From: Tetraselmis striata
Taxonomy: Eukaryota; Chlorophyta; Chlorodendrophyceae; Chlorodendrales; Chlorodendraceae
Length of the DNA stretch: 64,000 nucleotides
Assembly: GCA_006384855.1 (NCBI GenBank)
Contig: VCJN01002783.1
Span: 79,883 to 143,882 of the forward strand
Direction of reading: 5' to 3'
Shown: positions 1-64,000 of the stretch, piece after piece
Position numbering within the stretch: the stretch's first letter is position 1
Layout: each line of letters starts with the position of its first letter
Notes under the pieces: model-generated
What the model was told of the DNA's origin: nothing
The model's input: only the letters and a program-made list of their open reading frames with translations
Database searches by the model: none
Program-made: the position numbers and the translations under genes

Positions 1-416
1 TATCCGGCTTCTGAATTTTGTACCCACTCATGCGAACTACACCCCTGCACATAAGTTTGGGGTCCCTTTTCGGCAGTCTCAAGACTTCAGAAGTCTAGGG
101 TACCTGAACGTAAGGTACATGAGATAAAACCCTGGAATCTCAGAGGGTTTTATAAAACCTGCATGACGAGTGGCTCAAACCGAAGCTTAAAGACCTTTGA
201 CTAGGGTGTCACGCTGCACTTGGTGCGTGGATGGGCGTCGCCTGCAACTGCACAAAAACCAGGGTCGGCATCACGCACACGCCGACGCGCGTGAATAGGC
301 AACTAAACGGCGGGATGGCCATGAACGCGTGAGGAAACACACTGGCGAGGGCTCGGGTGCATTTGGTTGGGGTGCAGCCGTGTGGGCGGCGGCTAGTACA
401 TGTCGCGTTGCGATAC

Positions 417-497
417 TGGCATGGCATGGCATGGCATGGCATGGCATGGCATGGCATGGCATGGCATGGCATGGCATGGCATGGCATGGCATGGCAT
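417..497. repeat. Pentanucleotide microsatellite (ATGGC)n
   Basis: About sixteen uninterrupted copies of ATGGC. All frames across it are open on both strands, which creates artificial Met-Ala-Trp-His-Gly or Met-Pro-Cys-His-Ala repeat peptides. No gene is supported around it. Confidence 0.95.
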
Positions 498-499
498 CA

Positions 500-1629
500 G
501 TGTCGGCCACGCTCAGCAACACCCCCTTGGCTTTAAAACGCTATAACTTCTCAGGGTTTGCTCAGAAAATTGTTTTAAAAATACCGCGCAATTGCTCGTT
601 CAAATTTGCGTCGAACCCAGTCTTCCAAAATAAAAAATTTGATTTTTGGGGGCCTTGGAAAAATTTCCCAAAGATGATCATCCAAGTTGCCCCTAACTGC
701 CTCATGTGCCCACCCATGTCGGGCGCGTGGCTTTGCGCCAAGTGCGTGTCTAAGCCCCATACTCGGCTGTGCGAGAGCGTCATGTGTGTGGATGACCACG
801 GACCACCAACACTTGGCGTGTGCCGCCTCCTAGCGATACACACATCTACCAGCCAATCAAAATGCCATTTTCCACAGCATTTTTCAAGGAATTTCATAGT
901 AATTAAGGTCCACGCCCCTACCGCGCCACCCCGCCCACGAAACGGTGCAACTGGCATTCCACCACGCGCCCCCATAGTAGAGCATCGCCCTACGCGAAGG
1001 GGCCCATCGAGCGCCTCTCCTACGTGCGTTCGCCACAGAAACAGCAGCATTTTCACCCCAAAACTGCTCGCCACAGTGGCCAACTTGTTGTTGGGGTGTC
1101 GCGTCGTGCCTATAGCGACATGCTTTCAGTGGCCTACACGCACGGTGTGTGCAACTTATGTCAAGGGGCGTATTCACCGAGTTTGGTGCGACGAGTGCCG
1201 CTTTTTATTCCATAGGTTTGGACGTTTGGCGCAACCCACAATTTTCCGGCGCCAACGCATCATGCACTGATTTAGCGTTTTTTAAAGGGCGCCCACAAAT
1301 GGTCGAGTTGTCGCGCGGGTGGGTATAAAGCGCGCGATAGGCGTTCGCCCGAACTATTCCCACTGTAGTTAGCATGTATGCACATGCAGCCGGCGTTATC
1401 CTCGCCCATGCATGCGCTTTGCGATCGAAAATGCAAAACCCAAACTTATGTGGAGGGGTGTATACCCACAAATATCGTTGCAATTATGGCGGATTGTACC
1501 CACAGCAATAAATCCCGGTAGTGTACAAACATGCATTTATCGCCATCCATCACCCACTTCTATATTCCTAGTCCGCGCGCTCCTTTGAGCTGCTTTTAGT
1601 TCTGTTTGTGGTGCGCATATGTCCAAGCC
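500..1629. other. Intergenic stretch, no gene recognised
   Basis: Mixed composition with A/T-rich patches near 540-680. Open frames here lack family resemblance, are overlapped by others of similar length, and show no coding-like composition compared with the GC-rich codon usage of the real genes. Nothing else identified. Confidence 0.5.
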
Positions 1630-1882
1630 CTGACGTAAAAATTCCTTTGAGCGGTGGTCTCGTATGCAAGATCTTGGGTTCGGTTCCTGGTCGACGTATT
1701 TCGGCAATATATCGGCCCGGCGTGATCCCGGGTTTACCCGGTTGATGGCCTTCGGGGTTCCAATGAGGCAATGGCTATGCCAGACCTACGCGACGACTGC
1801 GCTTGTCGCAAGAGGTCACAATGTTGGGGCGACTTCGGCCGATGTCCCAGGGCGAGCTTTACTTTTATCACCAATAAAATGC
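1630..1882 (+). mobile_element. tRNA-derived SINE, copy 1
   Basis: The head carries an A-box-like GAGCGGTGGTCTCG (about 1649) and a B-box-like GGGTTCGGTTCC (about 1676), the internal RNA polymerase III promoter pattern of tRNA genes, but the sequence does not fold as an intact tRNA. The body, from the CCCGGGTTTACC block through GGCAATGGCTATGCC and CGGCCGATGTCCC, is shared with the inverted copy at 2065-2313 and with a third copy at 53285-53408 plus 54950-55005. Confidence 0.75.
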
Positions 1883-2064
1883 TGAATAAGGATTAATAAT
1901 TGCGACCGATTATTGTTGCTAATGTGAAATAATAATATATTGTTACCCCCAAGTAGTTATTGTATTCGTACTGGTACTGCGGGTTTGGTACGGGTACGAG
2001 TATTGGTACCGGCAGTTGGCGGCGGCGCGCGCGCGCTCGATATATTATAAAATCTCGATCCCCG

Positions 2065-2313
2065 AGCGGCAATAAAAGTAAAGTTCGCCCCGGGACATCG
2101 GCCGAAGCCGCCCCAGCACTTGACCTCGTGCGCGAACTGCAGTCGTAGGTCTGGCATAGCCCACAGACCATTGCCTCATTCGAACCCCGAAGGGCTAATG
2201 CATCAACCAAGGAAACCCGGGACACGCCGGGCCGATATTGCCGAAATACATCGGCCAGGAATCGAACCCGGTAACTCTCGCACACGAGACGACCGCTCTA
2301 CCGAGCGGCAATG
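2065..2313 (-). mobile_element. tRNA-derived SINE, copy 2 (inverted)
   Basis: Read on the minus strand it begins with a tRNA-like head containing CGGTAGAGCGGTCGTCTCG (A box) and GGGTTCGATTCC (B box). It then follows copy 1 through the same body to a similar end, GAACTTTACTTTTATTG. It lies in inverted orientation to copy 1, about 180 bp away, and just upstream of SRP14. Confidence 0.75.
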
Positions 2314-2349
2314 TCCGTCGGCGCTACAGAGAAGCAACAGGAGAGGAGA

Positions 2350-2377
2350 CCCCCCCCCCCCCCCCCCCCCCCCCCCA
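2350..2377. repeat. Poly(C) tract upstream of SRP14
   Basis: An uninterrupted run of about 27 C residues on the SRP14 sense strand, 110-140 bp before its start codon and so probably in the promoter or 5' UTR. Similar G/C runs recur across the window. Confidence 0.9.
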
Positions 2378-2489
2378 CCACCACCTCGTCCTTCCCATCG
2401 TCTCACCATCCCCCAGACACTCGTGGCCTCGCGGGCTTGATCAAGCTCCAGGCGGCGGGGCTGGCCGGCACCCAGCGGCGGCGGGCGCG

Positions 2490-2798
2490 ATGGTGCTGCT
2501 CAGCAACGACGAGTTTCTGAACGAGCTGCACAAGCTGTACGCGCGCAACAAGGAGACGGGCAGCGTGTATGTCACCATGAAGCGCAGCGCCCTGAAGCCC
2601 CACACCAAGCGGTTCGCCAACCAGGCGGAGGAGGACCACTGCTGCCTGGTGCGCGCCACGGACGGCAAGCGGAAGTTCAGCACCACCCTGGGCCCGGGCG
2701 ACAACTCCAAGTTCCAGGCCTCGTACCACACCATCCTCAAGGCGAACATGGACGCGCTGAAGAAGAAGGACAAGAAGGGCAAGGCCGCGAAGAAGTGA
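2490..2798 (+). CDS. SRP14: Signal recognition particle 14 kDa protein (SRP14)
   Basis: A single-exon gene for a 102-residue protein. SRP14 pairs with SRP9 on the Alu domain of SRP RNA and slows translation elongation while the ribosome docks at the ER. The sequence shows the SRP14 pattern: an N-terminal NDEFLNELHKLYARN helix, the strand GSVYVTMKRS, a central CLVRATDGKRKFST strand pair, a FQASYHTILKANMDALKKKD helix, and a lysine-rich tail ending GKAAKK. The length fits plant and algal SRP14. The frame stays open upstream, but the ATG at 2490 gives the family's N terminus (MVLLSNDEF), and upstream residues are translated SINE and poly(C). The stop is TGA, with a TGTAA polyadenylation motif at 2962-2966, about 165 bp downstream. 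Recognition is by remembered family sequence, not a search. Confidence 0.95.
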   Translation: MVLLSNDEFLNELHKLYARNKETGSVYVTMKRSALKPHTKRFANQAEEDHCCLVRATDGKRKFSTTLGPGDNSKFQASYHTILKANMDALKKKDKKGKAAKK

Positions 2799-2961
2799 GC
2801 GCCGCGTGGGTGAAGGGACTGTGCGCCCCGACAGCAGGCCAGTGGCCGCCCGGCACCCACGGCAGGGCTGGCGAGGGCGGCGGCGCAGCGGGGTGCGCCG
2901 CTCGGGCAGCGGGGCTGCGGCTCTCCTGGGGGCCATGGGACGCGGGGGCCTCGTGTGAACT

Positions 2962-2966
2962 TGTAA
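2962..2966 (+). promoter_or_regulatory. TGTAA polyadenylation signal of SRP14
   Basis: TGTAA, the green-algal equivalent of AATAAA, located about 165 bp after the SRP14 stop codon. Confidence 0.5.
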
Positions 2967-2969
2967 CTG

Positions 2970-5900
2970 CGGGCCAGTGGCTGGCATGCTAAGCATGGAT
3001 TTGGTTGACAGCACCGCTCAACGCCCGCACCTCTCGCGGTTGGCGGGGGCCACGCATACCTTATACCCCCCCCCCCCTCCCGGCTCCCGCCTCTTTCACC
3101 CTATCCATCCTGCGAACCATGCCATGCCCGAACCACTAGGCCTGCATGGCCCTCATCCTGCCCCACATAGAAACCAGTAGCACCTCACACACGCCTGCTC
3201 TCACTTGCGGGGGTGCCTACAAGCCCCTCCCAAGTCCCGCCCCTGCCACTCGCACCCATTGAGCCCCGCGCATTGTGTGCAACGCAGCAATTCGGCCATG
3301 TCGTGAAGCACTCGCTCCTATTTGTCATCAGCCTGAGTCACAGAGGTAGCCCCTCCGACCCGCCTGCAACGGCTTGCAGAGGATGCCTCCAGCCCTCCAT
3401 GGCATGCGCCTGCCGGACATTATTCCTCCCCCGGCGCCTCTGCTGAGGATGGCATAGCAGTGTTATTTCAGCTCGCACCATGGAGCAACGGTTGCAGGAT
3501 GAGGGAGCCCCGACATGCAGGTACCCACAGCGTCTGCTGGCCGCATGGAGGCGTTCTCCTGCGATACAAGTAGAGCAACATGAATAGTTGTACCGGAAGG
3601 GGGAGGGGAGGGGGGGGGGGGGGGGGCGAGGGGGTAATGCATCACTCACCACAAAATAAATGAATAGCCGTTCGCGGATGATGTTTTGGCAATAATATTT
3701 ACAATCCGCTGGTATCTTTCCGACATGCCACACCACATTTCACAGTCGCGCAAACAAACGCGCTTTCTATCTTTCTGTCACTCTCTCACGTCTGCTGTCT
3801 ACATGTGAGCTTAAAACTTTGACGTAGCCATCAGTACCTCACACAGGTGGTGTTTCTTCAGAGTACATATTCACAACTATAGATGCGGTCTACGTTGACA
3901 TGCATGACGATGATTACACTCACACTTCTTTACTATTAGAATTGGCCAACTTCAGCATTTGCAAATGCGCTGATATTGGGATTGTCATTTGCGCGGGGAA
4001 TGAAAGCTAGTAAAACACAGAAACGCTTAGCAAAGTGTAAGAGAGCGAGCACGCCCAATGTAGTACCATCATGAATTGCTCACTCAGCCAGTACTACACA
4101 CAGTGTGTCAAGGAATTCATCAGAACGATGAGCCATGTCAATAAGCACGGATAGGGAAGTGGGATGGAATCCTGTACATGTGATGGGGCTACAATACATG
4201 GAAACCATGAACCTTCATCAGGGTTGCGAATGCTCTTCTTCGGCTTGCCTGTGAACTTGTCATGCTTTAGCGCTTGACGCCATGCGATGCGATTGGTCAC
4301 TATTCACTGCCATGTAGTGTCGATGCCAAACATGTTTGAGGGCCTTCTGCATCGCACAGCCGTTGGTCATGTTGCTGGGGCTGCGTTTAGGACGCTTGTG
4401 GTGCACCCACGATGACAACATCCGGCGGGGTTGACGCTCAAAGTCCATCCAGCTAACATGCCCAAGCCAGCCGAGCTGCCGCCGGTCTATGTAGTAGTCA
4501 ATGAAGTAGACGCCCAGCTCCTTTCACAGCCCGCTCGGTGGAGATGTGGCATCTCCAGGTGTCCTTGCATGTGACCCGTGCCATGACCCGCATGCAATGA
4601 GCATGGAAAAGGCGAAGCCGGGAGTATAGGGCCTAAGTCAGCGACCAGCACTCACGGCCGCGCTATCTATCGTCATGTTCATGCGCATGGGCTTGCTTGG
4701 CTTGGCACTTGTCGCTCGTTGGCTGTAAGATTGTCATGTCCTTCCAGCTGACCCTGTGGCGCATGTGGACATGTTTGGGGACATCGCCCTCCTGAGCTTG
4801 CCGGCGCCTGCGGATGCCCGGCACACCCGGCATGCCCAGTGCGATACGATGCAATTGCGGATGCCTTTGCTAATTATTGCCACGAGGCTGCTCTTGGATC
4901 TCGAGTGCGCCGGAAGGTGGATGACATGTTGAATGGATGGTGGATGAGAGGCGGTGCCGGCGGAAAGAATTGTGTCTCGGAATAAGCTCAAGGATCTGAT
5001 TCCATGTAGCGATAGCGACTAGCGAGGAAGCAACTAGCCGTCTTGATGTGCTTGCGGTTGGGCCTGACAGTGTGCTTGATGCCCGCAACCTGCAACCCCT
5101 TTCGACTGACTGAGGTCAAAATGAGGTTTGTGCGCGAAGTCGCGATACCCTGCAGTTCCGTTTACAAAGGCTTTCGACCGGTATGAGGTCTGATCGCCAG
5201 GGGAGTTCTGCGCTGGCTCGGCTGTGTGCGCAATTAGCTATAGCATGGCACTGTCCCAAGAGCCGTCGGGCCCATGCGCACCATTCCCGACTGGCGCACC
5301 GACACCGGCATGGTATTTGAATATGTTGTTGACATGAGCAAGCCAGCAACGGTTTGCGGAATACCGTCCAGGTAGTGCCGCACTTTTTCGCTCCCGGGAC
5401 AGGAATGGTAACAGTTCTGGCGCACTTATTGGCGGCTTCTCACGACACGTTGTCGATCAGGGGTGCCCGTTGCAACACCATGTCAGAGTGACCGGGAGGC
5501 GCTCTTTCGTGGGGATCTCACCCTACACTGAGCCTCTTGGCACCCCGTTGCGTTTTGCCCGCTGACTTCTCGGCTGCTCCGCCGGCATCGGTCCGCGCGT
5601 TGTTGGTCCCGCGGGGTGCAGCATGGAGCCGGTGTCCGATTGCGGCGGTGCGGTACCAGCTGCCCGCCGGTTTGACTCACCTGCGCGAATGGGTCTTTAA
5701 CCCTCCGCCGTGGGGCGCACACTTCTTTTTCGTCCCGTTATGCCGACCGGCGGCGTTTCCCGTCGTCAGCCAAAAGGCGGTGATTTAGCATTTTATTGTC
5801 ATTCTATACCGGTAGTATGAATGAGATATTACGCACCTACCGGTTTTGCTGCTGTCGAGCAGGTAGAGTATTTTTGTATGGTGATGCAGACGACTGCCGT

Positions 5901-6580
5901 CCGTCGATATATTTCTAAAAAAATTAATGTATCCAACGCTTCGTACTGTACATGTAACCGAAACCGTACAAAGGATACCGTACGTACTCTGACTGCAGGT
6001 AGTCCGGTGCTGTTGCTCGACCCACATGCCGATGCCGCTGCGGAACAAGCTGCTGGGTGCCGAACCGCCCGCAAGGGCAGTCGGTCGGAGCGACTGGCGC
6101 ACCCACTAGAATCGCCCAGTTACTGACTCGTCTCACCCGGAGCCTCGTACCCAAGCCAGAACTCGACGAGTCCCTTGTCCCGCGCCCTGGTCCAGGCTTG
6201 CCAGGGTCGGCAGGCTCGCGCGGCTCTCGGAACGCTCGCGCGCGGCCTCAGTGGTCGGGGCCCGGGATGAGCCACCCCAAGTTCGCGGAGCGGACGGCCT
6301 TCCATGCGCGCTCCTCGCAGGAGCTGGAAACCGGGCAGCGGACCGCTGGTGCGCAGCGCACCATTGCAGCGCGCCACTACAGTGGGTGCGTACGGCCGTT
6401 ATATTGGAACCCGGTTGCGGTGGTTCGCTATTCCTGGGGGGGGGGGGGGGGGGGGGGGGGTTAGTACCCCGCCGGGGTGGCAGTCGCCGCCGAAGGCTGC
6501 CCTACTGCACGGTGTCTGGCGTCGCGACGAGCCCATCCGATGTACACTGGCGATTAATTTACGATCGATGCCTCTGCTAC
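2970..6580. other. Intergenic stretch without a supported gene
   Basis: Contains a C run near 3066, a poly(G) run at about 3610-3627, a short piece of the SINE-like 3' end (CTCCCGGGACAGGA near 5394, minus orientation) and a poly(G) run at about 6437-6462. Small open frames on both strands overlap each other and resemble nothing I recognise. Stretch 6267-6381 encodes a clean 38-codon segment ending at a possible GTGGGT donor and could be an upstream exon of the candidate gene at 6589, but the reading phase does not join. Confidence 0.4.
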
Positions 6581-6588
6581 CGCTACAG

Positions 6589-7203
6589 CCTGGACAGCGG
6601 GCCGCTGCCTCCCGAGTATCAGGACATGGATGGCGGGTACGGCGTCAAGCAGAGTCGCTTCGACCAACGCCCCGGTGGCTACGGCTGGAAGGTAGGGCGG
6701 CGTGCATGATGCGCGGGTACCCGCTTGTGCCACGCAGAGTGCAGCTGGTGCGGGTGGGAATCGCGCCTCCCTGACCCTCGGCGGGTACTGGCTGGGCTGG
6801 ACTATTCTGAGCAGGCAGCGGAGCAGGAGGTGTTGCACGCAGTGGTCGGCGCGCCGCCCGGCAGATTCAGCGGGTACCGGCAGCCGCAGAGCCTCATTGT
6901 CAGCCCGGCCACCCTGACCCCTCCTACGGGGGTGCGAGCTCGAACCCTACTGCGCTACCCATGACCACCCGACATTCCCTCTCCTCTGACCCCCTTCTCC
7001 ACCCAGTTGATCCCCTCCTCTTGCCCGCATAGGCGTTGGACTGCTTCCAGGCGCTACCTGGCAGCAAACTCAACGCGCGCAACACAATGCAGCCACCCTT
7101 CACCACCAACCGGTCGCTATGGGGCATTAAGGACGGCGACATCCCCGCAGCGTCCCCGGAATGGAGGGGCATGGACACCCTGACGCTGCACGACCATACG
7201 TGA
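6589..7203 (+). CDS. Candidate two-exon 3' gene fragment, function unknown
   Basis: Two blocks join in phase. The first runs from an acceptor CAG at 6586-6588 to a donor GTAGGG at 6692, encoding a segment containing LPPEYQDMDGGYGVKQSRF and DQRPGGYGWK. The second runs from an acceptor at 7031-7032 to TGA at 7201-7203, encoding 56 residues with LPGSKLNARNTMQPPFTTN and SLWGIKDGD. The composition (Gly, Pro, Tyr, Trp, Asn) and the in-phase canonical splice sites look like real coding sequence. I do not recognise the family. The 5' part is not resolved: it may include 6267-6381, or the gene may be broken by the poly(G) run at 6437. A small structural protein is possible, but that is a guess. Confidence 0.4.
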
Positions 7204-7415
7204 GAGCGTGCGACTGGGCAAGCCGGCACATCCTGGAATGGCGGGCGTGTGTGGGCATAGCGACACAAGGGCATGATTCCACAATGCATGCGAGTGGGGC
7301 CGTCCCTGTGCACTACGGGGTAGCAGCGGAGGGCACACATTAAGCCAACACAGGGCTAAATGACGACACTGTCATTCTGAAAAAGGAATTACTTTTTGCA
7401 TCAACACTCACACAG

Positions 7416-7437
7416 CCCCCCCCCCCCCCCCCCCCCT
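7416..7437. repeat. Poly(C) tract
   Basis: About 21 consecutive C residues in intergenic DNA. Confidence 0.9.
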
Positions 7438-7566
7438 GCGCGACACACACAGCCAAAGCTCGAAGGGCCGTATTTGGAGGACCGCTGGTTGCTGATTGTG
7501 ACGCTGAGTCCGCGCTCTCCGCGAGATGGGGCTTGCTCCACCCCGCATCACTCGAATGAGCCGTCG

Positions 7567-7795
7567 GTGATCCAACAGCATTGGAAACTCCGTCACTGGC
7601 CTCCAATTAGTCTTGCGGAATGCTTCGGCAATTTGCTTGATAGCTATAACGGAGCGTCGCCTACCCAGTTAGTAGGGCTTCCGTAACTGGTTCGCTGCCT
7701 AAACGATTCGTCGATGAGAGGCCGCTGTGGAGGCGCCGCAAAGGTTTCACCAAAGGTGCCAGTCCTGGCCGCGGGGGCGGGAAAAACGCATGACA
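7567..7795 (+). mobile_element. Short interspersed repeat, family 2, copy 1
   Basis: Shares about 200 bp with 21773-21975: GTGATCCAACAG, a CTTCGGCAATTTGCTTGAT block, ATAACGGAGCGTCGCCTACC, and a 3' end close to CCCGGGGGCGGAAAAA. The A-rich end suggests a retroposed short element. Partial 3' ends of the same family are visible at about 27655-27715 and, inverted, at about 35243-35275. Confidence 0.65.
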
Positions 7796-7977
7796 CTGAG
7801 GTGCGGCACCCACTGAAGACACACGTTGCTCCCGGCTGCGCTTGCCTTGTATCATACGGGCGGGGCGAGGGCACCGTGACAATGGGCTGCGCATGGCAGC
7901 ATGGCGGAAAGGCATGGCTGTGTTGGAGTGGAATGTGTCGGCACATTTATCTGGGGCTGAGCCAGCTCGAGATCATG

Positions 7978-8149
7978 TGGGTGCCGATGCACCTCTAGGA
8001 GCCCTCAATATCACAAGTCTTAAATCGGGCCAGCATGCAGACTATAAGAACAGCCCCCTTAGTTCCGCTGTAGTTTCTGGGCTACATTTTACCTCTGACT
8101 AGCAGAGCAGGGTCCTATCCGCAGTGCACTCATTACCGCGCCGGGACCC
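7978..8149. mobile_element. MITE of the GGGTGCCGGCGC family
   Basis: Begins GGGTGCCGATGC and ends GCGCCGGGACCC, with internal blocks shared with the copies in the SPAG1 introns. It lies just beyond the 3' end of SPAG1 and may be inside its 3' UTR. Confidence 0.55.
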
Positions 8150-8280
8150 TTGGTCGCGCTGAATGGACGACAGCTCTAGCAGCGCGGTGGCCGGTCTAGC
8201 GGACTACGTAAGGGCTAGCGGCAATCTGGCCGCAAGCTATCCAAGTGCAGCTGCTGTCCGGGTAGGTAAGGGAGGGGGAG

Positions 8281-11200
8281 CTAGACGCGGTACGCCTTGC
8301 GCAGCGCCGCAACGTCGCAGCCGGCGGCCTGGATGCCATCCACCGCCTCCTTGAGCGTCGCCTTGGCTGACTTGCCCATCAGCATGACGGTCATGCCGAA
8401 GCGGTCGCACGTGGCGAGACCCTCCAGCAGCTGCGCGCCCAGGGCCGCCTCGCCGGGAAGCATGCCGCCGAGCGAGATGGCGGTGGCCACGCTGCCGACG
8501 ACGTCCGCGGTGAGGCTGGCCTTGAGCAGTGCCGGCAGCTGGCCGGGGCTCAGCCGCCGCATGTACGCCGCCAGCTGCTCTGGCTCCTTGGCCAGCTGCT
8601 TGGTGGCGCGCTCCACGTCCACCGCCGACCGCGGCGGCGGCGGCAGCGCCCCCGCAGCCGCGGCGTTGTGGAGCGCGATGGCGGCCGCGGCCTTGGCGGC
8701 CGCCGCCTCGTGCAGCTTCGCGGTGGCCGGCGGCTTGGGGGCAGCGGGGGCCGGCGGGGCGGGCGCCGCGGAGGCATCGACCGTGCGCTCCTCGGCCTCC
8801 TCCTCAGAGTCCTCCGACGTCTCCACCACCGGGATCTTACGCCGGGAGGCCCGCACCGCCTCCGCCGCTGCCTCCTCGCGCGCCCTGGCCAGCTCCGCCG
8901 CGCATGCGGTCATCTCCCCGCGCAGCGCGCGGTTGTTCGGGAGCGCCGCCGCCACCGCCTCAAAGTCCTCCATGGCGGCGGAGAGCCGCCCCAGCGCGCG
9001 CCGCGCCGCCGCCCGCCGGTGGCGCGCCTTGACGTAGCCCGAGTCCGCCGCCAGCGCCGCGTCGCAGTCCGCCTCCGCGGCGCCGTACGCCCCCGCGCGC
9101 AGGTGCGCCATCGCGCGGTTGGCGAGCAGCACCGCGGCGCCGTCCGCGGCACCCGGCGCCGCCAGTGCGGCGGTGTACGCGTCGACCGCCTCCTTGAGCC
9201 GGCCGGCCTTGAACGCCGCGTTGCCGCGCTCCTTCAGCGCCGCAGCGCTCAGGGTCGGCGTCGGGTTGACATTCTCCTCCTCGCGGGTGGGCGCCGTTAC
9301 CTCCGCCATGGCAGCAGCCGGCGCCGCCGCCGTCTCCTCCTCCTCGCTCTCCTCCACCACAATCTTCTTTCTAGTGACAGCCGCCGCAGCCTCGGCCGCA
9401 GGCTGCGGCGCCTCCTCCGCCTCCTCCTCATCGCTCTCCTCCACTACAATCTTCTTACGGGTGGTAGGCGGCTCGGGCACAGCTGCGGCAGCCGGCGCCG
9501 CCTGGCTCCCCACCCCGTCCTCCTCCTCCTCCTCATCGCTCTCCTCCACCACAATCTTCTTCCGCGTGGCAGCCCCCTCTGGTTCGGCGGTGGTCGTAGC
9601 GGGTGGCGCTGCAGCCGCTGTCTTGTGAGCTTCCTCCTCCTCCTCCTCCTCTTCGCTCTCCTCCACCACAATCTTCTTGCGGGTGATAGGCGGCTCAGGC
9701 GCAGCCGCGGCAGCCGGCGCCGCCTGGCTCCCCGCCCCCACCCCGGCCTCCTCCTCCTCCTCCTCCTCGCTCTCCTCCACCACAATCTTCTTCCGCGTGG
9801 CAGCCCCCTCTGGTTCGGCGGTGGTCGTAGCGGTTGGCGCCGCAGCCGCTGTCTTCTCCTCCTCCGCCCCCTCCTCATGGCTCTCCTCCACCACAATCTT
9901 CTTGCGGGTGGTAGGCGGCTCAGGCTCAGCCGCGGCAGCCGGCATCGCCTGGCTCCCCACCCCCACTTCAGCCTCCTCCTCCTCCTCCTCCTCCTCGCTC
10001 TCCTCCACCAACACCTTGCGGCGCTGCAGGGGCTGGGCAGCCGCAGGCGCTGCCGCCGCGCCCGCCTCCTCCTCCTCCTCCTCCTCCGAGTCGCTCTCGT
10101 CCACGACCGCGACGCGCCAGCGTGTCGGCGCCGCCTCCGGGGGTGGCGTCGGCGGCGGCGTGTCTGGTCCCTCCGGGGTGCCCTCCGCCACATCGCCGGC
10201 CGCCTTGTCGCCGCCTCCGCTGGCCGCTGTCCCCGAGCCCACGTCCACCGAGACCGCCACCGGCGGCGCGACCGACTTGAGGTGCGCCAGCAGCGCCGCG
10301 TACTCCGCGGCCGCCTGCTTGTTGTCCGGCAGCAGGCTCAGCAGCGCGCGGTAGTCGGCGCAGGCGGCCTGCAGCTGGCCCAGCTGGCGCCGCGCAAGCG
10401 CGCGGCGGTGCAGCGCCTTGGCGTGCTTGGGGTCCTGCGCCAGCACGGCCTCGCAGTCCTCCAGACACGCTGCGCAACAGGGGCGGTGCGGGGCGGGGGG
10501 CACCACGAGGTCAGGGCAACCCAGCGGCCGGGCAAACAGACATACGTACAGAGATGCATGCATGCATGCACTACGTATATATCACAGTGCTCCATGTGCA
10601 TGCGGGTGTCAACGCCATAATACGATGCCTGCCGGCAGAGGTCGAACGTAGACGAAACCATAGTGGAACTACAGCGAATGTTCTTATAGTTTGGATGCAA
10701 GCCCGATGTGGGGCTTGTTACAAGGGGTCTTATAAGCGCATCGGCACACGTAGACCTTTGTATGCAAGGCCGCAGCAGCACGAGTACATGCATCATATAT
10801 GCATTGCGGCAGACAATACTGCGAACAAATACGGTACGGCGCATGATGATACAACTCGCGCCAGACACGAGAATGAAGCGCTGTTTAAATGCTTGTGGAA
10901 ACTTAAGTACGTACGGGTGCCGGCAAATAAGAGCACTGCAAATAGGAGCCTGCGCCGCCTGCCAGAGGTCAAATGGTAGACGAAACTACAGCGGATCGAT
11001 GGCGAATGTTCTGATGGGTTGCATGCAAGCCCAATTTGAGGCTTGTAGGAAAGGGCTCGTATGGATGCCTCGGCACCTGCAGACCTCCGTACGCAAGCCG
11101 TGCAGCAATTCAAACATCAAATGTTGCGATGGAGAATACTGCAAGCAAATAAGTACGAGAAGGTACATACCGCGCCGTAGTTAATGAGTGAAACGCTTAT

Positions 11201-14200
11201 GTAAAGTAAACTATGTACGGGTGCCGGCGCATTAATAATAAGAGCACTGCGGATAAGAGCCCGCCCCGCCCGCCAGAGGGCAAATGCAGACAAAACTATA
11301 GCGGAGCTATAGTGAATGTTCTTATCATAGATTGGATGCCAGACCAGTTTGAGGCTTATATAGGAAGGTTCTAATAAGCGCGTCGGCACCCGTAGTCTAT
11401 TATGGAAGTAATAGCGTGGATGCAGGTTAATTGGGGGCGGGAGGGGTGGCACCCACCCTGGTAGTCCTTGTTCTTGAGGTGCAGCATGGCGCGGTTGGAC
11501 AGCACCAGCACGTTGCCCGGCTGCTGCACAAGCACCAGCTGCCACAGCTCTGCGGCGCGCCCGAGGTCGCCCTGCTTGAAGGCCTCGTTGCCGGCGACGC
11601 GCAGCTCGTTCAGTGCCTCGTCGCCCGCCAGCGGAGCGGACGCGGCCGAGGCAGCCGGCGCTGCTGCCGCTTTCGCCGCTGCCATGGGGGCGGAGGGCTG
11701 CTTCGCCTCGGACTTCTCCTCTGCGGGGGGGGCCGCTGGCTGGCCTGCAGCAGGCTCCCTGGCAGGGGTCGGCTCGGCCTGCGCCACCGATGGAGGCTGC
11801 TTGCCAGGCGTCTGTTGCTTGGGCTGCTTGGTCTTCTTGTTCGCCGCCGCGCTGGCAATAGCCTATGAGGGAAAAGGGCGGTCGGTGTCAGCTGCGGGAG
11901 GGGAGGCGGAAGATGTGCTCGGATTTTGCTGAGACGTGCAAGACCCTGTGGCTATTGCGCTGCGGTCGGGCGGGACATCAGGCGGCATTGTCCAACAGGG
12001 GACTCGTAGCAGCGGTGCCGCTGGTCGACAAGGCGGTGAGCCTGAAGAGGTGTGCGGAAGGGGGGGAGGGGACAGATGTGGGGAGGGAGGGGGGGGGGGG
12101 GGGGGCACTGGTGTGCATCCTCAGTGGGGCGCACCTGCTGCCTGGCAGCCTGCGCATCCGCAAGGCGCTTGGCCCGCTCCGCCCTGCGGGCCTCCCACTC
12201 CGCCTGCGCCACGGCCGCCTTGTGGCGCCGGCTCTCCGCCGCCTCGGCGAACGTGGCCAGCGCGTCCTCCCCCTCCTGCTCCTCCTCGCTCTCGTCGTCG
12301 CTGTCCAGCTCCTCGATCACGACCGCGCCCTTCTTGTATTCCGTCGACCCGTTGCCAAAGGCGGCGGCGGCCTTGGCGCGCCGCGCGCTCCGCGCCTTGA
12401 TGGCGGCGCGCACCTCTGCCAGCTCCCGCTCCACCGCCTTCCGGGCGCCGGACGGCACGCGCTCCGCCGCGGCGGAAAACGCGGCGGCCGCGCCCTCCGG
12501 TGCGCCCAGCGCCCGGCGGCAGCCGCCCAGCCGATTCCACGCCTTGCCGTAGCCGGGGTCCAGCGCAACCGCAGCGCCGGCGTCGGCCTCCGCCGCCGCC
12601 GCCTCGCCCAGTTTGAGCCGGCACGCGGCGCGGTTGTTCAGGAGCACCGCGCACGCAGGCGTCAGGCGCAGCGCCCGGCTGAACGTGTCCGCCGCCGCGA
12701 GGTAGTCCCCCCTGGCAAAGGCCTCGTTGCCGCTCGCGCGCAGCGCGTCTGCCTGCACCTGCAGGCTTGGCTCCGCCGGCTCCGTCGCCACCTCTGGCAA
12801 CTCGACCTCCTCCCCCTCCTCCTCCTCCTCCTCCTCCTCCTCCTCCTCCTCAACCACAATGCGCTTCTTCTCCACCGCCACCGCCGCGCTTGCCGGCACC
12901 TCCCCAGGGCGACTAGCAGAGGTGGGCTTGGCGGCACTGTCCGCCGCTGCCGCCTTGGGCACGGTAGGGTCGGGGTAGTAGCCGGTGCCCTGGCCGCTGG
13001 TGCCGAAAAAGTAGCCCGGCAGCGGGCCACCCCACTTGGGGCAGGGCACGAAGTCCCCGGTGGCCTCCGGCTGCACGGGCGGCGCCTCCATCTCCACCTC
13101 CTCAACGCCCCCGTCTTCCTCCTCCTCCTCTTCTTCGCTCTCCTCCCCGTCGCTCACCTCCTCGATGGCCACACGCTTCATGGACTTCTTCTCCTGCCGG
13201 CCCGGGACAGCACAGAGGTCAGTGCCTGCCCTGGCGCTGGAGCCCAAATGATACATGCTGCTGCATACAGGCCGCCGGGCTGGTAAACGTGGCGGCCGTT
13301 GTCACCCAGGTAACAATGATCCACCCCCCTATCCAGGAGACCCACTGCCCGATGATTGCGGCGGGTTGAGGCTCCTCACCAGCGCCTTCTCCGCGGCGTC
13401 GCGCACGCGCAGCAGCTCCTTGACGGACGGGTCGGCCGACAGCCCCTGCTGCGCGTCCGCCAGCGCGCCCTCCATGTCCTTCAGCTCCAGCCGGGCGGCG
13501 GCGCGCCGCAGCAGCGCCTGCACGGACGGGAAACGCGCAGCACCGTGTCAGGCACTTTGAGACGATATGGGTGCGTCGGGTCTAGCGCAGGCGAGAGGGT
13601 GCGGACCCGGATTGTGTGGAAGTCCGTTTCGAGCCGATTTTGCTTTATTCTGTTATATAAGCAATTTACGTCAAGATTTGCAGGTTGTCCGGTCACAACA
13701 TCTGCATGTGGTGAGTTACGTTGTGTTTATGTGCCCAACTTCACCTAATTCGTGTTCTTAAGTTGCATGACTAAGCTAAGCGGGATCCCCTGAACTTGGC
13801 GTCATTACGTGACCCCCATTGACTTTCCATTAATTTTGAGGGTCCCCCCATTAATTCATCATGCTTGATTAGTGACATGATTAAGAGAAAAAGTAATCAT
13901 TTCTAATTATTTTTAACAATTAAGAAGACTTCTGCACAACCGTGCAGACAGATGTATGAGATGCCTTCAGACATATGAAAGGGGAAGGGGCAAGATGGAG
14001 TGAGAGGGAGACAGAAGAGCGGGAGGCAGGGGAGGTAGGACGGCGAGGTAGAGGTGCAAATGGGAGGCGGGGCGAAAGTAGGAGCGCAGGTTAAGATGGT
14101 GGCGGAGAAGCGTTCAATACATGCAGCGTCAGCGCGATGCTCTGACTGCCTGGATGAGGGGGGCCGACAGCAGGGCAGGGGAGTGGTGCGGGGCAGGGGG

Positions 14201-16551
14201 TGGCGGCGCACCTTCATGTAGCCCGGCTCCACGTCCAGCGCCGCGCTGCAGTCCGCCTCCGCCTTCTCCCAGTGCTTGAGCTTCATGTGCACCGCAGCGC
14301 GGTTCGCAAGCACCACCGCGCTGGTGGGCCACAGCTCCAGCGACAGCGTGTACGCCGCCACGGCCGACGGATACTCGCGCGCGCGGAACAGGTCGTTGCC
14401 CTTCTCCTTCTCGCGGATGGCCAGCACCTCGCGCTCCGCGGAGCTCAGCCCGCGGTTGGCGGCGGACAGCTTGTCCACGGAGCCCACGATGGCGGGGGTC
14501 TCCAACTCCGTCTTGCCCTGCGACACAGACGACGCGCACATGCGGGCAACACCGGTCAAGGGAAGAAAGGGGCGGGCAAGAGCGGGTCGTCAACCACTTG
14601 GCTTGATGTCATTGCCTTGCTATAAAAGTTACACAGATCCTGCCACATGCACAGCTATGATCTACTGCAAATAATATATATTGCTGTTATGACACCACGA
14701 GGGAGGTCCGCATTTTAATCTCAAGTATGCACCATTTTTCTGCACGGGAACCCTTGCTTGGTGCTGCAAAACCGATCAGCGGCTATGGATCCCCCACATG
14801 CCATGCCATACCATGGTACAATCCATACTCAGGTGCGGGGTATGTGGGCATAACAACACTGTGACTGCAAACCATACACCCGCCTGCCAGAGGTCGCACA
14901 TGGAAAGGCAAAAGCGATGATGCCCTAGCAAATGTTCCTGCAAGTCAGATCTGACTCAAACTTTAGGCCTGTACCCAGGGCTCCTATATGAGAAAGCACA
15001 TTGGCACCTGATGTACATGCTGTTTTACCTCGGAGGTGTGCGTAGTCGCTACATCGATGCCTAAAACAGTCCGGTCTCACGTCTCTCTCGCCATCGCTGT
15101 GTGTGGGCACTGGACAATCAAGGCCAATTCCCAGGGCTTTTTGGTTATGTATAAGTACCCCCATTGTTGTGAGAGGATATGGAAACGCGGGCACATGTGA
15201 ATACGGGTGCCGACGCACCCATAACAAGCCTTCTAAATATAAGCCCCAAGCTGGACTTGCATGCAACATATAAGAACATTCGCTATAGTTTCGTCTACTT
15301 TTGACATCTGGCAGGCAGGGCAGGCTCTATTTCACAGTGTTCTTATTACCGCGCCGGCACCCGTACATGCAAGCGCTTGCGGGTGGCTGTAGTAGCCACG
15401 TAGGTGCTTCCCATCACCACACCCCCAGGGTCAGACAGGCAGCCAGCGGGCAGTATGCACGCCCGGCGCACCTCCTCCGGCTCGTCGCCCTCCTCCGCGA
15501 GCGCGGCATCGGCGACCTGGTCCCATTTGCGGTAGTAGTCCTGCCCGCTGCGCACCTGGCCGCCCACGCTGGCGTCGCCCTTGGCCACCGCGGGCGTTGC
15601 GGGGACCATCTCGCCCGCGTCCGTGGGCAGGGCTGGCCGCCTTGGGGGCGCAATGCAGTGGGTGTTGGGGGCACTGCCCGGGGTGAGGGCACAGGAATTT
15701 AGCGGCAGCCATGTGCAGGACAGGAAGGGGAAGGGGGCCCAGGCAGGCGAACAGCGGCACTCACCCCCGGCGGCTTGCACTGGCGGCGGCCAGCGCCTCG
15801 TCGCGCGCCTTGACCTGCGTCAGGAAGGAGGCGATGTCCTGCTTGGCGGCGCGCGCGGCCTCCTCCTCCGCGCGGCGCACCTCCGGGTCGCCTGGCAGCA
15901 GCAACGGGTTGCCCAGCGCCTGTGTGCGAGTAACGGGTGCACTCAGCTACACCAGCATCCCCCCCCCCCCCCCTCCCCCACCACCAACAATTCTCGCCCA
16001 ATTCCCGCCCCTGCTTCTCCAACCCCCCCGCCCCTCCCGCGTGCGCGATGCAGTCCAGCTGTGCTGGGGCAGAGCATGGTTAGGCAAGAGGGGACTGGTA
16101 GGAGTGAAGGGGGGACAGAACGCGCCTTGAGCCGCTCGCGCACGCAGCCCGCGGTGGACTCAAAGCCCTCGCGGCGAAGGTACCCCTCGAGCTTGCGCAG
16201 CTTGTTCAGGTCCGTAGCTCCCTGAATCTGGTCGTACCTGCAGACAAGCCCAACCGGATTCAGCCTCTTAGCTTCCTGGATACCCCCAGAAATCAACGGG
16301 CGCGCGAAGGGAGGAGGACGAGCGGAGGTGTGTGTGTGTGGGGGGGGGGGGGGGGGGGGGGGGGGGAGGGGCGACAACGGAAGGCCGCGCTATGCGCCAT
16401 TCGCCGTGTCCTCCTCCCTTCGCGGAGAGTTATCGTGGGCGAGGCCCCGCTGTGCCCAGGACGGGTTGGGATATGCAACTCACGTGATGTTGTCGAACTC
16501 GCGCCTCTCGGCCTCCGTGACCTGCACCTCCTCCGCGCGGCTGGCGTTCAT
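8281..16551 (-). CDS. SPAG1: SPAG1-like TPR protein, dynein arm preassembly factor
   Basis: Nine exons, all phase-checked: 16551-16484, 16237-16126, 15919-15765, 15673-15472, 14517-14212, 13517-13380, 13193-12135, 11862-11457 and 10469-8281. They total 4635 bp, or 1544 residues. SPAG1 helps HSP90 and HSP70 preassemble axonemal dynein arms in the cytoplasm. The N-terminal 60 residues (DLNKLRKLEGYLRREGFEST), a DYYRKWDQV segment and the lead-in to the first TPR (EREVLAIREKEKGN) follow SPAG1 in order. Four TPR blocks lie near residues 210-315, 472-570, 760-865 and in the last third of exon 9. Residues 1430-1544 match an RPAP3_C-type domain. Twelve basic-hydrophobic-acidic motifs (such as TRKKIVVEES plus Glu runs) separate them. 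The ATG is preceded by an in-frame TAG. Exon 2 ends at a GC donor. The protein is longer than human SPAG1 because of the acidic repeats. Confidence 0.9.
9300..10110 (-). repeat. Coding tandem repeats of an acidic motif in SPAG1 exon 9
   Basis: Eight of the protein's twelve motifs lie here. Two alternating linker types (GSQAAPAAAA-PEPP and TTTAEPEGA) give a higher-order repeat of roughly 66 codons, so the array probably grew by unequal exchange. The DNA is rich in GAG/GAA triplets (CTC/CTT on the plus strand). Confidence 0.85.
10603..10753. mobile_element. MITE in SPAG1 intron 8, copy a
   Basis: Ends are GGGTGTCAACGCC and GCGCATCGGCACACG, inverted relative to each other, with the shared internal block GAATGTTCTTATAG. 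It lies inside intron 8 (11456-10470). Confidence 0.7.
10914..11082. mobile_element. MITE in SPAG1 intron 8, copy b
   Basis: Starts CGGGTGCCGGC, ends CTCGGCACCTGC, and carries the internal blocks GACGAAACTACAGCGGA and GCATGCAAGCCCAATTTGAG seen in its relatives. Confidence 0.7.
11218..11395. mobile_element. MITE in SPAG1 intron 8, copy c
   Basis: The best-preserved ends of the family: CGGGTGCCGGCGC at the left and GCGCGTCGGCACCCG at the right, forming terminal inverted repeats of about 15 bp. The element is about 178 bp with no coding capacity. Confidence 0.8.
14831..15010. mobile_element. Diverged MITE in SPAG1 intron 4
   Basis: A decayed member of the same family: TGCCAGAGGTCG, AGCAAATGTTCC and CATTGGCACC occupy matching positions. 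It sits in intron 4 (15471-14518). Confidence 0.5.
15204..15363. mobile_element. MITE in SPAG1 intron 4
   Basis: Begins CGGGTGCCGACGC and ends GCGCCGGCACCCG, near-perfect terminal inverted repeats around 160 bp. Its interior is in the opposite orientation to the copies in intron 8. Confidence 0.75.
16340..16368. repeat. Poly(G) tract in SPAG1 intron 1
   Basis: About 28 G residues (C on the transcribed sense strand) preceded by a short TG run. Other SPAG1 introns contain similar runs at about 15960 and 12086-12105. Confidence 0.9.
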
Positions 16552-16559
16552 AGTGGCGT

Positions 16560-17595
16560 CCTTCTCGGCCTACTCGGGCGGGAGCCGCTCAGGAGGTGCG
16601 CGCGGAGACTCGCGGGGGTTCCGAAGCCTGGCAACGCCTGCGACAGCCACGAGATGTCAGCCTACACGAAGTGCCCGTGTGCGGGCGCGTATGTGCCGTG
16701 TTTTTTCTACATCTCGGAAAGGGGGTTGTGGGAGGGGGGGGGGGGGGGAAGATCCTATCTGCTCCCATCGCGAGCCGCGACGGTTTTCTCCGCGCGACAT
16801 GCGCGGCGGGGCATCTCGACAGGGGCCGCCGCAGCCCGCGCTGCCTTTCCGACACGCGGCTACCTCGAGGCGGGGACGCGGGGCCGCACTAGATTCCAAT
16901 AATTGATGATATAACCTAGGGAGGGGGGTGTCGAGCCGAGGGGAGCGGCATCCAGCAGCTTGCCGTGGAAGGGGAAACGGCGCGTGCATGCGGCGGGGCG
17001 CCCCCCCGAGGGGGGACGCGGCTCGCTACGAGCTGCGCTGCCAGACGAGGGCACACGGGTCGTGGTACCTGATAGATACCCCTGACACAGGGGGAAGGCA
17101 GATGAGCGCTGGGTGCCTTGAAGTGTGGCTGCACGGAAACAGTGCAGCGGGGCGAGATGTTGGGAGGTAGCGGCAGTAATGGCCGAGGTGGTTGTGCCCG
17201 CGTTGTCGTTGCCGTCGTCGTCGCGAGCCGAGGCGAGCCGCGGCGCGCCATCATGCGCCGATGCTGTCGCCGATGAGGATGGTGACCTCTTGGCCTGGTT
17301 TGGCCTGGCCTCGGCCTGGCCTGGCCTGCCTCGCCTGGCCGTATTTATTCTACATAGTCGCTAGATATATTATGTCTAGGGATATTTCTATAACTAGCGA
17401 TTATTCAGTTTTCTAGAGAACACCCAGGATATAAAAACGCGAATGAATCTTGTCATACGGCTCAAATTTCTGACCCGTAGACTAATTGACGGATTGACCC
17501 GGTGAATATCTACCTTTCAGCCAGCTTTTCACCGCATAAACTACACTGCCTCGCGCGCGCAAATAACCCCGAGCAAATAATAGCTGAGACTTGAG
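16560..17595. other. Intergenic region 5' of SPAG1
   Basis: The presumed promoter region of SPAG1. It holds a poly(G) run at about 16733-16749 and a short TGGCC-rich stretch at about 17290-17340. No further gene is recognised, and no TATA-like element can be assigned. Confidence 0.4.
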
Positions 17596-17597
17596 CA

Positions 17598-17865
17598 GGT
17601 GCTACAGGTACCCTTGATTTGCTACATTTATTTTCCCCCTGCGTGGGCCACTGTGTGTGCTAACTCGGTGGCTATACCCTAATGCTGTAGTATTATGGAA
17701 GCCTGTAGGACTACTGGAATGGATAGCATTACCGCTAACAGTACTACAGCCTACAGGCTTCCATAAGCAGGTAGTACTACAGCATTAGGGTATAGCCACC
17801 GAGTTAGCACACAGTGGCCCGCGCAGGGGAAATAAATGTAGCAAATCAAGGGTACCTGTAGCACC
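17598..17865. mobile_element. Long-arm foldback element
   Basis: Two near-perfect inverted arms of about 112 bp surround a spacer of about 40 bp. The left arm opens GGTGCTACAGGTACCC and the right arm closes GGGTACCTGTAGCACC. It has no ORF, and no clear target-site duplication was found. It ends three bases before a retrotransposon 3' fragment. Confidence 0.85.
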
Positions 17866-17928
17866 TTACTCATCCATCCCGCCTTATGCGGGATGCGGGC
17901 CGCTTTTAGGCGCCTTGCTGCGTTGATT
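17866..17928 (+). mobile_element. 3' fragment of the non-LTR retrotransposon
   Basis: Matches the last coding codons and stop of the reverse transcriptase ORF ending at 33742 (the HPSRLMRDAGRF segment, then TAG) plus the first bases of its 3' tail. It contains the hairpin ATCCCGC-cttat-GCGGGAT. The tail continues at 21150 after the inserted split-repeat element. Confidence 0.85.
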
Positions 17929-18226
17929 GATCTAAACTAGTTTATGGGGTTTCCATCCTTGACCTAACCGCTTTTCAGCTACAAGTGCTGCGCAGTGGTA
18001 CGGGAACTAGTAACTGTTGTTGCGCCCTTGTTGGGTACAGCACGAGTAGACATAAAAGCAGCCAGAACAGCTGAGCCTGCCATCTTCCAGTTTTCGCTGC
18101 GTTCCACGCAGCGATGTAAAAACTGTCTCGTAACCCGTTGCGAGCAAGGTCACCCCAGGTTGTTCAAGACCACACCCGGCTCGCCATCCGAGTGTGATAT
18201 TCTCGTCCGTACGTCCGTGCGTTACT

Positions 18227-19102
18227 ATGTCAGATGGAGAAGAACCCGTCGCTGAGCCGACGTTGGAGTCGCTGAACGCAGATATGAGGGCCCAGTCTTC
18301 ATTACTGCGAGAGCTGGCTACAGCTGTGGCACAATTGACGGTTCGTGATCGCGTTGTTGATGGAGAAGGAGCACATGGCTCCGGCTCAGGGCAGCGTTTC
18401 GCGAGACAGCCGACAGGCAGCGGGGGAGCCGCAGAGCGCCCCGACTTGCTAGAGCTAGCCCAGAGCGGCCGTGTCGGAGCAAAATCCGTGAGTGCCGAGG
18501 ATGATTACCTCGCGGTGCCAGAGCTACTGCAGAGAGCAGAGTCTGGTTACGAGGCCGTTCGACCGGTCAGCCGAGTGCCTGGACTTTTCCCTTTGAGCAC
18601 CGACCTAACGAACGAGTACCTCAAGCAGGATGACCGGCGTCTGCCGGCCCAGGAGGAGTACTTGTGGATGTCGTGTTTCGGGGCTCACATGGCCGCCCTT
18701 TTCGTGGCGCTCGACGAGCTACTGCCCTACGTCCCTACCAGCAACCAGGACTTCACCCCCTACCTCGCGAGAGCCCGGAACCACGCCGAGGCCATCGACA
18801 AGGCGTTTCGGTTTCGTTTGGCCTTCCTACGGAAGCTCAATGAGATCAAGCGTGTGCACGGTGACCAAGGTGTTCTGGACGTGCTGCGAGCCCAGCATTT
18901 TCAGCCCGCTTCGGAGCATCTGGGTTCCGCGATTTTTGGGGACCTCATGCGGGACTACGAGCGTCGTGTCTTCGAGGCGACCGTTGCCAGCAGCGCCAAG
19001 GCGACCGCTACTTCTCGAGTGGCGGCTGCAGTTGCAGGTCGCGGGCGAGGGCGAGGACGTGGCGGAGGACGTGGACGTGGCCGCGAAGGTGAGCACGAGT
19101 GA
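18227..19102 (+). CDS. Gag-like ORF1 of the split-direct-repeat element
   Basis: A 291-residue protein starting at ATG 18227. The N terminus is acidic and probably helical (LLRELATAVAQLTVRD). The middle has a Trp- and Phe-containing helical region (EEYLWMSCFGAHMAALFVAL, then a Lys/Arg-rich helix around RFRLAFLRKLNEIKRVHG). The C terminus is a run of RGRGRG-type repeats, as in RNA-binding nucleocapsid tails. I infer a structural nucleic-acid-binding role from position and composition; no domain was identified. It ends in TGA followed by CGG, and the same frame stays open into the recombinase ORF. A decayed homologue lies at 57523-56635 on the minus strand. Confidence 0.8.
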   Translation: MSDGEEPVAEPTLESLNADMRAQSSLLRELATAVAQLTVRDRVVDGEGAHGSGSGQRFARQPTGSGGAAERPDLLELAQSGRVGAKSVSAEDDYLAVPELLQRAESGYEAVRPVSRVPGLFPLSTDLTNEYLKQDDRRLPAQEEYLWMSCFGAHMAALFVALDELLPYVPTSNQDFTPYLARARNHAEAIDKAFRFRLAFLRKLNEIKRVHGDQGVLDVLRAQHFQPASEHLGSAIFGDLMRDYERRVFEATVASSAKATATSRVAAAVAGRGRGRGRGGGRGRGREGEHE

Positions 19103-19105
19103 CGG
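19100..19105 (+). promoter_or_regulatory. UGA-CGG candidate stop-codon readthrough site
   Basis: A TGA stop directly followed by CGG, between two ORFs in the same frame. UGA-CGG is one of the best-characterised leaky stop contexts in eukaryotic translation. The second element copy keeps GAG-TGA-CGG and an open frame after it. A downstream RNA structure was not tested. Confidence 0.65.
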
Positions 19106-20764
19106 TGTGGGGCGCCGTTCGTCGGAGCTGCAGGAGCCTTGCGAGGCCACCTTTCGGTGACCGCCGCAAGACGCACCCTTGCAGCTCAACGGCGGGATGA
19201 GCGCCCTGTGTCAGGACCTGACCCCCCCACCTTACAGACTTCATTTAGACCTTCCTCGGTGCGGCGCTTCTTACAGCTACAGCCGAGTGCGGCTCAACCA
19301 TCCGCACACCTGCACATGGCGGCTCAACCATCCGCCTTTCGTACAACCCCACCTCTGCGTTCGTCGGTTGTTACACTACGAGTTACAACCGGTTCGCAAC
19401 GACCAAGTTTCGCGCGTGTACGTTACGCACGGGACAGGCGCTACGAGCGCGAAGGGCGCGCGGGGCGGCCCTCCTACCTGAACCTAGCCCCGCAAACCCG
19501 TACTGAAGCTACTGCAAACCCGTCCAGCAACTACCGGCCAACCGCCGGGAACCTAACCGCTGCTGCCGAGTACTTTGCGAACAGTGGCCGTGCCGGTGGC
19601 ACTCTGTCAGTAAAACGACGCACTTACGTAATCGACGAGCCCGCAGCTATCGCTCCGTGGGCTGCGTCACTGCGATCCCGACTACAGGACGCGTTCGGCT
19701 CAGACGAGCTAGGCCAGCGGACACTCGACCTGCTCTCCAGCTCCCTCAGCGCTCAGACCCTCAAGAGCTACGCCGGCAGACTGTCTCAGTTCGCTGAGTT
19801 CTGCCACGACTCCGAGAACATCAGCCCGCTGGAGGCGACTACTGCTACTGTTGTTCGGTACGTTGCCTGGATCGGGGAGCGAGGGCACATCGCAGCTAAG
19901 TCGCTGCAGCCCTACCTGTCTGCAATCAACACCTTCTTCGAGCTGCACAACCTCGTCCCGATCGCCAAGGACAGCCTACACCTCACTTCGGCAAGGCGTG
20001 GGTTAATGTTGCGGCAGCGCCGACTGGACGCTGCCCCCTTGCGTGTCCCTCTGCCTGCGGATGTAGCTTACCGCTTCGTCTCAAAGGCCGAGCTAATTGT
20101 GTCTGCTCCTTACCCAGAGTCCCACCTCGACTACCGAGCCCTCTTGGCCTCGGTTGTCAACTTCCTGTTCTTTGCCAGGGGCCTTACTGGCGTCTCCTGT
20201 CGAGCGCAAGATGTGCATGTCGACACCTACAACATCACCTTGCAAATCTACCGCGAGAAGGGTCGCGCTGGCCGTCGGGGACCCGACGACCTGCGCGTAC
20301 TTCTCCTTCCAGTGTCCGAGCACCCTCGAGTGGCACGACTCTTGCGCTACTTCATCGACAACGTCCAGTCTGTCCCCCTGGTTACTGTTGGCTTGGCTGC
20401 CTCCAACTTCTGGGCTGTCACTGTGGCTGAGCAGTCAAAACCTTGGACTGCGGCTACGATGTCAGACTGGTTGTCTACAGCGGTCAACCTAGTCAACGCT
20501 GCCCCTCCTGCTGGCACTTCCTGGACTTCACACAGTCTACGTAAGGGCGCAGCCTCTGCAGCAAACGCCATCGGAGCGCCACTGTCCCACATCCGCTACC
20601 AAGGCGGTTGGGCCACTAACTCCGATGTCGTTCTGGACTACATCGACCCCAACGTTCTTCCTTCTCCTGGCGCGTGGTTCTTCTTTGGACACATCGCCCC
20701 CCTCCGCCACTTCCAAGTCCAACAGGACTCCGCAGCGGTGGCCTTCCCAGTGCCTCCTTCATGA
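19103..20764 (+). CDS. Tyrosine recombinase of the split-direct-repeat element, probable readthrough product
   Basis: The frame is the same as ORF1 and is open from the codon after its UGA (19100-19102) to TGA at 20762-20764. The first in-frame ATG lies well inside, so readthrough or an unseen start is needed. The C-terminal half is a tyrosine recombinase: an N-terminal SAM-like domain (TLKSYAGRLSQFAEFC), a catalytic Arg region near FLFFARGLTGVS, the HSLRKGAA box with His and Arg, GGWATNSDVV, and the presumed nucleophile Tyr in VLDYIDP. It would cut and rejoin element ends at the B-A junction, giving insertion without duplication. There is no reverse transcriptase or RNase H motif before or after it. 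Confidence 0.88.
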   Translation, partial: RCGAPFVGAAGALRGHLSVTAARRTLAAQRRDERPVSGPDPPTLQTSFRPSSVRRFLQLQPSAAQPSAHLHMAAQPSAFRTTPPLRSSVVTLRVTTGSQRPSFARVRYARDRRYEREGRAGRPSYLNLAPQTRTEATANPSSNYRPTAGNLTAAAEYFANSGRAGGTLSVKRRTYVIDEPAAIAPWAASLRSRLQDAFGSDELGQRTLDLLSSSLSAQTLKSYAGRLSQFAEFCHDSENISPLEATTATVVRYVAWIGERGHIAAKSLQPYLSAINTFFELHNLVPIAKDSLHLTSARRGLMLRQRRLDAAPLRVPLPADVAYRFVSKAELIVSAPYPESHLDYRALLASVVNFLFFARGLTGVSCRAQDVHVDTYNITLQIYREKGRAGRRGPDDLRVLLLPVSEHPRVARLLRYFIDNVQSVPLVTVGLAASNFWAVTVAEQSKPWTAATMSDWLSTAVNLVNAAPPAGTSWTSHSLRKGAASAANAIGAPLSHIRYQGGWATNSDVVLDYIDPNVLPSPGAWFFFGHIAPLRHFQVQQDSAAVAFPVPPS

Positions 20765-21149
20765 CTTGGCGCTACCCCTTCTCCGTCAATCCACCGCTCT
20801 CTACGTTCGCTCAAGACTGGCAAAACCAGACTCAACTTTGAAATGATCTAAACTAGTTTATGGGGTTTCCATCCTTGACCTAACCGCTTTTCAGCTACAA
20901 GTGCTGCGCAGTGGTACGGGAACTAGTAACTGTTGTTGCGCCCTTGTTGGGTACAGCACGAGTAGACATAAAAGCAGCCAGAACAGCTGAGCCTGCCATC
21001 TTCCAGTTTTCGCTGCGTTCCACGCAGCGCCCCCCCTGACTCCGTTTTCCCTCCACGCTTTTCGCTAAACCTTCCTGCCAATTTCGGCTCTTGACCGTGT
21101 AAAACAGCCTGCGCGACCTTTTTGGCAAAACCAGACTCAACTTTGAAAT

Positions 21150-21240
21150 TTCTAATTACGGGGAACTGCCTTTTTTGTAATTCACATCAGCAGCTCTCGG
21201 GAACTGCCCTTTTTGTAATTCACACCAGTAGCTCGGGTCT
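21150..21240 (+). mobile_element. Remainder of retrotransposon 3' tail, with tandem block
   Basis: Starts TTCTAATTACGGGGAACTG, matching the retrotransposon tail at 33761. The block GGGAACTGCC-TTTTTGTAATTCACA occurs twice in tandem here (about 21160 and 21200), once at 33776 and once inverted near 27740. Confidence 0.75.
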
Positions 21241-21389
21241 CTTCTTCTCTACTTGTCTACTACTTAGCAGGCGCGGTACGGCACCAGTAGTACGGTGCTA
21301 GTAGTACGGCCGTCGTAGAGACGCTGCAATAAGGGTTTCACTCGTTCGTATGAGTTCCCTGGTCGATCCCACCATCAGACCCGGGAACT

Positions 21390-21470
21390 TATGCTGACTC
21401 GAGCGCTCAGTGGTAGAGCGAGTGACTACGAGTATGTAAGTCGGCGGCTCGAGACCGGCCGGGCCGTGAG
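21390..21470 (+). mobile_element. tRNA-like sequence, probable SINE head
   Basis: Contains GCGCTCAGTGGTAGAGCGAG (A-box-like) and GGCTCGAGACC (B-box-like) at a tRNA-like spacing. The acceptor stem and a clean anticodon arm are not evident, so it is treated as a SINE head or tRNA pseudogene. Confidence 0.45.
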
Positions 21471-21772
21471 AGCTTAGTCGTCACTGCATATTCGTACCGG
21501 TACTGTCTCATCTCGTAACAAAGACGCAGTGATTCAGTACGGTACCGGGCTACGTCGCGAATTGAAATGAGGACCTGAAAAATGGGCCAACGTGCGGATA
21601 GGCGGGCTGGTCCCAGCTCGCCTAGGCCGTCTGTCCGGATTATGAGTACCCGTGCCCGTAATACCGGCAAAACCTTTCCCAACTCGCATTACTCGAATGG
21701 GCCGACGCCCAAACGGGTAGGGCGGACCTTTCGTGGTCAGTGCCGGGTATTTTGATGGCAGTGTTTTAGATG

Positions 21773-21975
21773 GTGATCCAACAGTGTTGGAAATTCCGTC
21801 ACTAGCCTCTAATTAGTCTTCCGAAATGCTTCGGCAATTTGCTTGATGACTATAACGGAGCGTCGCCTACCCAGGGCTTTCCGTAACTGGATTGCTGCCT
21901 AAACGGCCGTCGTAGAGACGCTGCAAGGGTTTCACTGGTGCCAGTCCTGTCCCGGGGGCGGAAAAAAAAACAAAA
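21773..21975 (+). mobile_element. Short interspersed repeat, family 2, copy 2
   Basis: The counterpart of 7567-7795, ending CCCGGGGGCGGAAAAAAAAA. An A-rich 3' end supports retroposition. Confidence 0.7.
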
Positions 21976-22554
21976 AGTACGGTGCTAGTATGTTTACGGC
22001 CGCATCGACCAAGGAGCCCCTCGGCAATTTCATCGTCCGGCGGAAGTTGCCGTACGCCCGTACGGCACCACCACGCGCGCGGTTCCAGACGCAGCCATCC
22101 CGGGTGCTGCTTCGCCGTGTGCTTAATAGCACCGGAGGGCTTGTCTGTCCCCATCTACTTTTGTCGTGGCGCACCCATCATGGGGTCGAGCCGCAACAAA
22201 GCTCGTGTCTTCGCGTAACATGCAAGGTCTTTGGTGTACAAGCCACTTAGAAGTGATACTCCGCGCCCACCTCGAGGGCATGTTTCGTTGGCCGGGAATC
22301 GGTCGACGATCGTCCAGAGGCCACCGTGCGCCGGCTCCTCGAGCCAACAACGAGTGTCCCACACGGACAACCGAATGATTGATTCGGGGGAACGCTCTTC
22401 AAACACGCCTCGCAAAACAAGAGCCCCCTATGCCGCCGGCCGTCAGCTCGCCGGTGAAGAAGAATGCCATTTCCGGGCAGGAACAATCCATGCGCCGATG
22501 GGACTTGCAGCCTCAACGCGCTACTCCGCGCAACAACCGTGCTGCCCCTCTAAG

Positions 22555-23155
22555 CCCCATGCGCGCAACTGGTCGGCGCCAGCCGACCACCACTGCATCC
22601 CGCCTCCGGGCCACCACGCAGTCGGATGGCGCCATCGGGCCGCCACTGCGCGCAGCTGGTCGGCACCATCAAGCCGTCGCGGCATCTTGTGCTTAGATCG
22701 CTTCCGTGGTCTTTGCATGGAGTTGGTCGGCGTCAGCAACGGGCCGCCACTGTTGCACCTTGTGATCCCGTCGCTTCCGCGCCCCGGGCACGCAGTTGGT
22801 CGACGACATCATCGGGCCGCTGCTCTGCAGCCATGTGCCCTTGGTCGCTTCCGCCGCGGCCGGGCACGCAGTTGGTCGGCGCCATCGGGCCGCCGCTGTA
22901 CCATGTGCTACGGTTGCTTTCGCAGCCCGGGAACGCATTTGGTGGGCGCCATCGGGCCGCCACTGCTGCGCCCTGTGCCCCCGGTCGCTTCCGCAGCCCG
23001 GGCACGCCGCTAGTCGGCGCCAACGGGCCGCCGTTGCACATTCTGCCCCGGTTGCTTTCGCAGCCCGGGCACGCAGTTAGTCGGCGCCATAAAGCCACCA
23101 CTACACATCGTGCCCCGGTCGCTTCCGCGGCCCGGGCACGCAGTGGGTCGGCAGT
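22555..23155. repeat. Minisatellite, about nine diverged units of roughly 69 bp
   Basis: The unit is built around GTCGGCGCCATCGGGCCGCC, then a GTGCC-CGGTCGCTTCCGC block and CAGCCCGGGCACGCAG. Units are spaced 66-75 bp apart. One further unit lies at about 24115-24185. Because the unit is often a multiple of three it keeps long frames open on both strands, but there is no other sign of a gene. Confidence 0.85.
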
Positions 23156-23359
23156 CGCTGGCACGTACTATCCACGGACGTGGGCAACAAACCTGTGGCT
23201 GACTTCTCCTCCCCCAGCAGACACCCGGTTCTCCGACCTAACCGATAGAATCACACACACGGTCCCGTGCATCAACATCCCCGATCGCCTAGCGGACACC
23301 CAAGAAGGGGCAGCCGAAGGTCCCAGCGCGGACCAAGCACCCACCATGCTCCCCACGAC

Positions 23360-23880
23360 CATGCTACCCCCTCACCTCCGCCCTAAACAAGCCGGACGCA
23401 GTACGCATCGTCGGATTCGACCGGGACCCGGTCACCGAAACCGTATCTCCCAGCACCGATCCTAGAGCAGTCCAAAGAATACAGGTAATCGAATTCAAAT
23501 ATTGTGCTGATCTCAATCATGCCACCGTACACGCTCTCATCCGCGAAAAATACCAACACATGGTGAGCGCCTTACGTCAAGGCTGGCAGTGTTCGATTGA
23601 AATCCTCCCCGTCACCCTCAGTCGCAGCGACACCATGCACAAACTCACACTACAAGCCATCCATAGCCTCACGGTCCTCCTACCCAAGAAACAACCCCCG
23701 GACAAACCCGCTCCGCCTCCCAGCGCCGCTGCAATCCGCCTCTATAGGAAACTACAGATACATTCAATCGGATGGCTACATACTCTCCTCCGCATATCCC
23801 GAAGTCCCTCCATGTACATGCAATGTCCAACGCGAGTGCCTCCCTCAAACCCCGCATGCACACCCACCGTTGACATACAC
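23360..23880 (+). pseudogene. Decayed retroelement coding fragment with nuclease-like motif
   Basis: Open segments in shifting frames encode VQRIQVIEFKYCADLN, then HALIREKYQHMVSALRQGW. An E-x-K within a short hydrophobic strand followed by a helix fits the restriction-like endonuclease found at the C terminus of some non-LTR retrotransposon proteins. There is no intact frame and no visible reverse transcriptase segment upstream. The block is followed by a poly(G) run at about 23908-23932. Confidence 0.4.
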
Positions 23881-24084
23881 GCTTCCGTAGACCACCGTCA
23901 CGGCGGCGGGGGGGGGGGGGGGGGGGGGGGGCAATATCAAGCGGCATGGAAGGAGGATGGGCTCGGGCGAAAAGGAGGAAGGCCGGAAGCGGCATCCGTA
24001 TTCCCTAGGGTTCCCACAACGGTCGGAAGCAGGCCCCAAAAGCAACTCGGCTTGGGCAGTGGAGAGCAGCAAGTCAGCATGTTG

Positions 24085-24112
24085 TAAATCAATTTCAATT
24101 TCAGTTTCAATT
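24085..24112 (-). repeat. (GAAATT)n-type tail
   Basis: Read on the minus strand, a short run of GAAATTGAAATT repeats next to TTTACAACATGCTGAC. A related tail with similar flank is at about 59343-59375 on the plus strand, so this is probably the 3' end of a retroposon family. Confidence 0.5.
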
Positions 24113-24392
24113 TGGGTCGGCGCCATCGGGTCGCCGCTGCACATTGTGCCCCGCTTGCTTTCGCAGCCCGGGCACACAGTTGTTCGGCGCCGTTCGGCAC
24201 AATCCCGGGTATCATTACTCCCGCATGTTGCTTCGTCGTGTGCTTAAAAACATAAGGTGGCTTGTCTGTCCCCATCAGCCACAGCTACCCTCCCCTCACT
24301 ATTCATTTTCGCGGGGTTGCCTCTTGGGCTTTCTAGCCCCTCCCAAAAACTTTTAACGAAGCCAAAGCACATTTTCGGTAAAGTGCATGCAT

Positions 24393-24428
24393 GCCCCCCC
24401 CCCCTCCCCCCCCCCCCCCCACCCCCCC
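24393..24428. repeat. Poly(C) tract, imperfect
   Basis: About 36 bp almost entirely C with single T and A interruptions. Confidence 0.85.
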
Positions 24429-24525
24429 CTTTCGCGTAAATCTTGACATTCGCGGTATTAACGGTACGGTACCGTATCATGAAGCCCGTGACGGTATATG
24501 TTGTACATCCTCGTTTATATGTATT

Positions 24526-27181
24526 GATTCAAACATGTTTATGGCCCAACCATGTTGGCTGTCCTAGTGTAACCCTTACGGTCTGCTGGTGGTTTCAACC
24601 GGTTCTTGAGTTACCGATACTACCAGGTTTCAGTATGGGATGCCTCATCGCTCGTGAGCCCTGCGTTCCCGGCCGGGGAGCTACTTAGGATAGCCACCAC
24701 CAGATCTCCTGCTATCTTCCAGCTCGTTGCCTTGGGCAGCGGCTTTGCGTACTTGTGCGCGTGAGGGTCGCAGAGGCTAATAAGTCCGCACCGAGGTTCC
24801 TTTCCGGGTAGTCAGTCGTCCGGCCACGCACATGCGTTACATTATCGGCAGCGATAGACAGCCCCTCGGTAGTGTGTACTAGTTTTCCCGACTCGTGCGC
24901 CCGAAGTTGTTCTCCGCTCTTGCCATGGTTTCGCAGCTAGGACGTTTTCTGGTGGCGATGTGCATGGTATGGAATTTGAGCTGGGGGTCCCCATTTCCGG
25001 GGTTTAAACCTCAACACCCGAAGCCAAGTGAGTCGCCGTACGGGCTTTTGTGGGCTTCCGCAATGGAGAACCTTCTCGCAATAGTCAACTCTTGAGATTA
25101 GGTGGGGCGGACGCGCTAGGTACCATTGGCCGTTGCTCGTCACGGTTGTCAACGACGATAATTACGCCTGCCGCAACAAATCGGCGCGGACGGAGGAGGG
25201 CGTCTGAGTCGTCCGGATGGCCGTTTGCCGTCGTGCAAGGCACTTCAACTCGGTCCTCGGATCCTCGCAGCATAGCATCGAGGCATCGACGGTCGTTGCG
25301 CGATGTAGTTTTTTCCGAACCACCCACGTAATTGATCCGTATGGGGGATGGCGCCGCTCATGCGCATGTATTGTGAGAGGGCTCGTTGCCCTCGCCCTAA
25401 CCGTGCCCCAGCAACGTTTACCGTGGATGCAGTGGGAAGCGTCTTCGCGGTTCAGTTCGTCGCATTTCCGACGCTACCGCCTACTGCAACGTTGTCATCA
25501 CAAGGACGATGGCAACCTGCTGGAACTGCCCGTTGGGGGGGCAGTTTTACAACTGGACGTGCTCGACGTCTCGTGGTGCCCATAGCCACCCTTTATTTCC
25601 GGCTCCCGGTCTGTAACCTCGGCGGCCGTCGCTAGTGCGGCAGCGGCGGCTGCGTCGTCATTACTTTCGTCCCATCAACATTGGCATCGATGCGGGACGG
25701 CGTAGGCTTTCAGATCCTCTACGCCGGCCAACCCGTTCCCGACTTCACGACATTCTACCTTTGACATCACGAGTTGATCCCCGCCGGGGGGCAGCTCCGC
25801 CACTTGGCGCGACCTATGCGTTTCGTGGCATCGTCGCAGGTCTGCGACTTGTGAGGCGGTTGGCCGCCGTCGCTGGTGCAGCAGCGACGGCCGCCTTGCC
25901 ACACCCCGCGAAGCGAGACCCGCGACGACGACCCACTTACCGAGTCGGCGGGTCTTCTGCGACATCGCCGGCAACCGACCCCGACACACATCAAAACCGG
26001 TACGGCACGACCACAATGGGCCCCATGTGCCCGCGCCCCGATGCGTTATTCGTTTCAGGTGCCGCCTCCCTTGCATAGCGGCGAAACGACCGCCGCTGGT
26101 GATGGCAGCGGCCATACACCACCGTCGTCGCGCGGCGTCACGTGTTCACCCCTCGTAATGGACACCGCCGGTACATAAGCAGGGTCACCGTCGCGTCCCG
26201 TACATCGTACCGTACTCCACCTAGCTGAACGTAGTGACGCTATTTTGGTGAACTCGTGCGCTATTTTAGCATGCGCAGCCCGTACTCATCGTATATGTGT
26301 TGCTCTGTTGGGCACTCGCCAACCTGCCCGGTCATGATAACCCGTATTTCCGGTTCCGGTCGCGCGCCGCCACGGCGCGCGGCAATTGCCGCACGGCGCC
26401 ATTGGGAGACGGCGCCTCCGTACCTTTGCAGCGCGTCCGGCCTTATGTCGCTCCGACATTCGCCGGCGCCAACGTCTCCCATCCGCGTGCGTATGCTCTA
26501 CGCATCATGCGCCTCGATCGAGGTCCCTGCACGTCTTGGCTCTCGGCGCGAGACCCCCTACAAACCAAAACGTTTTCCGCCTTCGTCGTGTCGGCACGCT
26601 TGCCGACTGCCCACGCTCGTAGTCGTAAATGAATCGCGTGTAACTGGCAAAACCAGACTCCATTCATGCAAGTTTGAAATGATTCAAACCTTTTATGGGG
26701 TTTCCCAACGATGTGGGCTCTCTTAGTGCAACCAGTACGGTCTGTTGGTGGTTTTAACCGGTTGAGTTACTGGTACTGTTGTGTGCGGCGTCGTCCCTTT
26801 CAATCCGCCATGTGTGGGTCATGACGCGAGCCGGGCATTGTGGGAGGGAGCGTGAAGCACGGAGAGTGCCTGGTTACAGAGAAGTGACCAGGCCCGCATG
26901 GGCGCTGCACGCATCTAGACAGGCGTTACGGTGCCAGGTGCGCGCTCACAGTGCTAGTGCGGACAATCAATGAGGATTTGTACTAAAGTACTAAGGTATA
27001 CCCTAGCTACATGGTACATAAGCAATAGTGTACCAACACTTATGTCAACAAGTACCCTAGGTTTCAGTACGGGCTGCCCATCGCCCGTGAGCCATGCGTT
27101 CCCGACCAGGGACCTTCTTCACACGACAGCCACCACCAGCTACTCGCCTGCCATCTTCCAGCTCGTTGCCTTGGGCAGCGC
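24526..27181 (+). mobile_element. Second, non-coding split-direct-repeat element
   Basis: A1 (24526-24741) starts GATTCAAAC and ends CCTTGGGCAGCG. A2 (26681-27181) has the same ends. B1 (26645-26680) starts TGGCAAAACCAGACT and ends TTTGAAAT, like the B repeats of the 17929 element. A2 is split by a solo LTR (26777-27050). The A repeats have diverged clearly, so this copy is older. The interior, 24742-26644, has no frame resembling Gag, recombinase or reverse transcriptase, and no B2 was found. It is probably a non-autonomous relative. Confidence 0.75.
26777..27050 (-). mobile_element. Solo LTR of the TRIM-like family
   Basis: 274 bp with matching ends TGTTG and CAACA, flanked by GGTAC (26772-26776) and AGTAC (27051-27055), a 5-bp target duplication with one mismatch. 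On the minus strand it reads TGTTGACATAAGTGTTGGTA and aligns with the LTRs at 46441, 47244, 53409 and 54673. The interrupted sequence realigns with A1 of the host element once it is removed. Confidence 0.85.
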
Positions 27182-28030
27182 CGTCCCGTTTGCCGTTCCC
27201 GTTTCGTCCTTTCATTTATTCGTCGCTACCAGTATACATTATTGCGACCATTAATTATCTTTAGCAGTAGTCGCTAAGTAGCAGCATTGCCAGAGTATCT
27301 AGCGACAACTACCTTTTGGAACTAGTTTTAGCAGGAGGTGGATTTGTTTATGCCCCTTCTGTATTTCACGCCGCCGCGGTATACGACACTACCGTCGTAC
27401 TGATGTAGTGATGTGGCGGTCGCTGATGGATGTTTTTGGCGCGCTCCCGATGGCTCCACGCGCTGACACGATGGCTTTAGCATCACGGGCCTCCACCTTG
27501 TCGGGCTGCCATTTACGGGCTACTGTACCTGTATCCCAGTATACCGACGGGGGAGAGCTCATCGGGCGGAGGGGCGAGAATAATGCCGAGCTGTCGTAGC
27601 AGATTGTATCTTCTTGGTTACAGGGAGAGCGTCAGGAGAAGCAGAGCCTGCAATAATATAAGGGTTTCACTGTTTAACGTTACAGTCATGTCCCGGGGGC
27701 GAAAAACAATGCAAAGCAGTCGCATAGCGACTACACAGGAACTGGTGTGAATTACAAAAAGGGCGGTGACAATCCACCTCTATACTACCGGTACTGTACT
27801 GCTAAAAGGAACTGGAAATGGTACGAGTACGAGTACCGTAGCGGCAAGAATGCCAGCAGCAGCAGCAGCAGCAGGCGGGCGGTGTTGTCAAGAGCAGTGC
27901 CTGGGCCAGCACGAGGCCGACAGTCGGCAGCCAGTAAACACTTTCCGGCCATTCCTGTCGCCTGGAGGTGTGAAGCAGCATTGCAGCGGCGCGCCGACTG
28001 CCTGCAACCAAGGAGGATTGACAGCGGGGC
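27182..28030. other. Intergenic region before the ankyrin gene
   Basis: Contains a partial family-2 short repeat 3' end (about 27655-27715), an inverted GGGAACTGCC-type block near 27740-27770 and a (CAG)n run at about 27853-27872. No gene is recognised. Confidence 0.45.
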
Positions 28031-28033
28031 GGC

Positions 28034-29929
28034 ATGCCGGCTGTCGGCGGCGGCATGCTGGCGCCAGAGCCGGAGCCGCAGCCGGAGCTGGAGTGCGATG
28101 GGATGCCGGGCTTGGACGGCGGACTGCTGCAGCTTGTTGCTTCCCGCTGCACGCCGGCATGGCGAGGCATCCTTCGTTGCGTTTGCACCGACATGCGCGA
28201 CGGCGTGCGCGCGGCGGAGGCTGCCAGCGGAGCGGCGACCCCCTTGCGGCTGGTAGAACTTGCGGCGGCTGGCGGGGCGGCGTTGATGGCATGGGCACAC
28301 CCGCTCGGCGGTTGCCCGGCCGGCGTGTGGAACCGGGCCTGCGAGGCGGCTGCCCTAGCGGGCTGCAGCGAGGCGCTGGAGGAAGCACGCCAGCGTGGCA
28401 GCACCGTGGGTTCCGCCACCTGTGCCGCAGCAGCCAAGGGCGGCCACCTGCCACTGCTGCAGAGCCTGCGCGCGTCGGGCTGCAAGTGGGACGCGGACAC
28501 CACTCGCCAGGCCGCGCAAGGTGCCAACCTGGGCATCTCGCCCTAATCACTGCTTTCATTCTACGGGTTCCGCCGCACCTGCAAGCCTCTAGTTCGGCTT
28601 GCATGCAACCAATAAGAACATTTGCTACAGTCTCATCTAGATTTGGCCTCTAGATTTGGGCAGGTTCTTATTGGCAGTGTTCTGACTGCCCCATAGGCAC
28701 CAGAACACAAAATCATAAAAATCAATGTGCCATCATGGAAATATGCTTGCCAGCGGGCACAGCTCGCTAACGGCTCCATGCTCGTGTGTACCTGCCTTGT
28801 GTGCCCAGGCGGGCATCTCGCTCTCCTGCAATGGGCGCTCTTGCACGGATGCGCCTGGGGGTGGAGCACGATCGAGGGCGCGGCGGGCGGCGGCCAGCTC
28901 GCCGTCGCGCAGTGGCTGCACGCCGCGGGATGTAACTGGGACGCACGCGCCTGCGCCGCGGCAGCGGGTGGAGGCCACCTCTCGATGCTTGCGTGGTTGC
29001 GGCAGCATGGGTGCCCATGGAGCGCCGAGACTGTCAACATGGCTGCACGGTGGGTGCCCACCCTCGCCCAGCTGCCCAGCTGCTCTTAAACCGTGTGTGC
29101 GAGAGGGGTCCAGAGTGCTGCTGGTACCTCTCCATGGTCAAAATCAATATGGCATTGTCATCGAATCGCACATGGCCAGTAGCGCTGCTCCCCTTGCTTG
29201 CATGCTGCTCTGCGGGTAGGGGACAGCTCTTGAGCAATGTTAATAGGCGCACAAGTTCGATTTTAACCAGAGGTTTACGGAACGTTCATCAATCACACAG
29301 AAAATGCATGTGTTTCTCACCCCCCCCCCCCCCCCCACGCCCGCGCAACCTTTGTTTCTGCACACATCCATTGGAGCAACAGGCATGGCCATCTGCAGCT
29401 GTTGCAGTGGGCACTAGAAAATGGCGCAGTGGCAAGCCGCGAGGTTGCCAGTCTGGCAGCAGCTGGTGGGCACCGGCACGTGCTGGCCTGGATGCAGGCA
29501 AACGGATTCACACTTTGCAAGGGCGCGTGCCCAGCGGCGGCGCGGGGTGGGCACCTCCACCTCCTCCGGTGGCTGGCGGAGCAGTTGCTGCCGCTGGACG
29601 AGGACACAATGGCGGCTGCTGCGGGTGGGGGCCACCTGCCGGTGCTTGCCTGGCTACATGAGGCGGATTGCCCGTGGGACGAGTGGGCTTGCGCGGAGGC
29701 GGCGGGGGAGGGGCAGCTGGCCGCGCTCATGTGGCTGCGGGAGCGCGGCTGCCCATGGAGCACAGACACGCCGGCCGAGGCCGCGGAGGGCGGGCATTTG
29801 GAGGTCCTTCAGTGGGTGGTCAAGGCGGGGTGCCCGATGCACCTGCAGCAATGCGTGTACAATGCGGCAGGCAAGCATCCCAAGGTGGCGGCTTGGCTCC
29901 GCGGCATCAAGCGCAGCGGGCGGCGGTAG
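28034..29929 (+). CDS. Ankyrin-like repeat protein
   Basis: Three exons, 28034-28520, 28809-29049 and 29383-29929, joined in phases 1 and 2, encode 424 residues. The body is a series of repeats of the form AA-GGHL-LLQWL---GCPWD, about 26-33 residues each and at least ten in number. This is the ankyrin-like repeat common in large algal and oomycete families (GHLPLLQSLRASGCKWD, GHLEVLQWVVKAGCP). The N terminus (LLQLVASRCTPAWRGILRCV) could be a weak F-box, a combination often seen with such repeats, but this is uncertain. It is a protein-binding scaffold by family; the partner is unknown. The start is the ATG at 28034; an ATG at 28055 is possible. Intron 1 carries a MITE and intron 2 a poly(C) run. 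TGTAA lies at 30007. Confidence 0.85.
28563..28702. mobile_element. Diverged MITE in ankyrin gene intron 1
   Basis: Ends ACGGGTTCCGCCGCACC and CATAGGCACC, with interior ATAAGAACATTTGCTACAGT, as in the SPAG1 intron copies. Confidence 0.55.
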
Positions 29930-29934
29930 CATGT

Positions 29935-30810
29935 ATTTTGGATTTATTGCATTGGCATGGCACAGACGTGGTGTCCCTACACGAAGCCCTCGCCTAACAC
30001 GCACCATGTAATAGCCATAAGCGGGATTGTCTGCTTGGCGTAACAGTGACTGCGAGCAGATGCGCCGTGGGCAAGCTCTGCAACGTCCGAGTCTCACTGA
30101 CTACCGCTGCAACACACCGGTATCCCACGCTCAGCCGACGGACGGCATTTGGCAAGTCTGCAATGGGAATTGTTTGTGCTGTCGTGCAACGATGCACCAA
30201 CCATGGCAACGGGTATTCCCTACCATATGCCGCATGCACTTTCATGCAGTGCGGCAACCCTGCTGGCGTGCTGCATGCTTGGGCCTAACAGAAGGAAGGT
30301 TGCCTGAAGGGTGCTCAAGTGTTAAAGGTGCTTAATGTATCAGCTGGTCATTAAATCATAAGGGGCTACCAAAAGTATGAATGGGGGCGGGTTGGCATAC
30401 ATCCATTCCCGAAGCTGGCAAATGCCCAACGTGTCCGGTATAAGTGTTGTCATACGTGTAAGCCAGATAGCAACTAAACCGTCGACTATTTCCCCAATAC
30501 TTAAGGCTACTCTGATAGAATAGAATGGTTTAGGTCACGACAACTCCTCGGGAATCGGAGGGGGGTCTCAATATTCACGGGTCAAATTTTCTAGGTGGTA
30601 CTTAATAAACTCGATTCTGGTCACCACGTAGCGCCAATAATCTATGTTGCGACCGGCTTCCACAACTGCCGCCGTCACACTCGATGACAAGTCGCGCGCA
30701 TTCGACTCACGTCCGAATAACACCTGTCGTAGTGCGCGCGATGACATTATACTCGTTTTACTCGCGTACTCTTATCGTCCTTACATGTAGCGGCTGGACG
30801 ACGTAAATAT
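29935..30810. other. Intergenic stretch
   Basis: The 3' flank of the ankyrin gene, then A/T-richer DNA. A near-tandem 30-bp repeat (GTCACTA-GCGCTAATAAGATTT type) sits at about 30818-30880, just before the retrotransposon frame opens. Nothing else recognised. Confidence 0.4.
30007..30011 (+). promoter_or_regulatory. TGTAA polyadenylation signal of the ankyrin gene
   Basis: TGTAA 78 bp after the TAG stop codon. Confidence 0.5.
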
Positions 30811-30841
30811 TTCATAATTTTGTCACTACGACCGCTAATAA

Positions 30842-33742
30842 GATTTTAATTTCGTCACTAACAGCGCTAATAAGATTTATGGTTGGACTGTGTCGCGGGC
30901 ACCGAAACGGGCAAACGGGCATCTTCTAAAGCAACTCAAGCAGCACGTGGCGGCGGGGCCCTCAGGCATGCGCAACGAGTATCTCCGCTGCTTGGTGGGC
31001 GAATACGCCCCGGCGTCCGGGCCCGCGGCAGTCCGCGCCATGTCGGAGGTTGCCTCCATGTACCTCCAAGGCCGCCTGCCCGGGTGGTTCAACCGGCTCT
31101 TCGCCTCTGCTAGGCTCGTGGCACCTGTCAAGAAGCTAGGCGAGGGGAGGGCCCCGGACGTGCGGCCTGTGGCAGTCGGGGAGGCGGAGCGGCGCGCAGC
31201 GGAGCGGGCAGTGGTTGACAACATGAAGGAGGCATACGTGTCGGTGCTTGCTCCATCTCAGCTCGGCGTTGGCATTCCCGCGGGCGACTCTGTGCTCATC
31301 CACGGCGTCCGGCTCATCGCCGAGAAGCTTGGCCCACGTGCCGTCATCGTCCACACAGACCTTCGCAACGCTTACAACGAAGCATGGCGCCGCACCATCA
31401 TCCAGCGCCACATCGATTGCTCTCCACTGCACCCTGTCATCCCTGCGCTCCTAGCCTCCCTCTCCACGGACTCGTATCTGGTCGTGGACGACCGGTCCGT
31501 CCCTCTGCGGTCGGAGGACGGCGTGCAACAGGGCGCACCTTTGGCCACGACTTCCTTTTGCGTCGCGATTCACCCCGAGGTGCAGCAGTGTGATACCACG
31601 TTGGAGGTCAATGACGGGGCGGCGCGCTTCAACGCCGACGATGGAATTTTGGTGGGCCTTCCGGAGCACGTTTGGCCGGCTCTTCACGCCTTCCGCTCGT
31701 CCATCAAGGCGTCCGTGGGGCTTGAGGTGCGCTTCGACAAGATGCAGGCGTACAGCGCAGACATGGAGGCGGCGCGGCGTGAGGCTCCGGCCGACATCGA
31801 GTGGCCAGAGCTAGATGGCCATCACGGCATCGCGGTCCTCAACGTGCCGCTCGGATCGCCACAGTATGTGCAGGCGTACATGCGCGGCAAGGCGGAGGAG
31901 CTACGAGAGGAGGTGGACGCTAGCCTGAGCAAGCTTCTGTCTGCCAAGCCCAGCCGTCGGTACACCCACGCCTTGCATCACCACGCATGGGCCCTGCTCA
32001 AGCATTGCATGCAACACAAGGCGGGGTATTGGCTCCGCAATTGTCTTCCGTCCGAGGTGGAGGCCTTTGCGGAGGCGGTGGATGCCACCATCCTCGCGGC
32101 GGTCGAACGGGTGCTAGGGGTCTCTTTTGATCCCTCCACGTACGGCACCGACACCAATCCGGTGGTCACCGATTTCTTGGCCGAGCTTTTGCACGACCCC
32201 GACCCCATGGCAGCGGAGGTGGCTACCTTGAGCGAGGATGCAGTGGCCAGGGCGCGCAGCAGGCTTCACCTCCCCACTCGATTGAAGGGAGCTGGCATCC
32301 GCCGCATGGCTACCGTTCGTGATGCCGCCTTCATCGGCTGCATGAACACCATCCTCCCAAGGTTCCTGGCTAGGAACTCCGGCACCAACACCCCCACCCC
32401 TGGTTTCTTCGACCCACAGCTCGGGTCCGTACTTGGCCGAGGCAGCTTCAACGCAAATTCTTCCGCCCGCCAGTATGACCACTTCCTCAACGATGCTCAT
32501 GGGTCGGACAGCTACGCCGCGGAGATGCGCGAGGCGTGGGGCCGCCTCCAAGCGGCTACTGCTGGCCATCTCGGCGACGCAGATGCACGCCAGATGGAGC
32601 GGGAAGTGGAGGCTGCGTCGGGCTCGCAAAAGGAGCTGACGGCATTTCTAGACCAGGCCAACAACTCCCGGCTTCGAAATGAGGTGTGCGCTCTCACTGC
32701 CACATGTAGGGAACGGATCTTGTTCAACCAGCTCGACGCGGCGTCAGGCATGTGGACAGTGGCCATCCCCGCCGCGCGGACAGCCATGACTCCGCATGAG
32801 CTGCGAGAGGTCGCTGCCGGGTACTTCTTTCTGCCTAGCCCGTGCTTGGCCCCGGTGGTTGGGTGCCAGATTATTCTGCCCTCGACGGAGCACAACCCCG
32901 TCATTGTTGATCTATACGGCGACGCGCTCATGAACCTCCCGGCGCCTGGAGACGCTCACTGGCGTGTACAGCACGACGCTATCGCAGATGCCTTCCGCGA
33001 TCACTGTGTTCACGACCTAGGTATCGCGGTACGGCGGGAGGTGGATGACTTGTTCCAGCAGGCAGTGCCTCTCGGCAACACCGTACCCCGGAATGAACTC
33101 AAGGACCTAGTGCCGGACGCAGAGCTCTCCCTTCCGGCGTTCAACGTCGTGACCGGGAGCTATGATCCCCGGAGCTTGAAGTCCACGCTGCTAGAGTTCA
33201 AGACTATGCGGTACGGGGTCAAGTACACTTCAGTGCCCCGGGCCACAGCTGTGGATCGGTTTGAGCGCTCCCTGTTGGGCGACATACAACGGGGGTTGGC
33301 TGCGCGGGACGCGGCGTGGCACAACACAGAGCCCGGACAGAAGGGTCCTCTTCGAGACATCCTGGATATGTCGGAGTACACGGGCATGGTCTTCGGCACA
33401 GTGGGTGAGGTGAGCAAGGGGGTGCACCGCACCTTGCGTGGTATCGCATGCTTGGCTGCGGACCAGGGTGCCCTCTCATCGCGGGGCACTCGGTGCATCA
33501 CCCGGGCTCACCAGGAGGCCTTGCTCGCAAGAGATTTCCTCGGGGTCCTGAGCTTGGTGGCCGCTCGAGAGCGTGCTCGCTGCCTCATCAGACGGCGCAG
33601 ATTCGTCTCCCATCCCGTTGTTGAAGCTGCACAGCACGTCCGAGGATCACCTACACACACACGTGCTCGCGTGGCCCGGACTCTGAACCGTGTGCGCATC
33701 ACTCATCCATCCCGCCTTATGCGGGATGCGGGCCGCTTTTAG
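30842..33742 (+). CDS. Non-LTR retrotransposon reverse transcriptase with C-terminal nuclease-like domain, 5'-truncated
   Basis: The frame opens after TAA at 30839 and has no N-terminal ATG, so the 5' part is missing. Reverse transcriptase motifs in order: AAGPSGMRNEYLR, RPVAVGEAERR, HTDLRNAYNEAW (catalytic Asp), GVQQGAPLATTSF, and FNADDGILVG as the (Y/F)xDD box. About 950 residues remain. Toward the C terminus, HDAIADAFRDHC, RREVDDLF and LLEFKTMRYG suggest a restriction-like endonuclease, so the element would belong to the site-nicking, RLE-type non-LTR group. The CRE/SLACS group is possible, but I see no CCHC knuckle. The frame has no internal stops and looks young. The TAG stop lies in a conserved hairpin region also present at 17866. 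Confidence 0.88.
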   Translation, partial: DFNFVTNSANKIYGWTVSRAPKRANGHLLKQLKQHVAAGPSGMRNEYLRCLVGEYAPASGPAAVRAMSEVASMYLQGRLPGWFNRLFASARLVAPVKKLGEGRAPDVRPVAVGEAERRAAERAVVDNMKEAYVSVLAPSQLGVGIPAGDSVLIHGVRLIAEKLGPRAVIVHTDLRNAYNEAWRRTIIQRHIDCSPLHPVIPALLASLSTDSYLVVDDRSVPLRSEDGVQQGAPLATTSFCVAIHPEVQQCDTTLEVNDGAARFNADDGILVGLPEHVWPALHAFRSSIKASVGLEVRFDKMQAYSADMEAARREAPADIEWPELDGHHGIAVLNVPLGSPQYVQAYMRGKAEELREEVDASLSKLLSAKPSRRYTHALHHHAWALLKHCMQHKAGYWLRNCLPSEVEAFAEAVDATILAAVERVLGVSFDPSTYGTDTNPVVTDFLAELLHDPDPMAAEVATLSEDAVARARSRLHLPTRLKGAGIRRMATVRDAAFIGCMNTILPRFLARNSGTNTPTPGFFDPQLGSVLGRGSFNANSSARQYDHFLNDAHGSDSYAAEMREAWGRLQAATAGHLGDADARQMEREVEAASGSQKELTAFLDQANNSRLRNEVCALTATCRERILFNQLDAASGMWTVAIPAARTAMTPHELREVAAGYFFLPSPCLAPVVGCQIILPSTEHNPVIVDLYGDALMNLPAPGDAHWRVQHDAIADAFRDHCVHDLGIAVRREVDDLFQQAVPLGNTVPRNELKDLVPDAELSLPAFNVVTGSYDPRSLKSTLLEFKTMRYGVKYTSVPRATAVDRFERSLLGDIQRGLAARDAAWHNTEPGQKGPLRDILDMSEYTGMVFGTVGEVSKGVHRTLRGIACLAADQGALSSRGTRCITRAHQEALLARDFLGVLSLVAARERARCLIRRRRFVSHPVVEAAQHVRGSPTHTRARVARTLNRVRITHPSRLMRDAGRF

Positions 33743-33806
33743 GCGGCTTGCTGTGTTGATTTTCTAATTCTGGGGAACTGCCCTTTTTGTAATTCACATC
33801 ACCCAG
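33699..33806 (+). mobile_element. 3' terminal region of the non-LTR retrotransposon
   Basis: Two adjacent hairpins, ATCCCGC-cttat-GCGGGAT and GCCGC-tttta-GGCGGC, span the last codons and stop. The tail continues GTTGATTTTCTAATTCTGGG and GGGAACTGCCCTTTTTG. The junction GTTGATT/TTCTAATT is the unoccupied counterpart of the insertion site of the 17929-21149 element. Confidence 0.8.
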
Positions 33807-33809
33807 CGA

Positions 33810-36800
33810 CGGGCATACCGTAGTACACCGACCATTCTGTGGTTGCTCGGTGTAGCACGCTGACGATATGACATCACGTCCTACGTTTGTGGTCCGATAT
33901 GTAATAATATCGCCAAGATATATAATGATTAAATGAATGTAATAAACGTATTCGAAACGAATAATAATAATCGTCGAAACGAATTATAAAGTGCAAACGT
34001 TTTGTGGTTCAGTGTACTCGAAAAGGACGACGGATTACATGTTATGTTCGACTTTAGAGATTATATATACGACGACGACGCCGATGAGTATAATAGTAGT
34101 CTCACTTGCGTCCGAGGAGTCACAACCGCCACATAAGTATAGGGTTTGCGAATTCAATCGACATGCCCATGCGCGGCTACATTGCTGAGACCGGCGTGTG
34201 CGCGTCCATGCATGTTACTCAGGGCTGTACGGCTTGGGAAAAATACTGCGATAGCGCGGTACACCCGATATTGCCAAGCGGTAGCCGGTGCCGTTATCAC
34301 TACTTGTATTTAGGTAGAAGTCTCAGAGCTTCTGGCGCTATAGCGCTACAAAAACACAGATTGCGCCATCCATGAGCATACATGTCGCCGCTACTGCCCC
34401 GTACTCATCATACCATATCGCCCTTGGTATGATAATATATCCACTATGCGCGTAGGGCATTAAAAATATGTTATTCAGCATGTCATGGGGCAAACCCTTT
34501 GTATATCGATTCCGCTGCAGCTTGGTTTACGGGCAAAATTATTGACAAACTGGTGTTGTGATTGCTGCACGTGCAAGCGGGGAGGCTTCCCGCGGCCTCC
34601 GTGCCGTAGGGCGAAGTCTTTCATATTAGTGCATGGCCGCATGCCCATAACGCACCACTGTGAGCCGAGCGTCACGGGAATGGCGTGCGGCAGTGCACTT
34701 TAATTAATGCGTCGATGCCGGTGCCTGGAAATAATCAAGTAATGTTACTGATGTGAATCCGCGGTATGGTTGGCACTTGGCATGGCGCCGTGGGCATCGC
34801 TCCATGCGCCAAGTATGAGTGGTCCTTGCACGAGTACACTCAACCTCTCAACGTTTACACTGTCACGCCACCGTGTATCATGTATTGAGATCCACTTGGT
34901 GTAAAGCTCCATGCCGTCAGCAGCAGTATAAGGTGACCATCACACGCCGTCACAGACGTCAGATCGTTCGATCTATTATTTCAAATACTTTGAAATTTTA
35001 CTTCAAAAATAAACAGAGTATGTAAACAACCTCGACCGTGCTGCTAGCCCCAGTTGTTGTGGGCGTAGTGGAAATGCTTGTTTTTCAAATAATGTGGCGC
35101 AAGTGCTACGACTCATGTAGGGCACTCCTTGGGGTGATACGGCTTGCTCGTATCCTATGCGCTATAGTGATGAAATAAGCCTGAACCTAAACGTGCAATA
35201 TTCTAGGTTTCAGGTCATGAACCCTATATTCAGCTGCCCTGCTTTTCTTTTCGCCCCCGGGACAGGATTGGCAACCATGCTATTCGTAAACGACTCAGCA
35301 GATTTGTCGGCGAAAAAGGGGACTGGAGCTCTCGTGGAAAGATGTATGCAGGGTAGTCGCTATAGGGTCCAGCACCATTAGCATCGCGCCCGCGAGGCTG
35401 CGGGCGTCGCGTTGCGGACAACGACTACGACCGTCGCTACATACGGATTACGTATCGCGTCAGCGAAGGACGACGACGACGCAACGAGGACGAGCAGGAC
35501 GATCCACGACGATGCGAGCAGTGCCCCCCCCCCCCCCCCCCCGCCGGCCAACAGAGGGAGTGCTGCGCAGGCCCCTCGCATCCGTCGGTTGAACTTTGCA
35601 GTATGTTATCCAGGCACGAGTCGAGGCTGCCGAGGAGCAGGAGCAGCCGACTAGCCGAGCGCGAACTGGGGAGCGCTGTGACGCGACGGGCGGTTCTTGA
35701 CGGCCGACACGGCGGGAACAACAGGACAACGGGAACTACCGGGAGCCAGCCACTGCAGCTTTTGCACGACAAGATGACGCCTTTCAGTAGGTAGCAGGGC
35801 GTTGGTATTTGCGCTTTAAAGCGGGCGCGATTGGACCCTTTTACCGACTTGAGTTGCGCAGACGCGAGCCGGGTAGTATATCGGTCGTCGCGTTTGCGTG
35901 ACGCGCATATCGGTCAGGGAGCAATCATTACAGCCACATCCGGTCACGCATGCTGCCACATCAGCCGGAAACTTGGCGGTAGCATGATGTAGAGATGCAC
36001 AACTGGTACGGGTGGTGGGCAAGAGGACGGCACGCTGCGGCACCGGGTTCTGACAGGTAAAATGTACGAATCGATGAGCGTCGCGACGATTATTGCGTGG
36101 CGCGCAACCGCGCTGCGCGTCGGGTAGTTAGCAAGAATTATACAGCCACGCAGCCGGCCACGGATGCTGCCATAGCCGGCATTCCCGGCACTATAACGAG
36201 GCAAGAATGCACTACATGTGGGCAGGAAGGTGGCGAACATCTGCGCCGTGCGGCAGGCGCAACAGTGAGACGTGCGAACCGCCGAGCGTCACGGCTTCGT
36301 CACGCTGTGCGTTGGGTACGCCCGTATGCAGCAACGCTTACGAGCCGAGCCGAGCGGAAGCAGCACGGCGGCGTGACGCTGAACGTTAGGCGCAAGGCTT
36401 TAAAGCACGCCAGCCAGAAACTGCGGCTGTTGCACGAGTCGTATCGGAAGCGGCACGGTGCAAAAAATGCGCAGAGTTTGACAGCACAACAGTTGAACAG
36501 TGGGGTGCGGCCTCCTGTGTCAGCATTACTGCTCGGCCAACGAACAGATGCCGGCGAGGACAAGCAGACATGAGACGAGAAAGATGGGGAATATAACGAG
36601 AGCAAGCACGATGACTAGCGCGACCGCGACAACGATGACGCGAGCATGAGCAGGACGAGCACGGTACCCGTAGTGCTGGCGTGACGAATCAACGGATGGT
36701 AGTGACATGGTGCTATACATGGTTTCGGAGCATTCGGGTTTGTCAGCCAGAATCTTGACTTGCTACAACGACAGTAGGGCACATTCACAGGCGGTAGCGG

Positions 36801-37800
36801 TACGGTACGCGTCTCGCGTGATACATACATCAACGACGACTCTATAAGCAGGAGCGATCACCACTTGAAACCAGTACAATAATGGGTTGGCAATGTATGT
36901 ATGTATATATGTATATATCTGTATCGCAGCATGCCGACGTCGCGTACGGGCAGGTTAGCATCCCAACATCTCGCATTCTCGCGCAAGGCGTCGTCACATT
37001 ATACTATTTCTGCATGTTGTCACATGATACTGTTTTTTGCATGTTTTATTATGCAACATCCACATTGAAGCGGTAAATGACACAGACAATGTGCAGAAAA
37101 TAGTATAACAAACCAAATTCGCGCATTTCAGCTGAAACTAGTCATATAATTCTTTACATAACAATATATGTACAAACAGCATGCTGGCATTATAATTTCG
37201 GCAGGTTAGCATCCCATGACATGCTGAAATCCATCATTGCGTTTTGGCATGAATTTCCCCATTCACACATTATTGATAGCATTGCCAATTGTCATGCTAT
37301 TGGTACTCGCGCCGGCCACGCATTGTTTCATGCACGGAAATGTCCACATGTCTACTGCAGAATGAATGGTCCATGCATGGGGCTCGGCAAACTAACAGAC
37401 CGGGAAACAGCCCTTTCTTTACAACATGTAATCATAACTATACATTTCCTCCAACCCCCTCCCGGACCGCATGTTAAGGGCTTGGCACACCGACATCGGG
37501 GCGCCCAACCCTATGAACACTGGAGGCGGTGTCCGTGTGCGCTAACAAGGGGCCACGAAGAGATGTAAGACCAACGTATTGGGAGGGACATATATATATA
37601 TATATGCTTGTCGACTGGGGGGGCTGGGTGGAAGGGGAGGGGGCGGGTAACTTTTGGCCCGCTTTTCACGGAGATTCACAGCATGAACTGCTGCCAGCCC
37701 AGTGCCAGCTGAAGCCTGAAGGAACTCGCTATTCCCCCCAGAAACTGGCTGGGGTGCAACTCAAAGAAGCATGCCCAACGCCGTCAATGGGTATGTCAAA
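33810..37800. other. Long stretch without a supported gene
   Basis: Holds a family-2 short repeat fragment near 35243 (inverted), a poly(C) run at about 35525-35543, a diverged tandem duplication (about 35860-36060 versus 36070-36300) and a (TA)n run near 37591. Open frames (for example 36097-36573) show no family resemblance. Confidence 0.45.
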
Positions 37801-37817
37801 ACTTGCGGAGGCTCGGA

Positions 37818-37822
37818 TTACA
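37818..37822 (-). promoter_or_regulatory. TGTAA polyadenylation signal of HST
   Basis: TGTAA on the minus strand about 43 bp after the HST stop codon. Confidence 0.5.
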
Positions 37823-37864
37823 TTGCAGAGCAGCCAGCGTCGCAGCGGCGCCACCAGCGGCTGC

Positions 37865-39749
37865 CTAGATGAATGGCAGCAGCGCGTACTCGGAGTAAAA
37901 GAGGTTCCATATCCAGCGGTAGAAGTTCAAAATGGCAGGCTGGTCATACCCGGCGACGTGCAGACGCCACGCACGCACAACCAATACCAGTGCCAGCACG
38001 GCATGCGCGCCTGCCATGACAGGGACGTTGAAGGCGCCGGTCATGGTGAACGCGGCATAGATGGCGCCGCCATAGGATGCCAGCAGCATGCCGACAGCTA
38101 CAAAGGGAAACACATAGGGGGAAAGGATCAGCAGACAATATGCAGGCAATATAACATGGGCAAGGCCACGAGCGAGGGAAGTTTTCTACTGCATCAAGCG
38201 CATGGGGCAAGGGTGCAGGATATTCGTGGGAGCTATGGCAATGGGCGTGATGGCGTAGCTGGGGCATACCTGCAAGCGACAGATTCTTCACGCCTAGCTG
38301 CGTCGCAAAGGTCTCGATGCCAAACTTCTTGTCTCCCGCCACGTCGGGCAGATCCTTGGTGATGGCAATGACCACCGCAAACATGGTGGCGAACGCTGTG
38401 ATGAACATGATGGCGGGGCTCCAGTGGAAGGGCAGCCCGATGGCGGCTCGCGTGGCATGGTACACGCCAAAGTTAAGCAGGAATCCGCGGACGGTGGCAA
38501 TGATCATGAAGGCAGGCACAGCAAACCGCTTGAGCCGCAGTGGCGGCACGCTGATCATCGCGGGGAGCATGGGCGGACGGGGGCAGGCAGGGACGTCAGG
38601 CACGAGACATCTACTTGCGCAATGCTGCGCGTAAGCGTACGTATGATCACCGCCCATGCTCTGCATATCCCATCAGTATGCCCTAGAACTGATGCACCTG
38701 CCTTTTTCCCTGGGGATGTGCAAAAGCGGAAAGCGACCCACCTGTAGATGGTGCCCAGGACTAGGCCAAACGTGTAGAGGGCGGTGATGAGCTGCCCAAA
38801 GTTTGTGGCGACAATGCCGACACCAAGGCCCGCCAGCCCCGCAACTACCATCCAGGCCACGCCGGCCGACATCTCGCCGGACGCCATGGGCAGAAAGGGC
38901 TTGTTCACGGCGTCGATGTCAACGTCGTAGATCTGGTTGATGCCGACAATGAAGCCGTTGCCGCAGAGCAGCGCCACCAGGCCGAGCAGCGCGCGTGGCA
39001 GCAGCGACCAGTTGATGGCCTGGGGTCATGCGGATTAGGAGGTGGGAGAAGGGGGAGGGCAGATAAGGGAGGGCTCCGCCGCTGAGCGTGCCTTAGGACA
39101 GGGATTATCTAGGCAATTATGCTGAATGGTGTCAAGCAGGGGTGAATGCCGGCACCAGCACAGCGATGCGGCAAACAGCAGCGCGACCCAGCGTGGTAGA
39201 GCACCGCTCCTAGTGGTGTTTCTACCTGCACCGTCTGCCTCTGGCGGCGAGCCTCATCACAGGTGTGGTGATTACATTTGTGGGAGGGGACCGGATGGAG
39301 GGGGGGTAGAAAGGGGCACTGGCCCACCTCGGGGTTGGCCATCAGGGCGCGGGTGACGACCATTGTGGTGGCCAGGATGGTGCCGCGGATGGTGTGGGGC
39401 CGCAAGAACTTCCAGAACGCCGCCAGCAACGCGCCTGGGGAGGTGGCAGTCTATTGGAGCAGGGCAGAGCTGTAAGGATGTCAGGCGGCGAAGCTGTGCG
39501 GCCCAGCAGTGTCGAACGAGTGGCCAAGGGGGGGCGGGACAGGTCAAAGTCTGTTCTGCCAGCGTGGCTGAGCTGTAGAGCTGGCCACACAGGCCCGTAC
39601 TTAGTCTAGGGGAGGAAGGAGTTTGGGGGGAGGGGGGGCACTTGCCCCGCTTCCATCCCCTGGCGTCGGCGCTGAGGCCGCCCCAGCGGCAGCTGAGGCT
39701 GAGCACCGCGGCCCTGCGGCCCGGCGGGGCCTGCCGCTGCTCCGGCCAT
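37865..39749 (-). CDS. HST: Homogentisate solanesyltransferase (plastoquinone biosynthesis)
   Basis: Five exons: 39749-39642, 39450-39328, 39019-38742, 38550-38270 and 38097-37865, giving 340 residues. This UbiA-family enzyme of the plastid inner envelope joins solanesyl diphosphate to homogentisate with loss of CO2, the committed step to plastoquinone-9. Both prenyl-diphosphate motifs are present: NQIYDVDID (residues 105-113, N-xxx-D-xxx-D) and KDLPDVAGD (235-243). [27 protein letters not shown] and the C-terminal [20 protein letters not shown] fit HST better than the tocopherol enzyme VTE2. Exons 2-5 are secure from FLRPHTIRG onward. The first exon, an Arg- and Gln-rich presumed transit peptide, uses the only nearby ATG. 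An alternative with no ATG and a GC donor at 39645 also keeps frame, so the N terminus may be incomplete. Confidence 0.9.
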
Positions 39750-40122
39750 GAGCGCTCCTCAACGGCGGCTGCTGCTGCGAGGGCAGGTGGCAACAGTGCA
39801 GGTCAGTGGTTGTGCCCGACTACAACAGGCCAATGTCGTGCAGAAGCATTCCTCGCCCTGCCACCCACCCCTGATCCCCAAATCTACTCGCCTGCTGAAG
39901 CTGGCAATTGTGGCACGTAGGACAGACTACCTCCCTTCGACCGCAACAAGGCTTGCACGGCGGCGCAACTACACGTGACGGCACAAGGACCAGAGCTAGT
40001 GCCCTCAAGCGGGGCAGCCAGCCATCACTGGCTGCTGCACAGACAGCAATCCAGCATGAGTAGGATCTCGCCTGGAGCCATCATCACCAAACTGGTGAGC
40101 TGGTGGTGATAGTGTGGGGCGG

Positions 40123-40167
<45 letters not shown>

Positions 40168-43149
40168 CAGCTGGCTCCGCTTGACCTGTGGTGCTATCGC
40201 CGAGCGAGTGGCAGGCGCCCTGGGGGCAGCAGGTCCACAGGTGCTAATCCTGCACACAGAAGGCCGCGCTGGCATTTCAGGACAGGCCAGCCAGGTACGC
40301 GCCCACTGCTAGCAATATGAAGATTTCAGCATACAGGCTGGGAACTCTGCATCCTTTCACGGACGCACTTCAGCGTGTCTAGCTTGATAACCTGGGCCAG
40401 AGGGGGGGAGGGGGGGCAGGAGTACGCAGTACTCCTGAAATCATATACATGAGTATAAAGTAATAAACACAAATCCTGCACCTGCTGAAGCTTACATAGC
40501 TGCCGGATAATGAAGAAAGTACAGACATGGTCGTGCCACTCACATCTCGGTTTTCTCTAGGCTGTACTGTACCCGTACGAGTCCTGTTGACGTCGTAGCA
40601 AAGCTGCCAGTGTCAGCGAGAGCATACGCTCCTAGTCTCGCTATAAACAAGGCGACATCCGGTCGAGGGAGGGGTGCCCACCGTGCGCTGGGCGCGCGCA
40701 TCGCCATCGCTGCGGCCATCGTCATAGCGGCGTTCCCCTGCAGCGTGGGCCACATTCAGTCGAGGGCCGCCATTCAGTGTGGCCCACTCCGAGCGCATGT
40801 CGCGAGATATGTAGTCGCAGGATGGCGGCGCGGGCGGGGCAGAGAAAAGGTGCTTGACAGAACCGTCGGAAACGATGGGGCGATGGGTCCAAGAGTCTGT
40901 CGGGGAGGATCGGGGGCAGCGCGTGTGGGCAAGGTGACGACATACGGGCGAGAGGGAGTTTGGACACCGGGTGCTTTTTCATCCGGGCGGCAGCGCCACG
41001 CGCTCCAGTCGCCGTACCTGTCGCGTCGGAAGGCTGCGGCTAAAGGGATAGGCCGTCCAGGGGAGAGGAGAAGTGGCTTTGAGCTTCGTCGTGTCCGTCC
41101 ACGTAAAGGAAACGCACCTGAGCCGGAGCGCGGTAGCTCGGGTTCCGATGGGGAATGTGGGGGCGGTTTTGTGGTGCCGGGGCTGTGAGTACTCGTCTGC
41201 TGTCGTCGCGTGGTGGTGGCGAGGACTGCTACCCTGTTCGGTGCCATCCTGCCGCCAGGTGAGTCCAGATGCCACGCTGTTTGCTCGGTGTAGAGACGTG
41301 GCAAACTACAAATCCGATACAACTGCCAGGCTGTTGCTGCGATGTGTGCTAAACTACTGACGGGACCCATCGGGTACTGGTACTGTAGTATTTTATGATG
41401 CTGACGACGTGAGTCGTATGTAATGCGAATTACAGCGCTATCCCCATAGTGTCGAGATGATAGTCGCTTGTTTTAAACGTGCATGGCCCCCTCCGCCCGT
41501 TCCACCGCCATGCAAGGCAAGGTGGGTTCAGTACAGATATAATGGGGGCTCTCATTGCTATAGTCGCTACAGTACAGAGGTCTTAGTGTCGCTGCATAAA
41601 GCTCGGAAGAAAAGTTGCCGGTCAGAGTTGGATGTCATCGTCACGTCGATACTGGCGAGCTTGTGCTCTATACAGTAAGGATTATACCGTTATGAACCCG
41701 GCCGAGGAGTCGAGGACCACACCAGACGACTGTACACGAGGTGCTGTCCCAACACCCCTTCTTGTCCCGATGAGAGAGGACCGGAAAGTATGGGTAGAGA
41801 TCGTCCGAGGACCTGCGCCATAGGAGCCGGAATCATCCGCACTACTTGAGCCTGGATGAAGGATATTTGGTCTTGGGAACTGATGATTACACCGGAAGCT
41901 ACGAATCGGACTTACACCGGATATAGCGGAAGAAGGAGAACCCTTGAAATCTTAATTTTGTGATTCAGGTGGGAGTCGAACCATTTTTGGTGAAGTCTCT
42001 TGACAGCTCGCCACCATAGCTTCGAAACCAGCATGTTGAGATATCAAGCTCGAAAAAGGCTCCGATCAGACTTGGATGTCATCATCCGATATTGTAGAGC
42101 TTGTATACCGGTCGGAACCGGGCCGAGGACCACACCACCAGAATGTACGAGGTATTGTCCTAACACCTTATTACATAGTCGATACAAGCAATCTAAACTA
42201 CTTGATTACCGAGGAGGGCCATGGACGAGGGGTGCCGCCCGGTATGGTAGCCCACCCCTCCTCTATTAAAGCTTGTTATACCCCGTCACGCGCCAATACC
42301 GAACTGCCACGCGTAAGGATTATAAAATGTGAGTCCGTGATAATGTTTGTGGGAGCCATGTATGCCCGTATGTTCTTGTCAAAATTCCGGGGTTTCCGGC
42401 GGCTGGTAGCGGAGATCACTCGGCGCGTGGGTTATACGCCCCGACCGCCGGCCAGCTCCGAGTCTGCTAGAGAAAGCCGCCGACATTGACGACTAGGCCG
42501 CCATGGGCATTGCAGACCCGTCATGTGACTACTACCGCGACGGCGAAACTCAAAATGCCGCGCGAGGACGCACGCACGCCGGGTGCCCCCTGCGGCAAAC
42601 CGACGATGAGATAGCTCTATCGGAGCCGCTCCTCGACTATAAGGGATTGTTTGTATGTGATCGCTCGACCATAACCAGCTACCGATTCAGACCCATGTGG
42701 ACTCCAAAGACTCAATGGATGACATCAAACGCATGCCCCACATCGTGTGGATCGATGACCCGCAGGTTCCGGGGCTCACGAGGGAGGAGATCACTCACCA
42801 CTTGGCCGATACCCTTATGGACCCGTACGAGGCGGCGGGGCTAGGGGGCATCGAGCCACTAGAGCTGGGGGCAATACTGCAGCGAGCGCGGCGTGGGACT
42901 ACTACAACAACGTCGATAACTAAGCCCCGGACGCGAAGGTCCGCCTGCCCCCGGCGACCGTTCTTGAAAGTTGTTGGAGATCGAGTTTACTTCAAACATT
43001 CGACCCCGTGCTACGTCTGCCCGCGTAGAGCTAGCCTCCGCACATGCGGCGGCGCCCGCCGCCAGGCAACGGCCCAGCGGGAGCGGAGGGTCGTGGGTGC
43101 GGCAGGCCCGGCGGCACCACCCCCACGTCCACGTGCTGGGCGCGGGTAA

Positions 43150-43480
43150 CCCCTAAGACCCGTGCCCGGCTGAGTGCGGCAGGGGGCTGAGCGGGGTGGC
43201 CGGTTTGTGACGGGTCCTTGGACCCTGCGACGACCAGGGAGCCCCACGGGGAGCTTTTCAAATATTACTCATAGTCATGGTAGCGCCTGCTGGCGCCGCC
43301 GGGCAGCATCCATGTACATGAGGCTGCTAAGAATAATTCTTGTACGTCCTCGGCCTTGCGTCGGCCTCTCCGAGACCCGCCTACGGGTGGGGAGGGGGTG
43401 TGTACGACTCGGACGTGGGCAGCCTACTCGCGAGGGATGTTCGCAATATTGTGTTCTCGTGTCTCGGTACGACCCGCGAC
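43150..43480 (+). repeat. Dispersed repeat, copy 1 (partner at 58525)
   Basis: Shares GGGAGCCCCACGGGG, GGCTGCTAAGAATAATT, CTCGGCCTTGCGTCGGCCTC and GGGTGTGTACGACTCGGACG with 58525-58860 in the same orientation and order, roughly three quarters identical by eye. It lies just upstream of a DIRS-like remnant, so it may belong to that element. Confidence 0.75.
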
Positions 43481-43504
43481 TGACCTGCAAAAAATATGGC
43501 GTAC

Positions 43505-43521
43505 CCCCCCCCCCCCCCCCA
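43505..43521. repeat. Poly(C) tract
   Basis: About 17 C residues between the dispersed repeat and the DIRS-like remnant. Confidence 0.85.
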
Positions 43522-43779
43522 CCCACCCGTATGTATTGCACATGTGAATCACTCGAGTCCCGGTACATCGGAGTATTCGGCGGCGCCCTGCGGCCGACCC
43601 GTTCGGAACACCCGGGAAACCCTCAGCCGCCCCGTGAATCAAAGCGGGCGAGGGCGGTGAGGGAGAGGAGATCGGAGCCCGGCGCGAGTCCCCACGACGG
43701 GATTCTCAGAAGCCCCCGCCTCTCCCCCGCGGAGGCCAACAGCGCGCTAGGTTAGAGCAGCACCGCAGCGACCCCGACC

Positions 43780-45330
43780 GCCCATGCAACGCGGCGTGGC
43801 TGCTCCCCCTACAACGCGGCGTGGTTGGACCCTACGTGCGAGGCGGTGGACTCGCCGCACCTACCGGAATGATGCGGACTGGCGCCGAGAGAACAACTAG
43901 TACAACGCATCATGCCCCATGCTACCCGACCTTGTGCATAAACTGCAACAGAGTGGCGCGGCGGCTATGTTGATCGCGCCTCGGTGGGAAAGCAAGGCGA
44001 GGTACCAGCCACTCACCGAGATGGTGGCGGAGGAGTTTGGCGGTGGAGCCGCGCGCCGGCTAGTTTTGTCCAGGGTGGCGAGGCGGGCAAGGTGTGATCA
44101 GCATGCCTCACTGGCCCGTGACGAGATTCCGCGTACCCTTCTGGTCTAAATCTATCTCCGACGCGGGGCCATGAGTGCTAAGTTACGTTTTTTTCCCGGT
44201 AGCGGCCACCCACTGCCGGTGGTACATGTAGCACCGGTACGAGCCACGGCAGTGAAGTACGGCGTAGAGGTCGCGGGTTGTACGACGCCATGGGCCGATT
44301 TGACGCGGCCGTACATGTCACAGTTACTAGGGTGTGACACCTTGAGCGCCCAAAACATGGAGCTCTTGTTAGCCGCGTGGGCGCCTACCATGGGGGCATC
44401 GTACGCCAGTTGCATGAAGCGGTACCTCCGCTTCTGCGAGGAGGATCAGCGGCCACCCCTAGCCGCGGACATAGGTACTACGGTGTGACTCGTCAGGTGA
44501 TTTAGTAACCTTGGGACGATCAACAAGGTAGGCCGTCAACAACTTCTTCAAGGAACCACGGCCGGGAGCAAAGAGTTGTAGGTGATCTTGTGGGCTGGGT
44601 CCCCAAGGGCCTTGCGGCGTCACATGTGACGCTGCACCCCAACTTGATGTGGGCTCCGTTACCCGCACGCGTGGTGTCGAAGGCCATGACCCTAGCTAAA
44701 GCCCTACGCCTAGAGATTGGCCTTACCTTGGGCACTGACCCGGGTACCGTTGTGTGTGTGGAACTATTGTTCCGCGCCAGCTTGGTAGTCGTCGTATTCT
44801 ATCTGTTATTCTCCCGCGGTGTAGCGGCGGCAGTTGAGTGATGCACGGGAGACCTTGCGGACTTGCGGTCACCCCGGACGGCGAGATCCTCCTATACCAT
44901 CGTAACCGGAAGGGCAAGCGGGGCGCTGATGCAAGCAAGAAGTTGATGAATCAGCTGCCAGCGTAAGAGCATGCGGACATCGCGGAGCTGCTGCGATACT
45001 TCGATGCCGCAGGTCACCTGTTTGCCAGCGGGCGCGTGCCAGCGGCGTGATGGGCCATCGCATCGGCCACCGCGGGGGGGGGGCATATCAAGTAAGTGGA
45101 CGGCATACACCCTGCTCACCGGTTAGCTGAGCCGTGCATGAAGCCCCCCCCCCCCACACCCCCCTCACGGGGTTCGCGTTGTTGTCCCACTCCCTCCGGA
45201 AAGGGGCCACTACAACCGCATACGTGATAATCGGCGTGATGATGTAGCCGATCAAGTACTTCGGCGGCTGGGGAATGGAGTCGCGCGTGGTGCTCGACTA
45301 CATCCACCAAACGGCGCTGCCGTGTCCGGC
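43780..45330 (+). pseudogene. Decayed DIRS-like element: RNase H end and tyrosine recombinase
   Basis: The segment 43919-44147 encodes LPDLVHKLQQSGAAAMLIAP followed by RWESKARYQPLTEM, which fits the end of the RNase H region of DIRS-type pol proteins, preceded by a broken DWRREN segment. Next comes a recombinase N-terminal domain (44171-44488, ASYASCMKRYLRFCEED). Then come fragments in other frames near 44868 (VTPDGEILLYHRNRKGKR, LLRYFDAAG) and the catalytic block near 45175-45300 (LSHSLRKGATT, KYFGGWGMESRVVLDYI). Several stops and frameshifts break it. The order is RNase H then recombinase on one strand. Confidence 0.72.
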
Positions 45331-45339
45331 AGCATGTAT

Positions 45340-46440
45340 ATGTCACCTCTTTGGCTAGATAACCCGCCCCTGGGGCGGTCAGCCAGCCGTGCTGCCACGC
45401 AATGATGGGAAACTGCGAGCCCCGTGCTTTGCTATAATGGGTCATATTGAAATTATAGAAGTTCAAATTACACGAGGCCAAGTAGGACGGGTATTATTAC
45501 CCGACGCTAATGATTCTGACGTATGCATCTAGTACGCTACAACCGTGTGTCGGCGTCGACCTCGAACCCCGCCCTATTCTTGCGTTAGTGTAATTATGGG
45601 GCCTGAGCCCATGTATGTGCGAAACATTTCAAGAGATCTGAAACTTTATTATTGGTACATTGCATGCCCCTTGCTTTGCTATTAACATTCTTAACACGTT
45701 GTTTATGCTGGTGCCGTAGTACCGCGCCTGCTGTCTATGTACATCACTAGTTGCAGAGAAAGCATACAGCTGGCCACAAAAGTCTATGCATGATTTGATG
45801 GGTGTTATTCGCTTGAGGCGCTTCTAATCGATAAACGCACGCAAAATCTATGCCCGTTGCGGTCATTGCGGGAAATCTCGTGAAAAGGTGCGCAGGGTCA
45901 ATCTGATATGCAAGGGTCAATCTTACGGTGTTTGGTGCGCAAAGTCAATCTGGTGTGCTAGGGTCAATCTAACGGTGTGCGGTGCGCCGCACGCGGCACT
46001 TGTCATTGGGTAGCGTCAGTTCAACGTTTGAAGAAGGGGTTGGTGGCCGGTTTGAGGCATGGCACGCCGACATCTGAACATAAAGAACCGCGTTTTTCTC
46101 CCATGGTCGTTAAGATACATGTCTGAGCCCCCTACCCCGTGATGCTCGGCGAATGGTTTACCGTCTATGGTCAGCTAGCGGGCTACATGCGACATTCGCA
46201 AACTGGATGTTCGCTATGCAAAGAGCGGCACTCTTAGCTTGCAATCACGCGGAAATTCATATCGATTCGCCCTTTTATAATTAGTAAAACTTAGATTTGA
46301 ATAGCGGGCTAGATAGCCCTTGAGCAGTCCGCTCATTAGCTTATCGTTCCGACAGAACGGCGAAATTACATGGCATGTCAAAGATACCCCCTACGTACTC
46401 TGTCATGCCAGCCAGCCAACGCATTGTGGGTGGGGGCCAT
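45340..46440. other. Intergenic stretch
   Basis: A/T-richer sequence with a minor local duplication (CAGGGTCAATCT and TAGGGTCAATCT blocks near 45890-45970). No gene or RNA is recognised. Confidence 0.4.
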
Positions 46441-47498
46441 TGTTGACACCAGTGTTGCTGCCACTGCTGTACACCAGACAATGTAGCTAGGGTATGCGTA
46501 TTAGTACTTTAGCACATATCTGAGTGGTACGAGCACCGCGCTACGCACGCGCCGCGGGCACCGCATCGCGCCCGCCATATAGGCGTTCGGCGCACCGGGC
46601 CTGCTCACTTCTTTGTAACCAGACACTCTCCCGGCTATGGGCTTCCGCCTCCCAACCCCGACGTGCGACATGGACCAGCACGTCGGTTGCGGGGACAGGT
46701 TATGGGCCCTCTACAGCCTATGTCGGACACTAGTAAGAATGGTCTGACGCTAGACCTCGCAGGAAGTCCGTCCGGGCGGGAACCCCGGACGTAAAACCGA
46801 GACCACCGCAGCCAGAAAGGGGCCTCGACACTCGACAGGTTGTTTGCGCACCTACATCTAAAGCGCACACCCGGACGCTGGCTACCATGACGCCAACAAC
46901 CGCCATGTACTGGCTCCCTCGCCAGCTACCACGACGCCAGCGACTGCCGCGTACCGCAGTTCCCGCGCGCCCGAAGAGATTCTCGGCTCGGCCGACTGGA
47001 AAATTCGGGCAACGCTCGTCGAGTAGTATGAAGTCGCATGCGAAGCTCGGCACACCAGCGCCAAGGAGAAGTGGCCACCCGCGACTTTTATCCGCTCGAC
47101 AGCCGGCGCCGTCAGATTCCCTAGAGGATCTGCCCCGATCCATGCCGAGGTCAGGGCATGGCGGGCTGCCTCTCTAGGCTAGCGACTATCGTTAGCAACC
47201 GAAACCCCTGCTTGGCGCATCCCCTTGCGACATTGGGAGGGGATGTTGACACCAGTGTTGCTGCCACTGCTGTACACCAGACAATGTAGCTAGGGTATGC
47301 GTATTAGTACTTTAGCACATATCTGAGTGGTACGAGCACCGCGCTACGCACGCGCCGCGGGCACCGCATCGCGCCCGCCATATAGGCGTTCGGCGCACCG
47401 GGCATGCTCACTTCTTTGTAACCAAACACTCTCCCGGCTATGGGCTTCCGCCTCCCAACCCCGACGTGCGACATGGACCAGCACGTCGGTTGCGGGGA
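46441..47498 (+). mobile_element. TRIM-like miniature LTR retrotransposon 1
   Basis: 5' LTR at about 46441-46697 and 3' LTR at about 47244-47498, roughly 257 bp, with two substitutions seen by eye. Both start TGTTGACACC. The 5' LTR is followed by GGTTATGGGCCCTCTA, a conserved primer-binding-type block also found in TRIM 2. The polypurine tract GGGAGGGGA directly precedes the 3' LTR. The interior of about 550 bp has no gag or pol. The far end of the 3' LTR differs from the 5' LTR, and no target duplication was found. Confidence 0.88.
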
Positions 47499-47680
47499 GG
47501 TTGCGCATGACAAGCATGATAAGGGCATGTAATGTCATAATGTGTCGCTCCTCGCAAGCTCCCGGGCGCGAAGACCCTTTGGATGCGTCTTCTTGCCCCC
47601 ATCGTAATTTCGGCTCCTCCCCTTTGGTCATGTGTGACATGTTCTACAACATGAGCGCGGACATATGCGGTAGTCGTGAC

Positions 47681-48014
47681 CAGGGTTGGGCTGCAGTCCA
47701 CTTTCCAGTTTTGCAAGCTGCAGCGCAAGACTGCAGGCGGCATGCAGGCTGCAGTACTGCACGCTGCAGGCAGGCAATAGTGCATGCTGCAGTCAACATG
47801 CTGCGGTACTGCAGGCCGCAGCGCAGACTGCAATAGCACTGAAACTGTTGATTATAGGGAAGGGCGGGACAAAGAAGGGCATATTTGTGGGGCACTTTGG
47901 GTAACTGCACTGCAGCCCCTTTTCGGGAAGTACTGCAGGCTGCAGTGCAGTAGCTTAACTGCGGGCTGCAGTTTCTGCAGTCTGCAGTGCAGTAGATACT
48001 GCAGCCCAACCCTA
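47681..48014. mobile_element. Non-autonomous hAT-type MITE, CTGCAG-rich
   Basis: 334 bp with terminal inverted repeats CAGGGTTGGGCTGCAGT and (reverse complement of the right end) TAGGGTTGGGCTGCAGT, flanked by the perfect 8-bp duplication GTCGTGAC (47673-47680 and 48015-48022). An 8-bp duplication with CAGGGTTGG-type ends is characteristic of hAT transposons. The interior is packed with CTGCAG palindromes and has no coding capacity. Confidence 0.9.
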
Positions 48015-48029
48015 GTCGTGACATTTGCG

Positions 48030-49285
48030 TTGATGGGGGCGAGCCCGCGCTTAGCCCACGGTGCGGGAGGCATAAATGAACATGCGCCCCTGTAAAATCG
48101 AAAGTGCTTTATGCTGTGTACTACTTTAATCCAGCGAGGCGCAGCAAGCGGCGCTTATCTTGCAGCTTGGAAAATGGTGGGATTGAACATTTAAGAGAAT
48201 TGTTTGCATTATTGACACATTGTCATGGAAATGCCCATGCATTGCAACGGCAGCATGCATGGATTTGTCTCAAACTTGCGCGACATTCATGCCATCCATA
48301 TGTTCACCAAGCACCGGGAGCGCGCGTGCAAATGCGACTGACGGTAGTTGTACCGCCAACATGTTGCTCCCACGTGTTTCGGGAGTTCCAGACGTGTGCC
48401 AAACAACGCCATTGCCGAAAAACATTCTTACAAGTGTGATAGCCGGACGAAGCAGCTGCCTCTTTGGCATAGGAGGCTTGCATGGACTGAAAGACGAGGC
48501 TTCATGGCCCCGTAGCCCCATGGCCTTGGCACCAAGGCGGGGGTACGCAGAATTCGAGAATAGGAAACATCATCCCAACGAGACTACCACTGAAGTACTA
48601 ATACGTGTAATGTAGTAGCGTGAATAAAAAACAACCGGGAGCACACCCGCCTATACCAATACGAAGCGCGCCGTCCCACCCTACAGCAAAATCAGGCATA
48701 TCGGCCGCCCGGGCCCAGGGCGACCCGCCAGGCGCCGCACCCATCCCCCACACAAGACGTTCGCGGACGGAGCGCAAGACTTCCGCTCACTAGTCGGCTC
48801 ATCGGCAACTTCGGTGCAAGCACAGCCCTAATCGCTCTGTGGCCTACACCGATTGGCAGGTATGATAAGCCAGCGGCAGATGAATACGCGGCGCGCGCCG
48901 TGCTGGTAGTGCGCGCTTCGCTCAGTAGGAGCAGCACTCAGTAGGGCATGCGAGTTCCGTGCGGCTCCTTACGCTTGCTGCTCCGGCAGGTCAGCGGAGC
49001 GTAGGCGAGAGCAGAGTCTTGTGCGAAGAAACCCTTCGCGACTATCTATCTTGGCGACCTGTGGCTGAGCTTCCTTGCACATCCCCGTGGCCAGCGACAC
49101 GCTAGCAGCGCGCTGGCAAGGCTGGGGGGGGGGGGGGGGGCAGCTGTGTGTGGTTGAGCCGGAGGCTCCTTACACTGCGCGGGCCTCACAGGCAGGAGCA
49201 CTCACCCATCACGCGGACTTGCCCCTGGGGGCAGCGGACTGCAGAGGCACGCACTGCAATCGGAGCGCTTCGGACCTGCGGCCTG
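48030..49285. other. Intergenic stretch before the LMBR1-like gene
   Basis: No gene recognised. A poly(G) run lies at about 49123-49141, some 150 bp before the start codon of the LMBR1-like gene. Confidence 0.4.
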
Positions 49286-49291
49286 CGCACG

Positions 49292-51338
49292 ATGGCAGCC
49301 TCGACGCTGCACGCGAAAGCGTCCTTCGTGTTCGTCGTCGTCGTGTTCGCGTTCACAATCGTCATCTCCATCGCGGCGTGCGTCTTCTTCGTTCGACACT
49401 TCGCGAACGCCAGGAGTAAACTGCACAGCCGCATGGGGTCAATATCCCTTGTCATTGTCTACTGGGTGGTGACCTACCCCCAGGTAGCTTCCCCATTCGT
49501 CACGGATTCTTTTCCTTCGCACATATACCCGCACATGAGCAGCGGCACACACCCACTTGCCCCCACTCACACACAACTCAAACGATTCCCGGCTGACGGC
49601 ACTCGCGCATACCCCCTGTCCATGCTCCTCCACATGTGTCTCCAGGTCTTTGTTGGGATGGACATGATGGACGTCAGCCTGTGCCCCCTGAATAATATGA
49701 TATACAGCGAGACTGGCAACTCCTGCTTCCTTCCTATCGATACGATATGGCGCGTTCTGAAGGGCGCCAACCTGCTATACATCGGATTGATCGCCCCCTT
49801 TGCGGTCACCTGGCTCTACAGCCATGGCAGGTAATGTACTGGGACGGGCATGCCACCCCATCAGTGCTCGGCGGTTCCGCATGCCATCCCTCTTGGCCAA
49901 TACTATAACAAGCTCGCCATACATCCCTGCCGCCCAGATCATGGGGCAAGAGACTGATGCTGTCCATGGCTATGGCGATGCTCATGATGGGTGTCCTGGC
50001 GGCGGTGATCGTTATCCCATACGGTGCGCGCCCCCTCCCCCAACACCCACCCAACCACTCACCCCCTCATTACCGACGCGCCGCTTCATCCAAACCCTTC
50101 AGCCCCCCTCCTCGGGCTCCCGCGTGCAGTGCCTAGCCTGCGTGCGCAACATGGCTGGAATTGCAACACGTCGGCCTCTCCAGGGTGACAGCTGCCCCCC
50201 CTCCCCCCTTCCCGCTGCAGTCGCGAATGGAAGCGGAAATGGAAGCTCCTCTGGCATTTTGCTGATCTCCGATTCGACGCCATGGCAGACTGAGAACGCC
50301 ACCGACTCCGAATGCTTGGATGACACAACTCCTCTTCCCGAGCCAGTTCCTCAAGGTGCCAAACCGGCTGATGTGAATTTCCTGCACTATGAGCGCTTTG
50401 AGGTATGTCAGGCACCGGTGCCACTAGCCTGATGTCGACACCCACATCCATTACTGTGCTTTCGGCTGCCCAGTCTCCAGCTCATAGCGCTGTTCTGCTT
50501 CTGGCGTGTGCGCACCCTCCAGGACTCCGTATTGAACATAAGTACAAGCTGCACCTGGGAGGGAAACCACATTGAGCTCGTGTCCAATAGCTTCACAACC
50601 ATCAACGACTTTGCGGGACACGCCATGGCGATGTTTTCTTTCCTGGGTGCGCGGGCGCTTGCTTTTGCCCCATGGTAGCAGCTAACTATCCGAATGTGAT
50701 GCCCTGACCATGCTCGTCTGCCCCCACCCCCGGCCCTCGCCCTGCTCCCCCCCCCCCCCCCCCCCCCCTGTGCGCTCGCCCCTTGACAGGCTACCCTTTG
50801 TTTTGCACATTGGCCGGTGTCGGCTTTGTGGTTCAACCATGGAAACTCATCACCAGCTTTGTGACACGGCCACGCTCGCCTATCAGCAAGTCTGACTTTA
50901 TCAGGCGGGGCAAGAAGGTCATGGAGGAGGCGCAGGACATCCAGGCACCCCCCCTCTTTCTGCCCCCAATGATCCATAACCACCACAGTAAATGAAATTG
51001 TGCTTCTCTGGACCGCAACTTCCCCCCTTGAAAGTGTCAGGAGTGCAGCTCTTGGCCTCCTTGCTGATCCACCCACACGCTCTATGCCCGCAGTTGAAAG
51101 ATGCGCAGGCACAGAAGGACATCAGGGAGTCGGTAAAGCGCGTGAACATACGGCTTTGGATCCGGCGACACAATCTGAATAGGTCGGGACTGCAGTTTCA
51201 TCCTCCTTTGCCACAAGGCTATTGCAGCGAACGCTGCAACTTCAATGTGTTTCGTATCCTTAGCAGCAACGTTTTTTGGGGGGGGGGCTGTGTGGGCCGT
51301 TAAGGATGCGGGGGAAGGGGGGGCGGGGGGGGGTTGGT

Positions 51339-51369
<31 letters not shown>

Positions 51370-52478
51370 GCAGTAACCACACCTGCAAGACTATGTGCCC
51401 AGCCAAAGCCTCGACTCATATGTACATGGACAGCTAAAAGTCTCCATATGGCACCCTTTCCTGTGCAGGCAACTGGCGCTTCTGGAATCCGCTGAGGAGC
51501 GCCTTTCTCAATTCTACCCCCAGGCGCGCAGTGGCAGTTGTCGCGCGCCCCGCTCAATGGCATGCGTTTGCATGCCGGGAAATCTTTCTCTGCCTACACG
51601 ACGCTTGACTGCGTATATTGCCTCACAGGGGGAGGAGCGCGACCTGGTGTGGACGCTCCAGGTGCTGAAGAACTATGCCACACTGATTCACGGGATTGGC
51701 GGAGTGATCTTCTCGGTGCTGTGGATTCTCAACGTGGCGCTCTTTATCCTGCCTGCGCGGCCTATCAGCCCCTGGCTCAACGCCGTGCTTGTGTATAACC
51801 GAGACGACAGCGTAAAGGCATATTTTCGCAACATGGCAGTGTTTTGCTTCATGGCAATGCTCCTGTCGCACCTGTTCCTGTGCACTTTCACGGGGCTGCG
51901 GACGCTACAGAACTCTCTTCGGTTCATGACGGTGAGAGAGCCAGGCTACTGTGTGCTTGCCTCTTGACAGCACCTGCACGTCCGTCCCGTCTGACAACCG
52001 AGTATACTGTCCCTCTTGCGTGCACAGGTGCACGCGATCAGGCCGCAAAGCACGGAGATGACCACCCTCTTCATTAACGCCTGGTGGCTGTCTGCAGTCA
52101 GCAGCTCGCAGATGCACATGATCGTGTACAATCTGAGCGCTGCACTGTTTGGGACTGCCGTTTTGGATCTGACCATGGAAGAGGTGAGGTTGCGGGCCGC
52201 GTTCAAGCGCGCATGTTGAACATGCTTGCAACAGCGAGAGTCGTGGGCATCCGACTGACGGCTGCTTTGTTGGTGTTACGTGTGCACAGACTAGCATCGT
52301 GTACAGGGAGTTTCCAGTGATGACTGTCTTTGCGAGAGTCTTTCCCATCCAGTTTGTTATCATCACAGGCATCACATTAGTCGTGAAAATTGTGTTCAGC
52401 AGCTGCAACCCTGCCAGTCACTTCATGACAAGGGTGCAGAAGTACATTGAACTCGGACTGCCAGACTGTAGATTCTGA
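49292..52478 (+). CDS. LMBR1-like multi-pass membrane protein
   Basis: Eleven exons: 49292-49483, 49646-49830, 49938-50023, 50221-50402, 50523-50646, 50790-50944, 51094-51182, 51469-51523, 51629-51931, 52028-52183 and 52290-52478, all in phase, 571 residues. It resembles the LMBR1/LMBRD1 family, including the lysosomal cobalamin transport factor. It has an N-terminal membrane helix (SFVFVVVVFAFTIVISIAAC), two more, a luminal loop, then GVGFVVQPWKLI and a charged coiled coil (RRGKKVMEEAQDI, KDAQAQKDIRESVKR, ESAEERLSQFYP). Hydrophobic helices follow with CTFTGLRTLQNSLRF, an R-PQ-T motif and a C-terminal helix. The substrate is unknown. The donors after exons 6 and 8 are GC. Exon 5 could begin upstream at 50481. 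TGTAA lies at 52617. Confidence 0.8.
50748..50769. repeat. Poly(C) tract in LMBR1-like intron 5
   Basis: About 22 C residues on the sense strand, ending about 20 bp before the exon 6 acceptor, where it can act as the polypyrimidine tract. Confidence 0.85.
51340..51371. repeat. (GT)n plus poly(G) tract in LMBR1-like intron 7
   Basis: A short GT run directly followed by about 20 G residues on the sense strand. Confidence 0.85.
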
Positions 52479-52616
52479 GCCAGACACCTCGGTAACTTTT
52501 AACTATCCGTGCAGCAACTCGCCTACGCAGCGATACCTCAAAGGTACAATGCGTCCCTCAGGGCGATAAATAAATTAGTCTGTCCTGCGATTTGCACTGA
52601 TGACATCATCTTGAAA

Positions 52617-52621
52617 TGTAA
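52617..52621 (+). promoter_or_regulatory. TGTAA polyadenylation signal of the LMBR1-like gene
   Basis: TGTAA about 140 bp after the TGA stop. Confidence 0.45.
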
Positions 52622-52629
52622 AAAGTTTG

Positions 52630-53280
52630 CCATTAGTAGCTTGTGAATCTCTGCACCATCATGGCTCGTTACAGCATCTCGTTTTACACATATCAGCAGG
52701 CGTCGCCATGGTTGAGCGTTGAGTGAGTTCAAATATACATCGCCCCGTGAAGGTATTCCTTGTTTGCCGAATGATGCAAGAGCGTTTGCCTCGTTACGTG
52801 TTCGGGGTAGGCGCAACTCTGTAGGCGCAACTCTGTAGGAAGCGAACGTATTCTAGCTGTTCAGGCATATTGCGCAGGTAGGACTGATAGAGGTATTGTA
52901 TGGGCTACATGTTCTTGACCCACCAGTCTGTGCGCCAGGTTTTGGGCAACACCCTATGGTGCTTTTTTGTGAAATGCATGCAGTTTCCTCTGCATGTGTG
53001 AGTGTTAGACGTCCTATGTCCTCCCTACCACATTTCGCCACCCACTTTGCGATGCTGGCAGTAGACCGGGATGACCTCTCATTGAGAGGCGCCTAGTTAT
53101 TCATGCAACCCTTCAGCTCACTAAGAGGCCTCGCTCGCGCGGAGAGTGCATTGGAGTGCTCACCTTTGCTGCGGCTTGTCATGGGCACATATCCACATTC
53201 GACGCCACAGATTGTCGGTCATCCAATCATGCAACCGTAGTGGTGTAGCACACCCGCCATCCAACATGCCTCGTTGCCTG
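52630..53280. other. Intergenic stretch
   Basis: The 3' flank of the LMBR1-like gene. Only short, unsupported frames are seen. A 15-bp tandem duplication, GTAGGCGCAACTCT, occurs near 52810-52835. Confidence 0.4.
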
Positions 53281-53284
53281 CCCT

Positions 53285-55005
53285 CTCGGTAGCGCGGTGG
53301 GTCTCTCTCGGGAGAGGTCCCCGGTTCGATTAAGACCGGGTATGTCCAGGGTTTATTTGATTGATGCATTAGTCCTTCGGCGGGGATCGAATGAGGCAAC
53401 GGTCTAATTGTTGACATCAGTGCTGGTACACTACCCGTACTGCACATGTACAACGTAGCTAGGGTGTTCCTTAGTACGTTAGTACATATTCTCATTGATG
53501 GTCCGCACTAGCACTGCGCGCGCACATCAAGCACGGACCGCCACGCTTGCCTATTACATGCGTGCGGCGCCCCAGCGGGCGCGGTAGCTTCACTGTAACA
53601 AACCACTCTCCGCGCTTCACGCTCCCTCCCACATACCCCGGCTCGCGCCGGGACCCGCACAGGGCGGGTTGGTAGGGACGCTGCGCACAGCGGGTTATGG
53701 GCCCTCTAATAGGGAGGATGGCCTGACGAGGACACAGCAAGTCCGTCTGGGCGGGAAGCTTGGACGTAAAACTGAGACCACTGCAACTAGCTAGAAGCTA
53801 GGGGTCTCGACACTCAAGCAACGACTGCTTGCACGTCGCACTCGCGGCGCAATGTCGCCTCAAGTAGGTTCGCGCACCTTCAGCGAAATAAGCGCACACC
53901 CGCGGAAGCTCGCTATTATGGCGCCAGCGACCGCCATATACGGGCTCGCTAGCTACCCAGACGCCAGCGACCGCTGCACATTGCAGCTCTTGCCCGAACT
54001 CACAGCTTCTCGGCTCGGCCGATCGAAACTTAGGGCAACGCCCGTCGATCAGTCAGAAATCCGTATATATACTGTCGGACCCTAGGAGCCCCTGCACTAC
54101 CACGTACGACGGCAACATGGGCAGCAACATGGGCGTCGGCTACCATGTCACGCCAGCTACCGCGCCGCTGCGCGCTGCCATGCACACTGTACTCAGTGTT
54201 GTGCCCGCTCGGCTCTCAACGGGAAATTAGTATGCGAAGCTCCGAGCGCAAACCAGCGCCGAGGAGAAGCGGTGAGCCGAGACTTTAGTCCGGTCATCGA
54301 CAGCCCGCGCAGTCAGACTCCATCAGAGAGGGCAAGCCTCGACCCACGCAAAGGTCAGGGCATGGCGGGCTGCCTCTCAAGGCTAGCGATTGACGCCAAC
54401 AACTCTTCTACTGATTAAGCTCGGCAAACCAGCCCACCAGAGGCAGGCGGGAGCTCAACAGTTCCGGATAAGTGTCACACGACGCAAGTCGCCTGCTTCG
54501 CTCGGCACCGTATGGGTAAAACCCACGCGGTTAGACTTCCTTGAGGGCCATCCCCGATCCACGCAGATGTCAGGACATGGCAGGCTGCCTATATCTAGGC
54601 TAGCGACTCGCGACGGCAACCGCACCCCGTGCTTGGTGCATCCCCTAGCGAGATTAAGGGGGGGGGGGGGGGTGACATTAGTGTTGGTACACTACTGCAT
54701 ATGTACAATGTAGCTAGGGCATTCCTTAGCACTTTAGTACATATTATCATTGATGGTCCGCACTAGCACTGTGCGCGCGCACCAGGCCCCGCAACGCTTG
54801 CCTACATACATGCGTGCGGCGCCCCATCGGGCCTGGTCAATTCTCTATATCCAGCCACTCCCCGCGCTTCACGCTCCCTCCCACAGTCTGCGGCTCGCGC
54901 CGGGACCCGCACAAGGCGGGTTGGTTGGGACGCTGCGCAAAACACTAATGGCTATGCCAGGCCTAGGACTGCAGTTGGCGACAACTACGACATGACTTGG
55001 GTCGT
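53285..55005 (+). mobile_element. tRNA-derived SINE, copy 3, interrupted by TRIM 2
   Basis: 53285-53408 carries GGTAGCGCGGTGGGTCTC (A-box-like), CCGGTTCGATTAAGACCG (B-box-like) and ATCGAATGAGGCAACGG. The body resumes at 54950 with GGCTATGCCAGGCCTA, as in copies 1 and 2 where these parts are adjacent. The gap is filled exactly by the TRIM 2 element and its duplicated CTAAT. Confidence 0.85.
53409..54944 (+). mobile_element. TRIM-like miniature LTR retrotransposon 2
   Basis: 5' LTR at about 53409-53688 (TGTTGACATC to GCGCACA) and 3' LTR at about 54673-54944 (ending GCGCAAAACA). The 5-bp duplication CTAAT flanks it (53404-53408 and 54945-54949). A poly(G) polypurine tract (about 54657-54672) directly precedes the 3' LTR. 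GGTTATGGGCCCTCTA follows the 5' LTR as in TRIM 1. The interior, about 980 bp, has a partial internal duplication (CAGGGCATGGCGGGCTGCC and CAGGACATGGCAGGCTGCC) and no gag or pol. The LTRs differ at many positions, so it is older than TRIM 1. Confidence 0.9.
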
Positions 55006-55503
55006 CATATTTTATATAATTACATCAGGGCTTTCACAAAAGCGCACTACAAAGAGAACTAACAGCAACTATGAAAGGTTGCTGACTTGGGTCGTCATCC
55101 TCTCGATCATCTCGTCCTTCTAGACGATGGAGTTCTGGAGCAAGTCTGGCCTATGCTTAATATTCGACTTTCTTGCCAGCTCCGACTTCAGCTGTTCACC
55201 TTCAGTTTTCTCGGCCCGTAGATCTGCCCATAGAGTGGGGACGTCGCTGGGTAGGTTGATTGGCGTCGGACCTAGGACTCCTGCGTGCCGGACCCGGTGA
55301 TTGTCTAGAGTGTGTCAACGTGATGCGGGGCAGCTTCCGGAGCGGGGCGGCTGAGGGAGGCTAAGTGTAAGGATGGCGGAGGGAAACAAAGTCAGGGGGG
55401 CGCTGCGTGTAACGCAGCGAAATTCAAAGATGCCAGGCTCGGCTGTTACGGCTGCTTTTATGGCTACTCGTGTTGTACCCAAAAGGGCGCAACAACGGGT
55501 GAA

Positions 55504-56618
55504 CTAGGTTGACAGCCGAGGCCATGAGGGCTCGGAAGTCGTACCGGTACTCGGGAAGGAGAGCAAAACAATCAACTCGGTCCGCTCAACGAACATGTAA
55601 TCGACATGAGCAGGCAGCAGGACTCGCAAAGGGGTCGCCTTCATGCGGCGTTGCCTTATTATTAGCCGGCCACGACGCGCAACAGTGGGGTGCAAGTTGT
55701 CCTTAGCGATGAGGTCGATATTGTGGAGTTCGAAGAACATGTTGATTGTTGACATGTAGGGTTGTAACGACTTAGCCCCAATGTGGCCCCGCTCACCAAT
55801 CGAAGCGACGTACCGGACGACAGTGGCAATAGTGGCTTTCCATCGGGCTGATGTTCTCGGAGTCGTGGCAGAACGCTTGCCGGCGTAGCTCTTGCCGGCG
55901 TAGCTCATGCTCTTGCCGGCGAAGTCGGAACGGCTCGCCGGCGTAGCTCTTGAGCGTCTCGGCGGTGAGGGAGCTGGAGAGTATGTCAGGGGCCGTTGTC
56001 CCAACTCGTCGGAGCCGAACGTTTGTTGTACACGGAATCGAAGTGAATCAGTCCATGGGGCGACAGCTTTGGGCTCGTTGATTACGTAAGTACGACGCTT
56101 GGCCGACGGAGCAACATGCGGCCGGTTCATTTCAGCAAAGTACTCGGCCGCGGCAGGTAGGTTGCCGGCGGTTTGTCGGTAATTGTTGAAAGGGTTTGTC
56201 AGGCATCAATACGGGTTTGCGTGGGAAAAGTCAGGTAGGAGGGCCGCCCCGCGCGCCCGTCGCGCTCGTAGCGACTGTCACGCGTGTAACGTACACACGC
56301 GAAAGATGGTCGTGGGGAACCACTTGTAACACGTAGTGTAACAACCGACGGACGCATTCGATTAGATGGTACGGGAGGCGGATTATTGAGCCGCCATGTG
56401 CAGGTGTGCGGATGATTGAGCCGCACTCGGCTGTCGCCGTAAGAAGCACCGCACCGAGGAAGGACTAAATGAAGTCTGTAAAGGGGGGGGGGGGGGGGGG
56501 TCCGGACACATGGCCCTCATATCCCGCCGTTGAGTTGCCAGGGATCGTTGTGCGGCGGTCACCGAAAGGTGACCTCGCAAAGCCTTAGCACCTCCGACGA
56601 AAGGCGCCCCACGCCGTC
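55504..56618 (-). pseudogene. Truncated tyrosine recombinase ORF
   Basis: After the TGA the same frame reads APFVGGAKALRGHLSVTAA, then TYVINEPKAVAPW and FGSDELGQR, as in the intact element. A short insertion of repeated GCCGGCGTAGCTCTT-type sequence lies near 55870-55950, and the frame ends at the deletion junction. All catalytic residues are missing. Confidence 0.8.
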
Positions 56619-56634
56619 ACTCGTGCTCACCTTC

Positions 56635-57523
56635 TCAACCACGCCTGCGACCGCCCCCGCGTCCACGTCCACGCCCGCGTTTAGCTAGCGCCACCGCCAT
56701 CCGAGCAATAGTGGTGGCTTTCGAGCTGCTGGCGACCGTTGCGTTTAAGATGCGACGCTCGTATTCCTTCATCGGGTCCCAGAAAATCGCAGAGCCCAAA
56801 TGCTCAGCGGCATGCATGATGCCTAAAAGTGTTGGGCCCGCATTACGTCCAGCACACCTTGGTCACCGTGCACGCGCTTGATCTCGTTAAGCTTCCGCAG
56901 AAATGCTAGACGAAAGCGAAACGCCTTGTCAATGGCCTCGGCGTGATTCCGGGCGCGCGCGAGGTAGGGGGTGAAGTTTTGATTAGCAACATCAGGGACG
57001 TAAGGTAGCAACTCGTCGAGGGCCACGAAAGAGAAGCTATGTGGACCCCAAAGCACGTCATCCAAAGGTATTCCTCCTGAGCCGGCAGACGCCGGTCATC
57101 TGCTTGAGGTAGTCGTTCACCATGTCACTCCGCAAGGGACATAGGCCATGCACTCGGCTGTCTGACCACTCGAACGCCCTCGTAACCAGACTCTACTCGT
57201 AGCAGTAGTTATGGCACCGCGAGGTGGTCGTCCTCGTCACTCGCGGATTTTACTCCGACACGGCCGCTGTAGGTTAGCTCTAGCAAGTCGGGACCCACTG
57301 CGGCTCCCCTGTTGTCTGTCGGTTGTCCAGTGACGCGCTGCCCGGAATCAAAGCTATGTGCTCCATCTCCATAAATAACACGATCACGAGCCGTCGATTG
57401 GGCCAACGTCGATGTGAGCTTGCGTAGCAATGTAGAGTGGTCATGCATGCTTGCTTGTAGCGATTCGAGCGTCGGCTCGGCGACGGGTTTTTCTCCATCT
57501 GGAATGTTAACGCACGGGCGCAC
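56635..57523 (-). pseudogene. Decayed Gag-like ORF1
   Basis: Fragments MDGEKPVAEPTLESL-like at 57490, LARARNHAEAIDKAFRFRL at about 56920 and a Gly/Arg-rich end at about 56640 match ORF1 at 18227-19102. Stops and frameshifts break it. Like the intact copy, it ends GAG-TGA-CGG (about 56616). Confidence 0.8.
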
Positions 57524-57809
57524 AAATGAGAATTTGACACACTACGGATATTGAGCCGGGTGTGGTCTTGAAACAACCCGTGACCTGCTTGTAACGGGTT
57601 ACAAGACAAATAATCGCTACGTGAAACGCAGCGAAACCGGAAGATGGCAGGCTTAGCTATTACGGCTGCTTTTATGTCTACTCGTGTTGCACCCAAAAGG
57701 GCGCAACAACGGGTTAACTAGTAACCCGTATGTACCACTTAGCAGCAACGGTAGCCGGAAAAGCGGTTAGGAAAGGAGGAAACTCAGATAAACTAGTTTA
57801 GATCAACAC

Positions 57810-58520
57810 GAGGACGCGGGCGGCGGCGGGCGGACGAGGACGCTCGTACCATGACGTGGTGGCACGAACGGCGGCGGATCACGCGCATCGGTTACGAGCG
57901 CGGAAGTTCAGACATAGTACCTAGGTGCCGACGATGGAATGTCTCTATACTATGCTACAAAAAAAAATCATAGTATGTCGCTGCTCTGCTCGATATTGCT
58001 ATGCAATACGATGCGAAGGGGTGGGGGGGGGGGGGGGGGGGGGGCTTTCCCTCCGCGCTGAGCGGTTTGAGGGGCGGTGCCCCCACAACTTCCCGGTGTT
58101 GATAAGATTGTATACCCGTGAAACATTTATATATAACCATATGACTTATACCTAGCCTTCAGAGGGCTGCGCCCTACGCGCTTTGACTAGCGGACCATGT
58201 GCGTTTCAGCCGCGCCGTAAAGCAGACGGCTGGCATGTTTAGCAAAGCATAAGCGGATACACAGTTGTAACAAATTTCAAATTCTGTCAAACAACGTATT
58301 ATTTGAAGTCCCTCTCGTGTGTCAATTGTCAAGGGGAAAGGGAAATTCAAAACGGCAAAACTCTAGCACTGCGATGGGCATAAGGGATAGCGACTAGCAA
58401 GTAGAATATGCCAAATCGGCGTCCGCCATCGGGCAGCGGCACACCATGAGCGGAGGATCCCCAGTGCGGCATGCATGGCGGCATCCCCCTCCGCCTCCAC
58501 GCGGTGGGCGATGGTACTCC
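57810..58520. other. Intergenic stretch
   Basis: Contains a poly(G) run at about 58021-58044. No gene is recognised. Confidence 0.4.
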
Positions 58521-58524
58521 CTAA

Positions 58525-58860
58525 GACCTGTCCCCGGAAGGGTGCGGTTGGATGCTGAGCGGAGTGGCCGGTTGCCGCTGATCCTCGGATCCTGGGACGA
58601 CCGGGGAGCCCCACGGGGGGCTTCTGAAATAACAATACTCGTAGTCCCGGTAACGCATGTTGGCCACGCCGGGCAGCAACCCTGTACCGGGGGCTGCTAA
58701 GAATAATTAATGTACGACCTCGGCCTTGCGTCGGCCTCTCCGAGATCCGCCTGCGGGTGGGGAGGGGGTGTGTACGACTCGGACGGGGAAGCCTACTCGC
58801 AAGGGTTGTTCGAAATAAAATCGTGTTTCCGTACTTCGGTGCAACCCACCCGGTACGGGG
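58525..58860 (+). repeat. Dispersed repeat, copy 2 (partner at 43150)
   Basis: Same blocks, order and orientation as 43150-43480. No recombinase or RNase H remnant is recognisable beside this copy. Confidence 0.75.
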
Positions 58861-59179
58861 GGTTACAATACTCGGCACAACCTTGCACGGTTACGGGCCA
58901 ACAGTGCACATGGCCCATGAAGCCGCCCTCGGGCGGTGACCTCGACCGAGAGAGTGGCACGTGTCTGTCGCGCGTCGGGCGATGCAACACTAGTGAGCGC
59001 ACAAGATCGGAGAGCATACGGCCAAGGTGCTAGGCGGTGTATTCCCCGCCTTCACCTCCAACCCTCGAGGCGTCCAAGGACACCGTTGGCAACAGCTCAA
59101 ATCGGGGGGCGATCTCGGCAGCGAGACGACCATGCGGCCTAGTCGACCCTCCAACACATTGATGACCCGCCCCCCACCC

Positions 59180-59380
59180 CACATCAGGGAGTGCTGCCCC
59201 CCGGCACTATCCAAACAGTTCTTCCGATGCGCAATGACGGCCCGAGCGAGCGATTTGCGTCGGCCCCCTAGCCAACCTCGAGTTGCCGACGGTCGAGCAA
59301 CTAGCAGAGGCCATCGCGGCCACCGTCAGCCAGCGTATCAACAAGAAATTGAAATTGAAATTGAAATTGATTACAACTGC
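59180..59380 (+). pseudogene. Fragment of gag-like coding unit with (GAAATT)n tail
   Basis: Encodes LSKQFFRCAMTARASDL, matching LSKQFFRCALTAKAI in the minus-strand unit at about 61020. It then passes directly into GAAATTGAAATT repeats and TTACAACTGCTAATATGC, like the tail at 24085. Confidence 0.55.
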
Positions 59381-59859
59381 TAATATGCTGCTTCCACTGG
59401 CCCTGACCGAGTTGCTCTTAGGGCATGCTATCTCTAACCATGGTAGGGAACACTAGGTGTTATTACAGCTCAAGCTACCGGCCTTCCTCTTGTGTGTCCA
59501 AGCCCCTCCTCCCTCCAGCGGGCTGTAGCTAGGACAGTAGCGCCCCCCTGCTGTCCCTACCTATGTTTGGCCTATCCCATTCAGAGCTCAGCAGGTAAGC
59601 TTAGGCAGCCGGAGCGTCCCGCCTACAACTACTAAGGTGTGATGAGGGAAAGGGGCTGACCGGAATAGGTAAGTGTTGCTCAGTATTTATTATCCACCGC
59701 TGAGCCGGCTAGTAGGATATATGTGGGGGCTGCGATGCCCTCCTTCACCGGAGTAAGTATTTGTTATATGTGGGGGTTGTGATAATCTGCGATGGGGTGT
59801 CCTGTGTTTTGGGCGGTGTTGTCATTAGTGTGTGATGTCTGAGTAGCTGCGCCGGGCAC

Positions 59860-62230
59860 ATGGGTTAGTAGTGGCCGGTGTTCTTGAGGCAACTTGTCTG
59901 TTCGTTGCAGCCGTGGGTCGCGCGGCAGTCACTGATGCGAGCTGCGAGATGGCTGGGCTGTTTCTCCGTCCGTTTCCCATTCGCTGTCGGAGGCGTGAGT
60001 GTCAAAGAGGCGCGGTTTGCTCCTGCCGCGGTTGCGCGTGGTGCCGCATGAGTGGCTACGACCCCTAGGCTGCTTCTTCTTGTGCTTGGCAGATGTGGCT
60101 GCCTTGCCCTTGCCGGTTGGAAGGGGCTGGTGAGGGTGGTGTTCGAGCTGGATCGAGTGGCGCTGTGGGTTGCGCAATTGGACTCCGCTGCGAGTCTGGT
60201 CAGTTCGGCCGCGAGTGCAGGCAGGCTGGCTGGGGAGGTCGGGGCGAGCAGCTCGCGGGTCTAAGGTTCGCCCTGGGCTGTTGCTTGGGTTCGCTAGTGG
60301 TGTCAGTTGGGCTAGGTTTGCTGGTGGTGGTGTCGGCGTTACCTCAGTTGGCGCGGCCCTGATCGTCCCGCACGCTGTCGAGACTGTCTTACGCCACTGC
60401 TTTGTTCTGGCAATCCCGCGGGTGCCGCCGATGATGCTGTGGTGGTGGGCGGTCAGTTGCAGGGTGAGAGTGTAGACTGGGCGCTGTTCGGCCCGAAGGG
60501 CGAGGGATGCTTGAGGGGTCTTCCGAGCCTTCTTGGGCAGGCCCATCGCTGTGAGTCGGAGCTGGTTGTGGCCGGTCTTGCCGCCGAGTTCTCCCGCTTC
60601 TCGGACCGTCTAGCTGAAGGGGTGCACGAGGAGTTCCGAGGGATCGAACTCTGACTCCGTGAGGTAGATGACGATGGTTCTGAGACGGACCGCCCGCAGT
60701 AGTGCGATAGGAGAGGTAAGGGCCACTGCCATGCGCAGGATGTCCACGAACTCCTCGTCCTCTTTGCCGAGGGAGATGGCGCAGAGATTGTCGTCCTCTA
60801 CTCGCATCAACGTCGGCTCGGTGTGGTGTTGCTGCATCTCGACGCTAGCAGCCATCATGGTGTCCGTCAGCCATTGGGCGTGCTACAGCTCCGGGGGTGT
60901 GTTGATACGTTGGTTGATGATGGCCTCTGCTAGCTGCTCGACCGTCGGCAGCTCGAGGTTGGCTAGGGGGGCGGTGCAGATCGCTTTGGCCGTCAGCGCG
61001 CATCGGAAGAACTGCTTGGACAGGTCTGGAGGCATCACTCCCTGGTGTGGGTTGGCTGGCGGGTCCTCGCGTTCTTCGCTGTGTTCGACGGTGATCTGGA
61101 CCACCGCTCTGCCCTGCGTCTGGTCGCCAGTACGGCATCGCCGCACACGTCCTGTAGTAGGCGCGCCGCATCGGGATCAAGGTGTTCAAGTCGCACCGAG
61201 TCGGCCGAGCGGCGGGCCTTCCACACCTCGCGGACCTCCAGGAGGGCCAATAGGGTGCGGGTCGGGGGGCAGATGACGGCGTCGTCTGCTTATGTGTCGG
61301 TCTCGTACTCGGCCCAGGCTCTCACGCCGGCGGTTGCCAAAGTGTCTGCTGGCGTTTCCGCCGTTTGGTCTACCGCCACTTCGCCAGGTTGGGGTTGGTC
61401 GTAAGCCCGGAGGAGGCCCTCCGCCTGGTGCTGCCACATGTCGGCCTATGTGAGGCATGTGTTCGAGGGGTAGCGGAGCCACACCTGGTGTACTGGGCGC
61501 TCGATGTCGTCGAGGTGCGGCGCTCCGAGCAGGCGGGTGGAACAGCGGCGTCCCTGGCGGTCGAGGATCGCTGCGCCCTCTCCTGTCCATTGGGTCTGCA
61601 GTACGGTAGCGGCCGTTTCTCGGCGGGCCAGTCGCAGGATGACGGACCCGGTGGTAGTGGGAAGCATGGTGCCACTCGATACGGTTGGGTCAGCGGCGGT
61701 GGGTTTGGGAGGGCGGCGAGTCACCACCCGGACGTCTGCGGGTAGGATTTGGACACCGATTTTGAGGCTGAGGGTGCGGATCAGGGTTGTCACAGTCTGG
61801 CCGCGTGACTCTTCGTCCATCTATCGCTTGATTTTGGACCACCAGATCGCCGAACAGAAGGGCCTCATGGGGGGAATCTTCCGTGCCGGCAAGGAGGCCG
61901 GTGAGGAGCAGGGGGGATGGGCGTTGCAGTACGCGTATGTGGCGGCGGGTTGCTGGTGGGAGTTGGGTGCCTGCGAATTTGTTTGCGGTTGCGACCGTGC
62001 GGATCGCTGGCTGTTGTACTCTGCCGCCGCTCAACGCGACCAGAAAAGTGCCGGCTCCGGCGTCCTGTTGCTCCTCAAATCTGTCGATATCCATGGTGGC
62101 TGTGGTGGTGTCCTCCTGGAGGGCCTGCTCTTCACGCCAATGTGGGCCCATGCCGGCAGGTGGCCTTATGGTGGGTCGTCCGGTCGTCGGACGGTCCACC
62201 GTTTCGCAAGAGGGACACGCTACCAATACC
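59860..62230 (-). pseudogene. Gag-like coding unit of an unidentified retroelement, inverted copy
   Basis: Minus-strand frames, broken by a few stops, run from MVACPSCETVDRPTTGRP (62226) through DLSKQFFRCALTAKA, EDDNLCAISLGKEDEEFVD, RTIVIYLTESEFDPSELL and MGLPKKARKTPQ (60546) to a basic tail containing RNRGRSKPR and ending SDSEWETDGE. The C-terminal 205 residues (60546-59929) form one open frame. The basic, low-complexity end suggests a nucleic-acid-binding ORF1 or Gag. I do not recognise the family. Confidence 0.5.
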
Positions 62231-62309
62231 AGTAGGCGCGCCGGCTCGCCCGGATTTAGTACATATGCAGTACTCCGCCCGGTGTTAAGGGCCGGCTGGA
62301 AAGTGAGAA

Positions 62310-63721
62310 GTGCGTATCAACACACCCCCGGAGCTGCAGCACGCCCAGTGGCTGACGGATACCATGATGGCTGCCGGTGTCGCGATGCTGCAATACCCCA
62401 CCGAGCCGAAACTGTTGCGCGTGGGAGACGACAATCAGTGCACCATCTCCCTCGGCAAAGAGGACGAGGAGCTCGTGGACACCCTACGCATGGCAGTGGC
62501 CCTCACCTCTCCCGTCGCACTACTGCGGGCGGTACGCCTCCGCACCATCATCATCTACCTCACGGAGTCCGAGTTCGATCCCTCGGAACTACTCATACAC
62601 CCCTTCGGCCAGACGGTCCGAGAGGCGGGAGAACTCGGCGGCAACCCTGGCCACAACCAGCTCCGACGCACAGCAATGGGCATGCGTAAGAAGGCTCGGA
62701 AGACCCCTCCAGCATTTCCGCCCTCCGGGCCGAACAACGCCCAGTCTACATTCTTACCCTGCAGCTGACCGCCCACCACCACAACATCATCGGTGGCACC
62801 CGCGGGATTGACAGAATAGAGCAGTGGCGTAAGACAGTCTCGACGGCAAGCGGGAAGATCAAGGCCGCGCCAACTTAGGCACCGGCGGCTGAGGTGCGAC
62901 CTGCGGGGACAACACCAGCACCAGCACTAGCCGGCCCAGCCCAACTGATACTACCAACAACCATAACAGCCCAGGCCGAACTTCAGGTAACGACCATAAC
63001 GACACTCCCCCCCTGGGTTCGAGCACATGATACTGAGGCGAGGGGCGGTCGCTACTGCAGTTGCATCCATCGACCGACGCCAAACAACACCGGAGCCCGC
63101 CCCTAGAGCAGGCCGCCCAACCCCTGCGCCTACTGCCACAGCTCCGACGGCGAGCGCAGTGACGGGAGCACAGGCAGACGACGAGGCCGAACTCGAACTG
63201 AACTACGAGGAGAACGACAACACCATGGATGTGGATACCGCCCATCACGGAGCAGCGGAGATACCAGATCTGGCTGCCGTTTCCCTAGACTCCCCCCAAC
63301 GCTCTCTAGCGCAGCGCACATTCCGCGAGGGCACACGTGACAACACCACAGAAAGACTTGTCGAGCTTCAGCACCACCGCCGAGACCGCCGAGATGCTTG
63401 CCATGTCCTCCCCAACCCAATCAGCCCGCACTCGCGGCCGAACTCGCCCGATTCACAGCGGAGTCACATCGCCTGCAAAACCCCCAACGCCACTCGTTCA
63501 AGCTCGATCAACGCCCACGCCAACCCCTCCCGGCAGGCAAGGGCAAGGGAGCAGCACCTGGCAGGCGCAAGAAGAAGCAGCCTTGGGGCCGTAGCCGCGC
63601 AGGCGGCACCACCCGCAACCGCAGCAGGAGCAAGCCACGCCTCTCGGGCACTCGCGAATCCGATAACGAGTGGGAGACTGACGACGTAACAACCCACCAA
63701 TCCGGCAGCTTACACCAATAA
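62310..63721 (+). pseudogene. Gag-like coding unit of an unidentified retroelement, direct copy
   Basis: The plus-strand counterpart of the unit at 59860-62230: QWLTDTMMAAGVAMLQ, VGDDNQCTISLGKEDEEL, RTIIIYLTESEFDPSELL and RKKARKTPPAF (open 62310-62768). After stops and a frameshift it reads HNIIGGTRGIDRIEQW and a basic tail with RNRSRSKPRLS ending at 63721. The two copies face each other head to head. Confidence 0.5.
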
Positions 63722-63906
63722 CGGCCGCTCGATCCGCCGCTGCGACAAGCCAACCAACAGACCCAAGAACACCGGCCGCTACTAAGCCTTGCAACTAGTG
63801 CTGCCACTGGGCTATACTTTCACGCAATTAGGACAGTACCGCCAGACACACGGGACATCCCATCGCTGATTATTACCGCAGTAGTCCCCCCACCCCCCAG
63901 GACATT

Positions 63907-64000
63907 GAAATATATATATATATACATTATGTATTATATTATACATATATATATACATATATACATATAAACAGATATATACATACATACATATATATGC
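63907..64000. repeat. AT-rich simple repeat (TATA/ACATATAT)n
   Basis: Nearly pure TA and ACATATAT repeats to the end of the window. It shows no telomere-type repeat. Confidence 0.9.

Follow-up and report, generated by a model that had tools for sequence, protein, structure and literature searches.

Split-direct-repeat elements that encode Gag and a tyrosine recombinase and lack reverse transcriptase in Tetraselmis striata

Organization and insertion of the element

The window, as the whole stretch of 64,000 nucleotides of T. striata DNA analysed here is called, contains an element with the layout A1-Gag-YR-B1-A2-B2, where YR is a tyrosine recombinase (Table 1). The two A repeats (186 nt) and the two B repeats (27 nt) are each 100% identical, which bears out the split-direct-repeat arrangement A1-ORFs-B1-A2-B2 proposed in the first-pass annotation. 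The same annotation had set the bounds at 17929..21149. From sequence alone the placement is ambiguous by one T; because GATC has a T before it in all of the 28 distinct copies, the element was placed at TGATC...GAAA, 17928-21148, so that the proposed layout stood and its bounds were shifted, in agreement with two empty sites. No inverted repeats were found within the element, all three reported in 17400-21700 falling outside it, and the DIRS1-like hallmark is absent; when internal complementary regions together with inverted terminal repeats of the DIRS1-like kind were tested for, the element did not show this combination.

Table 1. Coordinates of the element and of related copies in the window.
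Feature	Position	Strand	Remarks
A1 split direct repeat	17928..18113	+	100% identity to A2; element proper begins at T 17928
Hairpin at A1 3' boundary	18095..18113	+	z -4.3; A1/A2 identity ends directly after
Gag ORF	18227..19102	+	291 aa; C-terminus RG-rich; ATG at 18227; stop UGA 19100-19102
+1 frame past Gag stop	19101..19160	+	stops after 19 codons; may be a remnant of +1 frameshifting from Gag to RT
Linker	19161..19639	+	codon-level constraint not clear; might be an intron or cis signal
Tyrosine recombinase domain	19640..20764	+	open frame spans 19103-20764
B1 repeat	20818..20844	+	direct junction with A2; sequence is that expected of a circle joint
A2 repeat	20844..21029	+	100% identity to A1
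Hairpin at 3' end of A2	21011-21029		same sequence as A1 hairpin
B2 repeat	21123..21149	+	element end set at 21148; T 21149 is target sequence
Decayed second-family copy	24525..27186	+	A and B ends nearly those of the element; B1|A2 at 26645-26705
Decayed PAT-like relative	43770..45682	+	left limit approximate; YR pieces 44165-45334
Repeats of PAT-like relative	B1 45406-45435, A2 from ~45437, B2 45653-45682	+	
Decayed sister copy	55378..57805	-	77-79% identity; Gag-to-YR alignment without large gap

The empty sites (L067 and L068), which represent one insertion, lie on contigs C2804, which aligns to the window as its homologue at 91% over 720 nt, and C436, a repeat copy. Both are continuous across the insertion point, nothing being duplicated or lost, which is how a tyrosine recombinase would be expected to insert. 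The base that follows GAAA was T in 16, C in 11 and G in 1 of the 28 distinct copies.

The YR frame matched the Pfam domains Phage_int_SAM_1 (5.7e-08) and Phage_integrase (0.0012; 19 bits, below the cut-off of 27.1). Over the HxxR...W...Y stretch, whose named residues we take to be the catalytic ones, it also aligned with Cre (E 0.0016). The Gag frame gave a chance-level Pfam match alone (E 0.22), and its product has one Cys and no zinc knuckle. Pfam returned no reverse transcriptase (RT) or RNase H in the Gag or the YR frame and no methyltransferase (Dam-like) domain in the element frames, and tblastx of the element against a locus bearing Gag and RT of a relative (L064) gave no match at E 1e-3. 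Together with the lengths of the copies given below, these searches uphold the first-pass statement that Gag and recombinase are encoded and RT is not. The accompanying statement that the whole 2.5 kb is coding held for the Gag and YR frames; the ~480 nt between them (~19160-19640) have few changes and no steady codon signature, and thus the space between the repeats is not entirely coding.

Genomic copies and selection on Gag and recombinase

The T. striata assembly searched for copies comprises 224 Mb in 2903 contigs, and the top protein matches (identity up to 99%) were to T. striata gene models (Tetstr1). The DNA search with the 3221-bp query, in which 37 of 3232 first-look candidates were scored, listed 39 near-full-length matches (at least 99% query cover, 96-100% identity, 3.20-3.22 kb) and, among the matches listed, two short ones besides; none of the 39 has space for RT. 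In a search with the recombinase, as suggested at first pass, each of the 110 loci scored, of 6797 candidates, was a match. Exact pattern counts across the genome gave 1663 A termini and 713 B|A joints, both possibly inflated by duplicated haplotypes in the assembly, and their ratio of 0.43 is near the one joint per two A that the layout predicts. Among the first 100 of the 1663 A sites, 27 A1-A2 pairs were found with a spacing of 2.88-3.06 kb. Two more same-strand A spacings are shorter than 8 kb, one of 968 bp and one of 5.8 kb; they occur on C165, each separating adjacent paired copies. Another 46 of these 100 sites have no partner, and a minority of them was read; one (L066) is, by eye, an old-looking copy beginning with A1 and Gag. 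Neither the listed matches nor the A1-A2 pairs thus contained the RT-carrying full-length members that were sought.

The sister copy in the window aligns from Gag to YR with no large gap, so RT is absent there too. Two candidates for a larger RT-bearing version were rejected: on C1, where A sites with the same ends are 8.6 kb apart, the 3.4 kb read had no RT-like frame by eye, and the C1292 array, with an A every 4.42 kb, gave a decayed YR piece and a chance-level RT match (E 0.011) in the 681 bases read. No relatives were found in viral contigs. On the copies examined, the element is a member of an RT-less family and not a lone deletion copy.

For the analysis of frames, 59 matches were collapsed to 42 distinct sequences. 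Of the 41 copies that span Gag, 38 have this frame intact; for YR the count is 38 of 42, and 35 copies have both frames intact. The Gag stop UGA was retained in all 42. Repeats and frames had been called intact at first pass, which is exact for the repeats and largely so for the frames of the copies. Forty of the 42 sequences were placed in three groups (27, 3 and 10 copies) for dN/dS, two (L058 and L031) being left out as they fall between the identity limits. Between the groups of 27 and 10, dN/dS was 0.14 for Gag (synonymous differences 33.0, non-synonymous 15.2) and 0.05 for YR (25.7 and 3.6); the remaining two comparisons gave 0.14 and 0.25 for Gag and 0.03 and 0.05 for YR. The +1-frame control for the 27 and 10 copies was 1.15 on Gag DNA and 2.9 on YR DNA, and over all comparisons 0.92-1.32 and 2.9-9.7, respectively. 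Codons 1-90 of Gag are looser, with 10 non-synonymous against 4 synonymous fixed differences. The comparisons between subfamilies thus show purifying selection on both proteins.

As Gag and YR share a frame across the UGA, readthrough of the stop was considered. The linker in frame 0 gave dN/dS of 0.57-2.2, and 1.4-3.3 upstream of the first Met; after this Met (19316-19639) it was 0.42-0.43 in two of three comparisons and 3.25 in the third, and the other frames gave 0.48-1.03. Furthermore, the context of the stop varies (TGACGG in 34 of 42 copies, TGATGG in 8), so that CGG after UGA is not kept. On these grounds readthrough was rejected as the main route.

Relatives with reverse transcriptase and a second family

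The DIRS-like relative noted at 43.8 kb in the first-pass annotation is present, and its group is PAT-like with split direct repeats, which are faint in the copy at 43.8 kb (80% over 30 nt) and clearer in L060 and L063. The group is abundant (150 loci scored). In L060, a YR and B1-A2-B2 repeats accompany an RT/RNase H stretch that is 58-60% identical to the group with an 849-aa frame, to which an element on C158 belongs, and there is a weak Dam match (E 0.0032, under the cut-off). The 849-aa frame is open and stop-free in 13 of the 150 scored RT loci. The C158 element, read as two stretches (L064 and L065) with 1.4 kb unseen between them, has a Gag of 293 aa, an RT with YMDDF (RVT_1 6.5e-12), an RNase H match under the cut-off (2.6e-4), a YR 39% identical to that of the element over 161 aa, and repeats in the order B1|A2-X-B2. 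An RT-bearing element sharing the A end of the element was not found, and none of nine RT loci on contigs C1-C141 has an A terminus within 10 kb. On C2849 and C1019, both unread, RT loci have a variant of A at most 3 kb away, on the same strand in the former and on the opposite strand in the latter; in a like case that was read, on C8, a second-family copy abuts a PAT-like element.

The B ends TGGCAAA...AAT and the A starts G(A/G)TC are common to the four families read. A ends in a stem-loop in the element (z -4.3), the second family (-3.6) and the C158 element (-2.3 and -2.4), the signal being weaker in the second-family copy on C8 (-1.8) and absent from the decayed window copy at 27146-27186 (0.1), in a setting where hairpin energy is common, with 144 of 266 interior 44-mers of the GC-rich element at or below -10 kcal/mol. 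In the element, the second family and C158, the identity of the A copies ends just past the stem-loop.

The Gag of the element is probably homologous to that of the RT-bearing family, as judged from a profile alignment (hhalign E 1e-4, probability 57%, 31% over 86 columns); by BLASTP the homology of the same pair is not evident (E 0.13). In L064, the Gag frame ends in UGA and RT follows in the +1 frame. Around the Gag stop, the element matches L064 at 83% over 35 nt (E 0.001), with TGACGGTGTGG identical. Between subfamilies, four of five fixed differences in 18980-19100 are at third positions of the Gag frame, and the three in 19100-19160 are all silent when read in the +1 frame and in no other. 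These three sites are suggestive of a +1 frameshift kept after Gag, and the +1 stretch fits an ancestral loss of RT by deletion. Because the Gag-stop context and the 19-codon stretch resemble a Gag/RT border, RT was probably deleted once.

The second family has a full copy on C75 (L059) with A1, B1, A2 and B2 in ~2.45 kb, and Pfam gave no match for the longest frame, of 513 aa; in the decayed window copy at 24525..27186, B2 was not found. Since the ends are nearly identical to those of the element, it is suggested that the second family may use the recombinase of the element. Other candidate sources of RT were a LINE-like ORF nearby at 30842-33742 and an RVT_1 match in gene model P0081, gypsy-like, both classed by eye. 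An apparent RT-YR fusion in P0081 was set aside, as by eye the RT is of gypsy type and its join to YR was taken to come from the gene model.

Proposed cycle of the element and its significance

The A1 and A2 repeats were compared within 28 copies having both, after a duplicate (L006) was dropped. At six of the 12 variable sites (48, 49, 64, 78, 109 and 111) the variant is present in both A1 and A2 of a copy; at site 109, 3 copies have A in both repeats and 25 have G in both, with no mixed copy. At each of the other six, one repeat of a single copy is changed, which is what mutation after insertion would give. Sites 48, 64 and 111 all vary in one copy, 78 in another (both copies in the 96% subfamily) and 49 in a third, and with the polymorphism at 109 the independent concordant cases come to about four. 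Such shared variants suggest that both repeats trace to one template, as expected in a retrotransposon cycle and unlike a simple DNA circle, which would hand on A1 and A2 independently; gene conversion would be the remaining route without RT. In addition, contig C348 has B|A joints at 1472, 4387, 7311 and 10232 (spacings 2915, 2924 and 2921 bp), that is, tandem A-ORFs-B units as small circles would leave, and on C158 a B2|A1 joint between two elements of the RT-bearing family would be compatible with circles carrying B|A joints.

We consider it likely that the element is an RT-less PAT-like offshoot with a retained Gag and recombinase, for which RT is supplied in trans. The family would have derived from PAT-like (split-direct-repeat) tyrosine-recombinase retrotransposons. 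The element would supply its own Gag and its own recombinase, and PAT-like elements in the same genome may lend the RT/RNase H that copies its RNA. Both ends would then be restored by means of the internal B1|A2 joint and a DNA circle formed, as in published models of these retrotransposons, and YR would insert this circle without duplication, usually beside a pyrimidine. The supply of RT in trans had been raised at first pass, and RT-bearing relatives with a matching layout in the genome fit it. Thus, the first-pass observation was confirmed and its interpretation partly supported.

An RT-independent cycle is unlikely. In it, YR would excise and reinsert circular DNA, copies would arise through DNA replication and the split repeats would be inherited leftovers; the encoded YR, the absence of RT, the precise insertion and the C348 units of 2915-2924 bp speak for it, and the same variants in A1 and A2, the retained internal B1|A2 joint and the selection on Gag, which a DNA-only transposon does not obviously need, speak against it. 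We find it improbable that a circular-DNA YR transposon without reverse transcription uses Gag for another purpose and has its A repeats homogenised by recombination; in that case, its circles would have given rise directly to the tandem array of 2.92-kb A-ORFs-B units on C348. The first-pass alternative, a class of its own that moves as circular DNA, is disfavoured by the variants that A1 and A2 share. It is also improbable that the copies are ordinary defective deletion derivatives of one RT-bearing family, passively mobilised, with Gag and YR merely undecayed: the Gag-stop context and +1 stretch do recall the Gag/RT border of that family, but the listed near-full-length copies have no space for RT, the sister copy at 77-79% identity is already RT-less, and purifying selection acts on Gag and YR between RT-less subfamilies, except in the first 90 codons of Gag. 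That the RT comes from an unrelated source, such as the LINE-like ORF or the gypsy-like RT described above, is very improbable, since the layout, the B ends, the hairpin position, the YR homology and the probable Gag homology all indicate PAT-like elements.

Among known systems, the PAT-like/Toc3 elements of green algae (DIRS order) are described, in the portions of the sources available, as A1-ORFs-B1-A2-B2 with YR, a Gag without zinc knuckle and no target-site duplication (PMC4157794, PMC3266345). The element shares all these features and differs in having no RT, RNase H or methyltransferase and in its size of 3.2 kb; as these three domains were tested for and not found, it was not filed as a full PAT. 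Ngaro and VIPER encode RT/RNase H, which the element lacks, and the derivatives mentioned in the available parts of these sources are Gag-less Ngaro types and a short SIRE element, not Gag with YR lacking RT (PMC8547959, PMC6681497). Cryptons have YR without RT, with a circular intermediate proposed (PMC3212892), and Gag is not part of their description in the portion of the source available (PMC4157794). The element has YR without RT in common with Cryptons and differs in its Gag and its long direct repeats, which Cryptons do not have. The non-autonomous LTR elements TR-GAG and BARE-2-like carry gag only and receive polymerase in trans. This partial coding set with a trans polymerase is like that proposed here, but these are LTR/integrase elements, whereas the element also keeps a recombinase under selection. 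Taken together, the available parts of the literature describe YR retrotransposons that carry RT, YR-only Cryptons, Gag-less Ngaro and a short VIPER derivative (PMC4157794, PMC12477816, PMC6681497, PMC3212892, PMC3266345, PMC8547959), and in the open-licence literature searched, as far as its text was available, we met no Gag and YR element with split direct repeats and no RT.

A family of hundreds of copies that is RT-less, yet has Gag and recombinase under selection, is unlike the RT-carrying YR retrotransposons described in those portions of the literature. It suggests that Gag and recombinase may be needed in cis and that RT may be shareable, a division of labour that is testable. Families of three kinds (RT-bearing, Gag and YR, and apparently gene-less), whose repeats match, occur together in one algal genome, a natural three-tier set that would be useful for dissecting a poorly known cycle, including the circle joint and the possible Gag-to-RT frameshift.

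Head-to-tail units in the host assembly

In one contig of the host genome assembly G000 (C348), four exact joints in which repeat B abuts repeat A were found, spaced 2915–2924 bp apart. This array is composed of tandem A-ORFs-B units without the A2-X-B2 tail (X, the stretch between A2 and B2), a pattern that would be expected from circles. In contig C1292 of G000, a variant of the A terminus recurs once per 4.42 kb, marking a large tandem unit that carries a decayed tyrosine recombinase (YR) piece on the opposite strand.

Shared ends and neighbouring sequences

A second family of ~2.45 kb has A and B ends nearly equal to those of the RT-less Gag-YR element, and no protein domain was recognisable in it. 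About 30 long matches to this family were among those listed. On C8, one copy stops immediately before an apparent A1 start, which would belong to a PAT-like element, and the spacing to RT and YR on C2849, judged by match positions, resembles this case. A little to the left of the element's insertion lies a MITE-like inverted-repeat element with arms of 41–42 nt (98% complementary), and a 966-aa open frame in the window looks, by eye, like a non-LTR (LINE-type) RT protein.

Locations of the features described
Feature	Sequence	Position
Exact B|A joints	C348	1472, 4387, 7311, 10232
Variant A terminus	C1292	533, 4957, 9374
Second family (L059)	C75	8900-11500
Second family	window	24525-27186
Second-family/apparent PAT-like junction (L062)	C8	68900-69450
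Possible C8-like case	C2849	21932-21951
MITE-like element	window	17597-17866
966-aa frame	window	30842-33742

Gene models and a metagenomic relative

In five Tetraselmis striata (Tetstr1) gene models (P0001, P0003, P0008, P0084 and P0115), Gag is spliced in prediction to a +1-frame stretch and YR, and the predicted introns around the Gag stop vary between models. Because a 5.8-kb metagenome contig encodes a YR (P0002) 90% identical to that of the element, a near relative is, judged by sequence, present in natural samples.
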